64,000 nucleotides of DNA from Ilumatobacteraceae bacterium (lineage in GTDB: Bacteria > Actinomycetota > Acidimicrobiia > Acidimicrobiales > Ilumatobacteraceae). Each line of letters begins with the position of its first letter. Position 1 is the first letter of the stretch. Of the stretch, positions 1 to 64,000 are shown piece by piece. The position numbers and the translations under genes are program-made. The stretch covers positions 1 to 64,000 of the forward strand of contig JALHOG010000005.1 of NCBI GenBank assembly GCA_022843125.1, given 5' to 3'. The notes below the pieces were generated by a model that worked only from the letters and a program-made list of their open reading frames with translations, made no database searches and was not told the DNA's origin.

Positions 1-1
1 G

Positions 2-241
2 CCCCGGCGCGGCCCCGCTCCGCCTCGCTCCCCGTCACGGCGCTCTGCCGACAAGCGCCGTTCGGGCCAGGTCGTCGAGGGGCCTTGGTCGGCGCCGGCG
101 CCGCCGCGGTCGACCGCTGACGTCGCTGCCGCCCAGGCCGAGCTCGATGCGCTGCTCGACAAGATCTCCGAGAGCGGGCTCGACTCGCTCACCACCGACG
201 AGAAGCGTCGCCTCAACGACCTGTCCAAGCGCTTGCGCTGA
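2..241 (+). CDS. C-terminal fragment of a protein cut by the window edge (rhomboid-like tail?)
   Basis: The window opens inside this reading frame; 79 residues are visible before the TGA at 239-241. The first half is basic and rich in Pro, Arg and Ser (low complexity). The second half is a charged helical hairpin containing LLDKISESGLDSLT followed by DEKRRLNDLSKRL. A tail of this type (LDKI..G..SLT..E...L) is found at the C-terminus of many rhomboid-family and other small membrane proteins, so a membrane protein is a reasonable guess, but the diagnostic part lies outside the window. Codon use (GC-rich third positions) fits a real gene. Confidence 0.55.
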   Translation, partial: PRRGPAPPRSPSRRSADKRRSGQVVEGPWSAPAPPRSTADVAAAQAELDALLDKISESGLDSLTTDEKRRLNDLSKRLR

Positions 242-326
242 CGATACCGCCGCACATGATGTGTGGCGTCCATCAAGTTACGTCAAGGGCATTACAGACC
301 CCCAGGTCACGTGCCGATGACTGGGC

Positions 327-1349
327 ATGAGCGGTGCGTCAACGGTGTTCGTCCCAACGGGTGGTCAACGAGCTGCGCTCGAACAGGTTGCACTCGCCGT
401 CACCGCTGGTCCGGTCGACGAACACGGTGACGATGTCCTCGTCCTGGCGATCTGGCCAAACCGGGACAACCGTCGAGTCATCGCGAGCCCGGGGAACAAC
501 GCCATCCGCGCGTCGATCTCCGTCGCCGTCGCTGCCGGCAACACGCGTGCTTGGGCATGCGTCGACGAGTCTCACACCGTCGCCGACCTCCCCGTTTCTG
601 CGCTCCCGGAGATCATCCGGGCTTCGGTCGAGCCCTCAGGTATCCGCTCCGTCCAGGTCGCGGCGATCGGCCACGGCGACGAGGTCGACTGCTACAGCAT
701 GTGGCTGTCGCCGTCGCACACTTTGCCTGACGAGAGCCGCGCCCGGCACGCCGTCCTCGTCTCCCAACTCAGCGCCGCAGCCGATGCCGACCGGGCGCGA
801 GCAGACGAAGCGGCACGACAGGCCGCCGCCGTCGAAGCAGCCCGCATCGCGTCGACCGGCGATCGCACTGCCGCCACGCGCGCCGGATGTGCACAGACCG
901 CTGCCGAACTCCCCGATCGCGAGCAGTTCACCCGCACACTTGCCGCGCTCGAATGCGACGAAGCCGCGGTGCTGGTCCTCGGCATCGACGGCAGCGAGGC
1001 GATCCTCGAGCACCACGGCACCGCCGGGGCGACCGAGGCTCGCGACGTGGTCGCGGCCCGACTGAGCGCATCGGTGCGCAAGCACGACGTGATCAGCTAC
1101 ATCGGGTCCGACACCTTCGCCGTCCTCCTGGTCGGCGTCGACCGCCACACCGCGTTCGACATCTCGCGCCGCCTGCGCGGCACCCTGGCCGAGCCGATCG
1201 ACGGCGAGGGCGCCACCGAGCTCTCGATCAGCGTCGGGCTCGCCCACGAAGATGGCTTGATCGACACCGCCGAGATGTTCGCGGCCGCCACCAGCGCGAT
1301 GCACGACGCACGCCTCGAAGGCGGCTCGCGGATGTTGATCGCCTGCTGA
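327..1349 (+). CDS. Protein with C-terminal degenerate GGDEF domain
   Basis: A 340-residue soluble protein. Residues about 1-150 form an unrecognised alpha/beta domain, perhaps a GAF-like sensor. An Ala/Arg-rich helix (about 150-190) links it to a GGDEF fold at about 195-340. The fold is visible from DREQF at 197, the LVLGIDG strand, and an SVGLA...A..F..A..AMHDA end. The signature loop that should read GGDEF is GSDTF at 260-264, so the catalytic Asp/Glu pair is lost and diguanylate cyclase activity is unlikely. Such domains usually act as receptors, effectors or dead relics. No I-site (RxxD) is evident before the signature. There is no signal peptide or membrane segment. The ATG at 327 starts the longest open frame and lies 85 nt after the previous stop. 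Nothing near it points to a specific signal. Confidence 0.75.
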   Translation: MSGASTVFVPTGGQRAALEQVALAVTAGPVDEHGDDVLVLAIWPNRDNRRVIASPGNNAIRASISVAVAAGNTRAWACVDESHTVADLPVSALPEIIRASVEPSGIRSVQVAAIGHGDEVDCYSMWLSPSHTLPDESRARHAVLVSQLSAAADADRARADEAARQAAAVEAARIASTGDRTAATRAGCAQTAAELPDREQFTRTLAALECDEAAVLVLGIDGSEAILEHHGTAGATEARDVVAARLSASVRKHDVISYIGSDTFAVLLVGVDRHTAFDISRRLRGTLAEPIDGEGATELSISVGLAHEDGLIDTAEMFAAATSAMHDARLEGGSRMLIAC

Positions 1350-1356
1350 CCGGCCG

Positions 1357-2622
1357 TCAGGCAGCGGCCACGGCGCCCGCGCGCTGCAACCGTGCGGACG
1401 TGAGCCAGGCGAAGATCAACAGTCCGGCCGCGACCCCGGTCGCGATGTCGGCAAGGATGTGGAAGCCGGCGCCCTGCTTCACGAAGCCGGATCCGAACGC
1501 CGCCGCGGCGCCGCACAGGCTCAGCGTCAGATCGCCGGTCCCTTGGGCCTCGACACGGGAGTCTGCCGGCACGGAAGCCGTCAGGAGCGTGGTCCCGCCG
1601 ATCAACCCGATGTTCCAGCCGAGGCCGAGCAGGAACAACCCGATGAAGATCATCGCGGGTACGTAGCCGGCGATGACGGCGGACACGGTTCCGATGCCGA
1701 GGACGACGGCGCCCGCCTGGATCGCCCTCACGGCACCGACGCCGGCGACGAAGCGGCCGACCCACGGCGCGAGACCGAACATCCCGAAGATGTGAACGGC
1801 GATCACGTAGGCCGACATGTCGGCGTGCCCGTGATCCTTCATGTGCGGCGGAGTCATCGTCATCACACCGACCATCGCTGCCTGTGATGCTGCCATCGCG
1901 ACCAGGCCGAGCATCGCTCCGGGCGAAGCGCGGATCACCCCATACGAGCGTCGCACCTGGACGAGCGGGCGCGTCCGTTCGGCGTAAGGGTCGGTGCCGC
2001 CGATCGCAACGAGCGGATCGGGTCGCAGCAGTCGCCAGTACACGAGCGCTCCGAGACCGAACAGCAGACCCGCGAACAGGTACGGACCGATGAACTCGTC
2101 GAGCCCGAACCAGGTGCCCACCGTCTTCTGGAACGGCGTGAACACCGGCCCGAACACGGCGCCGAGCGTGCCGATCCAGACGATCGCGCCGATCGCTGTT
2201 GCCCGGCCCTCGGGCGGCGCGAGGTCGGCCGCGACATAACGGGCCTGGAGGGTCGCTGCCTGACCGAACCCGAAGATCGTCATGCCGACGATGAACAGCC
2301 AGAACCAACGGAGTTGGCCGCCGGTGGCGGCGACCATCGAACCGAGCATGCCGAGCGTGAGCGCCATCACGAGCGCCGGGCGACGGCCGCGCCGGCGCAT
2401 CATGGCTGCCAACGGGATCGCGATCATCGCCGAGCCGAGCGTGAACGCCGCGCTGCCGAGACCGGCGAGGCGATCGGAGCCGAGCATGTCCTTGCCGAGC
2501 AGTGACACGACAGCGACGACGCCGGCCACCGCTGCCTGGCCGGGCACTACGGCGATCCGCAACACGTTGAGGGTCCGTCGCTGAAGCGCGATCTGGTCAA
2601 CCGGATCGAGCGTCGACGTCAC
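1357..2622 (-). CDS. MFS transporter
   Basis: About 421 residues with roughly twelve hydrophobic segments in the two-bundle pattern of the major facilitator superfamily. MRRRGRRPALV matches the cytoplasmic loop 2-3 motif (G..RGRR). The substrate cannot be told from sequence. The start is set at a GTG (2620-2622) giving VTSTLDPVD, with an AAGAG a suitable distance upstream; an open frame continues upstream over the uvrA 3' end but shows only antisense-like composition. The stop lies 7 nt from the convergent stop of the GGDEF-like gene, so the two messages end against each other. A central polar stretch (DPYAERTRPLVQ) corresponds to the usual 6-7 loop. Confidence 0.85.
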   Translation of the reverse strand: MTSTLDPVDQIALQRRTLNVLRIAVVPGQAAVAGVVAVVSLLGKDMLGSDRLAGLGSAAFTLGSAMIAIPLAAMMRRRGRRPALVMALTLGMLGSMVAATGGQLRWFWLFIVGMTIFGFGQAATLQARYVAADLAPPEGRATAIGAIVWIGTLGAVFGPVFTPFQKTVGTWFGLDEFIGPYLFAGLLFGLGALVYWRLLRPDPLVAIGGTDPYAERTRPLVQVRRSYGVIRASPGAMLGLVAMAASQAAMVGVMTMTPPHMKDHGHADMSAYVIAVHIFGMFGLAPWVGRFVAGVGAVRAIQAGAVVLGIGTVSAVIAGYVPAMIFIGLFLLGLGWNIGLIGGTTLLTASVPADSRVEAQGTGDLTLSLCGAAAAFGSGFVKQGAGFHILADIATGVAAGLLIFAWLTSARLQRAGAVAAA

Positions 2623-2671
2623 GCCCACACTCTTGCAGCAGATGGTCCGGTCAATACGAACCGGATTGCGG

Positions 2672-5545
<2,874 letters not shown>

Positions 5546-5561
5546 GGGTGTCGGAGGCTAG

Positions 5562-5594
5562 CGAGCATCCGGCTGATGGGCCGGAGGATGCTCG
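5562..5594. repeat. Small inverted repeat upstream of uvrA
   Basis: CGAGCATCC (5562-5570) and GGATGCTCG (5586-5594) form a 9-bp stem around a 15-nt loop. The element sits between the uvrA start and the divergent DUF4129 gene, inside the uvrA leader. It could be a structured 5' UTR or a regulator site; nothing decides between these. Confidence 0.35.
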
Positions 5595-5652
5595 ACGGCG
5601 AGAAGGGGCTGGACGGATGTCACGCGCACAGGCTCGAGGATATCACTGGCCG

Positions 5653-5668
5653 TCGAACACGCGTACGA
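5653..5668. promoter_or_regulatory. Putative LexA (SOS) box upstream of uvrA
   Basis: TCGAACACGCGTACGA differs at one position from the actinobacterial/Gram-positive LexA operator TCGAAC-N4-GTTCGA. It lies between uvrA (minus) and the divergent DUF4129 gene, where a uvrA promoter would be expected. A perfect core copy also precedes uvrB (22390-22403), which strengthens the reading. Confidence 0.5.
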
Positions 5669-5731
5669 CCGAACGGATGGGTGGAGACGGGCGCTCCACC
5701 CGGTCGAGCCGGGCCGGTACGATCGCGACGG

Positions 5732-6973
5732 ATGACCGGACCTGAAGACGGCAACCTGCGCAGGGTCCTCGGACTCGGGCTCGCGATCGCCGTCCTGCTC
5801 GGAGCCGCAGCCGCCGGCGGCTCGATCGTGCGCAGCACGAGCACCGAAGCCACCGCCAATCAAGCGTTCCCGTACGCACTGATGGGTGCTCTCGCCGGGG
5901 CCGTGCTCGCCGGCATCGTGATCATCGGGATCCGCACGGCCAAGCCGGGTTCGATGCGGTTGCGTCCTGCCGAGCTCTTGGCGATCGTGTTCATCGCTGC
6001 CGCGATCGGCGCCCTCCTCGGCGCCGCCCTGACACCGCGAACGCCGGCACCCGAAGATGTCAGCCCGCTCGAGGAGGAGGCGATCGAGGATCGCCTCGAA
6101 GAAGGGCGGGAGTTCGACGGCAGTACCCGGGCCGGACCGATCGATCTCGATGGTGACGGCGAACCCGACACCGACGCGAACGGCGACCAGATCGTCGCGT
6201 ACGACCGCGACGGCGACGGCTTCCTCGACGGCTTCCTGCAACCGTGCCCACCCGGTACCCCGCAGGCGCCACCTCGGCCGGGGTTGACCCCGGTCGACTT
6301 CGAGTGCGACGGCGTCGTCGACGAGTGGCTGCCGTTCGACCCGTCGACGTTCCTGATCGGTGAGGAGTTCCTCGAGGAACCCTTGCCCACCCTGCCCCCG
6401 GAAGAACGTGCCGAACGCGCCGAGGACGCAGGCGCCGAAGGCCAGCAGGGTCGTGTGCTCACGACGATCCTGCTCGTGCTCCTGGCGATCGCCGTGTGCG
6501 CGGCGATCATCGTGTGGCTCGTCCGCATGCCCGACCGTCGAGACGACGAGAGCGATGCCGACGGATCCGATGACGGCGATGACGATGCCCCACCGATCGA
6601 TCTCGCGCCGTCGTTCGAGGCATCGATCGACGCGATGCTCGACGATGTCGACCCGCGGCAGGCGATCTGTGCTGCCTACGGACGCCTGCTGGACGGATTC
6701 GCTGCGGCAGGCCTGCCGCGTCGGGCCGAGGAGGCGCCCGAAGAGCACGTCCGGCGTTGCCTGGCGACCGCTGCGATGGACCCTCGACCGGTTCGTGAAC
6801 TGCTCGATCTGTTCGCGCTCGCGCGCTTCTCCAGCCATCCGATCGACGAACAGCACAGGGTGGCGGCAGTGCGGGCGATGCGGGCGTCGCTCGCGAGCGC
6901 CGGCCGCGGGCTGCGCGAACCGGTCGGTGCCGTCGCCGTTCCTGGCCCTCCGCCGCCGGGGTTCTCGGGATGA
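5732..6973 (+). CDS. DUF4129 membrane protein with calcium-loop-like repeats
   Basis: 413 residues. Three hydrophobic helices (about 13-30, 45-67, 81-100) are followed by an acidic extracytoplasmic segment, a fourth helix (about 242-264) and a cytoplasmic DUF4129 domain (about 305-400, with ICAAYGRLLDGFAAAGLPRR and later E..R). DUF4129 proteins are regularly encoded beside MoxR ATPases and DUF58 proteins, as here. The outer segment has three EF-hand-like loops: DLDGDGEPD at 138-146, DRDGDGFLD at 158-166 and DFECDGVVDE at 189-198. The transglutaminase domain often found with DUF4129 is absent. The ATG at 5732 matches the first hydrophobic helix. The stop overlaps the next start (ATGA), opening a translationally coupled operon. 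Confidence 0.8.
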   Translation: MTGPEDGNLRRVLGLGLAIAVLLGAAAAGGSIVRSTSTEATANQAFPYALMGALAGAVLAGIVIIGIRTAKPGSMRLRPAELLAIVFIAAAIGALLGAALTPRTPAPEDVSPLEEEAIEDRLEEGREFDGSTRAGPIDLDGDGEPDTDANGDQIVAYDRDGDGFLDGFLQPCPPGTPQAPPRPGLTPVDFECDGVVDEWLPFDPSTFLIGEEFLEEPLPTLPPEERAERAEDAGAEGQQGRVLTTILLVLLAIAVCAAIIVWLVRMPDRRDDESDADGSDDGDDDAPPIDLAPSFEASIDAMLDDVDPRQAICAAYGRLLDGFAAAGLPRRAEEAPEEHVRRCLATAAMDPRPVRELLDLFALARFSSHPIDEQHRVAAVRAMRASLASAGRGLREPVGAVAVPGPPPPGFSG

Positions 6974-7503
6974 GCGGCGCGCATGGGTCGGAGGATCGCA
7001 CCGGCTGGTGGTGGGCCGCCGTCTTCTTCTCTGCGGTGCTGGCCCTCGTCGGGTTGGTCCGCCCTGCGGTGGCGCTCGCGGCTGCGCTCATCGTGAGCCT
7101 CGGCCTGGGGTGTGCAATGGTCCTCTACCTCGGCTGGCAGCTCTTCACCCGGCTCCAGCCACAGCAGCGCAGTGAGTTCGCCCCGGCCGTCTACCAACGT
7201 CCGCCACAGGTCCTGCCTCATCACATCGCCCGGATCGCCCCGGACCAGGACGAGCGCAACCCGGAGCTCGCGTCCGGCGCTCGCGCCGGCCTGGTCACCG
7301 TGGCCACCGAGCGCCTGTGGGCGAGACACGCCCTCAACCTCCACGACCCGACGCACCATGACAGCATCGGCCGCCTCCTCAGCCCCGACCTCTGGGCAGT
7401 CATCCGCCCCGACCGCCACGATGGATTCGGTAACCCCGCGCCGCGGCACCGGCTACGGCACCGCGATCTCGATCGCCTCCTCGACGACTTGGAAAGCATC
7501 TGA
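6970..7503 (+). CDS. Small membrane protein of the MoxR/DUF58 operon
   Basis: 177 residues with two adjacent hydrophobic helices (about 14-32 and 36-56), then a soluble cytoplasmic part rich in Arg, His and Asp. No family recognised. The start overlaps the DUF4129 stop (ATGA) and its stop overlaps the MoxR start, so it is almost certainly made with them. It takes the position where this type of cluster often carries an accessory membrane subunit. The C-terminal part (about 80-177) has conserved-looking blocks such as VTVATERLWARHALNL, suggesting a folded domain rather than linker. Confidence 0.75.
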   Translation: MSGAHGSEDRTGWWWAAVFFSAVLALVGLVRPAVALAAALIVSLGLGCAMVLYLGWQLFTRLQPQQRSEFAPAVYQRPPQVLPHHIARIAPDQDERNPELASGARAGLVTVATERLWARHALNLHDPTHHDSIGRLLSPDLWAVIRPDRHDGFGNPAPRHRLRHRDLDRLLDDLESI

Positions 7504-8555
7504 TGATGACGACACCACCACCCCCGCCTCCAGGTGCGCCGAGCGTCGTTCCACCAGTTCCGCCGCCGGCCGCGGCCATCCCCGCTCCCCCGTCGACCGG
7601 CGGCGGCATCGCTGCACAGGCGGCAGCCGTCGCGGATCGGCTGCTCGACGAGATCGAGCAGGCGGTCGTCGGCAAGCGGATGCAGCTCCGGCTCGTGCTG
7701 GCTGGGCTCCTCGCCGGCGGACACGTCCTGCTCGACGACGTCCCCGGCGTCGCGAAGACCCTCGCCGCGCGTTCGCTCGCGACCGCTGCTGGCCTCCAGT
7801 TCGCGCGAGTGCAGTTCACTCCCGACGTGATGCCGAGCGACATCACCGGCCATACCGCGCTCGATTTGCGAACCAACGAGCCACAGTTCCGCGCCGGGCC
7901 CGTGTTCGCCCAACTCGTCCTGGCCGACGAGATCAACCGGGCTCCAGCGAAGACCCAGGCTGCGCTGCTGGAGGCGATGCAGGAGGGTCGAGTCACGATC
8001 GATGGCGTCACGCACACACTCCCGTCCCCGTTCCTCGTCATCGCGACCCAGAATCCCGTCGAGTCGGAGGGGACGTACCCACTGCCGGAAGCGCAACTCG
8101 ACCGGTTCATCCTGCGGACGTCGATCGGCTATCCGGAGCCGGCCCACGAAGCCGAGATCCTCCACCGTCGCATCCGGCGGGCAACCGACGAACCGACGAT
8201 CCGGCCGATCCTCGATGCTGCGCAGTTCGCTCGGCTACAGCAGACCGTCGAGCGGGTCGAGGTGCATCCGGCGATCGTCGACTACGTCGTGGCGATCGTG
8301 CAGTCGAGCCGTCGCAGCCGCGACCTCGCGTTGGGCTCGAGCCCGCGCGGCAGCCTGGCGCTGCTCAAGGTCGGTCGAGCGCTCGCGCTGCTCAACGGTC
8401 GCGACTTCGTGACACCCGACGACATCCGCGCGGTCGCCTTGCCCACGCTCGCTCATCGCGTCGTCCTGACCGACGAGGCGTGGGCCCGCGGAACACCCGC
8501 CGACGCGGTCGTGCGGGCCGTGGTCGACTCGATCCCGGCACCGACCTGGCAATGA
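7503..8555 (+). CDS. MoxR-family AAA+ ATPase
   Basis: 350 residues. A Pro-rich N-terminal tail (1-32) precedes an AAA+ core. The Walker A is the MoxR form DVPGVAKT at 79-86, Walker B is LVLADEI at 138-144 followed by NRAPAKTQAALLEAM, and sensor 1 is ATQNP at 181-185. The C-terminal lid domain (about 255-350) is complete. MoxR proteins act as chaperone-like ATPases that mature or activate partners, commonly with DUF58 (von Willebrand-like) proteins such as the next gene. Start is ATG at 7503 or 7506 (tandem ATGs); 7503 overlaps the previous stop. Confidence 0.93.
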   Translation: MMTTPPPPPPGAPSVVPPVPPPAAAIPAPPSTGGGIAAQAAAVADRLLDEIEQAVVGKRMQLRLVLAGLLAGGHVLLDDVPGVAKTLAARSLATAAGLQFARVQFTPDVMPSDITGHTALDLRTNEPQFRAGPVFAQLVLADEINRAPAKTQAALLEAMQEGRVTIDGVTHTLPSPFLVIATQNPVESEGTYPLPEAQLDRFILRTSIGYPEPAHEAEILHRRIRRATDEPTIRPILDAAQFARLQQTVERVEVHPAIVDYVVAIVQSSRRSRDLALGSSPRGSLALLKVGRALALLNGRDFVTPDDIRAVALPTLAHRVVLTDEAWARGTPADAVVRAVVDSIPAPTWQ

Positions 8556-8556
8556 G

Positions 8557-9852
8557 ATGACCGCTCGATCGGTGATCGCCCCGCGCCGCGACTCGCGAGC
8601 GGTCACGTACGCCATGCTTGCGCTGGCGCTGCTCGCGATCGGCCTGATCGGCGGCGAACCCGAGCCCGTTGCTGCCGCCGCTGCGCTGCTCGCCGTCACA
8701 CTGCTCGGGCTGCGAAGCATCGAACCGCTCACGGTGCACCCGGCTGTCGCGGTCAGCGGCCGACGACTGATCGAAGGCGATCCGCTCCGGATCAGTGTCG
8801 AGGTCACCCACCCTGCGGAGCACTCGGTCGAGCTCGTGGTCGTCGAGACCTCACCCGCTCTCGGCACCGCGCAGTACGAACCGGTGACCGACATCCGGGG
8901 TCGGACACGGATCGATCTCACGGTGTCGACCCCGGAGTGGGGCCGCCACGCACTCGGCCACCTGGTCGTGCGCGGTCGGATGCCCGGCTCGATGTGCGTG
9001 TGGGAAAAGCGGGTGCTCGACCTCGGCGTCGTCACGATCCTGCCTCGTCCGGAGAAGCTCACATCGCTGCTCGCTCCCCGCGCCACCCAAGCGAGCGCCG
9101 GCGGGCATCCTGCCAAGGTGTTCGCCGGCGACGGCAGTGAATTCATCGACATCCGCAGCTACCAGCCTGGTGACCGCTTGCGCGACGTGAACTGGAAGGC
9201 GACGGCCCGTCGCGGATCGGCTCAGGTCAACCGGCGTCGGCCCGAGCGAGGTGGCGAGGTGGTGATCGTCCTCGACGCGACATCCGATGGCTGGCGGCAG
9301 AGCGACATCGGGTCGGCACTGCTGCAACGTGCCGGACAAGCAGTGTGGAGCCTCGCTCGCAACCACCTGGCCGCCCAGGATCGCGTCGGCCTCCTCACCC
9401 AGCAGTCCGACGGGGTCGACTGGCTTCCACCCGCTGGCGGGCTCCGCGCCCGCTATCGGGTGCTCGAGACGTTGCTCGGCGCCAACGCGACCGGGCCGAG
9501 TGGCGGCAAGCGGTACGCGATCCATCGACACGACATCCCGCCTGCGGCTCTGGTCATCGGTGTGTCGTCGCTCTCCAACAACCTCACCCTCCGTTCGCTC
9601 GCGGCCATGCGCGCTCACGGCCACACGGTCGGGGTCCTCGCCATCGACGCAGCACGGATGCTCGATGCGACCGAGGCGCTGGATCCGGCTTCGCTCCGAC
9701 TCGCCGCGATGATGTCCGACGCCCATGTCGCCTACGTGCGCCGATTGGGTCTGCCGATCGTCACATGGCGCCCCGGCGAGGATCTCGACCGAGCGGTCAC
9801 CCGGCTTGCCGAACTCACCCGCCGCACCGTCCGGGTCGGAGCATCGGGATGA
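8557..9852 (+). CDS. DUF58 domain protein
   Basis: 431 residues. Two short hydrophobic helices near the N-terminus (about 15-50) anchor the protein; an immunoglobulin-like segment follows (about 55-150). The DUF58 signature is visible as FIDIRSYQPGDRLRDVNWK near 190-210, followed by the VIVLDAT strand of a von Willebrand A-like fold. Members are encoded next to MoxR ATPases and are presumed to be their substrates or partners at the membrane. It begins 1 nt after the MoxR stop and its stop overlaps the next start (ATGA). Confidence 0.9.
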   Translation: MTARSVIAPRRDSRAVTYAMLALALLAIGLIGGEPEPVAAAAALLAVTLLGLRSIEPLTVHPAVAVSGRRLIEGDPLRISVEVTHPAEHSVELVVVETSPALGTAQYEPVTDIRGRTRIDLTVSTPEWGRHALGHLVVRGRMPGSMCVWEKRVLDLGVVTILPRPEKLTSLLAPRATQASAGGHPAKVFAGDGSEFIDIRSYQPGDRLRDVNWKATARRGSAQVNRRRPERGGEVVIVLDATSDGWRQSDIGSALLQRAGQAVWSLARNHLAAQDRVGLLTQQSDGVDWLPPAGGLRARYRVLETLLGANATGPSGGKRYAIHRHDIPPAALVIGVSSLSNNLTLRSLAAMRAHGHTVGVLAIDAARMLDATEALDPASLRLAAMMSDAHVAYVRRLGLPIVTWRPGEDLDRAVTRLAELTRRTVRVGASG

Positions 9853-10424
9853 GCGAACCAGCGATCGCGCCGATGACGGAGGCTGCACGGTCCGACCGGG
9901 CGGCCCGTCGCGAGCAGGTCGTCTTCGCCGTCGGTCTGTTCCTGCTGTCGTTGCTCCTCCCACTGCTGGAACACGTCGAGATGTGGCCGATCTCTGCGGT
10001 CGGCGGCGTGATCAGCGGCCTGCTGCTGTGGGGTGCTCTCCGCGATGAATCGATCGCCGGCCCGGTGGTCGGACTCGTCCTCACGGCGACCGTCGGGATG
10101 TTCGTCGGCGACGGTCCGGCGGTGGGCTCGCTCGGTGGCGTGGTCGTCGCCATCGTCCTCGGCGAGCACCTGGCGACCACCCAGCACAGCCGGTACGCAA
10201 CACCGGGGAATGCGGCAGCGGTCATCGGTTTCGGATCGGCGGCGTTGCACGGCGTCGTGGCCGCCGCCGCGGCCGCCTTGACGATGGTCGCCACGCTGTT
10301 GCCCGAAGCGCGCGTCTGGTCGGTGGCGGCACTCGTGGCGCTCGTCGTCGTCGCCGTGACGGTGCAGCGTCGTCGTACGGCGATCGCTGCCCAACCGCTG
10401 CCGCCTCCCGAACCGGTGGCGTGA
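9849..10424 (+). CDS. Polytopic membrane protein, function unknown
   Basis: 191 residues; five or six hydrophobic helices fill residues about 28-170, ending in a short Arg- and Pro-rich tail. No domain recognised. The ATG at 9849 overlaps the DUF58 stop and the stop lies 1 nt before the sensor kinase start, so it belongs to the MoxR/DUF58 operon. The position between a DUF58 protein and a sensor kinase suggests a membrane role in that module, but nothing in the sequence says what. Confidence 0.75.
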   Translation: MSEPAIAPMTEAARSDRAARREQVVFAVGLFLLSLLLPLLEHVEMWPISAVGGVISGLLLWGALRDESIAGPVVGLVLTATVGMFVGDGPAVGSLGGVVVAIVLGEHLATTQHSRYATPGNAAAVIGFGSAALHGVVAAAAAALTMVATLLPEARVWSVAALVALVVVAVTVQRRRTAIAAQPLPPPEPVA

Positions 10425-10425
10425 C

Positions 10426-11604
10426 GTGGCCGCCGGACCCGGAACCATCGGTCAGCTCGGCGATCGACTGCCGAGTCGCGGCCAGCGGGCCGACCTCTAC
10501 CCCACTGCACTCACGATGCTGCGGGCGATCGTCGTGGGGCGTTGGCTGGCGTGGACGTGGATGGTCGGCATCGTCGTGTTCATGCGCGACGAACTCGTCC
10601 GCTCCCACGTGCTGGCGTGGATCGCAGTCATCGCGACGCTCGCGCTCACCGTTACCAGCACCTTGCTGATCCGCCGGGCACCCGAGCGGCTCATCCGTCT
10701 CCCCTTCGTCGGTGTGGAGGTCGCGTTCGCGATCGGGCTCAACGTCGTCGACGGCTTCGTGTTCGAGCCCGGCCACGTCTTCGAGAACACGCAGAGCATC
10801 GCGACCCAGTGGCCGCTGATCGCGGCAGCGACCGTCGGCGTCGCATTCGGACCCACGATCGCAGCCCTGGCCGGGACGACCATCGGTCCGGCCGAGCTCG
10901 GGGGCGCTCTCGCCAACGAGCACGAACCGTTCACCACCGGTCAGCAGGTGTCCCTTGCGGCGACGAGCATCTTCTATGCAGCACTCGGAGCGGTGTTCGG
11001 CTGGCAGGCACTCCTGCTCAAGCGAGCCGAGGCCGAGGTCGCCGACCGCCGTGCTCGCGATGAGATCGGTCGGGTCATGCACGACACCGTTCTCCAGACC
11101 CTCGCGCTCGTGGAACGACGCGTTGCGGCCACCGACCCCGAGCTCGCTGCCGCAGCGCGAGAGGCCGACGCCGAGGTACGCGCCTTCCTGTTCGGCAGCC
11201 GCGCAATGGATCGAGCCGACCTCGATGCGCGGGTGCGAGGCGTCGTCGAGCGGATCCGCAAGGGCAACTCGACACCGGTCACCGTGTCGGTGATCGACGA
11301 CGGCTGCCGACTCGACGCTCACCAGCAGGACCTCGTCGCGCGAGCGATCGGCGAGGCGGTCGCGAACTCTCTCGAACACGCCGCAGCGTCGCGGGTCGTC
11401 GTGTTCGTCGAGACCGACGAGACCGGGCACGTCTTCGCCTCGATAGCGGACGACGGTCGTGGCTTCGAGACAGCGGCCCCGCGTGACGGGCACGGCATCG
11501 ACGAGTCGATCGTGGCGCGCATTCGCTCGATCGGTGGTCGGGTGTCGATCGAGTCCGGTCCGACGGGCACCGAAGTGTGCATCTGGAGCAACCCGAAGGA
11601 CTGA
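10426..11604 (+). CDS. NarL/DesK-type sensor histidine kinase
   Basis: 392 residues. Four to six membrane helices (about 35-195) lead into a dimerisation helix of the HisKA_3 type, RDEIGRVMHDTVLQ, with the phospho-accepting His at 219. The ATPase domain follows (about 290-390), with GEAVANSLEHA as the N box and DDGRGF as the G1 box. Such kinases pair with LuxR-type regulators, and the only one here is at 16282-16905, beyond the FtsK-like gene. The GTG at 10426 starts 1 nt after the previous stop. It ends the MoxR/DUF58 operon, whose membrane proteins may form the sensing context. Confidence 0.88.
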   Translation: MAAGPGTIGQLGDRLPSRGQRADLYPTALTMLRAIVVGRWLAWTWMVGIVVFMRDELVRSHVLAWIAVIATLALTVTSTLLIRRAPERLIRLPFVGVEVAFAIGLNVVDGFVFEPGHVFENTQSIATQWPLIAAATVGVAFGPTIAALAGTTIGPAELGGALANEHEPFTTGQQVSLAATSIFYAALGAVFGWQALLLKRAEAEVADRRARDEIGRVMHDTVLQTLALVERRVAATDPELAAAAREADAEVRAFLFGSRAMDRADLDARVRGVVERIRKGNSTPVTVSVIDDGCRLDAHQQDLVARAIGEAVANSLEHAAASRVVVFVETDETGHVFASIADDGRGFETAAPRDGHGIDESIVARIRSIGGRVSIESGPTGTEVCIWSNPKD

Positions 11605-11608
11605 TCGA

Positions 11609-11707
11609 TCAGCAGTCGCTGACCTCGCGGGCACTGAGCCAGCAGGCCGCTTCGTCGCTCGACGACATCGGTGCGATCGACCGCGGAATCCGAAGCCTCG
11701 CCAGCAT
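11609..11707 (-). CDS. Possible 32-residue small protein downstream of the FtsK-like gene
   Basis: A short frame starting at ATG 11705-11707, 18 nt after the FtsK-like stop on the same strand. GAAGG lies 8 nt ahead of the ATG, a good ribosome site. The product (MLARLRIPRS... ending in WLSAREVSDC) is basic at the start, Ser-rich in the middle and has two Cys near the end. No family recognised. A plus-strand frame over the same bases also looks codon-like, so this may be chance. It fills the gap between two converging transcripts. Confidence 0.25.
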   Translation of the reverse strand: MLARLRIPRSIAPMSSSDEAACWLSAREVSDC

Positions 11708-11724
11708 CTCGTAGGCCTTCGCGC

Positions 11725-14700
11725 TCAGCCTGCCCCGACCGTCATGAGATGATCGGGCGCCGATGACGAAGCGTCGGTGTCCGTTGCGACACCGACGGTC
11801 GCCACCTGGACCGTGACTGCGGCCCGGTCGGTCAACAGCACGCCTCGTCCGGGCACCGTCGTCACTCCCGGGCGGTACGGCATCTTCCGACCGGTCAGCT
11901 GGAGGAAGTCGGTGGGGTCCTCGGGTTGCAGCACGAGCAGCCGGCGCGTCCGCTTGAGACGTGTGAGCAGCGGACTGGTCGTGAACCCGGTGAACGTGCG
12001 CGACTCGGTGCCGGCGACGATGCGCAGCGTCTCGCGCTCGCCGAGTCGCTCCCAGAGCGGAGCCAGCATCGGATCGTCGATGCCCTCCACGTCGTCCACC
12101 ACGAGCACCACCGGTCGCAACGGTTCCCCCATGGCGAGGACGTTGTCGATCCGCTCGAGCAGATCGGCGACCTCGGTACGGCCGAACGCGGTCCGGCGCC
12201 CCCCGTGCCGAGCGAGACCGCATGTTGCCGGCCCGATCCGGTGGACGTCGTGATCGCGTTCGAGGGCGGCAGCGATGGTTGCCAGTGCCGTGCTGCGTCC
12301 CGAGCGCGGTGACCCGACGACGACCGCGTGGGAGTCGGCGATGTCGAGCACGGCAGCAGCACCCGACACATCGACGACCCCGAACGCGATCCGGTGCCGC
12401 CCGACGTGCGACCCTGACGTGCGGGATGCCACCACCTCGGTGAGCACCGTCTCCGGCAGACGCTCGGATGCCAGCACCGGCGGGGCGGCGCAGCTGCGCC
12501 CGCTTCCGATTCGGGCGATCGCCTCGCTCTGCGCATGGGCGCTCGGGTCGGTCGACACCGATGCGATCTGGACCGTCGTCGTGCCCCGCCACAGCGCACG
12601 CCCGGGTGGGAGGTCGAGACCGCGCACGACGGCGGCCGAGATCCCGTGATCGGCGTAGGCAGCCTCGTCTGCGTGACGCAGCACCAGACGATTGGCGATC
12701 GCAGCGTGCAGCTTGGCGGGCACCGCATTGCGACGGTCGGACGTGATCACTGCGTGGACACCGACCTGGCGACCATCGACGACGATCCTGACGAGCCGTT
12801 CCGTCCAGGCGTCACCGGCGTGAGCGCCGAAGCCCACCTGCTCGCCGAAACAGTCGACCATGCCGCCGAAGCCGTCGACCAGCACGACGATGCGGGGCAG
12901 CGGAGCGTGCCGCTCGTTGTAGCCGCTCAGGTGTTCGGCGTTGGCAGCGCCGAGCAGTATGCGCCGCCGTGCGATCTCGTGCTCCAGCATGACGATGTGC
13001 CTGGTCACCGCTTCTGGATCGTCCGCGGTGGCGACGTCGTGGACGATCCCGAGCTCGCGCAGACCGGCGAGACCGCGTGACGCGAAATCGAAGCCGAGCA
13101 GAGCGACCTCCCCGTCCGCGCACGTGCGCTGGATCGACGCGGCGACCGATCGCAGCAGGGTGGTCTTGCCCGACCCGCCCGAGCCGAACACGAGACAGCC
13201 CCCGCCGTCCTCCAGATCGATCACGAGTGGCCGTTGTTCCTGACGCTCCGGAGCGTCGAGGAGCCCGACCGCCACCATCCGGCCGGGGTATCGCCGCACC
13301 TCACCGATGCGCTCGTCGCCGACCAGGGCGTCGAGCACGACGACCTCGGGAAGCGCCTCGCACCACGGACGACGCGGGATCAGACCGCCCACCTGCTGGT
13401 GGGCTCGGGCGATCGCTGCGACCACCGCTGTGAGCTGGGTGTTACCGGAATCGGACCCATTGCCGATCGAGCGGCGCTGCGGCGTGTCTTCCGGTGATCC
13501 GAAGTCGTCGACGAGGACCGGCCTGGTCGACGACTCCACCCCGACCGGTGCACCGCCGTACGCACACTGGAAGGGAATCAGCTGTTGAGCACCGAGACGG
13601 GCGATCGCCCGCCCCCGGAGCGGAACGGGGATGTCGGCGGCGTCCGGAGTTCCGAGGACCGCCGTCGAGTCGGAGCGGTCGAGCATCCGCAGGCAGATCC
13701 GCAGGTTCGTGTTGGCGAGGATGTTCTCGTTCACAGCCCCCGACGGACGCTGAGTCGCGAGGACGAGGTGGATTCCCAGACTCCTCCCGCGCTGCGCGAT
13801 GTCGACGATCCCGGCGATGAACTCCGGGATCTCCTTCACGAGCGTCGCGAACTCGTCGACGACGATCACCAGCGACGGAGGTGCCTCCGCCGGAGCCACC
13901 TCGAGCATCTCTGCGAGGTCCTTCGCCCGGCCCTCGAGCAGGGCCATGCGATGGGTGAGTTCCGCTCGCAGCGACGTCAGCGCTCGCATCGCGAGCCCGG
14001 CACCGAGATTGGTGACGCACCCGACCGTGTGCGGGAGCGATGCGAACACGTTGGACGAGGCACCGCCCTTGTAGTCGACGAACAGGAAGTTCAAACGATC
14101 CACCGGGTACCGGGAAGCGAGCGATGCGACCATCGCCTGCAGCAGCTCACTCTTGCCGGCACCTGACGTACCGGCGACGAGGGCGTGCGGTCCGTCCTCG
14201 ACCAGGTCGAGCTGGACGACTCCGGAGGCTCCGATGCCGATCGGGAACGCCAGGCCGTACGGAGTGGGGGTGCGCCAGCGGTCGAGCACGCCACTCGCCT
14301 CGACGACGTCCACCCCAACGGTGCCGACGAGGTCGGCCGTGCGTGGCACCGACGAGGCGAGCGAGGCCGTCGAGATGTCGCGCACGGGCGCCAGCGACCG
14401 TGCAGCCCGCTCGGCGACACCCACCTCGACCACTTCGATCGCAACGGGAATGCCTGTGGGTGCCGTCGGGTCGGTCGACCAGACGACCGCCTCACGGTCG
14501 GACATGCACGAGCCCAGGTCGATCACGTGCGTGGCCTGATGCGGAACCTCGGCTCGCTGTCCGGCGGTCCAGATCACGCTGACACCGGCGGCCTGCCCGT
14601 TGTCGAGCAGCCGTGCCATCTCGGCCGGGTCGACGCCGACCCCGGCATCGATCACGGCCAACACATGGGGCCACGTCGCCCCGCTGTCGGCCCGATGTGC

Positions 14701-16170
14701 GATCACGTCGAGCAGCGCAGCGACGAGGCCCTCGGCTTCGAGCGGCATGCGAGCCAGGTGCGGTCCGGCTACTGGCGACGCGATCGAGCGGAGGTGCGGG
14801 AGCCACTTGAGCCACGCCATCGCTCGATCGACGGGGATCGCCGCGACGATCGTCAGGTCGTCGGGGCTGTGCAGACACGCTGCCTGGAGGATGAGTGCCG
14901 CTGTGAGGCCGTCGACGGAGGCCTCCGATCCGTGAATCCCGACGACGCCCGCCCCCCTCACATCGACGACGATCGGGGCACCGTCGATCCGGGTGAGGTC
15001 GCAGAGCGCGGCCAGTGCTTCCTCCCGCAGCATGTCGTCACCGCCACGCTCGACGTCGATCGTGAACGTGCTGTCGACGGTCCCGGTCCCGACCCTCAGG
15101 TGCAGGAAGTCCGGGACACCCCGTCCGCGCGCCCAGAGGTCGACACTGCGGTGCTGGGCGCGCCGGAACAGTTCGACGAGATCAGGGGCGGCACGACGCC
15201 GCTCGACGAGTTCACTCCGCCGGAGCGCCCCCAGCTCGGACCGGCGCTGAACGAGGTCGTCCCGGAACGCAGCAACGTCTTCGCGCTGGGCGCGACGCCC
15301 GGAGCGACGGTCCTCGACGACGTTGGCGATCATCACCAGCGGCGACACGAGCGTGAGCGCCAAGAACTGCGCCTGCCTCGAGAAGGCGAACAGCATCAGG
15401 CCGGCCGCGAGCGGGGCGATGGCGGTCAGGATCTGGAATCGTCGAATCTCGGGACGCCGGGGCACGGGTCCGATCACCTGCGGACCGCGATCGGTCACGG
15501 TGGGCTGGCGGTAGGGGGTGCGCTGGAAGTCCACCTGGCCCGGTCGCCCGGACGACGCCCGGTCGGGGCGTGAAAATGGTCGCACGAGCAGAGTGCTCGC
15601 CCCGATCCCGATGACGTCGTCGGGGCCGACCACGACCGACCCCTCGATCGGATGCCCGTCGACCCGCACCGCACAGACCCCGGTGTCGTCCGCTGGTTGC
15701 ACCTCGACCGTCCAATCGTCCGAGACCGTGATGACCGCATGCCGACGCCCGACGGTGGGGTCGCCGAGCACGATGTCACACGAAGGGCCGCGGCCGACCA
15801 CGTAGCGTCCCGGGTGCAGCACGGTCCATGTGCCTGCGTCGACGCCGCCGATCACGTCCGCAGTGATCGCATTCGGCGGCCGGTGCGGCGCACGCACTGC
15901 GGACTCGCCGGCGCGCAACAACCGAACCGAGTCGCCGTGCAGCAGGCCGGACGATGCGACCGTGGCCGCGACGGTCGATGACGAGTCGAGGAGCGAACCG
16001 GTGCGACAGGCTTCGAGCGTCACCGGGTGTTCGACTCCGATGTGTTCGCCGATCGCCGCCGCCACCTCCGCGATCGCGTGCTCGGGTTCGACGTCGATCA
16101 CGAGGTCGCGCCAGCGGACGTCTCGCCCGCTCGCGCCGAGGTCATGACCGATCTCCACCCGCAGCATCAT
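11725..16170 (-). CDS. Ubl-FHA-FtsK/SpoIIIE ATPase, type VII secretion (EccC/EssC-like)
   Basis: About 1481 residues. In order: a ubiquitin-like domain (about 1-87, YukD-like), an FHA domain (about 115-200, with GRYVVGRGPSCDIVLG and GRRHAVI), two membrane helices (about 245-285) and three FtsK-like ATPase modules. D1 has Walker A GTSGAGKSE at 667-675 and Walker B VIVVDEFA. D2 has GSGGSGKTT at 996-1004 but VLVDGFGG lacks the catalytic Glu. D3 has GSPRSGRST at 1286-1294, with Arg replacing the Walker Lys. The layout matches the coupling ATPase of type VII secretion systems, with the phosphopeptide-binding FHA domain giving kinase-linked control. No WXG100 substrate, EccB, EccD or mycosin gene lies in the window. 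Start ATG at 16168-16170 (a second ATG follows). Confidence 0.85.
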   Translation of the reverse strand: MMLRVEIGHDLGASGRDVRWRDLVIDVEPEHAIAEVAAAIGEHIGVEHPVTLEACRTGSLLDSSSTVAATVASSGLLHGDSVRLLRAGESAVRAPHRPPNAITADVIGGVDAGTWTVLHPGRYVVGRGPSCDIVLGDPTVGRRHAVITVSDDWTVEVQPADDTGVCAVRVDGHPIEGSVVVGPDDVIGIGASTLLVRPFSRPDRASSGRPGQVDFQRTPYRQPTVTDRGPQVIGPVPRRPEIRRFQILTAIAPLAAGLMLFAFSRQAQFLALTLVSPLVMIANVVEDRRSGRRAQREDVAAFRDDLVQRRSELGALRRSELVERRRAAPDLVELFRRAQHRSVDLWARGRGVPDFLHLRVGTGTVDSTFTIDVERGGDDMLREEALAALCDLTRIDGAPIVVDVRGAGVVGIHGSEASVDGLTAALILQAACLHSPDDLTIVAAIPVDRAMAWLKWLPHLRSIASPVAGPHLARMPLEAEGLVAALLDVIAHRADSGATWPHVLAVIDAGVGVDPAEMARLLDNGQAAGVSVIWTAGQRAEVPHQATHVIDLGSCMSDREAVVWSTDPTAPTGIPVAIEVVEVGVAERAARSLAPVRDISTASLASSVPRTADLVGTVGVDVVEASGVLDRWRTPTPYGLAFPIGIGASGVVQLDLVEDGPHALVAGTSGAGKSELLQAMVASLASRYPVDRLNFLFVDYKGGASSNVFASLPHTVGCVTNLGAGLAMRALTSLRAELTHRMALLEGRAKDLAEMLEVAPAEAPPSLVIVVDEFATLVKEIPEFIAGIVDIAQRGRSLGIHLVLATQRPSGAVNENILANTNLRICLRMLDRSDSTAVLGTPDAADIPVPLRGRAIARLGAQQLIPFQCAYGGAPVGVESSTRPVLVDDFGSPEDTPQRRSIGNGSDSGNTQLTAVVAAIARAHQQVGGLIPRRPWCEALPEVVVLDALVGDERIGEVRRYPGRMVAVGLLDAPERQEQRPLVIDLEDGGGCLVFGSGGSGKTTLLRSVAASIQRTCADGEVALLGFDFASRGLAGLRELGIVHDVATADDPEAVTRHIVMLEHEIARRRILLGAANAEHLSGYNERHAPLPRIVVLVDGFGGMVDCFGEQVGFGAHAGDAWTERLVRIVVDGRQVGVHAVITSDRRNAVPAKLHAAIANRLVLRHADEAAYADHGISAAVVRGLDLPPGRALWRGTTTVQIASVSTDPSAHAQSEAIARIGSGRSCAAPPVLASERLPETVLTEVVASRTSGSHVGRHRIAFGVVDVSGAAAVLDIADSHAVVVGSPRSGRSTALATIAAALERDHDVHRIGPATCGLARHGGRRTAFGRTEVADLLERIDNVLAMGEPLRPVVLVVDDVEGIDDPMLAPLWERLGERETLRIVAGTESRTFTGFTTSPLLTRLKRTRRLLVLQPEDPTDFLQLTGRKMPYRPGVTTVPGRGVLLTDRAAVTVQVATVGVATDTDASSSAPDHLMTVGAG

Positions 16171-16281
16171 CAGCACACGACGAACGTAACGAGCCACGAG
16201 CGCGGCGTCTGTGGGGAGCACTCCCCATCCGCGGACCGAACGGTTCCTGACGGATCGCTCCCAGCGTGGCAGGATCGCGCC

Positions 16282-16905
16282 GTGCCAACTCCGCTCCGGA
16301 CCGTCCTCGCCGACGATCACGAACTGGTCCGCTCGGGCCTGAGAGCCGAGCTGGGCGACGGTTTCGAGGTCGTCGGTGAAGCTGATGACGCCGAGGGTGC
16401 GATCGACGTGATCACGGCACGGCGTCCGGACCTCGTCGTCTGTGATCTCCACATGCCTCGCGGAGGGGGCCTCGCGGTCGTCCAGCGCTGCGCAACGATC
16501 TGTCCGATCGTGATCCTGACGGTCAGCGAGGCCGAACGCGACCTGCTCGATGCAGTCGCAGCCGGTGCCGCCGGCTACCTCGTCAAGTCAGCCCCGATCG
16601 GGGAGCTGCGCGACGCGTTTCGGGCGGCTGCCGCCGGCGAACCCGTGTTCTCCCCATCGCTCGCGGCGCTCGTACTGGGTGAGTTCCGCCGGCTCGCGAA
16701 GGCTGCGGACGTCAATCCGCTGACCGAGCGTGAACGCGAAGTGCTGCAGCTCGTCGCCCGCGGTCGCACCTACAAAGAGCTCGGTGTCCTGCTCGGCATC
16801 TCGCCCAAGACCGCCGAGAATCACGTTCGCAACATCCTCGGCAAGCTCCACCTGTCCCGGCGCAGCGATCTGGTTCGCTACGCCGTCGAGCACGGCCTCG
16901 ACTGA
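16282..16905 (+). CDS. NarL/LuxR-type response regulator
   Basis: 207 residues. Receiver domain (1-120) with acidic pocket DD at 11-12, phospho-acceptor Asp55 in VVCDLHMP, and Lys in YLVKSAP. The LuxR-type helix-turn-helix (about 140-205) shows LTEREREVLQLVARGRTYKEL and SPKTAENHVRNILGKL. The partner is probably the kinase at 10426-11604, although the FtsK-like gene separates them. It diverges from that gene across about 110 bp, so it may control it. GTG start at 16282; there is no good ATG in frame before the receiver domain. Confidence 0.9.
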   Translation: MPTPLRTVLADDHELVRSGLRAELGDGFEVVGEADDAEGAIDVITARRPDLVVCDLHMPRGGGLAVVQRCATICPIVILTVSEAERDLLDAVAAGAAGYLVKSAPIGELRDAFRAAAAGEPVFSPSLAALVLGEFRRLAKAADVNPLTEREREVLQLVARGRTYKELGVLLGISPKTAENHVRNILGKLHLSRRSDLVRYAVEHGLD

Positions 16906-16914
16906 GGCTGTGCG

Positions 16915-17133
16915 ATGCCTGGGGCCGAGGGCTTCGCGTGGACGCATCGGAAGAACGGCGACGTCGTGATCACGCATCGCGGCCGCCCAGCGACGGTGCT
17001 GCGCGACGCCCGCGCGACCGACTTCCTCGACGACATCACCGCCGGCAACGAGCAGGACCTGATGGCGCGGCTGGCGGGCAACTACCGGCGAGGCAACGAA
17101 CGGCTGGCACATTCCCATCCACGCAACCGGTGA
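16915..17133 (+). CDS. Small conserved hypothetical protein
   Basis: 72 residues, charged, no membrane segment. It starts 10 nt after the response-regulator stop and so is likely co-transcribed. The pattern FAWTHRKNGDVVITHRGR followed by ATVLRD and FL..I is compact and protein-like and resembles small conserved proteins I have seen in actinobacterial genomes, with no known function. GC-rich third positions support a real gene. Confidence 0.65.
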   Translation: MPGAEGFAWTHRKNGDVVITHRGRPATVLRDARATDFLDDITAGNEQDLMARLAGNYRRGNERLAHSHPRNR

Positions 17134-17238
17134 CCGCTTCCGAGACGCATTCGTTCGTGATCGGCTCCGCGAGGCCCCAGTCGAGCGTGGGGGATCCGCT
17201 GGATTCCGCCTCGTCGGCTGGATCGTCAGCATCGAGGC

Positions 17239-19800
17239 ATGAGCTGGCCAGCACCGAGCGTCCTTCCCCCTCCCTCCGCCCCACCCGCTTCTGCCACCCA
17301 GGCGAGCCCGGGGTACCCCCGTTCAGCGCAGACGCCGCCTGCAGTTCCGCCGCCGCGTGAACCGTCGGAGCTGAGCCGGCTGGTGGGAGCGGTCCCGCCG
17401 GCGGCGTGGGTCGCTCTGCTCGGAGCGGCGTTGGTCATGATCGCCGCAGGCATCGTCGTCACCTCGAGTTGGGGCGCTCATGCCCCCGCCGTGCGGGCAC
17501 TGGCGATCGTCATCGTTGCCGGCGGGCTGGCCTGGGTCTCCGAGCGCGGTCGCGTGCTCGTCCCGGTGAGTGCGGCGGTCACGGGACACGTCGCGACGTT
17601 CCTCGTTGCCCCGTCCGGTGTCGCCGTCGCCGCAGCCTTCGGGGCGACGTGGCCGCTCTGCCTCCTCGTCGGCGGTACCTTGCTCGCCGCAGCGACGGAG
17701 ATCCAGGCACGTCGCTGGTCCGGCCCGGCGCTCCACGCAGGCCAGGTCGTCGGCGTGGCCCTCGCTGCGACCGGACTCGCTGCTGTGACCGGCACCACGG
17801 CTGGAATCATCTCGGGCTTCGTGGCGGTCACATGGGTGACCGTCGGCGCCCACCGGCGTGCGGCTGCCCTGGCCGTGACGGCGGTCGCCTCACCAGTGCT
17901 CTGGGCGCTCGCAGATGCGGGCATCGGGGCCGGCACGTTCGATCGCGCCGGGCTCATCGGAGAACCCCTCGGTTGGTCTGGCCCCGTGGTGGGGGTGCTC
18001 GCCGCGTTCGTGTTGGCCATCACAGCCCGGAGGACCTCCTCGAACGTGCTGATGCTGGGTGGCGGACTCTCGATGGTGTCGGGCGCTGTCACCGGACTCG
18101 CTGCGGTCGACGGCCCAGCCGTGCTCTGGTGGAGCCTGCCTGCTCTGCTCGTGATCGCGTTCGAGTCCACGTGGTGGATGGTGCCGATCGACGGCAATCG
18201 AGAAGCGGCTCGTGAGCTGATCGACGTCCCGGCGGTCCCGCTCGCCGTGCTCGCGTGCGGCTCCCCGATCCTCGCCTGGTTCGCCGACCTGACCGGCACC
18301 GTCGCGATCGCGCTCGTGCCGGCGACCGTCACGGCCGTTGCGCTCGCACTCGTCTGGTTCCGCTGGCACGGTGAAGGGCGCCCGGTGGCGGACCTCGCCG
18401 GTTCGGCCGGTGCTGCTGTCGTCCTCACGGCTGCGATCGCGCTCGATGCGCACCCTGTGGCTACGGCGGCGATCGCCGTCGGGCTCCCCGCCGGGAGCTG
18501 GCTGCTCAGCCTCGGACGGGCACCCCTCGCACTGTACGTGCCGGGATTCTGGGCGATCGTGACGATCGTGAGCGCAGGGGATGCGGACGAGGCATGGGGC
18601 AGGCCGGTGCTGCTGGCGCTCTTGGCGACCCTCAGCGTCGTCGCGATCGGCGCACGTTCGCATCGCGCAGCCGCACGACGTGAGGTCGGATGGTTCGAGC
18701 TCGGTGCGCTGGTCCTGGCGATCGCCGCAACGTCCACGGCGTTGATCGACGTCACTTCGGAGGTCGTGCTGCTCGGAGCTGCGTCACTGCTGATCGTGCT
18801 GGCCGTCGGATTCGATCGCCGCCTGGGCACGTGGGCGTGCGCCGTCGGTGGGATCGTTGCGACGCTCTCCACGCTTGCGGCGGTCGAGTCGAACGTCATC
18901 GAGCCGTCGTTGTGGATCGGATGGACGTTGCTCGCTGCGAGTCTCGTCGCAGTGGGTGCGATCGCCCGGTCGGTGGAAGCGCTGCACGCCGCAGCTGTTG
19001 CGGTCGTGGGTGCGGCCACCGCCGCCGCCGTAGCGGCCCCGGTCGAACCCGAGCAGCTGATCATCAGCGCCATCATCGCGAGTGTGACGCTGACGGGGCT
19101 GGCGACGGCGATTGCTCGGCGCAGCCCCCTCGACACTGCGGCGATCGCAGCGACCGTGGTGGCGGTCGGTACAACTTCGTTCGATGTCGATCCGTTGTGG
19201 GGCTCCGCAGTGTGGTTCCTCGTCGGCGTGCAGATCGTCGTCGCAGGGATGGCGCTCCGGCGGTCCATCGTTCAGTTCGGCGGGTCGATGCTCGCGGCCG
19301 GAGCCGCGATCAGCACGTGGTTCACGTCGGGAGCGAACGCCTGGTTCGTCGAGCTGATCGCGCCGGCAGACATCACGATGGGCGACGTCTGGATGCTTGC
19401 GGCGACACTCGCGACGTTCATCGCCGGGATCGTCGCCCGGCGCACTCTCGGCGTGTCGACGTGGCTGGCCTACTCGGCCGGCTTCCTGCTGTTGGGTGGC
19501 TGGCTGGTGGCCGTCCAGATCGAACGCGACACGGTGTGGGCGTTGCCGCTCGCACTGACGATCGGCATGGGGTCGGCTGCGCTCGGTGCGTGGCGGCGGC
19601 TGGCGGCGGTACTGGTCGGAGGCGTCGTCCTGGTCGCCGTGACATTGGGTGCAGCAATCGGCGACGGCCTCACCGATGTGCCCACCTGGGTGTGGCTCGC
19701 CGCCGGTGGCCTCGGATTGCTCGGCACCGCAGTGGTCATCGAGCGGATGGGCCGCTCGGGTGCGGCTGGACTCAGGGAGATGGCGCGGCGGTGGCAGTGA
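17239..19800 (+). CDS. Large polytopic membrane protein with Pro-rich N-terminus
   Basis: 853 residues. Residues 1-45 are rich in Pro, Ala and Ser and presumably cytoplasmic. The rest is a near-continuous series of hydrophobic helices (about 22 or more) with very short loops. No catalytic motif, transporter signature or ATPase is visible. It is low in charge and dominated by Ala, Val, Leu, Gly and Ile. Very hydrophobic actinobacterial proteins of this kind (SCO-type/DUF2157-like) remain uncharacterised. ATG at 17239 precedes the Pro-rich tail. The next gene is a small membrane protein on the same strand, 76 nt downstream. Confidence 0.75.
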   Translation: MSWPAPSVLPPPSAPPASATQASPGYPRSAQTPPAVPPPREPSELSRLVGAVPPAAWVALLGAALVMIAAGIVVTSSWGAHAPAVRALAIVIVAGGLAWVSERGRVLVPVSAAVTGHVATFLVAPSGVAVAAAFGATWPLCLLVGGTLLAAATEIQARRWSGPALHAGQVVGVALAATGLAAVTGTTAGIISGFVAVTWVTVGAHRRAAALAVTAVASPVLWALADAGIGAGTFDRAGLIGEPLGWSGPVVGVLAAFVLAITARRTSSNVLMLGGGLSMVSGAVTGLAAVDGPAVLWWSLPALLVIAFESTWWMVPIDGNREAARELIDVPAVPLAVLACGSPILAWFADLTGTVAIALVPATVTAVALALVWFRWHGEGRPVADLAGSAGAAVVLTAAIALDAHPVATAAIAVGLPAGSWLLSLGRAPLALYVPGFWAIVTIVSAGDADEAWGRPVLLALLATLSVVAIGARSHRAAARREVGWFELGALVLAIAATSTALIDVTSEVVLLGAASLLIVLAVGFDRRLGTWACAVGGIVATLSTLAAVESNVIEPSLWIGWTLLAASLVAVGAIARSVEALHAAAVAVVGAATAAAVAAPVEPEQLIISAIIASVTLTGLATAIARRSPLDTAAIAATVVAVGTTSFDVDPLWGSAVWFLVGVQIVVAGMALRRSIVQFGGSMLAAGAAISTWFTSGANAWFVELIAPADITMGDVWMLAATLATFIAGIVARRTLGVSTWLAYSAGFLLLGGWLVAVQIERDTVWALPLALTIGMGSAALGAWRRLAAVLVGGVVLVAVTLGAAIGDGLTDVPTWVWLAAGGLGLLGTAVVIERMGRSGAAGLREMARRWQ

Positions 19801-19876
19801 GCAATGCCCAGCCGACGGATGCAACCGACACGGTTTCGTCGCACCAGGAGTGATCTGGCCGACGTACGATCGGTCG

Positions 19877-20356
19877 ATGTCGAAGCTGCCGTCGCTCCGC
19901 ACCTCGCTGGCGGTCACCCAGTCGGGTGCGCCCGTGACGTCCGCGTCGTGGCTGGTCTGGGTCGTCGCGGCGGTGATCATGACGCCGATTGCGCTGCTCG
20001 CACGGGCGGTCGAGCCGCAACCGACCTGGTGGTCCGTCGTCGCCCTCGGCATCGGAGCAGCCGTGTCGACATACTCGGGGTACCACGCCGGCAGGATGCT
20101 CGAGGCCCGCTCGGCCGGCCGAGCCGGCAGCGGCGACGGTCTCGACCTGCGGAGCGTACGTGAAGCCGCTCAGGTCGCAGCGCTCGTGACCGCGATGGTG
20201 GCGGGTTACACGTCGACCCAGGTCGCGACATCGGGGCTTCGCATCGTCGTCGTGGTGCTCGTGTTCGGCGGCGCCGCCGCCTGGATCGCCGTACGCCACG
20301 TGCGGCAATCGCGAGCTGCTACTGAGCGTCGCGCATCTCGCGGCGCAGCTCGTTGA
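19877..20356 (+). CDS. Small membrane protein, function unknown
   Basis: 159 residues with about four hydrophobic helices (about 24-42, 50-68, 100-118, 124-140) and an Arg-rich C-terminal tail. ATG at 19877. No family recognised. Its last 38 nt overlap the 3' end of uvrB on the opposite strand; the overlapped residues are the basic tail, so part of that tail may be dispensable. Confidence 0.65.
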
Positions 20357-22373
20357 TCTCGTCGCGGAGCCTGGCGGCGTACTCGAAGCGCAGCTCGGCG
20401 CTCGCTTCGTGCATCTCCTCCTCCAGCGTTTGGATGAGCCGACCGAGCTCTTGCTGCGGGAGCGACTTCAACTCACGTTGCACCTTCTCGCGCTCTCGCA
20501 CCCGACGCTTGTCCTTGCCGGGGAGCGGAGCGGTGTCGTCGGGCCGGAGCAGCGAGAGGATGTCGCCGACCGCCTTGCGGATGGTCTGCGGGTTGATGCC
20601 GTGCTCGAGGTTGTATGCGATCTGGAGCTCTCGCCGACGGGCCGTCTCGCTGATCGCGTAGTTCATCGAGTCGGTGACGCGGTCGGCGTACATGATCACC
20701 TGACCCGAGACGTTGCGGGCGGCACGACCGATCATCTGGATCAGCGAGGTCTGACTGCGGAGGAAGCCCTCCTTGTCGGCGTCGAGGATGCAGACGAGGG
20801 ATACCTCGGGCAGGTCGAGGCCCTCGCGCAGCAGGTTGATGCCGACCAGGACGTCGAACTCGCCGAGGCGCAGTGCTCGGAGGATCTCGATCCGCTGGAT
20901 GGTGTCGATGTTCGAGTGGAGGTAGCGGACACGCAGCCCCTGCTCGAGCAGGTAGTCGGTGAGGTCCTCGGCCATCTTCTTCGTGAGGGTGGTAACGAGC
21001 ACGCGCTCGCCGTTCGCGATCCGACCCGTGACCATCTCGATCAGGTCGTCGATCTGACCCTTGGTTGGTCTCACGATCACCTCGGGGTCGACCAGCCCTG
21101 TCGGTCGCACGATCTGCTCGACGACGCTGGTCGACACGCGCAGCTCGTACGCGCTCGGGGTGGCCGACAGGAACACGCACTGGTTGATCCGTTCGAGCAC
21201 TTCCTCGAACGTGAGCGGTCGGTTGTCGCGAGCCGACGGAAGGCGGAAACCGTGCTCGACCAGGACGTCCTTGCGGCTGCGGTCGCCGGCGTACTGGCCG
21301 TGCAGCTGCGGGACGGCGACGTGGCTCTCGTCGATCACGAGGAGGAAGTCGTCGGGGAAGTAGTCGAGCAGGGTGAACGGCGGCTCGCCGTACTCGCGGC
21401 CGTCGATGTGCATCGAGTAGTTCTCGATGCCGTTGCAGTAGCCGACCTCGCTGATCATCTCGAGGTCGTACTGGGTGCGCATCCGGAGGCGTTGTGCCTC
21501 GAGCAGCTTGCCCTCCTCCTCGAACTGCTTCAGGCGGACCTGCAGCTCCTCTTCGATCTTCTGAACCGCACGCATCATGCGCTCGTTACCGGTGACGTAG
21601 TGCGTGGCAGGGAAGACATACGCACGCTTCATGTCTTCCAGCGTCTCGCCGGTGAGCGGATCGATCCGGGTGAGCCGGTCGACCGTGTCGCCGAACATCT
21701 CGATGCGCAGCACCGACTCCTCGTAGGCCGGGTGGACCTCGATCGTGTCGCCGCGGACGCGGAACTTGCCACGCACGACCGACTGGTCGTTGCGGTCGTA
21801 CTGCATGTCGACAAGGCGCCGCAGGATGCTGCGCATGTCGTAGTCGACGCCGACGGAGAGGTCGAGGAGGTTGCCCTTGTACTCCTCGGGATTGCCCATG
21901 CCGTAGATGCAGCTCACCGACGCGACGACGATGACGTCGCGCCGCGTGAGGAGCGCCGCGGTGGCCGAGTGACGGAGCCGGTCGATCTCGTCGTTGACCG
22001 AGCTGTCCTTCTCGATGAAGGTGTCGCTCGACGGGATGTACGCCTCGGGCTGGTAGTAGTCGTAGTAGCTGACGAAGTACTCGACCCGGTTCTCGGGGAA
22101 GAACTCACGCATCTCCTGGGCGAGCTGGGCGGCGAGCGACTTGTTGGGGGCCAGGATCAGCGTCGGCCGCTGCACCTGCTCGATGGTCCAGGCCATGGTG
22201 GCCGACTTGCCCGAGCCGGTGATGCCGAGCAGCGTCTGGAACCGCTCACCGTCATTGATCCCCTTGGCGAGGGCCTCGATCGCCGCCGGCTGATCGCCCG
22301 CCGGCGCGAAGTCGGACACGACCTTGAACACGGGATCCCCGGTTGCAGCCACCGGCGAAGCGATGTCGGTCAT
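20319..22373 (-). CDS. uvrB: Excinuclease ABC subunit UvrB
   Basis: 684 residues, full length. UvrB takes over damaged DNA from UvrA and recruits UvrC. Walker A is GITGSGKSA near the N-terminus. The beta-hairpin that clamps DNA is seen in [17 protein letters not shown], and the helicase motif in [13 protein letters not shown]. The C-terminal UVR helix-hairpin ([20 protein letters not shown]) interacts with UvrC. ATG at 22371-22373. A perfect CGAAC-N4-GTTCG LexA core lies 17 bp upstream, overlapping the end of the preceding gene, so SOS induction is likely. uvrC is not in the window. Confidence 0.98.
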
Positions 22374-22382
22374 CCCCCCAGC

Positions 22383-22955
22383 CTACACCCGAACGTCTGT
22401 TCGTCGCCGGCTGGCGTGGGCGATGACGCCGATCAGGTGACGGCCCTGCGCGACGCCGTACGGCATGTGACGCACGTTGCGACTGCGGAGACCGCCGATC
22501 GGGCGGCTCAGCACGAACATCAGATCTGCTTCGGGCAACACCGAGGTGATCACCCAGCCGCGATCGAGCACGAGAACCGCAAGCGCCGGGTCGGGAAAGA
22601 AGCGCCCACGACCATACGTCCCGAGGCCGATCACGTCCGACAGCGGAACGCGATGGTCGAACCACGCGTTGCGGACCATCAGGGTGCGGACATCCCCGAC
22701 GTCGACGATGGTCACGCCCACGTTCCGGACTCGTCTGATCGACGCCACCGAACCGACCAGCAGGGCTGCGGCGACGAGGGTCGGCGCCAGCCACGCTATG
22801 GGCGAGCCGGCACCGGCAACGGCCGCGTAGGCGAGACCGACCGTTTGTGGGCCGAAGAGCACCCAGTACGTCACGTGCCAGATCAGGTACGTGCGGCGAT
22901 CGCGGACGCTGGCGGGGAACGTCTGTTCACGGCCGATCGATTCGGTCACGGTCAC
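22383..22955 (-). CDS. Membrane protein with two helices and a PH-like domain
   Basis: 190 residues. Two hydrophobic helices (about 25-45 and 50-70) are followed by a beta-rich domain (about 75-165) with VTIVDVGDVRTLMVRNAWFDHRV-like strands, resembling bacterial PH-like membrane proteins. GTG start overlaps the upstream gene stop (GTGA). The gene ends 9 nt before uvrB on the same strand, and a LexA-type box lies across that junction. A second identical GAAC-GTCT-GTTC 12-mer lies at codons about 10-13 of this gene (22917-22928). No function assigned. Confidence 0.6.
   Translation of the reverse strand: MTVTESIGREQTFPASVRDRRTYLIWHVTYWVLFGPQTVGLAYAAVAGAGSPIAWLAPTLVAAALLVGSVASIRRVRNVGVTIVDVGDVRTLMVRNAWFDHRVPLSDVIGLGTYGRGRFFPDPALAVLVLDRGWVITSVLPEADLMFVLSRPIGGLRSRNVRHMPYGVAQGRHLIGVIAHASRRRTDVRV
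22390..22403. promoter_or_regulatory. LexA (SOS) box ahead of uvrB
   Basis: CGAACGTCTGTTCG is a perfect CGAAC-N4-GTTCG palindrome, the core of actinobacterial LexA operators. It ends 17 bp before the uvrB start codon and overlaps the last codons of the upstream gene. The location and the known SOS control of uvrB in other bacteria support the call. Confidence 0.65.
22917..22928. promoter_or_regulatory. Second GAAC-GTCT-GTTC palindrome inside the gene upstream of uvrB
   Basis: The 12-mer GAACGTCTGTTC is identical to the core of the uvrB LexA box 526 bp away, but the flanking C and G are missing (G and A here). It lies within the first codons of the PH-like membrane protein gene. It may be a weaker LexA site controlling that gene and uvrB together, or chance. 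Confidence 0.35.
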
Positions 22956-23527
22956 GGTCGCGGCGTCCGCGCGAGCGGGAGGATCGGGATGTCGGGGGCG
23001 GGGGTGGTGGCGTGGTAGCGGGCGTGCTGGTCGGGGCCGAGGGCTCGAAAGGCGTCGTCGACGAGGTTCCAGTAGCGCTGCTCGATCGCCGCTGTGCCGG
23101 CGTCGCGGGCCTGTTCGTAGTGCTCGATCGCCATGCGGCGCGGCACGTACACCATGACCGGGCCGTCGGGCGCAGCGCTGTCCCCGACCGCCGTGACGGC
23201 GAGCGTGACGTCGACGCGGTCGTAGGTGCGCTCGCGACGATCGAGCGCAGGGAGTTCGTCAGCGCCGACCCAACCGATCACGCCGTTCAGAGTCTCATCG
23301 GCCGACGGCACGACGCCCAGCGCCACGATCGTGCGGTCGTGCGGTCGCCCGTCGTCGTCGACCCACGATGCGGCGGTGTGCATCACGCCGTAGTTCCAGC
23401 GCCGGCCGAACCCGGCGAGCTCGGCCTCGAACACGTCGTGGCCGGGGCGCAGCTCGCGGCCGAGCGTCTTCCCGAACGAGGCCGGGCTCACCAGCGAGCC
23501 GTAGCCGAACACCCACACCCCGGTCAT
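22952..23527 (-). CDS. Gamma-glutamylcyclotransferase-like protein
   Basis: 191 residues. The GGCT fold is marked by the substrate-binding turn FGYGSL at 7-12 right after the start, and by ALDRRERTYDRV where Glu99 fits the catalytic base. Enzymes of this fold cyclise gamma-glutamyl groups to 5-oxoproline; some relatives act on other amines, so the substrate is open. The last third has a helical extension with YVPRRMAIEHYEQA. ATG at 23525-23527 is chosen because the motif must lie at the N-terminus. The stop overlaps the next start, suggesting co-translation with the PH-like membrane protein and possibly uvrB. Confidence 0.8.
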   Translation of the reverse strand: MTGVWVFGYGSLVSPASFGKTLGRELRPGHDVFEAELAGFGRRWNYGVMHTAASWVDDDGRPHDRTIVALGVVPSADETLNGVIGWVGADELPALDRRERTYDRVDVTLAVTAVGDSAAPDGPVMVYVPRRMAIEHYEQARDAGTAAIEQRYWNLVDDAFRALGPDQHARYHATTPAPDIPILPLARTPRP

Positions 23528-23567
23528 GGGCGGGGCTGGTAGCGCTGACGTGCCGATGCGATCCGGA

Positions 23568-24938
23568 TCACAACCAGGCGGCGATCTCCGACTCGTCGTA
23601 GCCGAAGCAGCGACCGTCGGGATCGTCAGGGCTGTACGTGCACTGTTGACCATTGAGCTCGTACCACGACGGTGGGTAGATCGGCTGTGCCGGTGGGTCG
23701 CACTGGCCTCCGGCGAGCGACAGGTCCTGGCACATCAGTGCGCGCGGGAAGATCCACCCCTCATCGGTGAGCTTCGCGACACCGTAGCGGTCACCGAAGT
23801 AGCCGTTGCTGGAGTCGATCCCGTACCGGAACCACGCCGCGGAGGGGCTCGTGAACACCAGCTCCTCCACGCGGTGCTCGGCGCTCTCGGCGGCCCCGGC
23901 GAACCCGCCCGCGAACACGGCCTCGACCGCCTCGTCGACGCCCGTGCGGTCGTCGAGCAGCTCGGGCTTGTCCTCCTGCGGGACCGACTGGTCCCACAGC
24001 AGGGCGAAGCGCTCCGTGATCGCGGCGAGCTCGGCCTCCGGGTCGGCGGGCTGCTCACCGGGGTCCGGCAACGCGGGTGGCGGCGGGTTGCACGCCTCCC
24101 GCCAGGCCGGATCGGCGGAACGGTCGAGATCGGCCTGCGTCAGGCTGGTCGTGCCGGTCGGGCCGGTCAGGTCGAGCTCGTATCCCTGCGACCAGCTCCC
24201 CGAGCCGTCGGCCAACAGTACGGCGAGCCCGTCGACCACGTCGGTTCGGGCAGTCACGCCGTCGTCCCACCGGATCACGGCCTCGTCGACCTCGCCGTCG
24301 AGCTGGAGGACGGCGACCCGCAGCGGCCGACCGTCGGACCAGCCGACGTCGGCGAGCAGCGGGATCGCCACGCCGTCGTAGATCTCGTCGAACCACTGGC
24401 CGAAGGTCACGTCGACCAAGTCGGGCCCGTCGACCGTGAGCCGCATCTCGCGTGTGCCCCAGCAGAACGGAGCCGGCGCCCAACCCGGTATGCCGAAGTC
24501 ACCCGGCGTCATCTCCTGGCTGGCGGGACCGACCAGCACACGCACCCGCAGCCCGTCCTCGGTGGTCTGCTCCCACACGACTTGATGCTGCGCCCCCACG
24601 GGTGATGCCTCGGAGGTGACCGCTGCTGCGACGCTGGTCGGCACCTCGTCCGATGCGTGGGCATCGGCATCGTCATCGTCGGCTGGGGCGGTCGAGCTGG
24701 GTGGCGGCGTCGGGGGGCTGCTCGGCACGACCGGTGCCTCGGTGGTCGGTGTGGGCCCCGGAGCGTCGGCCACGCTGTCGTCGGAAGGGGCCGCAGCGCG
24801 GCCGAGACCGAACCTGATGCCTCCGGCACCGGCGACGAGCATCGCGGCGACGACGCCGCTGACGACTCGAGAACGAGACCGACGGGGAGGCGGGAATGAG
24901 CCCGTGACCTCGACCGGAAGGACTGATGCGTCGTCCAT
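23568..24938 (-). CDS. Membrane-anchored extracytoplasmic protein, function unknown
   Basis: 456 residues. A short cytoplasmic tail with a basic cluster (RRSRSR, about 18-24) precedes one hydrophobic helix (about 25-45). A low-complexity linker rich in Pro, Thr, Ser and Asp follows (about 50-105). The rest (about 120-456) is an acidic, Trp-containing extracellular region with several Cys in its C-terminal part, consistent with disulfides. No domain recognised. ATG at 24936-24938 has GAGGGG at good spacing. The region around 315-400 (FALLWDQS...AWFRYGI) could be an NTF2-like fold, a weak guess. Confidence 0.65.
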   Translation of the reverse strand: MDDASVLPVEVTGSFPPPRRSRSRVVSGVVAAMLVAGAGGIRFGLGRAAAPSDDSVADAPGPTPTTEAPVVPSSPPTPPPSSTAPADDDDADAHASDEVPTSVAAAVTSEASPVGAQHQVVWEQTTEDGLRVRVLVGPASQEMTPGDFGIPGWAPAPFCWGTREMRLTVDGPDLVDVTFGQWFDEIYDGVAIPLLADVGWSDGRPLRVAVLQLDGEVDEAVIRWDDGVTARTDVVDGLAVLLADGSGSWSQGYELDLTGPTGTTSLTQADLDRSADPAWREACNPPPPALPDPGEQPADPEAELAAITERFALLWDQSVPQEDKPELLDDRTGVDEAVEAVFAGGFAGAAESAEHRVEELVFTSPSAAWFRYGIDSSNGYFGDRYGVAKLTDEGWIFPRALMCQDLSLAGGQCDPPAQPIYPPSWYELNGQQCTYSPDDPDGRCFGYDESEIAAWL

Positions 24939-24983
24939 GATTCGCCCCTCGTGCTGCCGGAGAACGGGCCGGCACGAGAAGCG

Positions 24984-25004
24984 TACGCCCCTTCGACGGG
25001 CGTA
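24984..25004 (-). terminator. Hairpin after the YhhN-family gene
   Basis: TACGCCC (24984-24990) and GGGCGTA (24998-25004) form a 7-bp stem with a 7-nt loop, 10 nt after the stop of the YhhN gene on its strand. There is no T-tract, as is common in this GC range. A second, bulged stem (CTCGTGC..CCGG with CCGGCACGAG, around 24948-24978) follows, so the terminator may be double. Confidence 0.4.
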
Positions 25005-25013
25005 GGGAACCAC

Positions 25014-25661
25014 CTACTGCCGGGTGGCGAGACCGACGATCAGGAGCGCCTGGCCGACGTGGTACGGCACCATCACGGCGAGGCGTCCACCCGGCAGGGG
25101 GCCGACGAAACGCCGGTGTCCGAGCACCCAGTCGCTGACGGCGAACAGCACCGCCCCGATCCCAGCCAGCCAGAAGGTGGTAGCCCACGCCGTGACCACC
25201 ATCGCGGCGATGACGCACCCGTAGAACACAACCGCTCCTGCGAGCACCGAGCCACCGGTGGCTCGTGCGCCCGGCACCGTGCGCGTCGCGAACCGGTACG
25301 ACAGCAGGACCCCGATGGCTGCAACACCCGGCAGCGCCCACACCGGATCGAATCCGAGCAGCACCGCCGCGACGACGTACGAGAGGTGGCCGGCGGCGAA
25401 CGCGCTCAGACCGACGAGGAACGTGCGCTGCCCGGAGTCGAGCAGCGCAACGTCGCCGACCACACCCAGCAACGCGCCGGCGACGAGAAATGCGCGTGGA
25501 GCCGTCCCGATGTCCCCCGCCGTCAGCGCGATTGCGACGAGGAGCAACATGGTCAGAGGCTTGGCCCAGCGCTCGATGTCACGCCGATCGCGCTCGACCG
25601 CCCACCAGTCGACGACCCCGACGACGACGGCGGCGACGAGCAGCACCCACCAGGAATCCAC
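25014..25661 (-). CDS. YhhN/TMEM86-family membrane protein (lysoplasmalogenase-like)
   Basis: 215 residues with about eight short hydrophobic helices. Family features are ALLGVVGDVALL and later AVSDWVLG, each with a membrane-embedded Asp as in the YhhN/TMEM86 family. Characterised members hydrolyse the vinyl-ether bond of lysoplasmalogens, but most bacterial ones are untested. GTG at 25659-25661 gives a start directly before the first helix; the longer open frame upstream is Arg-rich and lies over the divergent GNAT gene start. A terminator-like hairpin follows the stop. Confidence 0.75.
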   Translation of the reverse strand: MDSWWVLLVAAVVVGVVDWWAVERDRRDIERWAKPLTMLLLVAIALTAGDIGTAPRAFLVAGALLGVVGDVALLDSGQRTFLVGLSAFAAGHLSYVVAAVLLGFDPVWALPGVAAIGVLLSYRFATRTVPGARATGGSVLAGAVVFYGCVIAAMVVTAWATTFWLAGIGAVLFAVSDWVLGHRRFVGPLPGGRLAVMVPYHVGQALLIVGLATRQ

Positions 25662-25698
25662 GACGACGCAGCGTAGGGCCACCGAGTTGAATGGAGCG

Positions 25699-26739
25699 GT
25701 GCCCACGCGCCGCCCGTTCCGCATCACGACCACCCGGCTGGTGATCCGCCCGCTCGACCGCGCCGACATCACCGAGTTCGTCCGATACCGGAACATCGAC
25801 GAGATCGTGAAGTTCCAGGAGTGGGCGCTGCCCTACACGCGCGATCTCGCCCACGCGCTGCTCGACGGTCTCGAGACCACCAACGGGCCGGCCACCGACG
25901 AGTGGGTGCAGCTGGCGATCGCCGATGCCGACGACCGCCTCGTCGGCGATCTCGCCGTGTGGCTGGACACCGACGCCGCGCTGGCCATGATCGGTTACAC
26001 GCTCGCCCCCGAACAACAGGGACGCGGATACGCGACCGAAGCGGTCGGTGCACTCGTCGATTGGCTCGTCGCGAAGGGTGTGCACCGCATCGCTGCGACG
26101 CTCGATCCGAACAACCTCCCGTCGGCGCGGGTGCTCGAGCGGTGCGGCTTCCGCTACACCGGGACCGCTCGCTCCGCAGCTCTGGTGCGAGGCCGATGGG
26201 AGGACGACGCCCGCTTCGAGATCCTCGCCACCGAGCGTCGCGCGTGGCGAGCCGTGAAGCCGGTGAAGAGGGTCGAGCTGGTCGAGATCACCGCCGCCAA
26301 CGTCCGCGCCGTGCTCGAGCTCGACCGGGCCTTCTCGCAGCGCCAGTTCGTATCGTCGGTGGCCCAGTCCTACGGCGATGCGCTCGTCGAGCACCTACAC
26401 GATGGGGTGCCGATCATGCCGTGGTATCGGGCCGTCTACGGCGACGGTCAGCCGATCGGCTTTGTCATGGTCGCCGAGCCGGCATCGAACGCGCCCCACC
26501 CGTACGTGTGGCGCTTTCTCGTCGACTGGCGCCATCAGCGGCGCGGCGCTGGCGCGCGAGCGATGCGAGCGGTCGCTGCGCACTGGGCTGCGCTCGGAGC
26601 CACGCACGTCGACCTCAGCTGCGTCGCCGGTGTCCCCGGCACCCCTGAAGGCTTCTACCGTCGGCTCGGTTTCGAACCGACCGGCGTCATCGAGGGCGGC
26701 GAAACCGAGTTCCGGGCCCCGATCGACCGCCTGCGCTGA
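25699..26739 (+). CDS. Tandem GNAT acetyltransferase (RimJ/RimL-like plus second GNAT)
   Basis: 346 residues holding two GNAT folds. The N-terminal one (about 8-175) is RimJ/RimL-like: ETTRLVIRPL-type opening (TTTRLVIRPLD), acetyl-CoA loop EQQGRGYATEAV, then NLPSARVLERCGFRYTG. The C-terminal one (about 190-345) has WRHQRRGAGARAM as its pyrophosphate loop and ends FYRRLGFEPTG. The N-terminal half most likely modifies an alpha-amino group or a small amine; the second target is unknown. Start is GTG at 25699, with TTG at 25687 an alternative. Its stop is 11 nt from the convergent coaE stop. Confidence 0.82.
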   Translation: MPTRRPFRITTTRLVIRPLDRADITEFVRYRNIDEIVKFQEWALPYTRDLAHALLDGLETTNGPATDEWVQLAIADADDRLVGDLAVWLDTDAALAMIGYTLAPEQQGRGYATEAVGALVDWLVAKGVHRIAATLDPNNLPSARVLERCGFRYTGTARSAALVRGRWEDDARFEILATERRAWRAVKPVKRVELVEITAANVRAVLELDRAFSQRQFVSSVAQSYGDALVEHLHDGVPIMPWYRAVYGDGQPIGFVMVAEPASNAPHPYVWRFLVDWRHQRRGAGARAMRAVAAHWAALGATHVDLSCVAGVPGTPEGFYRRLGFEPTGVIEGGETEFRAPIDRLR

Positions 26740-26750
26740 CCGCGTTCACG

Positions 26751-27362
26751 TCAGGGGTCGCGGAGTGCGACCAGCTTCGCCCACAGGTCGTCGACCTGAT
26801 TGCGGAGGTGGTCGAGGTCGCCACTGTTGTCGACGACGTGCGTGGCGCGCGCGAGACGGTCTTCGCGTCCCATCTGACTCTGGATCCGATTGCGGGCATC
26901 CGTCTCGTCCATGCGTCGGTGGTCGACGAGGCGCCGAACGGCGAGCTCGACCGGCACGTCGACGACGATCGTCGCCGACAGGTCGTCCCGGGGGTGCTCG
27001 CCGAGCAACGGGTGATCGAGCACGACGATGTTGTCGGTGCCCGCTTCGGCCTCGATCTGCCGCATGATCTCGTCCTGAATCGCGGGATGCGTGATCGCGT
27101 TCAAGTCGGCCAGGGCCTGCTTGGCCTCGTCGGTGTCGCCGAACACGATCGCCGCGACCGCGGCCCGGTCGAGCATGCCGTCCTCACGCAGGATCTGAGC
27201 GCCGAAGCGCTCGGCCATCCGCGAGAGGACGGGCGAACCCGGACGCTGCAGGTCGCGGGCGATCTGATCGGCGTCGACCACAACGGCACCCCGCTCGGCG
27301 AGCAGGGCGCTGACGGTCGACTTGCCCGCGCCGATGCCACCCGTCAAACCGACGAGCAGCAA
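26751..27362 (-). CDS. coaE: Dephospho-CoA kinase
   Basis: 203 residues, typical length. It phosphorylates the 3'-hydroxyl of dephospho-CoA, the last step of coenzyme A synthesis. The P-loop is GGIGAGKST at 8-16; the CoA-binding region shows DADQIARDL and VLDHPLLGE (usually V.D.PLL.E). A lid with RRMDETDARNRI follows. TTG start at 27360-27362 lies 6 nt after the rpsA stop, with a GAGG upstream. rpsA-coaE adjacency is conserved in actinobacteria. Confidence 0.95.
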   Translation of the reverse strand: MLLVGLTGGIGAGKSTVSALLAERGAVVVDADQIARDLQRPGSPVLSRMAERFGAQILREDGMLDRAAVAAIVFGDTDEAKQALADLNAITHPAIQDEIMRQIEAEAGTDNIVVLDHPLLGEHPRDDLSATIVVDVPVELAVRRLVDHRRMDETDARNRIQSQMGREDRLARATHVVDNSGDLDHLRNQVDDLWAKLVALRDP

Positions 27363-27368
27363 CGCGGA

Positions 27369-28727
27369 TCAGGCCTCAGCGGTGGCGTCGGCCGGAGCCT
27401 CAGCCTCGGCCTCGACAGCCGGCTCGGCCTCGACCGCAGCGTCGGCATCGACAGCGGCAGCGACAGCCGTCTCAGCGACGCCGGCGTCGAGGTTCTCGAA
27501 CTCGGCCCAAGCCGCCTCGACCTCTTCGGAGCTCGACGCCCAGTTGCCCTGGTCGTCGACCTCGAAGTGCTCGCGGTACTCGGCGGCGAGCTCGCCACCC
27601 TCGGCGGCCTGCTTGATCGACAGGCTGATCCGGCGACGGGCGAGGTCGAGATCGATGATTTTGACCCACAGCTCCTCGCCGGGCGTGACGACCTGCTCGG
27701 GCGAGTCGACGTGGTGGGCCGACATCTCGGAGATGTGCACCAGACCCTCGATGCCGTCGCCGACCTGGACGAACGCTCCGAACTGGACGAGCTTGGTGAC
27801 CCGACCGTAGACGAGCTGCCCGACGGCGTGGCCCTCGGCGAACTCCTGCCACGGATCGGCCTGGGTGGCCTTCAGCGACAGGCTGATCCGCTCGCGGCTC
27901 ATGTCGACGTCGAGCACCTGGACCTTGACCTTGTCGCCCACGGCGACGACCGAGCCGGGGTGGTCGACGTGCTTCCACGACAGCTCGCTGACGTGGATGA
28001 GGCCGTCCATCCCGCCGAGATCGACGAACGCACCGAACGACACGACCGACGACACGGTGCCCTCGCGGACCTCGCCGATCTTGAGGTTGGTGAGGAAGCT
28101 GTCGCGGGTCTCCTTCTGGGTCTCCTCGAGGAAGGCCCGGCGGGACAGCACGACGTTGTTGCGGTTCTTGTCGAGCTCGATGATCTTGGCCTGCACGGTG
28201 GTGCCGATGTACGGCGCCAGGTCACGCACACGACGCAGCTCGACGAGCGATGCGGGCAGGAAGCCACGCAGACCGATGTCGACGATGAGACCACCCTTGA
28301 CGACCTCGATGACCGGACCCTCGACGACTTCGTCGGCTTCCTTCTTGGCCTCGATGGTGCCCCACGCGCGCTCGTACTGCGCCCGCTTCTTCGACAGGAC
28401 GAGACGGCCTTCCTTGTCCTCCTTGGTGAGAACGAGGGCTTCGATCTTCTCGCCGAGGCTGACGATCTCGGCAGGGTCGACGTCGTTGCGGATGCTCAGC
28501 TCGCGGGCAGGGATCACGCCTTCGCTCTTGTAGCCGATGTCGAGCAGGACCTCGTCCTTGTCGATCTTGACCACGGTGCCGTTGACGACCTGGCCGTCCT
28601 CCACCTCGACGATCGTGCCGGCGATTGCGTCGGCGAAGCTCATGCCGAGATCGTTGGAGACGATCTCGCGCGGGGTGTAGTTGCCTTCCTCGTCGAACGA
28701 CCCGAAGTTCGGGTTCGAGGTGGGCAT
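27369..28727 (-). CDS. rpsA: 30S ribosomal protein S1
   Basis: 452 residues with four S1 RNA-binding motifs (around residues 35-105, 120-185, 205-275 and 290-360), each with the G.V..I...G.FV.L pattern. The tail (about 385-452) is acidic and Ala/Glu-rich (EAEPAVEAEAEAPA), typical of actinobacterial S1. S1 helps mRNA bind the 30S subunit. ATG at 28725-28727; a TTG eight codons upstream (LSDTTTDM) is an alternative and neither has a clear ribosome site. coaE follows 6 nt later. The region between this start and the methyltransferase stop (28728-28822) must hold its promoter. Confidence 0.95.
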   Translation of the reverse strand: MPTSNPNFGSFDEEGNYTPREIVSNDLGMSFADAIAGTIVEVEDGQVVNGTVVKIDKDEVLLDIGYKSEGVIPARELSIRNDVDPAEIVSLGEKIEALVLTKEDKEGRLVLSKKRAQYERAWGTIEAKKEADEVVEGPVIEVVKGGLIVDIGLRGFLPASLVELRRVRDLAPYIGTTVQAKIIELDKNRNNVVLSRRAFLEETQKETRDSFLTNLKIGEVREGTVSSVVSFGAFVDLGGMDGLIHVSELSWKHVDHPGSVVAVGDKVKVQVLDVDMSRERISLSLKATQADPWQEFAEGHAVGQLVYGRVTKLVQFGAFVQVGDGIEGLVHISEMSAHHVDSPEQVVTPGEELWVKIIDLDLARRRISLSIKQAAEGGELAAEYREHFEVDDQGNWASSSEEVEAAWAEFENLDAGVAETAVAAAVDADAAVEAEPAVEAEAEAPADATAEA

Positions 28728-28822
28728 GTCGGTCGTGGTGTCGGACAAGGGACGGACTACTTTCGGCGATGAAACGGATGAGCGCACGAGCGCGCCGGCT
28801 GGCGCGAACGCAAGCGTGCATG

Positions 28823-29587
28823 CTACCAGGCAGGACGCTTCCGCAACAGCGTCGGGTCGGCGTTCGTGTCCGGATCGTCTCGTCGGGCGATCAGCAACAA
28901 TTCGGGCATGTCGATGCCCGGTGGGTTCCGCGCATAGCCACCCGGTTCGACCCCGTACAGCCCGTCGGGCGTCAGGGCGTTGGCCCGGCACAGCATGCGT
29001 AGTTCGCGCGGCGTGTAGCACCCGGTCCAGAGGTCGGTCGCGATCGTCTCCCCGGCCTCGCTGCGAATCTCCGTCCGCTCGTGGTTGACGCCGGTGTCGA
29101 CGTCGAAGCGGGCATTGGGATCGTCGCCCCAGTGACGCACGACGAAGTACGCGCTGAACGCCGTGAGGGCGAGCCGGCCACCAGGGCGGAGCGCACGAGC
29201 CATTCCTGCGAACACGGTCTCGTCGTGGCCGTCCGCGGTCATGAGCCCGAAGGCTCCCTGGCAGAGACAGATCACGGCGTCGAACTCGGCGTCGAACGGG
29301 AGCGCACGGGCGTCGAGTCGTTCGAACGTTGCCCCAGCGGGTGCACTGGAGATCGCGAGTTCGACGAATCGGGCACTGATGTCGACGCCGTGCACGAGCA
29401 CGTCGCGCTCGGCGAGCGCGTGCGCGTGCCGACCGGGGCCGCATCCCACATCGAGCACCCGCATGCCCGGCTCGAGCCCGAGGGCGCCGACCAGGAAGTC
29501 GACCTCCTGACGGGTGCCCTTCGTGAACGAGTAGCGCAGGTACGCCGCACCGAGGTGATCGGCGACGGGCTCGAACCAGTGCTCCAC
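28823..29587 (-). CDS. Class I SAM-dependent methyltransferase
   Basis: 254 residues. Motif I VLDVGCGPGRHAHALA near 45-60, acidic end of beta-2 HGVDIS, motif with FDAVICLCQGAFGLM, and RPGGRLALTAFSAYF mark a Rossmann methyltransferase of the Methyltransf_11/25 type. The substrate is not visible; WFEPVADHLGAAYLRYSFTKGT at the N-terminus resembles a family annotated only as class I methyltransferases. GTG at 29585-29587. It is followed on the same strand by rpsA and diverges from the sqr-like gene across 130 bp. Confidence 0.82.
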   Translation of the reverse strand: MEHWFEPVADHLGAAYLRYSFTKGTRQEVDFLVGALGLEPGMRVLDVGCGPGRHAHALAERDVLVHGVDISARFVELAISSAPAGATFERLDARALPFDAEFDAVICLCQGAFGLMTADGHDETVFAGMARALRPGGRLALTAFSAYFVVRHWGDDPNARFDVDTGVNHERTEIRSEAGETIATDLWTGCYTPRELRMLCRANALTPDGLYGVEPGGYARNPPGIDMPELLLIARRDDPDTNADPTLLRKRPAW

Positions 29588-29717
29588 CGCACCGAGTATG
29601 CCCGACAGCCGACGGTGCCGATTGTCCGGACGTCTGGGACGAATTGCCCTGCCGCGCGAGACGCACCGGGCGCACGATCGGGGACAGGACGATCTCTCGC
29701 TCAGGAGGCACGCAGCA

Positions 29718-30926
29718 ATGACACGCAAGAAGGTTCTCGTACTCGGCGGCAACTTCGGAGGCCTGACGGCGGCGATCGCCGTCAAGCACGATCTGCACGG
29801 TGACGTCGACGTCACCGTCGTGTCCGCCTCCGACCGCTTCCTGTTCAACCCGTCGCTGATCTGGGTGCCGTTCGGCAAGCGCAAGGCCGAGGACATCACG
29901 TTCTCGCTCGCCCAGACCTTCGACGACCACGGCGTCAACTTCGTCCACGCCGAAGCAACCGAGCTCGACCTCGCGGGCAAGCGGGTCACGACGACCGCAG
30001 GCACCTACGACTACGACTACCTCGTCATCGCGACCGGCTACAAGAACCGGTTCGACGTGATCCCAGGCCTCGGGCCCGACGGCAACGCGTACACGATCAC
30101 CACGCTCGAGGACGCGATCCACGCCGGTGAGGGGTGGAAGAAGTTCCTCGATGACCCGGGCGACATCGTGATCGGCGCCACGCAGGGAGCAGGCTGCTTC
30201 GGAGCGGCATACGAGTTCCTCTTCAACACGAGCTACCAGCTCAAGAAGGCCGGGCTCAAGAAGAAGGTCAACCTCACGTACGTCACGTCCGAGCCGTTCC
30301 TCGGGCACTTCGGCATCGGTGGCCTCCCCCACGGCGAGTCGTTGCTCGGCATGTTCCTGAAGAAGGAGAAGATCGCATCGGTCGTCAACGTGCCGATGGA
30401 TCACGTGGACGAGGGCAGGCTCGTGCTCGCCGACGGTCAGGCGCTCGACTTCAAGTACGCCATGATCGTCCCGCCGTTCGTCGGCCAGGAGGTCGTCAAG
30501 AAGGCGACCGAGATCGCGGACGACAAGGGCTACGTCAAGGTTCGCGACACGTACCAGACCGAGGCGTACGACGACGTGTACGCGGTCGGCATCGCTGCCG
30601 CGGTCGAGGTGCCGTGGCAGACCCCGACACCGGTCGGCATCCCGAAGACCGGCTTCCCGACCGAGCAGCAGGCGCACGTCGCCGCCAAGAACATCGGCTC
30701 ACAGGTTCGCGGCGAGCCGGTGCAGGACCACAAGAGCTTCGGCGAGATCCCGGCGGTGTGCGTGATGGACGCAGGCAACAACGGCGTGCTGATCCTGGCC
30801 GACCACATGCTCCCGCCCCGCAAGCACGGGGTGCTCATCCCCGGCCCCCAGAACCACGCCATGAAGCTCGCCTTCGAGAAGTACTTCATGTGGAAGATGA
30901 AGCACGGCCAAGTCGGCCTCCCGTGA
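29718..30926 (+). CDS. Sulfide:quinone oxidoreductase-like flavoprotein
   Basis: 402 residues. FAD-binding GGNFGGLTAA (10-19) opens a disulfide-reductase-fold protein. Cys160 in GAGCFGAAYEF and Cys348 in AVCVMDAGNNG align with the two catalytic Cys that hold the polysulfide bridge in sulfide:quinone oxidoreductase. The third Cys of the classical type I enzyme (near residue 128) is absent; the stretch TITTLED stands there. The C-terminal amphipathic helices (LAFEKYFMWKMKHG) fit peripheral membrane binding, where electrons would pass to menaquinone. The start has a perfect AGGAGG 9 nt upstream of ATG. Expected role is sulfide detoxification or energy gain, but related type II NADH dehydrogenase-like functions cannot be excluded. 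Confidence 0.82.
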   Translation: MTRKKVLVLGGNFGGLTAAIAVKHDLHGDVDVTVVSASDRFLFNPSLIWVPFGKRKAEDITFSLAQTFDDHGVNFVHAEATELDLAGKRVTTTAGTYDYDYLVIATGYKNRFDVIPGLGPDGNAYTITTLEDAIHAGEGWKKFLDDPGDIVIGATQGAGCFGAAYEFLFNTSYQLKKAGLKKKVNLTYVTSEPFLGHFGIGGLPHGESLLGMFLKKEKIASVVNVPMDHVDEGRLVLADGQALDFKYAMIVPPFVGQEVVKKATEIADDKGYVKVRDTYQTEAYDDVYAVGIAAAVEVPWQTPTPVGIPKTGFPTEQQAHVAAKNIGSQVRGEPVQDHKSFGEIPAVCVMDAGNNGVLILADHMLPPRKHGVLIPGPQNHAMKLAFEKYFMWKMKHGQVGLP

Positions 30927-30931
30927 CGGAT

Positions 30932-31003
30932 GTGACGGATTGGGTCAGACCAACTCCGTCACAACTCGAGCCGTGACGGAGTTGGTCTGACCCAATCCGT
31001 CAC
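30932..31003. repeat. 72-bp near-perfect palindrome, copy 1 of a dispersed element
   Basis: Arms of 31 nt (30932-30962 and 30973-31003) are exact reverse complements. The remaining centre adds CTCGAG with two mismatched pairs around it, so 34 of 36 pairs match. Each arm is itself almost palindromic: GTGACGGA at one end, TCCGTCAC at the other, and GGTCAGACC in the middle. The element fills the gap between the convergent sqr-like gene and polA (whose stop is at 31008). The same element recurs at 43441-43514 with altered bases that keep the pairing. It could act as a bidirectional terminator, but the sequence conservation goes beyond that need. Confidence 0.9.
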
Positions 31004-31007
31004 GTGA

Positions 31008-33677
31008 CTAGCTCTTGGCGCTCGCCCAGGTGGTGCCCCAGGCGACGTTGACCTCGAGGGGGACGTCGAGCTCGGCGGCGTGACGCATCAACTCGACCAC
31101 GAGTGGGCCGACCGTGTCACGCTCGTGTTCGGGCACCTCGACGATCACCTCGTCGTGGACCTGGAGCACGAGCACGCTCTCGTACGCGCCCGCCTCGAGT
31201 GCCTCGTCGATGCGCACCAGCGCGACCTTGAAGATGTCGGCGGCGAGGCCCTGGATGCCGGCGTTCATCGCCTGGCGCTCCCCTGCCTGGCGGATCCGCC
31301 AGTTCGAGTCGAGCAGCTCGGGGATCGGGCGCCGCCGCCCGAACAGCGTCGACGTGTATCCGTTCTTGCGTGCCTCCTGGACCGTCGCGTCCATGTAGGC
31401 CTTCACGTTCGGGAACGCCTCGAAGTACGCCTCGAGGATCTTCGCCGCCTCGTCGGTCGGGATGTTGAGCCGCTGGCCGAGCCCATACGCCTCCATGCCG
31501 TACGCCAGCCCGTACGACACCATCTTCGCTTTCGACCGTTGGTCGAGCGTGACCGCCGCCGGCTCGACGGAGAACACCCTCGCCGCGGTCGCGTTGTGGA
31601 TGTCCTGACCGGACGTGAACGCCTCGATCAATCCGGGGTCGTTCGCGAGATGGGCGATGCAGCGCAGCTCGATCTGGTTGTAGTCGGCGACCAGGAGGGT
31701 GCGGCCCGGTGACGGCACGAACGCCGTACGGAACACGCGGCCCTCGTCGCTGCGCACCGGGATGTTGTGCAGGTTCGGCTTGTCGGAGCTGAGCCGGCCG
31801 GTTCGGGCGACGGTCTGGTTGAACGTGGCGTGGATCCGGCCGTCGGGCGCCACCTCGTGCAGCAGGCCCTCCCCGTACGTGCCCCGGAGTTTCTCGACCT
31901 CGCGATGGCGCAGCAGCGGCACGATGAACTCGGGCCAGAGCTCCTTGAGTTTCTCGAGCGTCTGGGCGTCGGTGGAGTAACCCGACTTCGTCTTCTTGAC
32001 GCCCATCGGGCTGAGCTGCTTCTCGTCGAACAGCAACGCTCGCAGCTGGGTGGGCGAGTTCAAGTTGAGATCGGGCTTGCCCGCGACCTCGCGCAACTGG
32101 GCGGCCAACGACTCGACCTCGGCCGTGAGCCGGACGTTGATCTCACGCAGGGCGGCAGTGTCGACGCCGACGCCGACGTGTTCCATCTTCGCCAGCACGC
32201 GCACGAGCGGGTTCTCGATCGAGTGATACAGGTCGGCCATGCCCTGTGCCGCCAGGCTGGCCTCGATCGGCTCGGCGACGTGGTGCACGGCGAGCGCGTC
32301 GCGCCCGGCGCGCTCGGCGTCACCGACTGCGGTGCCGTCGAGGTCGAGCTTGCCGGCGCTCGCAACGATGTCGCTGGGCGGAGCGAACCGTGTGAACCGC
32401 GTCATCAGATCGGCGAGCTCATAGCGGGACTCGGCCGGGTCGATCAGGTACGCGGCGATCGCCGTGTCGAGCTGGAGGCCGCGCAGATCGACGCCTCCTG
32501 CGAGCAGCGACCGCATCACGTCTTTCAGGTCGTGGCCGCGCACGTGAGGGTGCGCCGCGATCGAGTCGCCAACCGAGCGATCGTCGAGCAGCTCGCCCGG
32601 GACCCACGCCACCTCGGACAACTTCGGATCGGTCACGAAGGCGATACCCGCCAAACGGCTCCGGCCGCGCTCTCCCTGCCAGACCCCGGCGAGGTCGAGG
32701 ATCGACTGCGCTGCGATCGCCGTCACCACCTCGTCGACGGCGGCGAGTGTCGTGACCTCTGCGACGAGCTCGTCACGGGGTGCGCTCGTCTCGATCCCCG
32801 AGGTCGAGCCGAGCACATCGGCAAGGCGATCAGCGAGGGTGCGGAACTCGAGGAACTCGAACAACCGCTTGACCTCGGCGGGCTTCGGTGTGACGGCCAG
32901 ATCGTCGAGATCGACCGACGCGATCGGGGCGTCATGTCGAAGTTGCATGAGAGCAAGGTTCCTGCGGGCGCGCTCCTCGTGTTCCTTCAGGTTGTCGCGG
33001 AGCTTCGGCGTCTGCCCGTCCGCGTTCGCGAAGATGCCGTCGAGGCCGCCGTACTGGACGATCAGCTTCGCCGCGGTCTTCTCCCCCACACCGGGCACGC
33101 CGGGAAGGTTGTCGGACGGGTCGCCCCGCAGTGCCGCGTATTGGGGGTAGAGCGCCGGGGTGACACCCGTCTTCTCCTGGATGCCCGCCTCGTCGTAGAG
33201 CGCGTAGTCGCTCACGCCACGCTTGTTGTAGAGCACACGCACGTGCGGGTCGCGGACGAGCTGGTAGCTGTCGCGGTCACCGGTGACGATGATGACCTGG
33301 TGCCCGCGGTCGACGATCGCGTCGGCCGCGGTGGCGATCAGGTCGTCGGCCTCCCAGCCGATGGCTTCGACCTGCTGGATGCCCAGCGCCTCGAGCACCT
33401 GACGCACGAGACCCATCTGCTGGCGCAGGATGTCGGGGGCCGCTTCCCGCTGAGCCTTGTACTCGGGCGCGGCCTCATGCCGGAACGTCGGCTCCGGCCG
33501 GTCGAACGCAACAAGGATCCCGTCGGGCTGTTGCTCGCGGATCACGTAGATCAGCATCGAGGTGAACCCGAACACGGCGTTCGTCACCTGGCCGCTCGCG
33601 GTGGCCATGTCGGACGGGAGGGCAAAGAACGCCCGGTACGTGAGCGAGTTGCCGTCGACCAGCAGGTAGGTGCCCAT
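31008..33677 (-). CDS. polA: DNA polymerase I
   Basis: 889 residues. N-terminal 5'-3' flap exonuclease (about 1-300) with LLVDGNSLTYRAFFAL and GEKTAAKLI. The middle domain (about 310-490) keeps the fold of a 3'-5' exonuclease but lacks the DxE catalytic motif (ILDLAGVWQGE), so proofreading is probably absent, as in many actinobacterial PolA. The polymerase domain (about 500-889) has DYNQIELR, RSKAKMVSYGLAYGM (O helix) and QVHDEVIVEVP. Role: gap filling in repair (with UvrABC) and Okazaki fragment processing. Start at ATG 33675-33677, 3 nt after the ANTAR regulator stop, indicating co-transcription. Confidence 0.97.
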   Translation of the reverse strand: MGTYLLVDGNSLTYRAFFALPSDMATASGQVTNAVFGFTSMLIYVIREQQPDGILVAFDRPEPTFRHEAAPEYKAQREAAPDILRQQMGLVRQVLEALGIQQVEAIGWEADDLIATAADAIVDRGHQVIIVTGDRDSYQLVRDPHVRVLYNKRGVSDYALYDEAGIQEKTGVTPALYPQYAALRGDPSDNLPGVPGVGEKTAAKLIVQYGGLDGIFANADGQTPKLRDNLKEHEERARRNLALMQLRHDAPIASVDLDDLAVTPKPAEVKRLFEFLEFRTLADRLADVLGSTSGIETSAPRDELVAEVTTLAAVDEVVTAIAAQSILDLAGVWQGERGRSRLAGIAFVTDPKLSEVAWVPGELLDDRSVGDSIAAHPHVRGHDLKDVMRSLLAGGVDLRGLQLDTAIAAYLIDPAESRYELADLMTRFTRFAPPSDIVASAGKLDLDGTAVGDAERAGRDALAVHHVAEPIEASLAAQGMADLYHSIENPLVRVLAKMEHVGVGVDTAALREINVRLTAEVESLAAQLREVAGKPDLNLNSPTQLRALLFDEKQLSPMGVKKTKSGYSTDAQTLEKLKELWPEFIVPLLRHREVEKLRGTYGEGLLHEVAPDGRIHATFNQTVARTGRLSSDKPNLHNIPVRSDEGRVFRTAFVPSPGRTLLVADYNQIELRCIAHLANDPGLIEAFTSGQDIHNATAARVFSVEPAAVTLDQRSKAKMVSYGLAYGMEAYGLGQRLNIPTDEAAKILEAYFEAFPNVKAYMDATVQEARKNGYTSTLFGRRRPIPELLDSNWRIRQAGERQAMNAGIQGLAADIFKVALVRIDEALEAGAYESVLVLQVHDEVIVEVPEHERDTVGPLVVELMRHAAELDVPLEVNVAWGTTWASAKS

Positions 33678-33680
33678 CGG

Positions 33681-34259
33681 TCACCCGGGCCGAAGCGAGC
33701 CGTCGAGGATGCGCTCGGCGACATCGCGCATCCGCGTGCGCTCGCTCATGGCGGTGCGCTGGATGAAGCTGAACGCCTCGGACTCCTTCATCGCGCACTC
33801 GTCGATGAGCAGCCCCTTCGCTCGGTCGATCAGCTTGCGGGCTTCGAGCTGCTCGCCGAGGGCGTCGATCTCGCCGGTGAGGTTGCGCAGCTCGCGGAAG
33901 CGACCGATCGCGACTTCGATCGCCGGGATCAGGTCGCTCTTCTGGAACGGCTTGACCAGGTACGCAAGCGCCCCGGCGTCACGGGCCTGCTCGATGACCT
34001 CACGCTGGCTGAACGCCGTGAGGATCAGCACGCCGCACAGCTTCTCGGCGGTGATGATGCCGGCGGCCTCGAGACCGTCCATCCCTGGCATCTTGACGTC
34101 GAGAATCGCCAGGTCGGGCTGGAGGCCACGGACCAGCTCCACTGCCTGATCACCGCGGCCGGTCTCACCGACCACCAGATAGCCCTCCTCTTCGAGGGTC
34201 TCCTTGAGGTCCATGCGGATGATGGCTTCGTCCTCGGCGATCACGACTCGCAACGACAA
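33681..34259 (-). CDS. ANTAR-domain response regulator (PdtaR-like)
   Basis: 192 residues. Receiver domain (1-120) with EDE at 9-11, phospho-acceptor Asp54 in AILDVKMPGMDG and Lys in YLVKPFQ. The C-terminal ANTAR domain (about 130-185) has the RLKARKLIDRAKGLLI-type helices (LEARKLIDRAKGLLID and F..IQ..AM). ANTAR regulators bind paired RNA hairpins and prevent transcription termination; phosphorylation drives dimerisation. A matching kinase is not in the window. The TTG at 34257-34259 is chosen because AGAGGGAG lies 6 nt upstream and it gives the canonical N-terminus. It precedes polA in one transcript. The gene neighbourhood (ANTAR regulator next to polA) is shared with mycobacteria. Confidence 0.9.
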   Translation of the reverse strand: MSLRVVIAEDEAIIRMDLKETLEEEGYLVVGETGRGDQAVELVRGLQPDLAILDVKMPGMDGLEAAGIITAEKLCGVLILTAFSQREVIEQARDAGALAYLVKPFQKSDLIPAIEVAIGRFRELRNLTGEIDALGEQLEARKLIDRAKGLLIDECAMKESEAFSFIQRTAMSERTRMRDVAERILDGSLRPG

Positions 34260-34337
34260 ACCGGTGCTCCCTCTCGTCGGACGCCCGAACGGCGACTCGT
34301 GGACATTCAAGCAGACGGTCGCAGCGTCGAGCCCGAA

Positions 34338-34628
34338 TCAGCGTTTGCCCGACAGCTTGTCGAGGAGTTCGTCCTGCTTGCGTTCGAGCTCGTGGATGGT
34401 GTCGACCACGTGCTGGCGGTGGCGAGCCATCGCGTGCGCGTGCTTGCGGGCGTCGTTCGCCTCGAACGCTGCACCGGGCGTCTCGCTGACGAGCGCACGG
34501 ATCGCCGAGTCGTCGGCGTCACTCGCGAACACGTCGAGCTGCTCGTCGATCTGCGAGAGCTCGGCCCGCAACGCCTTCAGGCGGACCACGTTCTGCGAGA
34601 GGCGGCGTTCGACCATCCAGGCAGCCAT
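34338..34628 (-). CDS. Small coiled-coil protein
   Basis: 96 residues, nearly all helical, with heptad-like spacing in VRLKALRAELSQIDEQLDVFA and in HVVDTIHELERKQDELL. It has no Cys and no membrane segment. ATG at 34626-34628 is preferred because an upstream extension would run into the tRNA gene. It lies between the tRNA and the ANTAR regulator on the same strand. Similar small coiled-coil proteins occur at this position in other actinobacteria, with unknown function; that last point is from memory. Confidence 0.7.
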   Translation of the reverse strand: MAAWMVERRLSQNVVRLKALRAELSQIDEQLDVFASDADDSAIRALVSETPGAAFEANDARKHAHAMARHRQHVVDTIHELERKQDELLDKLSGKR

Positions 34629-34652
34629 GCGGTGCCGAGTGTACGGCGAACG

Positions 34653-34725
34653 TGCCCCGGGTGGGATTCGAACCCACACTGGACGGTGTTTGAGACCGCT
34701 GCCTCTGCCATTGGGCTACCGGGGC
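34653..34725 (-). tRNA. tRNA with leucine anticodon CAA but short (class I) variable loop
   Basis: 73 nt without encoded CCA. Acceptor stem GCCCCGG/CCGGGGC with discriminator A73. T arm GTGGG-TTCGAAT-CCCAC is perfect. Anticodon arm GCGGT-CTCAAAC-ACCGT has U33 and anticodon CAA (reads UUG, leucine). The D stem has only three pairs (GCC/GGC) with a large loop containing GGCAGA, as in leucine and serine tRNAs. The variable loop is only five bases (CCAGT), whereas bacterial tRNA-Leu normally has a long extra arm. So it combines leucine-type features (anticodon, A73, D loop) with a class I body. It starts 4 nt after a strong hairpin. Confidence 0.88.
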
Positions 34726-34728
34726 CAG

Positions 34729-34762
34729 GCCGCCGAGGCTACCGATGTGGTAGCCCGGCGGC
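34729..34762 (-). terminator. 14-bp hairpin between the RDD gene and the tRNA
   Basis: On the plus-strand letters, GCCGCCG-A-GGCTACC (34729-34743) pairs with GGTAGCC-CGGCGGC (34749-34762) around a 5-nt loop with one bulged A. It lies 29 nt beyond the RDD stop and only 4 nt before the tRNA 5' end on the same strand. It fits a terminator for the RDD transcript, or a leader structure next to the RNase P site if the tRNA is read from upstream. Confidence 0.6.
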
Positions 34763-34791
34763 GCAGGACGTTGGAAGCGCTGTCGGAGCGA

Positions 34792-35370
34792 TCAGCGCGA
34801 TTTGACGACGATCGTCTTCGCGACGAGATCCCACACCGTCTGACGCATCGGCTTCGAGAACAGGAACACGAGGCTCACGATCAGGATGACCAGGTTGAGG
34901 AGGCCGGGCAACACCGGGATCGGAACGAGGGCAAACGCGCCGGGGATCGCCCAACGAATGATCGCGTGACTCCACTCGACCGGGCCGCCCGTGTCTGCAC
35001 GGACCACTCGAAGGCCGAGCGCGAGCTTCATCGGCGAGCCGCCGTAGAGCTTCGTCATCACGGCATCCCACACGAAGCCGACGACGGCACCCATCAGTGC
35101 GAGCAGGTACGCCGTGCCGAAGCTGGCATCGGCGCCGAACCCGGCGAAGCCCGCTGTGTCGTCGCCGCTCAAGATGATCGCTGCGAAGATCGCGCCGAAC
35201 ACGACACTCAGGATCACGCCGTCGAGGAAGCGGGCGAGGACACGCATCCAAGGGGCTGCGAGTTGCTGACCGGTCGGCGACGACGGACCCATGCCTTCGA
35301 ACGGGGACATCGGTGGAGGGGGCGGCGGACCACCCGGAGGCGGCGGAGGTGGAGGAGGCGTCATGCTCAT
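34792..35370 (-). CDS. RDD-family membrane protein
   Basis: 192 residues. A polyproline-rich cytoplasmic tail (about 1-30) leads into an RDD domain (about 38-190) with three membrane helices. The diagnostic start is VLARFLDGVILSVV (R..D) and the GGSPMKLALGLRVV motif (G.T.GK..LGLRVV in the family) is present. Some RDD proteins act as Na+/Li+/K+-proton antiporters, others are uncharacterised. A paralogue with the same MSMTPPPPPPPP head lies at 45668-46237. ATG at 35368-35370 is the first of two close ATGs (MSM). Confidence 0.85.
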   Translation of the reverse strand: MSMTPPPPPPPPGGPPPPPPMSPFEGMGPSSPTGQQLAAPWMRVLARFLDGVILSVVFGAIFAAIILSGDDTAGFAGFGADASFGTAYLLALMGAVVGFVWDAVMTKLYGGSPMKLALGLRVVRADTGGPVEWSHAIIRWAIPGAFALVPIPVLPGLLNLVILIVSLVFLFSKPMRQTVWDLVAKTIVVKSR

Positions 35371-35492
35371 GTCGGGTGATCGTAGGCGCGCGCACCAGAC
35401 CACCCGCGGACCTGTTCGCGCCCCGAATCGGCGACGCGAGTTACCGAGCGGTATCTCGCGCACCCCTCTGCCAGCGGTCTAGCCTCGACACG

Positions 35493-36662
35493 ATGCTCGC
35501 TTTCACGTTCCCCGGACAGGGGTCGCAGCGCCCCGGGATGGGACGCCCGTGGGTCGACCACGAGAGCTGGGAGCTCGTCGACGAGGCGAGTGAGGTCGCA
35601 GGCCGCGACGTGGCCGCACTCCTACTCGACGCCGATGCCGACGAACTGAAGGACACCCGCAACGCCCAGCTCACGACGTTCGTCTCGAGCCTGATGGTGC
35701 TCGACGCCGTCGAGCGGATCGGCATCGACGCCGGCTTCTGTGCGGGGCACAGCCTCGGTGAGTACACCGCGCTCGCAGCCACCGGCGCACTCGGGTTCCA
35801 GGAAGGCGTGGTGCTCGTCGCCGAGCGTGCCGCTGCGATGCACGACGCCGGCATCGCCCAGCCGGGCACGATGGCGGCGGTGCTCGGCCTCGACGACGAC
35901 CAGGTCGAGGTCGCCTGCAACCTGGCCGATGCCGAGGTCTGGGTCGCGAACTTCAACGCTCCCGGTCAGGTGGTGATCGCCGGTTCGCACGATGGCGTCG
36001 AAGCGGCCGGCAAGCACGCCAAGGAACTCGGCGCCAAGAAGGTGATGCCGCTCCAGGTGTCCGGTGCGTTCCACACGTCGTTCATGAGCGCAGCTCGCGA
36101 CCGTCTGCGCGACGCGATCGCGACCGCCGACATCCGCGACGCCGAGATCCCGGTGATCTCCAACGTCGACGCGAAGCCGCACAACCTCGGCGCCGAGTGG
36201 ACTGCACTGCTCTCGGCGCAGCTCGCGAGTCCCGTTCGCTGGAAGCAATGCCTCCAGCACCTCGCAGCGCTCGGTGTCACCAGGTTCGCCGAGCTGGGTC
36301 CGGGTGGTGTGTTGACCGGCATGGCCAAGCGCAGCGTCGAGGGCGCTCGAACCATTTCTGTGGCGACCCCGGAAGACCTCGACAAGTTGCTCGAGTGGGT
36401 CGGCGGTGGCGCCGTGAGCGTCAAGCAGCCCGAGGGTGAGCACCTGTTCGCCCACGAGCGTCTCGTCGTGTCACCTGCTGCCGGCATCTTCACACCGGCG
36501 GCGATCGCTCCGGGGACGACCATCGACGTCGGTACGGTGCTCGGGCACGTCGGCGACCACGAGGTGCGCTCCCCGTTCCATGGCTCGATGCAGAGCTTCA
36601 TTGCGGTCGACACCGAGCGGGTCACCCCACGACAACCCATCGCCTGGTTGCGCACCACCTGA
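35493..36662 (+). CDS. fabD: Malonyl-CoA:ACP transacylase with biotinyl/lipoyl-like C-terminal domain
   Basis: 389 residues, about 80 longer than usual FabD. It loads malonate onto ACP for fatty-acid elongation. FPGQGSQ at 6-12, nucleophile Ser87 in GHSLGE, and catalytic His194 in GAFHTSFM are intact. GPGGVLTGM closes the usual domain near 277. After a linker, residues about 320-389 form beta strands with VVSPAAGIF, GTTIDVGTVLGHV, VRSPFHGSMQSF and QPIAWLR, the pattern of a biotinyl/lipoyl-like hammerhead. No MKM-type lysine is present, so it cannot carry biotin or lipoate. ATG at 35493 gives the conserved start. It heads fabD-fabH-fabG-acpP-fabF. Confidence 0.93.
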   Translation: MLAFTFPGQGSQRPGMGRPWVDHESWELVDEASEVAGRDVAALLLDADADELKDTRNAQLTTFVSSLMVLDAVERIGIDAGFCAGHSLGEYTALAATGALGFQEGVVLVAERAAAMHDAGIAQPGTMAAVLGLDDDQVEVACNLADAEVWVANFNAPGQVVIAGSHDGVEAAGKHAKELGAKKVMPLQVSGAFHTSFMSAARDRLRDAIATADIRDAEIPVISNVDAKPHNLGAEWTALLSAQLASPVRWKQCLQHLAALGVTRFAELGPGGVLTGMAKRSVEGARTISVATPEDLDKLLEWVGGGAVSVKQPEGEHLFAHERLVVSPAAGIFTPAAIAPGTTIDVGTVLGHVGDHEVRSPFHGSMQSFIAVDTERVTPRQPIAWLRTT

Positions 36663-36698
36663 CGCGACCATCGCCGAAACACCTCCGAGGAGGCAGAC

Positions 36699-37655
36699 AT
36701 GCCAGCAACACGTCCAGGTGCCCGCGGGGCTGTGGTCTCCGGGTGGGGTACTGCGCTGCCTGAGAAGGTGATCACCAACGACGAGCTCGCCGCCACGATG
36801 GACACGAGCGACGAGTGGATCGTCGCCCGTACCGGTATCCGCGAACGTCGCATCGGCGGCAGTACGGTCGGCCTGGCGGTCGAGGCCGGCCGCCAGGCGA
36901 TCGAGATGGCGGGGCTCGATCCGGCCCGCATCGACGGCGTCGTGCTGGCCACCACCAGCCCCGACGAGCAGTGGGGCAACGCCGCTCTCGTGCAGAACGA
37001 GCTCGGAATGCGGTGTGGCGCGTTCGATGTGAACGCGGCGTGCTCCGGTTTCATGTATGCGCTGATCACCGCTCACGGCATGATCGCGATGGGTGCCGAC
37101 CGGGTGCTCGTGATCGGGGCCGAGACGCTGTCTCGGATCACCGATTGGGACGATCGCGGAACGGCGCCACTCTTCGCCGACGGTGCCGGTGCGCTCGTCC
37201 TCGAGTCGTGCGAGGGGCCCGGCCAGCTCTTGGCATGGGAACTCGACGCCGACGGATCGGCGCTGTCGATCCTGCGGTCAGATGTCGGCGGCCCGATCAA
37301 GATGGAGGGCAAGGAGGTGTTCCGGCGAGCGGTGCGGATCATGGTCGATTCAGCGCAGAAGTCGATGCGCCACGCCGGCGTCACCGCTGACGACATCGCG
37401 CTGATCGTCCCGCATCAGGCCAACATCCGCATCATCGATGCCGCGTGCGAGCGTCTCGGCATCGAGCGGGAGCGGGCCGCTGTCGTCCTCGACCGCACGG
37501 GGAACACGTCGTCCGCCTCGATCCCGCTCGCTCTCGCCGATGCGCTCGATCACGGCCGGGTGAAGAACGGCGACCTCGTCCTTCTCGTCGGGTTCGGCGG
37601 CGGCATGACGGCGGGATCGTGCATCCTGCGCTGGGGCGGTGGCCTCGATGCCTGA
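36699..37655 (+). CDS. fabH: Beta-ketoacyl-ACP synthase III
   Basis: 318 residues. FabH condenses an acyl-CoA primer with malonyl-ACP to start fatty-acid chains. The catalytic triad is Cys115 (VNAACSGF), His239 (PHQANIR) and Asn269 (RTGNTSS). TSDEWIVARTGIRERR is the conserved N-terminal block. GAGGAGG-type ribosome site (GAGGAG) precedes ATG 36699. The last 53 nt of the gene, including the stop, are duplicated 91 bp downstream, where the second copy contains the fabG start. Confidence 0.96.
   Translation: MPATRPGARGAVVSGWGTALPEKVITNDELAATMDTSDEWIVARTGIRERRIGGSTVGLAVEAGRQAIEMAGLDPARIDGVVLATTSPDEQWGNAALVQNELGMRCGAFDVNAACSGFMYALITAHGMIAMGADRVLVIGAETLSRITDWDDRGTAPLFADGAGALVLESCEGPGQLLAWELDADGSALSILRSDVGGPIKMEGKEVFRRAVRIMVDSAQKSMRHAGVTADDIALIVPHQANIRIIDAACERLGIERERAAVVLDRTGNTSSASIPLALADALDHGRVKNGDLVLLVGFGGGMTAGSCILRWGGGLDA
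37603..37655 (+). repeat. Direct repeat, copy 1 (fabH 3' end)
   Basis: 53-bp stretch from GCATGACGGCGGG to the fabH stop. It recurs at 37694-37746 with two mismatches (A/C after CGGCGGG, and C/T just before the TGA). Copy 1 encodes the last 17 residues of FabH. Confidence 0.93.
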
Positions 37656-37693
37656 GCCAGCATGCCGCACGGGCGAAGCCCGCAACCGAGACA

Positions 37694-37746
37694 GCATGAC
37701 GGCGGGCTCGTGCATCCTGCGCTGGGGCGGTGGCCTCGATGTCTGA
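37694..37746 (+). repeat. Direct repeat, copy 2 (fabH remnant over the fabG start)
   Basis: Second copy of the fabH 3' end, 91 bp after copy 1 and in another frame relative to fabH. Its terminal GATGTCTGA overlaps the fabG start: the ATG at 37739-37741 lies within it. The 38 bp between the copies contain a small CGGGC-GAA-GCCCG hairpin. Confidence 0.93.
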
Positions 37747-38458
37747 CGCCGCACCGCGTGTGGTCCTGGTGACCGGTGGATCACGTGGGATCGGCCTCGC
37801 TGTGGCTCGCCGCTTCCAGGATCTCGGCGATCACGTGGCCGTCACGTACAACAGCTCGCCGCCGCCTGACGGCATCTTCGGGGTGCGGTGCGACGTCACC
37901 GACATGGCGCAGGTCGACGCTGCGTTCGCAGCGGTCGAGGCCGAGTTCGGGAGCGCGGTCGAGGTGCTCGTGTCGAACGCCGGGATCACGCGTGACGGTC
38001 TGCTGCTGCGGATGGGCGAGGACGATTTCACGAGCGTGATCGACGCGAACCTCACCGCGGCTTTCCGGGTCACGAAGCGTGCGGCGCAGGGCATGCTGCG
38101 TGCCCGGCGTGGGCGCGTGATCCTCGTGTCGTCGGTGGTCGGCCTGCTCGGAGCGGGTGGCCAGGCGAACTATGCGGCGTCGAAGGCCGGTCTCGTCGGG
38201 TTCGCCCGGTCGCTCGCCCGCGAGCTCGGGTCGCGCAGCATCACCGTCAACGTCGTCGCTCCTGGACCTGTGGAGACAGACATGACCGCCGCACTCGGCG
38301 ACAAGCGAATCGGCGAGATCATCAATGCGGTCCCGCTCGGTCGTATGGCGACCGCCGACGAGATCGCGGGCGTGATTGCGTTCCTCGCATCAGCCGACGC
38401 CGCCTATATCACCGGTGCCGTCATCCCCGTCGACGGCGGCCTGGGCATGGGTCACTGA
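37739..38458 (+). CDS. fabG: 3-oxoacyl-ACP reductase
   Basis: 239 residues, short-chain dehydrogenase. NADPH-binding TGGSRGIG near residues 12-19, NAG motif in SNAGITRDG, active-site Ser (VSSVVG) with Tyr-x3-Lys in NYAASKAG. IFGVRCDVTDMAQVD resembles mycobacterial MabA/FabG1. It reduces the ketoacyl-ACP made by FabH and FabF. The ATG at 37739 lies within the duplicated fabH end; a GTG nine bases earlier is in frame. No good ribosome site is seen upstream because that DNA is fabH remnant (the GGGGCGGTGG run might serve). Confidence 0.94.
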   Translation: MSDAAPRVVLVTGGSRGIGLAVARRFQDLGDHVAVTYNSSPPPDGIFGVRCDVTDMAQVDAAFAAVEAEFGSAVEVLVSNAGITRDGLLLRMGEDDFTSVIDANLTAAFRVTKRAAQGMLRARRGRVILVSSVVGLLGAGGQANYAASKAGLVGFARSLARELGSRSITVNVVAPGPVETDMTAALGDKRIGEIINAVPLGRMATADEIAGVIAFLASADAAYITGAVIPVDGGLGMGH

Positions 38459-38504
38459 CCTGGATTCACCTGGTACCCGCCAGTAACTCAATACACTGTC
38501 GTCC

Positions 38505-38526
38505 GGCCGCCCCGGTCCGGGCGGCC
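38505..38526 (+). terminator. GC-rich hairpin in the acpP leader
   Basis: GGCCGCCC (38505-38512) and GGGCGGCC (38519-38526) form a perfect 8-bp stem with a 6-nt loop, followed by TTCC. It lies 47 nt after the fabG stop and 23 nt before the acpP start. It may be a terminator or attenuator after fabG, or a stability element for the acpP message. An AT-rich pocket with TACACT (38492-38497) just before could be a -10 box for separate acpP transcription. Confidence 0.45.
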
Positions 38527-38549
38527 TTCCGCCAATCGAGGAGACTTTC

Positions 38550-38786
38550 GTGGATCAAGAATTGTTCGCCCGCTTCCGCAAGTGCGCCGTGGAGGTGCTC
38601 TCGGTCTCCGAAGACCAGGTCGTGCCCGACGCCAAGTTCGGCGATGATCTCGATGCCGACAGCCTCGATCTCGTCGAGCTCGTGATGGCGCTCGAGGAAG
38701 AGTTCGGCGTGGAGGTGCCCGAGGAAGAACTCGAGGGCATCGGGACCGTCGGCCAGGCGTACGACCTGGTCGCGGGCAAGCTCTGA
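38550..38786 (+). CDS. acpP: Acyl carrier protein
   Basis: 78 residues, acidic, four-helix ACP. Ser38 in [11 protein letters not shown] takes the 4'-phosphopantetheine arm. It carries the growing acyl chain between FabD, FabH, FabG, FabZ and FabF, all encoded nearby. GTG at 38550 is preceded by GAGGAG at good spacing. The stop overlaps the fabF start (TGATG), which couples their translation. Confidence 0.97.
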
Positions 38787-39970
38787 TGCGCGGCGCGGGC
38801 CGCCGCGTCGCGATCACCGGTCTCGGCGTCGTCGCGCCGTGCGGCCTCGGTAAGGAGTCGTTCTGGTCTGGCCTGCTCGGGCCGGGCCTCGACGGCGCGG
38901 GTCGATCGACGACCATGGACGACTGGGATCCGTCGCCGTATTACGCCAGCCCGAAGGAGTCGCGCCGCGCCGACGGCGCCGAGCAGTTCGCGATCGCGGC
39001 TGCGATCGAGGCGATCGAACAAGCGGGCACGCTCACGGCGACCCCCGACCGGATCGGTACGATCTTCGGGACCGGCGTCGGCGGGATCCACACGCTCGAG
39101 GAACAGATCCAGGTGCGCCTCGAGAAGGGTGAGCGGCGTGTCTCACCGTTCCTGGTGCCGATGATGATGTCGAACGCGCCTGGTGCGGCGGTGTCGATGC
39201 GGTTCGGTCTCCAGGGTCCGAACGAGACGATCTGTACCGCGTGCGCCGCGGGCACCCATGCGATCACCTACGCGGCCCGGCTCATCTCGTGGGGGCTCGC
39301 TGACGCGGTGGTCACCGGCGGGACGGAACATGCGGGGACCCCAACCGCTCTGGCCGGGTTCGGGAACATGACGGCGCTGTCGACGAGCGGGACGAGCCGT
39401 CCGTTCGATGCCGATCGCGATGGTTTCGTGATGGGCGAGGGTGCGGCAGTGTTCGTGCTCGAGGAGTGGGAGCACGCGGTTGGCCGGGGAGCGACGATCC
39501 TTGGCGAGGTGTTGGGGGGTGCCAGCAATGCCGATGCCCATCACATCACTGCGCCGTCACCCGGCGGTGTGGGCGCCATTGCCTGTATGCGGCTCGCGCT
39601 CGCCGACGCCGGCCTCGACGCCAGCGCGATCGCGCAGATCAACGCGCACGGCACGAGCACACCGCTCAACGATGCAGCCGAGGCTGCGGCGATCACCGAG
39701 GTCTTCGGCCCTGGGTCGGTACCCGTGGTCTCGACCAAGGGTGTCACCGGGCATGCGCTCGGTGCGGCGGGGGCGCTCGAGGCGGCCGCTGTCGTGCTGT
39801 CGATCCACCACCGTCTGATCCCGCCGACAGCCAACACGAAGGTGCTCGGCGACGACATGAAGATCGATCTCGTCATGGGCGAGCCTCGTCCGTGGGAACC
39901 GGGCCCGACGTTGTCGAACAACTTCGGCTTCGGCGGCCACAACGGCAGCATCATCATCGGCCCCGCCTGA
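38786..39970 (+). CDS. fabF: Beta-ketoacyl-ACP synthase II
   Basis: 394 residues. Elongating condensing enzyme with catalytic Cys153 (TACAAGTHA), His288 (NAHGTSTPLND) and His323 (KGVTGHALGAAG). It lengthens acyl-ACP by two carbons using malonyl-ACP. The protein is complete, slightly shorter than the usual 410. ATG overlaps the acpP stop. It converges with fabZ across 52 bp that hold a hairpin terminator. Confidence 0.96.
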   Translation: MRGAGRRVAITGLGVVAPCGLGKESFWSGLLGPGLDGAGRSTTMDDWDPSPYYASPKESRRADGAEQFAIAAAIEAIEQAGTLTATPDRIGTIFGTGVGGIHTLEEQIQVRLEKGERRVSPFLVPMMMSNAPGAAVSMRFGLQGPNETICTACAAGTHAITYAARLISWGLADAVVTGGTEHAGTPTALAGFGNMTALSTSGTSRPFDADRDGFVMGEGAAVFVLEEWEHAVGRGATILGEVLGGASNADAHHITAPSPGGVGAIACMRLALADAGLDASAIAQINAHGTSTPLNDAAEAAAITEVFGPGSVPVVSTKGVTGHALGAAGALEAAAVVLSIHHRLIPPTANTKVLGDDMKIDLVMGEPRPWEPGPTLSNNFGFGGHNGSIIIGPA

Positions 39971-39982
39971 CCTCGCTCTCGT

Positions 39983-40024
39983 TGAACTCGTGAGCGTCGT
40001 GGCATCCACGACGTGAACGGGTTC
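39983..40024. terminator. Bidirectional terminator between fabF and fabZ
   Basis: CGTCGTGG (39995-40002) and CCACGACG (40006-40013) form a perfect 8-bp stem with a CAT loop. An outer TGAAC/GTTCA pair (39983-39987 and 40020-40024) can close the base. It sits between convergent stops, the outer arm overlapping the fabZ stop. Confidence 0.6.
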
Positions 40025-40439
40025 AGCCGCTGACGACGACGAACATGAGGTCGCATTCGGTCGCGACCTTGCCGCCGATGAGTGCACGCCCTGAGCCCTT
40101 GCCACCTTTCGACGACAGCTGACTCATCTCGCACTCGATGATCAGCTCGTCGCCGGGGCCGACCTGGCGACGGAACCTGGCGCCGTCGAGGCCACCGAAG
40201 AGCGGCAGGCGACCAGCGAACCGTTCGTCGGCGAGCACTGCACACGCTCCGACCTGGGCGATGGCCTCACACATGAGCACACCGGGGAGCGTGGGCCGGC
40301 CTGGGAAGTGACCGGGGAAGAACCACTCCTCCCCGGTGAGCCGCCAGATGCCCCGCGCCGATTGTCCTGGCACGACCTCGAGGAGTTCGTCGACGAACAG
40401 GAACGGCGGGCGGTGGGGCAACAGTTCGTCGGGACGCAC
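40023..40439 (-). CDS. fabZ: 3-hydroxyacyl-ACP dehydratase, FabZ type
   Basis: 138 residues, hot-dog fold. The active site is His44 in FFPGHFPGRPTLPGVLMCEAI with Glu58. It removes water from 3-hydroxyacyl-ACP. The N-terminal LLPHRPPFLFVD matches FabZ rather than FabA. GTG at 40437-40439. It is on the strand opposite the other fab genes but next to them, so the set is functionally together, transcribed apart. Confidence 0.93.
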   Translation of the reverse strand: MRPDELLPHRPPFLFVDELLEVVPGQSARGIWRLTGEEWFFPGHFPGRPTLPGVLMCEAIAQVGACAVLADERFAGRLPLFGGLDGARFRRQVGPGDELIIECEMSQLSSKGGKGSGRALIGGKVATECDLMFVVVSG

Positions 40440-40497
40440 GCTGCGACTGTACGTCGCCGGCGATCCGTCGATACGTGCTCAGGCGATCGTGCGTGTG

Positions 40498-40776
40498 TCA
40501 GAACCGGCGGCGGCGGCGGGCGTGGGCGTGCCAGTGTTCCGGGATCGTGCGCAGCACCTCGTCGATCCAGTAGTCCGGCGGACCGTGCTCGTCTGCGACT
40601 TCACGCAAGCGGTCGAGCATCGTCGTGCGCACATCGTCGGGCGGGTGTGGCGAGTGGTGCCGCCAGACGACCATCGGCACGCTGCACGACTCGCACTCGG
40701 CGACCCAGCACACGTCGTCCTCGAACCACCACGGCGTCAGGGGTGCCGCTTCGCACAGCTCGCAGGTGGCGGTCAC
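40498..40776 (-). CDS. Small Cys-rich (zinc-ribbon-like) protein coupled to trpA
   Basis: 92 residues. CELC (5-8) and CESC about 20 residues later form two CxxC knuckles with a further Cys between (DDVCWVAECESC), consistent with metal binding. The tail is rich in His and Arg (PEHWHAHARRRRRF). The GTG start overlaps the trpA stop (GTGA), so it is probably translated with trpA. I do not recognise a function; WVAECESCSVPMVVWRHH suggests a conserved family. Confidence 0.65.
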   Translation of the reverse strand: MTATCELCEAAPLTPWWFEDDVCWVAECESCSVPMVVWRHHSPHPPDDVRTTMLDRLREVADEHGPPDYWIDEVLRTIPEHWHAHARRRRRF

Positions 40777-41543
40777 GAGTCGATGGCGCGACGGACCTCG
40801 GCGACGTAGTCACCGACCGCATCGGGACCGGACTCCACGAGGCGACGCACCACCGAGGCGCCCTGGATGACACCGTCGGCCACACGACTCACCTCATAGG
40901 CCTGCTGCGCGTTCGAGACGCCGACCCCCACCAGGACCGGCACGTCGGTGATCGCTTTCAGCCTTGCCGCGAGCGCTGTCGCCGACGCAGCGAGTGAATC
41001 GCGCTCACCCGTCACGCCGAGCAGCCCGACCGAATACAGAAAGCCTCGGGCGCGAGCGGCGATGCGTGGCAGGCGCTCGTCAGGCGCCGTGGGCGCAGCC
41101 AGCATGACGGTCTCGATGCCCTCGTGATCGGCGGCACGCGTCCACGGTTCCGACTCCTCGAGCGGGAGGTCGGGCAGGATGCAGCCGGAAATCCCCGCTT
41201 CGACCATCCGGTGAGCGAACCGGCGGTGGCCGTCGTGGTGCACCAGGTTGTAGTACGTCATGACGACGAGCGGGATCTCGACGTCGAGTCCGGGTACGGC
41301 TTCGAGCACGCTCTGCGGCGTGGTGCCCGACTCGAGGGCCGCCTGCGACGCCTGTTGGATGACCGGTCCGTCCATCACCGGGTCGGAGAACGGGATGCCG
41401 ATCTCGATCGCGTCGGCGCCGTTCGCGGCCGCCGCGCGGATTGCGTCTTCCCAGCCCGGATAGCCGCCGGTGATGTACGGCACCAGCGCCTTGCGTCCCG
41501 CGCTGCGGATCTCGCGGAGGTGCGCTTCGAGGCGGCCGGTCAC
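40773..41543 (-). CDS. trpA: Tryptophan synthase alpha subunit
   Basis: 256 residues, TIM barrel. Catalytic Glu47 ([11 protein letters not shown]) and Asp58 (DGP) are present. It splits indole-3-glycerol phosphate to indole and passes it through the tunnel to TrpB. GTG start overlaps the trpB stop (GTGA), giving coupled synthesis of the two subunits; the stop in turn overlaps the next start. Confidence 0.97.
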
Positions 41544-42751
41544 GCGAGTTCGCCCCGGGCCGTGAGTACGTCCATCATCTGCGAGACGTCCTTGTCGCCG
41601 CGACCGGAGAGGTTGAGCACCACCGTTTGGCCGCGCATGGTGTGTGCCTCGCGCACCAGCCACGCGATCGCGTGGGCTGGCTCCAGCGCGGGGATGATCC
41701 CCTCGATGCGCGACAGCAGCTTGAACGCCTCGATCACCTCGTCGTCGGTCACGTTGGGGTACTCGGCGCGGCCGATCGACGAAAGATAGGAGTGCTCGGG
41801 CCCGACGCCCGGGTAGTCGAGGCCGGCGGAGATCGACTTCGCCTCCTCCACCTGTCCGTACTCGTCCTGCATGAGGTAGCTGCGCATCCCGTGCACGACG
41901 CCGGGTACCCCGCGGGCGACAGCGGCTCCGCCTGCGGGCTCGACCCCGACCAGACGCGCCCTGGTGTCGACGAACCCGGAGAAGATCCCGATCGCATTGG
42001 AGCCGCCACCGACACACGCCACGACGACATCGGGGTCGTCACCGGTGAGCGCGCGGCACTGCTCGCGGGCCTCGTCACCGATCACCCGGTGGAACTGGCG
42101 GACCATCCACGGGTACGGGTGCGGACCCATGACCGACCCGAGGCAGTAGTGGGTGTTGCCGACCGTGGCGACCCAGTCGCGCATGGCCTCGTTGACCGCG
42201 TCCTTGAGGGTGCGCGACCCGCTCTGGACGGCCTCGACCTCGGCCCCGAGGAGCCGCATCCGGAACACGTTGAGCGCCTGGCGCTCGACGTCGACCTCGC
42301 CCATGTACACCTTGCACTCGAGGCCCATCAACGCAGCGGCCGTCGCCGACGCCACACCATGCTGGCCGGCGCCGGTCTCGGCGACCAGCCGGGTCTTGCC
42401 CATCCGCTTGGCGAGCATTGCCTGGCCGAGCACGTTGTTGATCTTGTGCGAACCGGTGTGGTTGAGATCCTCGCGCTTCATCAGCACCCGCAGCCCGAGG
42501 TGCTCGCCGAGCCGGAAGCACTCGGTGAGGAGCGACGGTCGGCCGGCGTAGTCACGCAGGATCGTCGCGAACTCCTCGCGGAACGACGGGTCGGTCCATG
42601 CGTCCCGAAAGCCTGCGTCGAGCTCCTGGCAGGCGGGAATGAGCGTCTCGGGCACGAACCGGCCACCGAACTCGCCGAAGCGCCCGGTGAGGTCGGGCTC
42701 GGTCATGATCGACTCGGCGTCGAACTTCGGTGGTAGGGCGGTGTCGGTCAT
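41540..42751 (-). CDS. trpB: Tryptophan synthase beta subunit
   Basis: 403 residues, PLP enzyme joining indole and serine. PLP lysine is Lys103 in HTGSHKINN; the phosphate-binding loop is GGGSNAIG, and the COMM-region and [11 protein letters not shown]-terminal block are typical. ATG at 42749-42751 has GAAGGA upstream. It follows trpF by 13 nt. Confidence 0.97.
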
Positions 42752-42764
42752 GGGAGGGAGTCCT

Positions 42765-43418
42765 TCACTCGTCGGCCCAGTCGTACGGGATGTCATCAGG
42801 GCCGAGGTAGGGGGTGGGGGCGGCGGCGCGCGCGTTGGCGATGAATCGTCGCACCTTCGTCGGATCCTTGCGTCCCGGAGCTACCTCGACGCCCGAAGAC
42901 ACATCGACGCCCCAGGGTTCGACCGCTTCGATGGCGTCGGCGACGTTGTCGGGATCGAGACCACCGGCGAGGATCAACCGCACGCTGTCGGGGGCCTCGG
43001 ATGCGAGCCGCCAGTCGAACACCTTGCCCGAACCAGGGTTGGGGGCGTCGACGAGCACGAGATCGGTGGAGTAACGATCGGCCCTCGGCAGGTCGGTCGA
43101 CGTGGCGCTGAACGCCTTGATGACCCACCGGATGCTCTTCGCGACCTCGGCCGCCTGCTCGGGCGTCTCGCGGCCGTGGAGCTGCACCGCCTTGACGCCG
43201 GCCCGGTTGGCGACGTCGATCACGCGCGGCGGCAACTCGTCCCGGAAGACGCCGACCGTCAGGATCTCGGGTGGCAGCCGGCGGGTGATGTCGTACACCT
43301 TCTGCGGCGCGATCTGGCGCGGCGACGGTGCGAAGACGAACCCCACGGCATCGGCGCCCATCGCGACAGCGAACAGGGCGTCGTCCTCATTGGTGATCCC
43401 GCAGATCTTCACGAACAT
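42765..43418 (-). CDS. trpF: Phosphoribosylanthranilate isomerase
   Basis: 217 residues, TIM barrel. FVKICGIT at the start contains the catalytic Cys6; the catalytic Asp region reads [14 protein letters not shown], and LAGGLDP is the phosphate-binding loop. It turns PRA to CdRP, the substrate of TrpC. ATG at 43416-43418. A perfect 74-bp palindrome lies between the upstream trpC stop and this start, which would fold in the mRNA. Confidence 0.95.
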
Positions 43419-43440
43419 GCAGCGAGCACAGTACTGCGCA

Positions 43441-43514
43441 CGTGACGGATTGGGTCAGACCGATTCCGTCACGGCTCGAGCCGTGACGGAATCGGTCTGA
43501 CCCAATCCGTCACG
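43441..43514. repeat. 74-bp perfect palindrome, copy 2 of the dispersed element
   Basis: Positions 43441-43477 and 43478-43514 are exact reverse complements, 37 of 37 pairs, centred on CTCGAG without spacer. It is the same element as at 30932-31003: both share GTGACGGATTGGGTCAGACC, TCCGTCAC and the CTCGAG centre. Where they differ (CAAC versus CGAT, and AACTC versus GGCTC) the pairing is kept in this copy. The trpC stop codon (43510-43512) is inside the right arm, and trpF starts 23 nt beyond the left arm. It would make an extremely stable hairpin in the trpC-trpF message. Confidence 0.95.
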
Positions 43515-44292
43515 GGACCCGGAGGGAGCGGAGGGCTGCGGCGGGGTCGGCGGCGGTGACCAGGGTTTCACCGACGAGCACTGCGTGATAGCCGGCGGCG
43601 CGGAGCGACGCCGCGTCGTCGGGGCCTCGCACACCGGACTCGGCGACCTTGACGACACCGTCGGGGATCACACCTGCCATGCGGACCGCACGTTCGTGGT
43701 CGACCTGGAAGGTCACGAGGTCACGCTGGTTGACGCCGATCAACGTGGCGTCGGCGGCGAGCGCTGCGTCGAGCTCGTGCTCGTCGTGGATCTCGACGAG
43801 GACGTCGAGGCCCAACTCGACCGCGAGCGCATGGAAGTCGCCGAGCTTGCACGGCTCGAGCGCGGCGGCGATCAGCAGCACGCAGTCGGCACCCATCAGA
43901 CGGGCGTCGACGACGTCGAACGGTGACACCGTGAAGTCCTTGCGGATCACGGGCAGCGAGCACGCGCCACGAGCCGCTTGCAGGTCGGCGACCGACCCGC
44001 CGAAGAACTCGACGTCGGTGAGCACCGAGAGGCACGATGCGCCGCCCGACTCGTACGTCTGCGCCATCACCGCGGGGTCGAGCCCAGCGTTGAGGTCGCC
44101 CTTCGACGGCGAACGGCGCTTGATCTCGCTGATCACCGCGAGCCGTTCGGCACCGTCAGCCGCCAGCGCCGTGCGGAACCCGCGCGTCGGGGGGAGCGAT
44201 CGGGCCTCGTCGATCAGCGCGTCAAGCGAGCGCGACTCCCCCGCCGCGACCTCGCGGTGGCGGTCGAGGATCCGGTCGAGGTAGGTGGCCAT
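43510..44292 (-). CDS. trpC: Indole-3-glycerol phosphate synthase
   Basis: 260 residues, TIM barrel. EIKRRSPSKGDL, SVLTDVEFFGG, RKDFTVS and the GVNQRDL and AESGV motifs are all intact, with the catalytic Lys/Glu residues in these blocks. It closes the indole ring. ATG at 44290-44292 follows the glyS stop by 5 nt, so it is in one transcript with glyS. Its last codon and stop lie at the edge of the palindromic element. Confidence 0.96.
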   Translation of the reverse strand: MATYLDRILDRHREVAAGESRSLDALIDEARSLPPTRGFRTALAADGAERLAVISEIKRRSPSKGDLNAGLDPAVMAQTYESGGASCLSVLTDVEFFGGSVADLQAARGACSLPVIRKDFTVSPFDVVDARLMGADCVLLIAAALEPCKLGDFHALAVELGLDVLVEIHDEHELDAALAADATLIGVNQRDLVTFQVDHERAVRMAGVIPDGVVKVAESGVRGPDDAASLRAAGYHAVLVGETLVTAADPAAALRSLRVP

Positions 44293-44297
44293 CGGTG

Positions 44298-45608
44298 TCA
44301 GAACCCGAGCTTGGTGGCGATGGTCGATGGCAGCTCTGCGATCGAGACGCGCACCTGCTCGGTGGTGTCGCGGTCGCGGATGGTGACCGCTGCGTCCTCG
44401 AGCGAGTCGAAGTCGACGGTGACGCACAGCGGCGTGCCGATCTCGTCCTGACGGCGGTAGCGCTTGCCGATCGACTGGGTGTCGTCGTAGTCGACCATGT
44501 ACCGGTCGGACAGCGTGGCGAACACGTCGCGGGCGAGCGGCGTCAGCGTGTCCTTCTTGCTGAGCGGGAGCACGGCCACCTTGTACGGCGCGAGGCGAGG
44601 ATGGAGCCGGAGCAGGGTGCGGGCCTCGCCGCCGACCTCGTCCTCGGTGTAGGCGGCGAGCAGGAACGCCGCCATCGCACGGTTCACACCGGCGGCCGGC
44701 TCGATCACGTAGGGCACGTACCGCTCGTTGCTCGCCTGGTCGAAGAAGTCGAGCTTCTGACCGGAGTGCTCGGCGTGCTGGGACAGGTCGTAGTCGGTCC
44801 GCTGGGCGATGCCCTCGAGCTCGCCCCAACCCCAGGGGTACATGAACTCGACGTCGGCGGTGCCGGCCGAGTAGTGGCTGAGCTCGTCGGCGTCGTGGGC
44901 GCGGAGGCGCAGCATGTCGGCGGGGATGCCGAGGTCGACATACCAGTTGAACCGGGCGTTGCACCAGTACTCGTACCACTGGGCCGACTCGGCCGGCGGC
45001 ACGAAGAACTCGCACTCCATCTGCTCGAACTCGCGGGTGCGGAAGATGAAGTTGCCGGGTGTGATCTCGTTGCGGAAGCTCTTGCCGACCTGGGCGATGC
45101 CGAACGGTGGCTTCTTGCGGCTCGTCTGGAGCACGTTGAGGAAGTTGACGAACATGCCCTGCGCCGTCTCGGGGCGCATGTACACCTCGGCGCCCGAGCC
45201 CTCGACCGGGCCGGCAAAGGTCTTGAACATGAGGTTGAAGGCGCGCGCCTCGGTGAACGCGCCGACGGCGCCACAGTTCGGGCACACGTTGGGATCGTCG
45301 AGATGGTCCTCGCGGTGCCGTGTCTTGCACTTCGTGCAGTCGACCAGCGGGTCGCTGAAGTTCGCGAGATGGCCACTCGCCTCGAACACAGCGGGCGGCG
45401 CGAGGATCGCAGCGTCGATCAGGACGACGTCGTCGCGCTGCTGGACCATCGTGCGGATCCAGGCCTCGCGCACGTTGCGCAGCATCAGCGAGCCGAGCGG
45501 CCCGTAGTCGTAGCTCGAACGGAACCCGCCGTAGATCTCGGCCGAGGGGTAGACGAAACCCCTCCGTTTGCACAGGTTGACGATCTGGTCGAGCTCGGTG
45601 GCGGGCAT
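44298..45608 (-). CDS. glyS: Glycyl-tRNA synthetase, alpha-2 (single-chain) type
   Basis: 436 residues, class II synthetase of the dimeric type. Motif 2 is seen in FRNEITPGNFIFRTREFEQ, motif 3 in GVNRAMAAFLLAAY. A zinc-type insertion (CTKCKTRH...CPNCG) is present. C-terminal anticodon-binding domain from about 335. Start ATG at 45606-45608. Leading a trpC-F-B-A run is unusual; no T-box-like leader is apparent in the 59 bp upstream. Confidence 0.96.
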   Translation of the reverse strand: MPATELDQIVNLCKRRGFVYPSAEIYGGFRSSYDYGPLGSLMLRNVREAWIRTMVQQRDDVVLIDAAILAPPAVFEASGHLANFSDPLVDCTKCKTRHREDHLDDPNVCPNCGAVGAFTEARAFNLMFKTFAGPVEGSGAEVYMRPETAQGMFVNFLNVLQTSRKKPPFGIAQVGKSFRNEITPGNFIFRTREFEQMECEFFVPPAESAQWYEYWCNARFNWYVDLGIPADMLRLRAHDADELSHYSAGTADVEFMYPWGWGELEGIAQRTDYDLSQHAEHSGQKLDFFDQASNERYVPYVIEPAAGVNRAMAAFLLAAYTEDEVGGEARTLLRLHPRLAPYKVAVLPLSKKDTLTPLARDVFATLSDRYMVDYDDTQSIGKRYRRQDEIGTPLCVTVDFDSLEDAAVTIRDRDTTEQVRVSIAELPSTIATKLGF

Positions 45609-45667
45609 AGGGCGCCAAGGCTACGGGTGAACCCGTCGCGACGCGAGCCCGTTTCGCCGACCGAGGG

Positions 45668-46237
45668 TCAGGTCTTGATGACCGGCGTCCAGAACATGAA
45701 CGCGTTGACCAACAAGGTCTTGACGTCGTGCGGCTGAGGGCGACCCTTCACCACGACCGTCGTCATGATCTTGTCCCCGATCGTCTGGCGCTTCGCGTCC
45801 CAGAGGGGGAAGAGCCAACCGATGTAGCAGATCAGGCTGTCGACGATGTGCGCCAGCTGCCGGACGAACACCGTCATGCCGGAGCCGAGCGGCGCACCGG
45901 TGGTCTCGCTGATCAGGAACTGACCGGCGGCCCGATCGCCGACGTCGTAGCCGAGGTGTCCGCGCTGGATGAACATCCGGATCGTGGCGGCGACACCGAA
46001 GACGATGAGCACCACCCAGGCGAGGATGCCGAGCACGTCGCTGATCGCCGCGAGGATGAGCACGACGATCCATGCCGGCAGGAAGATGAACGAGCGCACG
46101 AGGACGCCGATCACGCGACTCCCCCACGATGCGTACTCGCCGACTGCGCCGGGCGAAACCGGACCGCCTTGCGGCGGCATGCCCGGCGGCATCGACGAGG
46201 GAGGAGGCGGAGGTGGTGGAGGCGGCGTCATGCTCAC
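45668..46237 (-). CDS. RDD-like membrane protein with polyproline head
   Basis: 189 residues. VSMTPPPPPPPPP, then MPPGMPPQGG, then three to four hydrophobic helices in a shortened RDD-type domain. DSLICYIGWLFPLWDAKRQTIGDKI matches the end of RDD domains (the T.GDK motif). The N-terminal R..D of the family is weak. It shares its head and general layout with the RDD protein at 34792-35370, suggesting duplication. GTG at 46235-46237 mirrors the MSM start of that paralogue; ATG at 46231 is the alternative. Confidence 0.75.
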   Translation of the reverse strand: MSMTPPPPPPPPPSSMPPGMPPQGGPVSPGAVGEYASWGSRVIGVLVRSFIFLPAWIVVLILAAISDVLGILAWVVLIVFGVAATIRMFIQRGHLGYDVGDRAAGQFLISETTGAPLGSGMTVFVRQLAHIVDSLICYIGWLFPLWDAKRQTIGDKIMTTVVVKGRPQPHDVKTLLVNAFMFWTPVIKT

Positions 46238-46300
46238 GAGCGAGACGCTAGTGCGATCGTGCACTCCGGACGGGTGATATCCCGACCGCTCCGGATCGTG

Positions 46301-47032
46301 TCAGTGCCGTTCGAACATCGCGACCGCTTTCAGGCGGCGTTCGATGTGGTGCTCCATCGCCCTCGTGGCGAGCGTCCCGACCTCGTGGGTAGCGGGCGAC
46401 TCGTCGAGCGCGAGGACGCTGTTGAGGCGCCCGCCGAGCAGGTCGCGCATGATCGTGAGCGCGGCGGGCGAGATGGACGTACCCGATCGACACGAACGGC
46501 ACAGCACGCCGCCCTCGTCGAGGTCGAACGCAACGAGCGGCGTCGTCGAGCCGGACTCGCCGCAGCGGACGCACTCGTCGAGCTGGGGTTCGAGCCCTTC
46601 CGCCGCCAGCAGCTTCCAGTAGAAGGCCGGCACGTTCATCGGCGAGGGTCGCTCGGCGATCGTGCGCAACACGCCGACCGCCATGCGGTAGAGCCGCAGA
46701 TTGGGCTCACGGTCGAGTGCCAACTGGTCGACCGCCTCGATCGCCGCCATCCCCTGCGAGGCTCGGTCGAGCGACGACAGCATCGGCGCGAGCGGCTCGA
46801 CCGACTCGGCCTGGTTCACGATGTCGAGCTCACGGCCGCGATACAGCAGTAGCTTGACGTGACTCATCGGCTCGAGCCGGGCCCCGAACTTCGACCTGGT
46901 CTTGCGGACACCCTTGGCGACGGCACGCACCTTGCCGTGTTCGGCGGTCAGGATGACGACGATCCGGTCGGATTCCCCGAGCTTGTACGTGCGCAGCACG
47001 ACCCCCTGGTCGCGGTACAGCTCGCTCACCAT
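46301..47032 (-). CDS. recO: DNA repair protein RecO
   Basis: 243 residues. OB-fold start YRDQGVVLRTYKLGESDRIV, helical middle, and a zinc ribbon with CVRCGE and CRSC. It loads RecA with RecR at single-strand gaps. ATG at 47030-47032, 4 nt after the stop of the degenerate UppS gene, so they are co-transcribed. In most actinobacteria recO lies next to uppS; here the dead paralogue takes that place and the intact uppS is divergent. Confidence 0.93.
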   Translation of the reverse strand: MVSELYRDQGVVLRTYKLGESDRIVVILTAEHGKVRAVAKGVRKTRSKFGARLEPMSHVKLLLYRGRELDIVNQAESVEPLAPMLSSLDRASQGMAAIEAVDQLALDREPNLRLYRMAVGVLRTIAERPSPMNVPAFYWKLLAAEGLEPQLDECVRCGESGSTTPLVAFDLDEGGVLCRSCRSGTSISPAALTIMRDLLGGRLNSVLALDESPATHEVGTLATRAMEHHIERRLKAVAMFERH

Positions 47033-47036
47033 GACG

Positions 47037-47672
47037 TCATCCGTCGTCGAGGCCGCCGAAGCGGCGGCGCCGACCGCCGAAGTCGGCAATGGCGTCGACG
47101 AGGTCGGCGACGCTGAGATCGGCCCACTTGGTGGGGAGGAACACCAGCTCGGCGTACGCGAGTTCCCACACGAGCGAGGGCGGCAGCTGCGTCGACGGTC
47201 CGAGCACGAGCACCAGATCGGGTTCGCAGTCGGCGGGCTCGTACAGCACCGCCGCAACCGTGGCCTCGTTGACCTCGTCGGACGGATCGAGCCGGCGCAT
47301 CGCGTCGGCGAACCGTTCCCGGCCGCACCCGCGCGGGTCGATCAGGACCACGCTGTCGCCCACGCCGTGCCGCCACGGCAACAGCTCGACGTCGGGCGCA
47401 TCAGCGCCGTCCTCGTAGAGGCGGATGGTGAGCCATGGAACGCCCACCTGCGCACAGAACCCGCCGAGGACGTCGACTCGCTGTTGCCACTGTTCGGTCG
47501 TGAGTTCGACCCATTCGCGGCGGGTACCCCCGACGACGAGAACGTGGCGGAGCGACAAGCTGGCCACGTCGGTCGAGCTCACACGCTGCTCGGGATCGAC
47601 GCGGGTGGTTGCATCGCCCGCCTCGGGCCCTCGGTGCCCGGCACGTTCCACATCGGCCGATCGCTGCATCAT
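47037..47672 (-). CDS. Degenerate undecaprenyl-diphosphate synthase-like protein
   Basis: 211 residues. The C-terminal third aligns with UppS: PDLVLVLGPSTQLPPSLVWE, AYAELVFLPTKWADLS and an ending RRRRFGG mirror the family's PDL.IRTSGE.RLSNFLLWQ.AY.E..F....WPDF...RR.RRFGG. The N-terminal catalytic strand reads HVLVVGGTRREW where active enzymes have H.A.IMDGNGRWA, so the catalytic Asp is replaced by Gly (residue 48 region) and the phosphate-binding GNGR is lost. The central substrate region is also shortened. It is therefore probably inactive; a regulatory partner of UppS, as in eukaryotic NgBR-type pairs, is conceivable. Start ATG 47670-47672. Confidence 0.75.
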   Translation of the reverse strand: MMQRSADVERAGHRGPEAGDATTRVDPEQRVSSTDVASLSLRHVLVVGGTRREWVELTTEQWQQRVDVLGGFCAQVGVPWLTIRLYEDGADAPDVELLPWRHGVGDSVVLIDPRGCGRERFADAMRRLDPSDEVNEATVAAVLYEPADCEPDLVLVLGPSTQLPPSLVWELAYAELVFLPTKWADLSVADLVDAIADFGGRRRRFGGLDDG

Positions 47673-47717
47673 CGCCGTCCATTCTCCCACGAACGCGGTC
47701 GCTAACGTGGCAGTTCT

Positions 47718-48443
47718 GTGACGAACCAGACCGCTGACCCCTCGATCGCACCGCAGGGTGACGCTGCGGCGGCGGGGCCCCCGGCGCGGTTGCTGCACGT
47801 CGCGTGCATCATGGACGGCAACGGCCGGTGGGCCGGCCAGCGGGGTCTCCCCCGCGTCGATGGCCATACGGAGGGCGAGGAGAACCTGGCCCGAATCGTG
47901 CGGCTCGCGGTCCGGCGGCCGGTCGGCTGGCTCACCGTGTTCGGGTTCTCGACCGAGAACTGGGTGCGCCCACGTGCCGAGGTCCGGCACATCCTGGGCC
48001 TGCACGAGAAGCTGTTCGGACGCGTGAAGGAACTGAACGAGCTGAACGTCCGGATCCAGTGGATCGGCCGACCATTCGACAGCCCGGCAGCACGCACGCC
48101 CAAGTACGTGCAGCGCGCCATCCGCAAGGCGATCTCCGATACCGCCTCGAACACCGGCATGGTCCTCACCGTGGCGTTCGACTACGGCGGGCGTGCCGAG
48201 TTGATGTCGGCGGTGCGGGCCGCCCGCGCCGACGGGGTCCCGGTCACCCCCGAGACGATCGACGGTCACCTCTACCTCCCCGAACTCCCACCTGTCGACG
48301 TGATGGTGCGGACCAGCGGCGAGCAGCGGGTATCGAACTTCCTGCTCTGGCAGTCGGCGGGCTCCAAGATCCACTTCACGAACACCTCCTGGCCCGACTT
48401 CGGGGCCGACGACCTCGACGCCGCGATCGCGCTCGTCAGGTGA
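47718..48443 (+). CDS. uppS: (2Z)-prenyl diphosphate synthase (UppS family)
   Basis: 241 residues. The catalytic Asp33 lies in IMDGNGRWAGQRGLPR, and FSTENW.RP, DYGGR and RTSGEQRVSNFLLWQ are intact. It adds isoprene units to make the polyprenyl carrier for cell-wall synthesis. The C-terminal end lacks the usual RRFGG tail (it stops at AIALVR), a point in common with subunits that need a partner. Start GTG at 47718, with weak ribosome site. The degenerate paralogue diverges across only 45 bp. dinG-type helicase overlaps the stop. Confidence 0.88.
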   Translation: MTNQTADPSIAPQGDAAAAGPPARLLHVACIMDGNGRWAGQRGLPRVDGHTEGEENLARIVRLAVRRPVGWLTVFGFSTENWVRPRAEVRHILGLHEKLFGRVKELNELNVRIQWIGRPFDSPAARTPKYVQRAIRKAISDTASNTGMVLTVAFDYGGRAELMSAVRAARADGVPVTPETIDGHLYLPELPPVDVMVRTSGEQRVSNFLLWQSAGSKIHFTNTSWPDFGADDLDAAIALVR

Positions 48444-50374
48444 GCGACTCCGATCAGGCGGCGGCGGCAACGCTCGCGGCGCTCGACGCCGTCACCGGTG
48501 CACTACCGGTCGCCGAGCGCCGCGAGGGGCAACGCGAGATGGCCCGCCGCATCGCCGAGTCGATCGCGACCGGCCGGCACCTCGTCGTGCAGGCCGGCAC
48601 CGGTACCGGCAAGACGCTCGCCTACCTGGTGCCCGCGCTCGTGTCGGGCAAGCGCACGGTGGTGGCCACCGCCACCAAAGCCCTGCAGGATCAGTTGGCC
48701 ACCAAGGACCTCCCGCTCGTGTGCGCGGAATTGGCCGAGCACGGCATCGACGCCGACTGGGCGATCGTGAAGGGCCGCTCGAACTACGTCTGCCTGCAGC
48801 GGCTGCGCGAGTTCACCGGAGCGGCTCAGGGTCAGCTGGAGCTCGGCGAGATTTCGGCGATCACCCGCGCCGAGATCATGAAGCTCGCCGAGTGGGCAGG
48901 CCGTACCGACTCGGGCGACATGGCCGAGCTCGACTGGAACCCCTCCGACGCTGCCTGGCGGTCGGTGAGCGTCGGCGGCGACGAGTGCCCCGGTGGGGAC
49001 AAGTGTCCGATGGGCGATGCGTGCTTCGCCGAACGGGCTCGTGCCCGGGCACAAGCGTCGGATGTGATCGTGGTCAACACCCACCTCTACGGGCTCGACG
49101 TCGCCGCGTCCGGGGCGATCCTGCCCGACCACGACGTCGTCGTGTTCGACGAGGCGCACGGGCTCGAAGACATCATGAGCGACACGGTCGGCGTCGAGAT
49201 CGCCCCTGGGCGATTCGTCACGCTCAGCGCCACGGTTCGCCAGATCATCGCCGACCCCGAGCCCGTCGGTGCGATCGCCGACCTGGCGAGCCTCACCCGC
49301 GAAGCATTCGCGCCGTACGCCGGACAACGCCTCAGCAGCCCCCTCCCCGAACCGATCATCGAGGCGCTCACCGAGGCTCGCAAACGGATCGACCGGATCG
49401 CCGAGGCGATCGCGAAGATCGAGTCCAACATCGACGACGTCAACCAGCGCAAGCTGCGCGCCACCGTGATGGTCGGACGCACGATCGAGAGCATCGACGC
49501 CGCCCTGACCGACCGGGAGAACACCGTCCCGTTCGTCTCCGGCTCGGCTGACCACCCCCGGCTCGAGATCGCGCCACTCGACGTCGGCCCGACCATGCGT
49601 GACGGTGTCTGGACGAAGCGCACCGCGATCCTCACGAGCGCGACGGTGCCCACGTCGCTGGCCGCCCGGGTCGGACTGCCCGAGCCGGCCACCGACACGG
49701 CCGACGTCGGGAGCCCGTTCGACTACGAGCGTCAGGGCCTCCTCTACTGCGCGATGCACCTGCCTCCGCCCAAGTCACCGAAGTTCCGTGACGCGGTCGC
49801 CGACGAGCTCGTGGCCCTGATCGAGGCGGCCGGCGGTCGCACACTCGCCCTGTTCACGAGCTGGGCCGCGATGGATCACGCCGTCGAAGCCGTCCGAGGC
49901 CGGGTGGCCGTTCCCATCCTCACCCAGCGCGACCTGCCGAAACCGGCGCTCGTCCAGGCCTTCACCGCATCCGAGGAGACCTGCCTGTTCGCGACGACCG
50001 GATTGTTCCAGGGTGTCGACGTCCCCGGCCGAACACTGTCGCTCGTCGTGATCGACAAGCTGCCGTTCCCGCGCCCCGATGACCCTTTGCTGTCAGCCCG
50101 ACGTGAGCAGCTCGGCCCGACAGCATTCAGCGCGATCGACGTGCCGAGAGCAGCGACCATGCTCGCCCAGGCGTGCGGCCGGCTGATCCGGACCGGCACC
50201 GACCGCGGGGCCGTCGCAGTGCTCGACCCGCGCCTCGGCACCGCCCGGTACCGGTGGGACATCGTGGCTGCGCTCCCACCGATGAAGCGCACCCGTCATC
50301 GGACGGAGGCCGAGGCGTTCCTCCGGACGATCCGTGATGAGGCCTCGGCGACTACGGTCGCCGGGCATGGCTGA
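48440..50374 (+). CDS. dinG: DinG/XPD-family ATP-dependent DNA helicase
   Basis: 644 residues. Walker A AGTGTGKT at 52-59, DEAH at 237-240, and late helicase motifs GLFQGVDVPG and QACGRLIRT. Four Cys (118, 183, 189, 195) are spaced like the iron-sulfur cluster of XPD/DinG helicases. It would unwind DNA 5'-3' in repair. GTG at 48440 overlaps the uppS stop (GTGA), so translation is coupled to the cell-wall gene. DinG versus YoaA subfamily is not resolved. Confidence 0.9.
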   Translation: MSDSDQAAAATLAALDAVTGALPVAERREGQREMARRIAESIATGRHLVVQAGTGTGKTLAYLVPALVSGKRTVVATATKALQDQLATKDLPLVCAELAEHGIDADWAIVKGRSNYVCLQRLREFTGAAQGQLELGEISAITRAEIMKLAEWAGRTDSGDMAELDWNPSDAAWRSVSVGGDECPGGDKCPMGDACFAERARARAQASDVIVVNTHLYGLDVAASGAILPDHDVVVFDEAHGLEDIMSDTVGVEIAPGRFVTLSATVRQIIADPEPVGAIADLASLTREAFAPYAGQRLSSPLPEPIIEALTEARKRIDRIAEAIAKIESNIDDVNQRKLRATVMVGRTIESIDAALTDRENTVPFVSGSADHPRLEIAPLDVGPTMRDGVWTKRTAILTSATVPTSLAARVGLPEPATDTADVGSPFDYERQGLLYCAMHLPPPKSPKFRDAVADELVALIEAAGGRTLALFTSWAAMDHAVEAVRGRVAVPILTQRDLPKPALVQAFTASEETCLFATTGLFQGVDVPGRTLSLVVIDKLPFPRPDDPLLSARREQLGPTAFSAIDVPRAATMLAQACGRLIRTGTDRGAVAVLDPRLGTARYRWDIVAALPPMKRTRHRTEAEAFLRTIRDEASATTVAGHG

Positions 50375-51125
50375 GCTGGTCCGGTCCGAGCACGACGCCG
50401 GCGTGGTCACGATCACGCTCGACTCACCGCGCAACCGCAACGCCCTGTCCCGCCAGCTCCTCGACGAACTCGGCGATGCGCTCGATGCTGCGCTCGCCCC
50501 TGGAGCGGGCACACGCGTGATCGTCCTCGGGCACGAGGGGCCCGCGTTCTGCTCCGGCGCCGACCTGAAGGAACGGTCCGACGGCGGCCCGATCGACTCG
50601 CGCCCGATGGTGGCGGCCATGGAGCGGCTCATGGTGGCGCCGTGCCCGACGATCGCCGCGGTCCAGGGAGCGGTGCGCGCCGGCGGCATCGGCTTGATGG
50701 CGTCGTGCGATCTGGTCGTGGTCGACCGGTCGGTCTCGTTCGCACTCACCGAGGTCCGGATCGGAGTCGCCGCCGCGATCATCTCGGTGCCGATCCTGCG
50801 GCGGGTCCCAGCCGGCAAGATCGCTGCTGCGATGCTGACCGGCGAGCCGTTCGACTCCGATGCCGCACGCGAGATGGGACTCGTGACCCACGTCAGCGAC
50901 GATGTGCCGAGCACCGTCGCCGGGCTGTGCGCAGGCGTGATGGCTGGGGCGCCACGCGCCGTCGCCGAGACCAAGCGCCTGCTGCACCGGGTGCCGACGC
51001 TGACGACCTCGACCGCATTCGCCGAGATGCGAGCCCTGAGCGACGAGCTCTTCTCCGCTCCGGACGCGGCCGAGGGAATGGCAGCGTTCAGGGAGAAGCG
51101 TGCGCCTCAGTGGCCGACCGAGTGA
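50367..51125 (+). CDS. Enoyl-CoA hydratase/isomerase family protein
   Basis: 252 residues, crotonase fold. FCSGADLKERSDGG gives the oxyanion-hole turn; AAVQGAVRAGGIGLMASCDLVV is the second. The glutamate typical of true hydratases after GG is not clear (VSFALTEVRIGV carries one Glu near 133), so hydratase versus isomerase or other CoA chemistry is open. ATG at 50367 overlaps the helicase end by 8 nt. It converges with the MtrA-like gene. Confidence 0.85.
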   Translation: MAELVRSEHDAGVVTITLDSPRNRNALSRQLLDELGDALDAALAPGAGTRVIVLGHEGPAFCSGADLKERSDGGPIDSRPMVAAMERLMVAPCPTIAAVQGAVRAGGIGLMASCDLVVVDRSVSFALTEVRIGVAAAIISVPILRRVPAGKIAAAMLTGEPFDSDAAREMGLVTHVSDDVPSTVAGLCAGVMAGAPRAVAETKRLLHRVPTLTTSTAFAEMRALSDELFSAPDAAEGMAAFREKRAPQWPTE

Positions 51126-51138
51126 TCCGGCGTGCCGA

Positions 51139-51825
51139 TCAGGAGGCGAGCAGGCGGTACCCGATGCCGCGCACGGTGACGATCAGCTTCGGATCGTCGG
51201 GTTGATCTTCCACCTTCAAACGCAGCCGCCGGACGTGGGCGTCGACGAGGCGCGAGTCGCCCAGGTACTCGTAGCCCCACACACGTTCGAGGAGTTGGTC
51301 GCGCGAGAGCACCGCTCCGGCGTGATCGGCGAACTCGCACAGCAGCCGGAACTCGGTCTTGGTCAGGCTCAGTTCCTCACCCGCCTTCAGCACGATGCCC
51401 TGCTCGCGTCGCAACTCCACGTCGCCGAACCGGGCCGGCCGGCTGGCGGCAGTGGACTCGAGGAGGTGGACTCGCCGGAGCAGCGCGCGGATGCGGGCAG
51501 CGAGCTCCTTGGGTACCACGGGCTTGGTCACGTAGTCGTCGGCGCCCGCCTCGAGGCCGGCCACCATGTCGTGGGTGTCGGTCTGCGCGGTGATGATGAT
51601 GATCGGCACGATGCTGTCGGTCCGCAGCGCTCGGCACACGTCGAAGCCCGACAGGTCGGGCAGGCGCAGATCGAGCAGGACGAGATCGATCTCGTTCGCA
51701 CGGAACGCCGACAGCCCGTCGGCGCCGTTGACGGCCTCGACCACCTGATAGCCCTCGTCCTCCAGCGCGAGGCGCAGCGCCAGCCGGATCGCATCGTCGT
51801 CCTCGATGAAGAGCAGCGTGTTCAT
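51139..51825 (-). CDS. OmpR-family response regulator (MtrA-like)
   Basis: 228 residues. Receiver domain with ED at 8-11, phospho-acceptor Asp52 (VLLDLRLPDLSG) and Lys in YVTKPVVP. Winged helix (about 130-228) with LTKTEFRLLCEFADHAGAVLSRDQLLERVWG and a YLGDSRLVDAHVRRLR recognition part that strongly resembles MtrA. In actinobacteria MtrA controls cell division and wall remodelling with the kinase MtrB and lipoprotein LpqB; a matching kinase and lipoprotein diverge from it here. GTCACA-type repeats in the shared upstream region suggest autoregulation. Confidence 0.9.
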   Translation of the reverse strand: MNTLLFIEDDDAIRLALRLALEDEGYQVVEAVNGADGLSAFRANEIDLVLLDLRLPDLSGFDVCRALRTDSIVPIIIITAQTDTHDMVAGLEAGADDYVTKPVVPKELAARIRALLRRVHLLESTAASRPARFGDVELRREQGIVLKAGEELSLTKTEFRLLCEFADHAGAVLSRDQLLERVWGYEYLGDSRLVDAHVRRLRLKVEDQPDDPKLIVTVRGIGYRLLAS

Positions 51826-51939
51826 CCGTCAGACAGTGTGGCACGGGACGAGTCGCCGCGACCTGGCGTCTCACGCCACGTGGTGGCGACCGTGGATTCG
51901 ATGACGATCCGTGACACTGGCCGGATGAGCGTGCCGTTT

Positions 51940-51978
51940 GTTACAGAAATCGCACAGTCACAACGCCGGGCCGTCACA
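51940..51978. promoter_or_regulatory. Cluster of MtrA-type GT[CT]ACA motifs
   Basis: GTTACA (51940-51945), GTCACA (51957-51962) and GTCACA (51973-51978) occur as direct repeats at spacings of 17 and 16 bp. MtrA of mycobacteria and corynebacteria binds direct repeats of GTCACA-like sequence. Location between the two-component genes suggests control of one or both. Confidence 0.45.
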
Positions 51979-52012
51979 CAGGGCTCGCAGTATCACAGGT
52001 GTTCACGCTGCC

Positions 52013-52049
52013 CCGGTGAGGTGCCTTCCTCCCCCTGGCGCCTCACCGG
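52013..52049 (+). other. Hairpin in the leader of the MtrB-like operon
   Basis: CCGGTGAGGTGCC (52013-52025) pairs with GGCGCCTCACCGG (52037-52049), 13 pairs with one G-U type, loop of 11 pyrimidine-rich bases. It lies 97 nt before the kinase start. It could be an mRNA leader structure or a terminator against upstream transcription. Confidence 0.5.
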
Positions 52050-52146
52050 CAGCGGCGGCGTGACGCTCTCCGTATCCGCTCCGTGGCTCGAGCGCGTGAC
52101 GTTGTCGTCCGGCCATGCGCATCCTCGCATGACACACTGACGGGCC

Positions 52147-53532
52147 ATGGCCGATCGGCGATCACTGCGTCTCAGCACCCGGGTGACGCTCTTCTTCGCG
52201 ATCACGGCGCTGCTCGGCGGCGGGGCGTTGACGATCACCACCTTCCTCTTCGCCCGCCAGTCCTTGCTCGACCAACGCGAGACCGCAGCCGTCGACGACG
52301 CCCGTGCCAATGCCCGCTTCGTGAAGAACGAACTCGAGACCGATCCCGAACCCGACTCGGTCAACCGTGCCGTGCGGGAGATCGAGACCGACCCCGATGG
52401 TTGGGTGATCGTGCTCGTCGACGGACGTGTGGTGCCGTCGTCGACCGGCCCGGGCAACGGGCTCGACGACCTCCCGAACGAGCTCCTGGTATCGATGGAA
52501 GCACAGATCTCGGGTTACCAGCGCTTCACCGGAGCCGACGGCGACCCGTACATCGCTGTCGGGATCCGGATCGAGCCGTTCGACGCGTCGTACTTCGAGG
52601 CGTTCCCACTCGACACCACCGAGCGCACCTTGCAGGTGCTCGCCACGGCGCTGATCGTCGGCTCGGCCCTCGCCACCCTCGTCGCGACGTTCTTCGGATG
52701 GTCGACCAGCCGACGCATGCTACGACCGCTCTCCCGGGTCGCCGACGCTGCCGCCACGATCGCAGCCGGCAACCTCGACACCAGGCTCGAGGAGGAAGAC
52801 GACCCCGACCTCAACCGGCTCGCCGGATCCTTCAACGACATGGCCGATGCCGTCCAGGAACGTCTCGAACGTGAACAGCGATTCGCGTCCGACGTCAGCC
52901 ACGAGCTCCGGTCACCGATCACCGCACTCACCGCCGCGGTCGAGGTTCTCGACACGAAGCGGTCCGACATCCCGGAGCGGACGCGGCAGGCGCTCGACGT
53001 GGTCGTCAGCCAGGTCCGGCGGTTCGACGCGATGGTGATCGACCTGCTGGAGCTCTCCCGCATCGATGCCGGCGCCACCGACATCAACCTCGAAGATGTC
53101 GATCTCGCCGACCTCTGCGACCGGGTGTCACAGCGTTACGGGTACGGCGACCTCCCGATCGAGGTGCACCGTCGGGCAAAGCGGCGGGCGATGGTCGACC
53201 GGGTCCGATTCGAGCGGATTCTGGGCAACCTGCTCGACAACGCCACGACACACGGCGGTGGGCCGGTTCGCATCACGATCGAGCCATCACCGGTACGGCG
53301 CTCGGTTCTGATGGCCGTCGAGGACGAAGGGCCGGGTGTGGCTGCGAGCGAGCGCACCCGCATCTTCGAGCGCTTCGCACGCGGCAGCGCCGCCCGCCAT
53401 CGAGTTGGCACCGGGCTCGGGCTCGCACTCGTCGCCGAACACGCCGCCGCGCTCGGCGGTGAGGCCTGGGTCGAGGATCGCACCGGGGGCGGCGCACGGT
53501 TCGTCGTCCGACTACCGACGGAGGCGCCGTGA
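52147..53532 (+). CDS. Sensor histidine kinase (MtrB-like)
   Basis: 461 residues. Helix at about 14-36, extracytoplasmic sensor (about 37-160), second helix (about 162-184), HAMP (about 184-240). H box FASDVSHELRSP with His252; N box ERILGNLLDNATTHG; G boxes DEGPGV and GTGLGLALV. It should phosphorylate the divergent OmpR-type regulator. The next gene, a GerMN lipoprotein, overlaps the stop, as with mtrB-lpqB in other actinobacteria. ATG at 52147. Confidence 0.92.
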   Translation: MADRRSLRLSTRVTLFFAITALLGGGALTITTFLFARQSLLDQRETAAVDDARANARFVKNELETDPEPDSVNRAVREIETDPDGWVIVLVDGRVVPSSTGPGNGLDDLPNELLVSMEAQISGYQRFTGADGDPYIAVGIRIEPFDASYFEAFPLDTTERTLQVLATALIVGSALATLVATFFGWSTSRRMLRPLSRVADAAATIAAGNLDTRLEEEDDPDLNRLAGSFNDMADAVQERLEREQRFASDVSHELRSPITALTAAVEVLDTKRSDIPERTRQALDVVVSQVRRFDAMVIDLLELSRIDAGATDINLEDVDLADLCDRVSQRYGYGDLPIEVHRRAKRRAMVDRVRFERILGNLLDNATTHGGGPVRITIEPSPVRRSVLMAVEDEGPGVAASERTRIFERFARGSAARHRVGTGLGLALVAEHAAALGGEAWVEDRTGGGARFVVRLPTEAP

Positions 53533-54317
53533 ACCTGACCCGAAGAGTCACCATCGTGCTCGCGCTCATCGTGGCACCGCTGCTCGTGCAGGCATGCAGC
53601 CTCCCACCGGACGAGCGCGTGACGCGGCTCGACGCCGACGAGCTCGGCCCGGAGTTGGTCAACCCGACGACCACGACCACCACGACAGTTCCGCCGTCGA
53701 CCGCGCCCACGACGACAGACCCGTCGGCCAGCGCACCGGCGACCACCACCACGACCACAACGATCGACGTGGCAGTCACCGAACTGCAACGGGTGGCCTA
53801 CACGCTCGGGTCCAGCGACAACCTCGATCGCATCGGTCTCCAGCTGCGTTCCCCGGTCTCGTACTTCGCCATCCGCAACGAGCTCGTCTCGCCCCGCCCC
53901 GAAGTCCGGGCGCTCGGGCTCGCGACCGCCGTACCCGACGAACTCGTGTCTGGTTTCCAGTTCGACGATGCCAGCGTCACGTTGACCATCTCGCTCGACG
54001 CCGACACCTTCGGGGGACTCTCCGAGTCGCGCCGACGGCGAGCGATCGGCCAGCTGGTGCTCACGTACACCTCGTTCGCCCCGGTCGACTCCGGCGCAAT
54101 CGGCTTCGTCAACTTCGCGATCGACGGCGCGCCGATCAGCGTCTTCGTGCCCCGTACCGGCGGATCGAGCGAGGACGGACAACCGTTGAGGTTCGCCGAC
54201 TTCTCCCCGCTGTTGGGTGACGCCTCCGGCGGCCCGAACGACACAACACCGGCGACGACCCCGCCCCCGACCGACCCACCCGCGGCGTCCACCGCACCGC
54301 CCACGTCAGCGGCCTGA
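53529..54317 (+). CDS. GerMN-domain lipoprotein (LpqB-like, short)
   Basis: 262 residues. Signal peptide with lipobox LLVQAC (Cys23), so it is exported and lipid-anchored. Thr/Pro-rich linkers flank a GerMN-type domain (about 80-225, with LGLATAVPDE and VTLTISLD). LpqB of mycobacteria has two GerMN-related parts and a beta-propeller and is near 580 residues; only one GerMN domain is present here. GTG overlaps the kinase stop. Likely role: accessory protein modulating the MtrB-like kinase. The C-terminus is a Pro/Thr/Ala low-complexity tail. Confidence 0.82.
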   Translation: MNLTRRVTIVLALIVAPLLVQACSLPPDERVTRLDADELGPELVNPTTTTTTTVPPSTAPTTTDPSASAPATTTTTTTIDVAVTELQRVAYTLGSSDNLDRIGLQLRSPVSYFAIRNELVSPRPEVRALGLATAVPDELVSGFQFDDASVTLTISLDADTFGGLSESRRRRAIGQLVLTYTSFAPVDSGAIGFVNFAIDGAPISVFVPRTGGSSEDGQPLRFADFSPLLGDASGGPNDTTPATTPPPTDPPAASTAPPTSAA

Positions 54318-54336
54318 GGTCGCGCGTCTTTCCGAG

Positions 54337-55197
54337 TCAGTAGCCGAGGCGCTCGACGCGTTCGGGACGGCGCTGCCAGTCCTGGTCGACTTTGACCCTG
54401 AGCTCGACGAACGCCCCCGGAGGCAGCTGCTCCCGGACGCGGGTACCGACCTCTTTCAACACGGCCCCACCCTTGCCGATCACCATGCCCTTCTGGCTGG
54501 TGCGCTCGACGATGATGTCGACGCGGACGCGCGGCCACTCCCACTCGGTGACGCGCGTCGCGATCGAGTAGGGCAGCTCGTCGCGCGTCACGGCGAGCAG
54601 TTGCTCACGGACGAGTTCGGCGACCCACTGCTCCTCGGGCATGTCGGTGAACTCGTCATCCGGGAAGTACTTCGGGCCCTCGGGGAGGCGGGCGACGAGG
54701 TGATCGACGAAGGCCGCGATGCCTGCGCCGCTCCGGGCCGACACCGGGAAGTACGCCTCGGCGCCGAGCTGGGCCGCCGCAGTGAGCATCGCCAGAACCT
54801 GATGCTTCGATGCGATGTCGACCTTGTTGACCACGACGACGGCGTTGGGGATGTCGAGGTGGTCGGCCACCCACCGGTCGCCCTTGCCGAACGCCTTGGT
54901 GGCATCGAGCACGAGGCACGGCACATCGACACCTTCGGTGCTCCCGAGCGCCGTCGCGTTGACGCGCTCGCCGAGCGCCGACACGGCCTTGTGGAGGCCG
55001 GGGGTGTCGACGAACACGAGCTGCGCGTGCGGGATGGTGTGAACGCCCATCACGCGATGGCGGGTGGTCTGCGGCTTGTCGGACACGATGCTGATCTTGC
55101 GGCCGCAGACAGCGTTGACGATCGAGGACTTGCCGACGTTGGGACGCCCCAAGAGCGCGACGAACCCGGAGCGGAACGGTGTCGCTGGGTGATCCAT
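54337..55197 (-). CDS. era: GTPase Era
   Basis: 286 residues. G1 GRPNVGKSS at 17-25, G3 VDTPG, G4 NKVD, and the KH domain with VIGKGGAVLKEVG near the C-terminus. Era binds the 3' end of 16S rRNA during 30S maturation. ATG at 55195-55197 has GGCGGAATGG-type upstream context. It converges with the lipoprotein gene and diverges from the MaoC gene. Confidence 0.95.
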   Translation of the reverse strand: MDHPATPFRSGFVALLGRPNVGKSSIVNAVCGRKISIVSDKPQTTRHRVMGVHTIPHAQLVFVDTPGLHKAVSALGERVNATALGSTEGVDVPCLVLDATKAFGKGDRWVADHLDIPNAVVVVNKVDIASKHQVLAMLTAAAQLGAEAYFPVSARSGAGIAAFVDHLVARLPEGPKYFPDDEFTDMPEEQWVAELVREQLLAVTRDELPYSIATRVTEWEWPRVRVDIIVERTSQKGMVIGKGGAVLKEVGTRVREQLPPGAFVELRVKVDQDWQRRPERVERLGY

Positions 55198-55289
55198 TCC
55201 GCCATTCCTACCAGCGCTTCGCAAGAACACCCTGGCTCCACGTCGTCGAAGGTTCGTATCAACCAGGCTGATGGTGTCATGCTGGTTCC

Positions 55290-55748
55290 ATGTCACCTCG
55301 CATCATCAACGGCGCCGAAGAGCTCAAGACGCTCGTCGGCGAGCACCTCGGCTACAGCCCCTACTCGGAGATCACGCAGGAGCAGGTCAACCTCTTCGCC
55401 GACGCCACCGGCGACCACCAGTGGATCCACATCGACGTCGAGCGCGCCAAGACGGGTCCGTTCGGCGGTCCGATCGCGCACGGATACCTCACCTTGTCAC
55501 TCGGCCCGTACCTGTACCCGCAGATCGTCCAGTTCGGCGGCTTCTCGATGGGCGTCAACTACGGCGCCAACAAGATCCGCTTCCCATCACCGGTCCCGGT
55601 CGGCGCCAAGGTCCGCCTCGGCGTCAAGCTGCTCCAGGTCGAAGACATCGCCGGCGGCGTGCAGCTCACCCTTGAGTTCACGTTCGAGTGCGAAGGCGCC
55701 AGCAAGCCCAGCTGTGTCGCCGAGATCATCTTCCGCCAGTACGTCTGA
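55290..55748 (+). CDS. MaoC-family (R)-enoyl-CoA hydratase
   Basis: 152 residues, hot-dog fold. The hydratase motif reads FADATGDHQWIHID, with catalytic Asp42 and His47, followed by GPFGGPIAHGYLTLSL. It hydrates trans-2-enoyl-CoA to the (R)-hydroxy form; exact chain length is unknown. ATG at 55290. It converges with the carbonic anhydrase over a 35-bp palindrome. Confidence 0.88.
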   Translation: MSPRIINGAEELKTLVGEHLGYSPYSEITQEQVNLFADATGDHQWIHIDVERAKTGPFGGPIAHGYLTLSLGPYLYPQIVQFGGFSMGVNYGANKIRFPSPVPVGAKVRLGVKLLQVEDIAGGVQLTLEFTFECEGASKPSCVAEIIFRQYV

Positions 55749-55767
55749 CGGTCTGATCCGGGTGCGA

Positions 55768-55802
55768 CGTCGACGGGCAGGCCTCAGGCCTGCTCGTCGA
55801 CG
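55768..55802. terminator. Palindrome covering the carbonic anhydrase stop
   Basis: CGTCGACGGGCAGGCCT (55768-55784) and AGGCCTGCTCGTCGACG (55786-55802) are reverse complements except at one position, with a single base between. The carbonic anhydrase TGA (55784-55786) sits exactly at the centre. It fits a bidirectional terminator for the convergent MaoC and carbonic anhydrase genes. Confidence 0.6.
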
Positions 55803-56323
55803 AACACCTCGTTGAGCAGGCCGGTGTCGACGTCGTACACGAAGCCGCGGATGTACTCCTTGTGCGGTACGAACGGGGTCATCCGCAAGCGCCGCATCGA
55901 CTGCGCCGTATCGACGTAGGGGTCGCTGAACGACTCGAGCGCCCACCAAGGCTTCACGCCGAGTTCGGCCTCGAGCGTTGCCTTGAAGTCATCCTCCGTG
56001 ACCCGCTGCAGGCCACAGTCGGTGTGGTGCAGCAGGATGATCTCGCGGGTGCCGAGGAAGCGCTGCGACAGGCACAGCGACCGGATCACGTCGTCGGTGA
56101 TCACACCGCCCGCGTTGCGGATGATGTGCGACTCGCCGTGCCGGAGCCCGAAGATGTCGAAGATGTCCATCCGCGAGTCCATGCACGCCACGACTGCCAG
56201 CTGACGGCCGGGCTGCACCGGGAGGGAGTCGCTCCGGAAGGATTCGGTGTAGACCGCATTGTTCGCGATGAGCTCGTCGGCGTTCGGCTCGAACGCGGCG
56301 TCCTCGATCGCGTCGTGGCTCAT
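55784..56323 (-). CDS. Beta-class carbonic anhydrase
   Basis: 179 residues. Zinc ligands Cys47, His100 and Cys103 (ACMDSR and HHTDCG), with the Asp49/Arg51 dyad. It interconverts CO2 and bicarbonate, for instance to feed carboxylases. Short single-domain form without signal peptide. ATG overlaps the LLM enzyme stop (ATGA), so the two are one transcript. Confidence 0.93.
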   Translation of the reverse strand: MSHDAIEDAAFEPNADELIANNAVYTESFRSDSLPVQPGRQLAVVACMDSRMDIFDIFGLRHGESHIIRNAGGVITDDVIRSLCLSQRFLGTREIILLHHTDCGLQRVTEDDFKATLEAELGVKPWWALESFSDPYVDTAQSMRRLRMTPFVPHKEYIRGFVYDVDTGLLNEVFVDEQA

Positions 56324-57288
56324 CGACGGACCTCCGGCATGACCTCGGCCAGCAGCTCCAACGTTTCCGTGCCGGGGTAGTCGGCACACCACGGGATGAA
56401 CCCACGGCAGCCGAGATCGGCGTAGATGCGCATCTTCTCGACGACCTGCTCAGGTGTTCCGACCAGGTTGTTGGCCCGCCAATCGTCGGCCGCCTGGCCC
56501 CACAGGGCCAACGATCCCGCCGCGTCGATCTCGGCCTCGGTCCGGCGGATGAAGATCTCGGGTGACCACGTGAGTCGGATCTCGTCCGGGTCACGCCCGA
56601 CGGACCGGCAGTGCTCGTGCAACACGTCGCGCTTGTGGGCGAAGACGTCGGGCGGCCCTCCGAAGTTCGAGTTGTCGGCGTACTTCGCCACCGTGCGGAG
56701 CGTGAGCTGCTCACCGCCGCCGCCGATCCAGATCGGCGGGTGCGGCTGCTGGATCGGCTTCGGATCGCACTGGGCTCGGCGCACGTCGTAGTACTCGCCC
56801 TGGAACGTCGTCTCACCCTGTGTCCACATCGACCGCACGATCTGCACGGTCTCGTCCAGCATCCGGATGCGATCCTTCGGCTTCGGGAAGTCGTAGCCGT
56901 AGGCCCGGTACTCCTGCTCGTACCAACCGGCGCCGACACCCCAGTCGAGCCGCCCACCCGACATCACGTCGATGTTGGACGTGATCTTCGCGAGCAGCGC
57001 CGGACTGCGGTAGCTGTTGCACCCGACCATCTGCCCGAGCCGGATCGTGGAGGTGAGCTGGCTGATCGCAGCGATCGTGGTCCAGCACTCGAACACCGCC
57101 TCCTCGGCCGGGCGGGGCACGTTGTGGAAGTGGTCGTACACCCAGAGCGAATCGAATCCGAGCCGCTCGGCGAGCTGGGCGACCTCCACCGCCTTGGCCC
57201 ACTTGGCCTGGGCACCCTCGATCGCGACCAGGTCCATCTTCCACCCTTGGGGCACGAAGACCCCGAAGACGATGTCGCGTGCCGTCAC
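56320..57288 (-). CDS. LLM-class F420-dependent oxidoreductase
   Basis: 322 residues, luciferase-like TIM barrel. FGVFVPQGWKMDL start, GFDSLWVYDHFHNVP, GRLDWGVGAGWYEQEYRAYGY and PPIWIGGGGEQLTLR mark the F420-binding LLM family; actinobacteria make F420. The substrate is unknown. GTG at 57286-57288 is chosen over an upstream frame that overlaps the divergent hydrolase gene. Confidence 0.88.
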   Translation of the reverse strand: MTARDIVFGVFVPQGWKMDLVAIEGAQAKWAKAVEVAQLAERLGFDSLWVYDHFHNVPRPAEEAVFECWTTIAAISQLTSTIRLGQMVGCNSYRSPALLAKITSNIDVMSGGRLDWGVGAGWYEQEYRAYGYDFPKPKDRIRMLDETVQIVRSMWTQGETTFQGEYYDVRRAQCDPKPIQQPHPPIWIGGGGEQLTLRTVAKYADNSNFGGPPDVFAHKRDVLHEHCRSVGRDPDEIRLTWSPEIFIRRTEAEIDAAGSLALWGQAADDWRANNLVGTPEQVVEKMRIYADLGCRGFIPWCADYPGTETLELLAEVMPEVRR

Positions 57289-57326
57289 GGCCAAGCACCC
57301 TAGGCCCGAGCAGCCAGACTGATCGA

Positions 57327-58694
57327 ATGTCGATCGATCGCGCACCGTTGGACGACCTCATCGCCGGGTACGCCGCGGAGCACCACTGCCCCACCGTCGC
57401 CTGGGGCGTCGTCCGCGACGGCGCGCTGACACTTACCGGATCGGCCTGCCCGGCGGGCGGCGACGTCGACGAGCACTCGGTGTACCGGATCGCGTCGATG
57501 ACCAAGTCGTTCTCCGCGGCGGCGACATTGCTGCTGCGCGACGACGGGCTGCTCCGCCTGGACGACCCGATCGCGACCTACGACGCCTCGCTCCACGCGC
57601 TCCGGTCGCCGACCGCCGACGCCCCGCCGATCACCGTGCGCGACCTGCTCGCGATGTCGAGCGGACTCGTCACCGACGATCCCTGGGCCGACCGCCACCT
57701 CGACCTCACCGACGAGGAGTTCGACCGGATCGTCGCCGGCGGGTGCGCATTCGGAGAGCCCACCGGTGCCGAATACGAGTACTCCAACTTCGGCTTCGCC
57801 ATGCTCGGACGGGTGGTGGAGCGCGCCACCGGCCGCCGCATCCAGGACGTCGTGACCGAGCGCCTCCTGCGGCCGCTCGGCATGGACGCGAGCACCTGGA
57901 CGCAGCCGGGACACGACCGGTGGCTGCGGCCGATGCGGTGGCTCGACGACGCGTGGGTCGAGGAGCGTCCGACGCCGGGCGACGGCCTGATCGCGCCGAT
58001 GGGCGGCATCTGGACCACGGTGAGCGATCTCGCACGGTGGGTCGCCTGGCTCGACGACGCGTTCCCTGCTCGTGACGGCGCCGATACCGGCCCGCTGTCG
58101 CGGGCGAGCCGGCGCGAGATGCAGACCGTGCAGACCTACACCGGGTGGCGCACGCTCCGCGGGGTGCGAGCGCCCGCCGGCTACGGCTACGGGTTGCGGA
58201 TCCAGTTCGAGGACGAGCTCGGCACCCAGGTGACGCACTCGGGTGGCTTCCCCGGTTACGGGTCGACGATGCGGTGGCTCCCGGGGCGGCGGCTCGGCGT
58301 GATCGCCCTGTCGAACGTGACCTACGCACCGATGACCGAGCTGGCAGCCCGGATGCTCGACGTGCTCCACGGGCAGGGCGTCGTCCCGCCCGAGCGGCGG
58401 TCTGCGACGCCGGCGGTGGAGCACGCCGCCGAACGGCTGGTTGCGCTGCTCAACGACTGGTCCGACGATGCCGCCGACGCGCTGTTCACCGACAACGTCG
58501 CTTGGGACGACAGCTACGAACGCCGTCGCCGGGCGGTCGCCGATCTCGTCCCGCTCACCCTCGACCGGGTCGAGCCGATCAACGACGCCCGCGGCCGCGC
58601 CATCTGCACGACGCCCACCGGAGCGCGGGCGACGATCACCGTCACCCTCGGCGTCGCCCTCCCGGTCAGGATCCAGGACTACGACGTGAGGTGA
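57327..58694 (+). CDS. Serine hydrolase, beta-lactamase/D-Ala-D-Ala peptidase fold
   Basis: 455 residues. SMTK at 57-60 (nucleophile Ser57, base Lys60), YSN near 152 and HSGG near 310 are the three motifs of class C/EstB-type enzymes. No signal peptide, so likely cytoplasmic esterase or peptidase. A C-terminal extension (about 365-455) resembles the lipocalin-like or unknown tail of such proteins. ATG at 57327. Confidence 0.88.
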   Translation: MSIDRAPLDDLIAGYAAEHHCPTVAWGVVRDGALTLTGSACPAGGDVDEHSVYRIASMTKSFSAAATLLLRDDGLLRLDDPIATYDASLHALRSPTADAPPITVRDLLAMSSGLVTDDPWADRHLDLTDEEFDRIVAGGCAFGEPTGAEYEYSNFGFAMLGRVVERATGRRIQDVVTERLLRPLGMDASTWTQPGHDRWLRPMRWLDDAWVEERPTPGDGLIAPMGGIWTTVSDLARWVAWLDDAFPARDGADTGPLSRASRREMQTVQTYTGWRTLRGVRAPAGYGYGLRIQFEDELGTQVTHSGGFPGYGSTMRWLPGRRLGVIALSNVTYAPMTELAARMLDVLHGQGVVPPERRSATPAVEHAAERLVALLNDWSDDAADALFTDNVAWDDSYERRRRAVADLVPLTLDRVEPINDARGRAICTTPTGARATITVTLGVALPVRIQDYDVR

Positions 58695-58706
58695 CGTCGC
58701 TCCCCC

Positions 58707-59927
58707 CTACAGCGGGAGGGAGCCGGTGGCAGGTTTGGTGGTGCCGTGGTCCTTGTACGCCGCAATGGTGCGCTGGGCGATGCGCATCTGGTGGATCTCG
58801 TCGGCGCCGTCGGCGAAACGCGCCCACCTCGCCTGCTGGAGCATGTGGGCGAGCGGGGTGTCGGTCGAGTAGCCGAGCGCGCCGTGCACCTGGATCGCAC
58901 GGTCGATGATCCGCCACAGGCTGTTGGCGACGAAGTGCTTCGCCATCGACACGACGGCGGTGAAGTCCATGCCGTTCTCGATCTGGTACGCGGCGTGCAG
59001 GACCATCAGCTTGCACTGGTAGAGCTCGACGGCCGAGTCGCTGATCAGCCACTGGATGCCCTGCTTCTCGGCCAGGACCGACCCGTGGCTGTAGCGCTCG
59101 AGCGAGCGGGCGACCATCATGTCGAGCGCGATCTCGGCCTGGCCGATCCAGCGCATGCAGTGCGCCAGGCGGGCCGGGCCGAGTCGGTACTGACCGAGCA
59201 GATGGCCCTGGCCGCGACCGCCGAGCATGTTCGCGGCCGGCACGCGCAGGTCCTCGATGAGGATCTCGCAGTGGTTGTGGCCGCCCGACATGGTCTCGAC
59301 GTCTCGGACGATGTTCCACCCCTCCGACGGGAGGTCGACGATGAAGCACGAGTTCGCCGCCTGGGGGAGGTCGGGGTCCTCCTCGGTGCGGGCCACGAGC
59401 AATGCGAACTTCGCGCCGCGGGCGCCGGAGATGAACCACTTGTGGCCGTTGATCACCCATTCGTCACCGTCCTGGTAGGCGAACGTCTTGATCAGCGTGG
59501 GGTCCGAACCCGCCACTTCCGGCTCGGTCATCGCGAAGCAGGAACGCGCGGTGCCCTCGCACAGCGGGCGGAGGTAGCGCTCCTTCTGCTCGTCGGTCCC
59601 CCAGTGCAGCAGGGTGTGCTGGTTGCCCTCGTCTGGCGCCTGGGCGTTGAGCACGAACGGGCCGATCGACACCTTGGCCGCTTCCGCCGACACCGCCGCC
59701 ATCGCGGTCGGCCCGAGCCCCATCCCACCCCACTCGGGCGGCATGTGCGGGAGCCACAGTCCCCATTCGTCCTTCGCTTCCGCTCGCAGCTTGACGATCG
59801 TGCGCACCACCTCGGAACGCTGCGACTGATCGGTCGCGTCCCACTCCGGACGGACGCGCGCATCCATGAACTCACGGACCTTGAGGCGCACCTCGTCGAC
59901 CTCGGGCGGGAAGGTGAAATCGATCAC
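58707..59927 (-). CDS. Acyl-CoA dehydrogenase (ACAD10/11-like)
   Basis: 406 residues. FAMTEPEVAGSDPT, then GHKWFISGA, and the C-terminal HGALGYSTDTPLAHMLQQARWARFADGADEIH block mark an FAD acyl-CoA dehydrogenase; the last block is typical of the ACAD10/11 group acting on longer or hydroxylated acyl-CoAs. GTG at 59925-59927. It converges with the serine hydrolase, 12 nt apart. Confidence 0.92.
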   Translation of the reverse strand: MIDFTFPPEVDEVRLKVREFMDARVRPEWDATDQSQRSEVVRTIVKLRAEAKDEWGLWLPHMPPEWGGMGLGPTAMAAVSAEAAKVSIGPFVLNAQAPDEGNQHTLLHWGTDEQKERYLRPLCEGTARSCFAMTEPEVAGSDPTLIKTFAYQDGDEWVINGHKWFISGARGAKFALLVARTEEDPDLPQAANSCFIVDLPSEGWNIVRDVETMSGGHNHCEILIEDLRVPAANMLGGRGQGHLLGQYRLGPARLAHCMRWIGQAEIALDMMVARSLERYSHGSVLAEKQGIQWLISDSAVELYQCKLMVLHAAYQIENGMDFTAVVSMAKHFVANSLWRIIDRAIQVHGALGYSTDTPLAHMLQQARWARFADGADEIHQMRIAQRTIAAYKDHGTTKPATGSLPL

Positions 59928-59950
59928 GCCGACGAGTGTGGCCGGGCATG

Positions 59951-59984
59951 CCTGAGCGCTGCGAGCCGTGCGCGGCAGCTCAGG
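59951..59984 (-). terminator. Hairpin at the end of the single-helix membrane protein gene
   Basis: CCTGA(GC)GCTGC (59951-59962) can pair with GCAGCTCAGG (59975-59984), ten pairs with a two-base bulge. It overlaps the stop of the 59980-60621 gene and lies before the acyl-CoA dehydrogenase start on the same strand, so it may separate the two. Confidence 0.4.
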
Positions 59985-60621
59985 TGGCCGGGCACATGCC
60001 GACCTCGACGAGGGTGTCGAAGAACTCGCCCGGGGAGGCGTCGATCGTCGTGAAGGCAGTGGTGCCGATCTCCGTGCGGACCTCGACGTCGACACCGTCG
60101 GTGCGGTCACCGCGCGGGAGCAGAGCGCAGTCGTCGAGGTTCCACAGGATCGCCAAGACCGCAGTCGCTCCGTCGGGGACGCGCTGCGGGAGTTCCGTGT
60201 CGGCACCGATCGACGGGTGCCGTGCGGTCGCGAACGCGAGACCGCTCGGGAACTCGCTCGGCTCACCTGGATCGGTGACATCGAAGTCGAGCTCGTTCTC
60301 CGCGAGCACCCACGCCCCGGCGACGCTCGCACCGGGCACGGGCACGACACGCCGCACCTCGACGCCGTTCCAGCCGTCGGCGACCACGCGAGCGACGACG
60401 AGCACCTGATCGTGGCCCTGCAGCGCCGACCACGAACCAGCCGAACCGTCCCCACCGCCGAGCGACGGCCGGAGCACGTGCGGGGACCACCAGACCGCGG
60501 CGATCAGCCCGAACGCGAACACCAGGAGCACGCCGCTGCGGAGCCGGGACCGGCGGGGCACGAGCGTCTCGATCGCTGGATCGAAGTCGTGTCGATCGCT
60601 CGTGGCAGTTGCCGTCATCAT
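59980..60621 (-). CDS. Single-helix membrane protein, function unknown
   Basis: 213 residues. Cytoplasmic tail with RRSRLRSG, one helix (about 30-48), then an extracytoplasmic domain (about 50-213) with two Cys (DDCALL and MCPAT) that could pair. No family recognised. ATG at 60619-60621; a GTG two codons upstream is possible. The start codon is inside the operator-like palindrome at 60619-60644, so regulation by the nearby GntR protein is likely. Confidence 0.6.
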   Translation of the reverse strand: MMTATATSDRHDFDPAIETLVPRRSRLRSGVLLVFAFGLIAAVWWSPHVLRPSLGGGDGSAGSWSALQGHDQVLVVARVVADGWNGVEVRRVVPVPGASVAGAWVLAENELDFDVTDPGEPSEFPSGLAFATARHPSIGADTELPQRVPDGATAVLAILWNLDDCALLPRGDRTDGVDVEVRTEIGTTAFTTIDASPGEFFDTLVEVGMCPAT

Positions 60622-60637
60622 TGGCACATTGTACTAT
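60609..60637 (+). promoter_or_regulatory. Putative promoter of the GntR operon
   Basis: TTGCCG (60609-60614) and TACTAT (60632-60637) with a 17-bp spacer fit a sigma-70-type promoter for the plus-strand genes, 63 nt before the first start. The -10 box lies inside the palindrome that probably binds the repressor. Confidence 0.4.
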
Positions 60638-60644
60638 GCCAATG
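60619..60644. promoter_or_regulatory. Operator-like inverted repeat for the GntR regulator
   Basis: CATTGGCA (60619-60626) and TGCCAATG (60637-60644) are perfect reverse complements, 10 bp apart and in an AT-rich island. It lies between divergent genes and overlaps a -10 box and the start of the minus-strand gene. A GntR/YtrA-type regulator is encoded in the downstream operon, making it the likely binder. Confidence 0.55.
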
Positions 60645-60699
60645 AGCCAATGCAAGACGCAGCCGTTGATGGGCTGCCCGGACGAGGAGGTCGGAGCCG

Positions 60700-61509
60700 A
60701 TGGGGATCGTGGTGCTTCTGCTCGCGTTGCTCGTGGTAGCCGGTGTCGTGGCCCGGTCGGCGCAGCTGGTCACGGCCGGCGGTTGGCTCGCCGAGCCACT
60801 CCCACCCGGCAGCCACGAGGCCTCGGTGCTCGTGCGCTACCTGAGGCGGCACGTCCTCCACCGGCGCATCGGAGCGACCGTCGGCGTGGTGGTCGCGACA
60901 GTCGCCGGCATCCGCCTCTATGGGGAGCTCAACATCGGGATCGGAACGCGCAGCCCGCTCGCCGACATCCTGTTCTGCGGGTTGGCCGGCAGCATCGTCG
61001 GCGCGATGTCGGCCGAGACGTTCCGGCTCAGCGACGACCGCAACGACGTCAGGGCGGCATCGCTGGCCGAGCGGACGCCACTCGTGCCCGTCCGCTTGCT
61101 CGTGCTCAGCCGGGCGCTGACGATCACGTCGTGCCTGGGTGCCGTTGCGATCCTCGTCGTCGCACGCGACGCAGGTCCGCTCGTGATCGCGGCGGCCGGC
61201 GTCGCGGTCGCCGGCGTCGCCGAGGCAACACGGAGCGCGATCACCAGCCGGCCACGGCCCGTCATGACCGACCGCGCTCGATGGGTCGACGACCGGATGC
61301 GCTGGTTCGCGCAGCGGGCCGTCGGCAACCTGCAGCTCGCCGCCGCCTGGCTCCTCGCCGGCTGGGTCGTCTCCAAGACGGGCGACACCGACCACACCCC
61401 CGTCGACGTGTTGCAGGTCGTGACCGTCCTCGGCTGTCTGGCCGCCACCGTCGTCCATCTCCTGCGTGCCTCGCCACGACGCCCTCGCGATTGGGTTGCG
61501 CCCCAGTGA
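60700..61509 (+). CDS. Membrane protein of the GntR operon
   Basis: 269 residues with about six hydrophobic helices (about 2-22, 58-75, 85-105, 135-155, 160-180, 205-225). Cytoplasmic loops contain RLSDDRNDVRAASL. No transporter signature or ABC partner is visible. GAGGAGG-type site (GAGGAGG, 60686-60692) before ATG 60700. The stop overlaps the GntR start (GTGA). Confidence 0.7.
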   Translation: MGIVVLLLALLVVAGVVARSAQLVTAGGWLAEPLPPGSHEASVLVRYLRRHVLHRRIGATVGVVVATVAGIRLYGELNIGIGTRSPLADILFCGLAGSIVGAMSAETFRLSDDRNDVRAASLAERTPLVPVRLLVLSRALTITSCLGAVAILVVARDAGPLVIAAAGVAVAGVAEATRSAITSRPRPVMTDRARWVDDRMRWFAQRAVGNLQLAAAWLLAGWVVSKTGDTDHTPVDVLQVVTVLGCLAATVVHLLRASPRRPRDWVAPQ

Positions 61510-61883
61510 TCGTGCACGTCGATCCGTCGTCGGCGGTCCCGGTGTTCGAGCAACTCCGGATCCAGATCGAGCGCATGATCGCCTCCGGCCACTTGCGGCC
61601 CGGCAGTCGTCTCCCGGCGATACGCGACCTCGCCAACGATCTCGGGCTGGCGCGCGGCACCGTCAACAAGGTGTACGACCTGCTCGCCCGTGACGGCCTG
61701 GTGGCGACCTCGGGGCGCCACGGCACCGTCGTGCTCGTCCCCCCTCCGACCACGACCACCGATGCCGATCTCGACCACGCCGCTGATGCCGTCGCGCTCG
61801 TGGCGCTCCAACTCGGCCGTGACCGCGCCGCTGCACGTCGTGCGCTCGAGGCCGCATTCGATCGCGCAGAACGGTCGCACTGA
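61506..61883 (+). CDS. GntR-family transcriptional regulator, YtrA type
   Basis: 125 residues. Winged helix (about 5-75) with VFEQLRIQIERMIASGHLRPG, LPAIRDLANDLGLARGTVNKVYDLLARDGL. Only a short helical tail (about 85-125) follows, as in the YtrA subgroup, rather than a large effector domain. YtrA proteins usually repress an adjacent membrane-protein or transporter operon, matching the gene upstream. GTG at 61506. Confidence 0.9.
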   Translation: MIVHVDPSSAVPVFEQLRIQIERMIASGHLRPGSRLPAIRDLANDLGLARGTVNKVYDLLARDGLVATSGRHGTVVLVPPPTTTTDADLDHAADAVALVALQLGRDRAAARRALEAAFDRAERSH

Positions 61884-61912
61884 ACCCCCCTGCCCGCTCT
61901 AGCCTCGATCGC

Positions 61913-62629
61913 ATGAGTGCTGCATCGTCCGGGCCACGCTGGGACACCGAGGCCTTGCCGCAGGGTGAGGAGAAGAAGCAGGCGGTGCGCGAGATGTTCG
62001 ACGCGATTGCACCGCGCTACGACCTCGTCAACCGGATCATGACCTTCCGGCTCGACGTCCGGTGGCGCAAGCGAGCCGTCCGCGACCTGCGCCTGCCGGC
62101 GGGCTCGACCGTGCTCGACCTGGCATCGGGCACCGGAGATCTCTGCATCGACCTGCGCGCCGCCGGGCACGAACCGATCTCGATCGACCTGTCGTACGGC
62201 ATGCTCGCCGCCGACCGGTCGGGGGCGCCCAGGGTCCAGGGCGACATCCTCCGCATGCCGTTGCCCGAGTCGTCGGTCGACGGGGTCACGTGCGGGTTCG
62301 CGCTCCGCAACCTCGTCGACCTGCAGTCGTTCTTCGACGAGCTGGCTCGTGTGGTGCGGCCGGGCGGGCGGGTGTCGCTGCTCGACGTCGGGATCCCGAA
62401 GAACCGGTTGATCCGCTTCGGCAACGGCATCTACTTCGGCAAGATCGTGCCGAGGATCGGCGCGCTGCTCTCCGACGGGGCGGCCTACCGCTACCTGCCC
62501 AAGAGCGTGGCCTACCTCCCGCCGGCGCCCGAGATGGTGTCGATGCTCGAACGTGCCGGGTTCACCCACGTCGAGCACGCGCTGCTGTCGGGCGGGCTGA
62601 CGCAGCTCCTGACCGGCACCCGGAGCTGA
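61913..62629 (+). CDS. menG: Demethylmenaquinone methyltransferase
   Basis: 238 residues, UbiE/MenG family. VREMFDAIAPRYDLVNRIMTF and LDVRWRKRAVRDL are family blocks; motif I is VLDLASGTGDLCIDL; the late LDVGIPKN and YLPKSVAYLPPAPEM are also typical. It methylates demethylmenaquinone, the final step of menaquinone synthesis. It is followed 2 nt later by menF, which acts at the other end of the pathway. Confidence 0.92.
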   Translation: MSAASSGPRWDTEALPQGEEKKQAVREMFDAIAPRYDLVNRIMTFRLDVRWRKRAVRDLRLPAGSTVLDLASGTGDLCIDLRAAGHEPISIDLSYGMLAADRSGAPRVQGDILRMPLPESSVDGVTCGFALRNLVDLQSFFDELARVVRPGGRVSLLDVGIPKNRLIRFGNGIYFGKIVPRIGALLSDGAAYRYLPKSVAYLPPAPEMVSMLERAGFTHVEHALLSGGLTQLLTGTRS

Positions 62630-62631
62630 CC

Positions 62632-63846
62632 GTGCGCGCCGTCAGCACGCCCGTCGACGGCGCGCTCGACCTCAACGACGTCGCAGGTGGGGACGGCTAC
62701 CTCTTCGTGCGCGACGGGGTCGGATTCGCCGGGCGTGGCGTGGCGGCCCGTGTTCCCGTCGACGAGGCCGTCGCGTTCCTCGCATCGATCGACCACGACG
62801 ACCAGGTGGGTGGCGCACCCGGCGTGATCGCCCTCGGCGCGATCCCGTTCCTCCCCGGCTCCCCCGCCGAGCTCGTGGTCCCTGAGCTGATCATCGGCAA
62901 GGACGCCGCCGGCCGCATCTGGCGGACCGATGTGGGCGATCCCGGGCTCGACCCCCGGGAACGCTCACATGCCGGTGCGAGCGTTCCCGAGGGTGGAGCC
63001 CGGGATCGCCCACACCTTCCTGGCGCGTTCTCGATCCGGCCGGGGGTAGCGGTCGAGCACTACCTGGCGGCGGTCGCCGCAGCGCGCGACGCCGTGCGCG
63101 ACGGGCGGATGGCGAAGGCGGTCATCGCCCGACCGATCGTCGTCGAGTCGGACCGGCCGATCGACGTCCACGCGGTCCTCCTGCGGCTGAAGGCGAGCTT
63201 CGGGTCGAGCTACCGGTTCTCGATCGACGGCTTCATCGGCGCCTCGCCCGAGCTCCTCGTCGAGGTCGACGGCGATGTCGTGCGGTCGCACCCCTTGGCG
63301 GGCACCACCCGCACCACCGGTGATCCCGAACTCGATGCAAAGCTCGCCGCCGAACTGCACGCCAGCCCGAAGAACCGGATCGAGCACGACGCCGCGATCG
63401 CGATGGTCCGCGACACCCTGCTCCCCTACTGCAGCTACCTCGACTGGGCGCCCGAGCCGTCGATCGTGAAGGTCGCCAACGTCCAGCACCTCGGATCGCA
63501 GGCCGAGGGACGGCTGTCCAAGCCGACACCGTCGGTGATCGAACTCGTGCGTGCGCTGCAGCCGACTCCCGCCGTCGGCGGTCACCCCCGCGAGGCGGCG
63601 ATCGAGCTGATCACCCGCGTCGAGGGCTTCGAGCGTGGTCGCTACGGCGGCACGGTCGGTTGGGTCGATGCGCACGGCAACGGCACCTGGGCGGTGTCGC
63701 TGCGTTGTGCCGAGCTCAGCGCCGATCGGCAGTCCGCACGCCTCGTGGCGGGCGGCGGCATCGTCGCGGACAGCGACCCCGAGAGCGAACTCGCAGAGAC
63801 CCAGGCCAAGTTCCAGGCCATGCTCAGCGCGATCGTCAGGCCGTGA
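62632..63846 (+). CDS. menF: Isochorismate synthase
   Basis: 404 residues. Chorismate-binding domain (about 135-404) with the catalytic Lys162 in MAKAVIARPIV, HPLAGTTRTTGD, KNRIEHDAAIAMVRD, and PTPAVGGHPREAA...GGTVGWVDAHG; Mg-binding Glu residues follow. It makes isochorismate for menaquinone. Residues about 100-128 are encoded by an 84-bp palindrome (62931-63014) and look like an insertion in the linker between N-terminal and catalytic parts (GDPGLDPRERSHAG...). The frame stays open through it. GTG at 62632, 2 nt after menG stop. Confidence 0.92.
   Translation: MRAVSTPVDGALDLNDVAGGDGYLFVRDGVGFAGRGVAARVPVDEAVAFLASIDHDDQVGGAPGVIALGAIPFLPGSPAELVVPELIIGKDAAGRIWRTDVGDPGLDPRERSHAGASVPEGGARDRPHLPGAFSIRPGVAVEHYLAAVAAARDAVRDGRMAKAVIARPIVVESDRPIDVHAVLLRLKASFGSSYRFSIDGFIGASPELLVEVDGDVVRSHPLAGTTRTTGDPELDAKLAAELHASPKNRIEHDAAIAMVRDTLLPYCSYLDWAPEPSIVKVANVQHLGSQAEGRLSKPTPSVIELVRALQPTPAVGGHPREAAIELITRVEGFERGRYGGTVGWVDAHGNGTWAVSLRCAELSADRQSARLVAGGGIVADSDPESELAETQAKFQAMLSAIVRP
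62931..63014. repeat. 84-bp palindromic element inside menF, in frame
   Basis: Arms 62931-62966 and 62979-63014 (36 nt each) are reverse complements at 34 of 36 positions; the 12-nt loop is 62967-62978. Each arm starts or ends with TGTGGGCGATCCCGGG and CGGGAACGCTC. The total is 84 bp, a multiple of three, so removing it leaves menF in frame. It encodes an Arg/Asp/Gly/Pro-rich stretch unlike the flanking sequence. Its bases differ from the two trp/polA-type palindromes, so it is a second element type. Confidence 0.9.
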
Positions 63847-63859
63847 CCGATCGGCGCGC

Positions 63860-63918
63860 AATCCGCACAAAGCGGCTCCGAACCCGGCACGCGGACCTGA
63901 ATCCGCTTTGCGCGGGTT
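63860..63918. terminator. Hairpin between menF and the convergent dehydratase-like gene
   Basis: AATCCGCACAAAGCGG (63860-63875) and CCGCTTTGCGCGGGTT (63903-63918) pair over 16 positions with one mismatch and one wobble; the 27-nt loop has further self-complementary bases (CCGAACCCG with the later CGGGTTCGG gives an alternative fold). It lies between convergent stops. Confidence 0.55.
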
Positions 63919-63928
63919 CGGGCGTGCG

Positions 63929-64000
63929 TCAGGCGGCGATCGTGGCGGGGTCGCAGTTGCTGCCGCAGACGACCACGACCACCCGTTCGGCGAGGGCGGG
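63929..64000 (-). CDS. C-terminal end of a serine/threonine dehydratase-like PLP enzyme (partial)
   Basis: Only the last 23 codons and the TGA (63929-63931) are inside the window. VVVVVCGSNCDPATIA matches the closing strand of threonine/serine dehydratase and racemase proteins (usually VV.VVCGGN.D). The rest lies beyond the window edge. Confidence 0.6.
   Translation of the reverse strand, partial: PALAERVVVVVCGSNCDPATIAA

Follow-up and report, generated by a model that had tools for sequence, protein, structure and literature searches.

Palindromic repeats inside genes

In-gene palindromic repeats are already known from other bacteria. In several species REPs have been found within genes, over half of these in-gene inserts being dimers or groups that code for 20 to 30 residues, and the GTAG and CGTC REPs are short palindromic units, often arranged as inverted dimers, mostly intergenic and in some cases in-gene (PMC3733652, available part). 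The Rickettsia palindromic elements (RPEs) are about 150 bp long, encode a conserved peptide and are read in frame in unrelated genes, with many in-gene copies, according to the available part of PMC10969869. REPINs are described in the accessible portion of PMC3116915 as inverted REP doublets forming a hairpin, with excised or new copies reported for them. The initial annotation of the locus analysed here regarded coding palindromes as known chiefly from Rickettsia, a view that is too narrow, since several other species are named in the available part of PMC3733652. The main text of that paper, as available, makes no mention of “actinobacteria”, “actinomyc”, “streptomyces” or “mycobacter”. 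No in-gene REP report in actinobacteria was present among the literature matches listed for RAYT, REPIN or REP together with actinobacterial words, and none of the publications on Ilumatobacter with palindromes looks related by its title and abstract opening.

The palindrome in the menF gene of an Ilumatobacter-like genome (G000) is probably an in-frame dimer of a REP-like hairpin element, called here family B, that is dispersed in this genome as a unit of about 43 nt with the eye-made consensus GGTGTGAGCGATCATGGG-loop-CCCATGATCGCTCACACC. Like the RPEs, it is read in frame inside a gene; it differs from them, in a comparison by description and not by sequence, as a single in-gene dimer against many in-gene copies. 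In-frame copies in several unrelated genes, as known for RPEs, were sought in the approximately 37% of G000 scanned for long palindromes, and menF was the only such gene. The GTAG and CGTC REP dimers are built on the same plan, and those located in genes code for 20-30 residues compared to 28 in menF. In contrast, no GTAG or CGTC tag is common to 11 aligned family B units (judged by eye), CGTC adjoining only a few copies, e.g. C11:51704 and C13:38429, and the family B stem comprises 18 pairs in the alignment, with 89.9% of the cells paired, against 5-13 for GTAG and 8-9 for CGTC. The menF case therefore matches the REP dimers, as described in the available part of PMC3733652, in plan and size, not in tag or stem length. 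As in REPINs, two palindromic units form an inverted doublet in one hairpin; unlike REPINs, the family B copies seen in G000 look single except in menF, and no family B transposase has been found. A second repeat of this genome, family A, fits the REPIN description well, with a RAYT-like gene alongside. The menF case is thus real and not of a wholly new kind.

The menF gene and its palindrome

The window, i.e. the whole analysed stretch of 64,000 nucleotides, belongs to a draft assembly that totals 5.49 Mb over 183 contigs, with a completeness of about 93% and a contamination of 3.4%. A menF-like isochorismate synthase gene encoding 404 amino acids is located at 62632-63846 on the forward strand. 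Its product exceeds the family cut-off of NCBIfam TIGR00543 and contains the Pfam domain Chorismate_bind at residues 142-393; the start codon was picked by comparison with relatives, and a longer ORF also exists. The best-matching named MenF records carry Ilumatobacter or Acidimicrobiaceae titles, with identities of at most 77%. The gene is preceded by a menaquinone-type methyltransferase gene (61913-62629), and a weaker inverted repeat (63863-63915; arm 13, loop 27, score 10) stands right behind its stop codon.

The gene carries, in a variable linker, a near-perfect palindrome (hairpin) of 84 bp at 62931-63014 (no strand assigned), characterized by palindrome scan, folding and genome comparison. 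The arms of 39 nt are complementary at 36 of 39 positions and are separated by the 6-nt loop TGCCGG (62970-62975, no strand assigned, palindrome scan). The initial annotation was correct in the coordinates and length, and its 36-nt arms with a 12-nt loop represent the same object. The RNA fold reaches -85.8 kcal/mol (z -11), and none of 200 shuffles is equally good. The long-palindrome scan of G000 (2.06 Mb, about 11 kb of it counted twice) yielded 21 palindromes with a score of at least 25, namely 20 of family A and the one in menF, the next best scoring 20. A score of at least 15 was reached by 24 palindromes in the first 1.26 Mb and by none in one second-order Markov control. The palindrome far exceeds chance expectation.

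The linker, T99-Y144, ranges from 32 to 47 residues in 84 MenF genes (commonest length 34) and has 46 residues here. As originally stated, no stop codon interrupts the frame across the palindrome (approximately residues 100-128), and the position is in front of the chorismate-binding domain, which begins at residue 142; the “low-complexity” attributed to the insert is not striking. Comparison with the MenF of relatives, in which the 28 residues had been expected to be absent, agrees with the expectation for the palindrome itself: a comparable one is absent from all 83 other MenF genes examined, none of which exceeds a scan score of 12 (30 in this gene). It does not agree for the length. The palindrome spans 28 codons, but they are no clean net insertion, because this MenF exceeds its three best-matching relatives by just 12 residues (404 amino acids vs 392 in G008, G006 and G002), a net gain of 36 nt, not 84-88 nt.

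Two inverted units in one reading frame

Each arm of the menF palindrome is an imperfect palindrome by itself. The left unit (62929-62971, forward strand), attributed to family B through model R1 and sequence-only profiles (see below), has outermost bases that differ from the family ends. The right unit (62974-63016, forward strand; R1 and profiles) is inverted with respect to the left one and has the ends GGTG...CACC. The 84 bp, previously taken as one repeated unit, are better described as a dimer of a 43-nt unit. The arms are identical at 36/39 positions with one of them inverted and at 27/39 in direct comparison, which points therefore to an inverted duplication of the unit or to two inverted insertions. 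No second family B dimer has been seen in G000; the other copies look single within the approximately 60 nt examined on each side.

Phase 0 of the family B consensus is stop-free, phases 1 and 2 contain stops, and both menF units occupy phase 0. In 11 units outside menF, phase 0 is open in 11/11 on the given strand and in 9/11 on the opposite strand. The phase argument is weak, because neither the menF units nor C19, the copy nearest to them, has a forward stop in any phase. The earlier suggestion of selection keeping the frame open is unsupported, with copies wholly within a predicted gene in 0/12 cases for family B outside menF and copies inside one in 0/20 for family A.

Detection of family B

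BLAST of the 84 bp against G000 and 60 relatives, by which further copies had been expected to appear, gave weak matches only, and the related copies came from other methods. The C19 match has an E-value of 0.009, G016, G026 and others score better, and BLAST alone is no evidence for a family B kinship of the menF palindrome. No comparable hairpin was present in 13 stretches and four more loci taken from the 57 BLAST rows outside G000. The palindrome had no match in viral contigs or plasmids and one, at E 0.7, in phages. A half-site search gave 23 matches compared to 1 in the control; six of them belong to menF and C19 themselves, two others have short hairpins (arms 11 and 9), and the remainder are hairpin-less and coding-like. 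An identity with an Rfam family was likewise rejected: ten matches up to E 1 all lie under the gathering scores, and the best, the microRNA models MIR1437 and mir-339 (E about 5e-6), are taken as an effect of the long perfect hairpin. A possible target-site duplication, CTGGCG on both sides, was set aside, the two occurrences being 101 nt apart and hence not in frame.

Family B was approached from hairpins resembling the menF palindrome, which is a form of selection. In a library of 114 hairpins from G000, one strong match to menF was found, C19:20545, with a score of 42, compared to maxima of 33 and 32 for shuffled palindromes (two sets of 300); C19 was itself selected, having entered the library since its contig came in via a BLAST match. 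The weaker library matches have the word GAGCGATC in common. An exact pattern built on this word finds five loci in G000; its reversed control gives no match, and nine same-genus genomes are free of the pattern. G015 and G016 contain one match each, in sequences that by eye are unlike family B. Among 397 genomes of the order, a unit pattern matches G000 alone; a looser version matches G069 as well, the only one to do so among 99 other genomes. This rarity carries little weight because the pattern was shaped on C19.

A covariance model, R1, has been built from the five pattern loci with menF left out. Searched against its own genome, R1 recovers the right menF unit at E 1.8e-7 and the left one at E 1.6e-4 and adds six further loci at E ≤ 0.01, these E-values being rough owing to a short calibration. 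The search scored 150 of 3831 candidates (150 per genome out of 827-3831 overall), and the copy list may for this reason be incomplete. Matches at E ≤ 0.01 also occur in G001, G004, G008 and G009, and hairpins of G003 reach up to 36.8 bits vs 37.4 for the right menF unit. Because same-genus hairpins come this close, two pairing-independent tests have been made. In a pair-preserving permutation, none of 20,000 permutations of each menF unit was as good as the original, nor was any of 50,000 for each unit with C19 out of training; the training copy C10 gave 1/20,000. Sequence-only profiles from 6, 5 or 4 other copies, searched in 2.06 Mb, place the right unit at ranks 4, 5 and 5 (scores 35.6, 31.1 and 29.9) and the left unit at ranks 6, 6 and 7 (28.2, 24.4 and 24.2), with the first noise entry at 17.2, 18.6 and 21.1, respectively. 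By these sequence scores, the right unit can safely be assigned to family B, clear of noise. The left unit appears to belong to it by a narrow margin (24.2 vs 21.1), together with its mirroring of the right one. The four-copy profile leaves the counted copy C10 within noise (below 21.1).

Stem covariation in 11 aligned units is reached by 0 of 500 shuffles, a score that can also arise from related sequences without selection on structure. The alignment (A3) leaves out C21:57066 (E 0.0015) and C13:82021 (E 0.006), and C12:56777, with an E-value of 0.04, does not figure among the family B copies.

Location of the copies and empty sites

Besides menF, G000 has 12 candidate family B loci: 11 found by R1 at E ≤ 0.01 and C11:79303, intergenic, found by profile. 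One palindromic sequence thus recurs at several unrelated loci, as in a dispersed repeat. Taking the 11 loci together with the weak C12, none of the 12 copies outside menF lies wholly within a gene predicted by the codon scan made for this analysis; all are between predicted genes or span a predicted gene boundary. The expectation of other in-frame copies inside genes has accordingly failed at 12 of 12 loci. Several loci contain the predicted start or stop of the adjoining gene. The C19 copy is located between convergent genes, those on C23 and C35 upstream of predicted genes, and the C35 copy, at hemW, seems to supply the hemW start codon.

The hairpin at hemW is absent in all seven relatives with a close hemW match. 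Compared to G008 the gain is 27 nt (counted by eye) for a unit of 43 nt, and host bases therefore seem to have been lost there, as in menF. The empty-site comparison covers these two sites. The proposal of a mobile or dispersed element thus holds as regards the dispersed copies, the 83/83 MenF genes without it and the empty hemW site (7/7), and finds no support as regards frame selection.

A variant family, TTCTGTGGAAGCGATCATG...CATGATCGCTTCCACAGAA with a core near AGCGATCATG, similar to family B, is found in the same-genus genomes G003 (L337-L341, L343 and L344) and G004 (L345-L347), i.e. in 10 of their 11 stretches (7/8 and 3/3) out of 13 examined, all selected through R1 matches. At L339 of G003 two variant units adjoin, and half-sites are nearby at other loci. 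The empty hemW site together with this variant family favours, from sequence comparison, an amplifying family over fixed terminators.

Another recurrent hairpin, GAACGAGCCCGGGC...GCCCGGGCTCGTTC, occurs in several same-genus genomes (L322, L323, L324, L326, L342; L133:5316-5356), with a similar one in G000, and may be a common terminator. Among the 13 stretches it was present in L342 and L349, and L348 holds neither hairpin type.

Family A and a RAYT-like gene

Family A consists of inverted doublets, 72-85 bp long (GTGACGGAATGGGTCAGACC...), that are dispersed in G000, where 91 half-sites occur; window copies are located at 30932-31003 and 43441-43514. The family is absent from 40 relatives except for one half-site in G004. 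None of the 20 copies examined is inside a predicted gene: 12 are between convergent, 5 between tandem and 1 between divergent genes, 2 being unassignable, and gene ends are often within 8 nt of the element ends. A family A element supplies the codons for the C-terminal residues, VTEWVRPTSSRLEP, of one ORF of 334 amino acids (L234:47-1051). The halves of the eye-made family A consensus are identical at 31/31 positions when inverted and at 26/31 directly, the same plan as in the menF dimer. A sequence kinship between the two was rejected (local score 15 vs a null median of 13 and a 95% point of 18).

A RAYT-like gene with a PF01797 match (C45:42752-43081, L234) is bordered on each side by a family A palindrome, of which the second is truncated by the contig end. 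It is the only Y1-transposase match found in G000 and is flanked by family A, not family B; no transposase or RAYT matching family B was found in this assembly of about 93% completeness. Palindromes beside PF01797 genes of relatives differ in sequence, and 2 of 7 such loci are without any. Family A and the RAYT-like gene constitute a REP/RAYT-like system in this actinobacterium.

Origin of the menF palindrome

If the palindrome is a family B dimer, one unit would have entered the menF linker with the loss of some host bases. An inverted duplication, by fold-back copying or by a second inverted insertion, would then have given the dimer, fold-back copying doing so in one step. The dimer would survive because the linker tolerates a change in length and the frame through the dimer is open; the enzyme would merely carry the extra residues, with no benefit proposed. 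A local inverted duplication by template switching, in which an arm of 36-39 nt was copied back within menF with no dispersed element involved, agrees with the net gain of 36 nt, about one arm, and with arms far more alike inverted than direct. The GC3 values, which like the other codon-use figures rest on few codons, show a native-like outer left arm (9 codons, 0.89, the mean across 462 long ORFs being 0.88) and a right arm at 0.62. However, the codon use of the whole left arm is also poor (GC3 0.69; mean log RSCU 0.00, near the minimum of -0.03 in menF and below the 5% point of 0.16 in the remaining gene), that of the right arm (-0.15) is below every 13-codon window elsewhere in menF (minimum -0.03), and this explanation leaves unaccounted for the fact that each arm is a palindrome with a family B sequence match. 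Template switching by itself is improbable; both processes may have combined, a family B unit being followed by its inverted duplication.

It is also rather unlikely that family B consists of immobile bidirectional terminators or mRNA 3' stems with a favoured sequence, which menF would resemble by convergence. Several copies adjoin gene ends, as C19 does between convergent genes, and the GAACGAGCCCGGGC hairpin shows that another hairpin recurs in the genus, but the C23 and C35 copies are upstream of predicted genes, the menF copy is mid-gene, the hemW site is empty in the seven relatives, and G003 and G004 hold a variant family with, once in G003, two neighbouring units. Retention of the hairpin as a regulatory signal of menF, e.g. 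an attenuator or mRNA processing site, would suit the very stable fold and the 36/39 intact pairs; it is very improbable given 83 of 83 other MenF genes without the hairpin, no Rfam family at gathering score (microRNA models being the best) and no terminator-like site at 60000-64000 in a scan requiring a T run.

The family B dimer remains the preferred reading. A wider proposal, put forward tentatively, is that members of the Ilumatobacter-like genus have in common a REP-like family that changes rapidly, has its core near AGCGATCATG and leaves one phase stop-free. Its dimer, as 28 codons of menF, a gene of the menaquinone (vitamin K) pathway, might then be an independently arisen actinobacterial counterpart of the Rickettsia coding palindromes, moved by a hypothetical enzyme.

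Significance

If the family B reading is true, in-gene palindromic repeats extend to an actinobacterium, and menF would offer a tractable case for studying the entry of a hairpin element into a functional enzyme, because the linker, element-free relatives and sibling copies are all at hand. The analysis reveals REP-like systems in an Ilumatobacter-like genus, one of them with a RAYT-like gene beside it.
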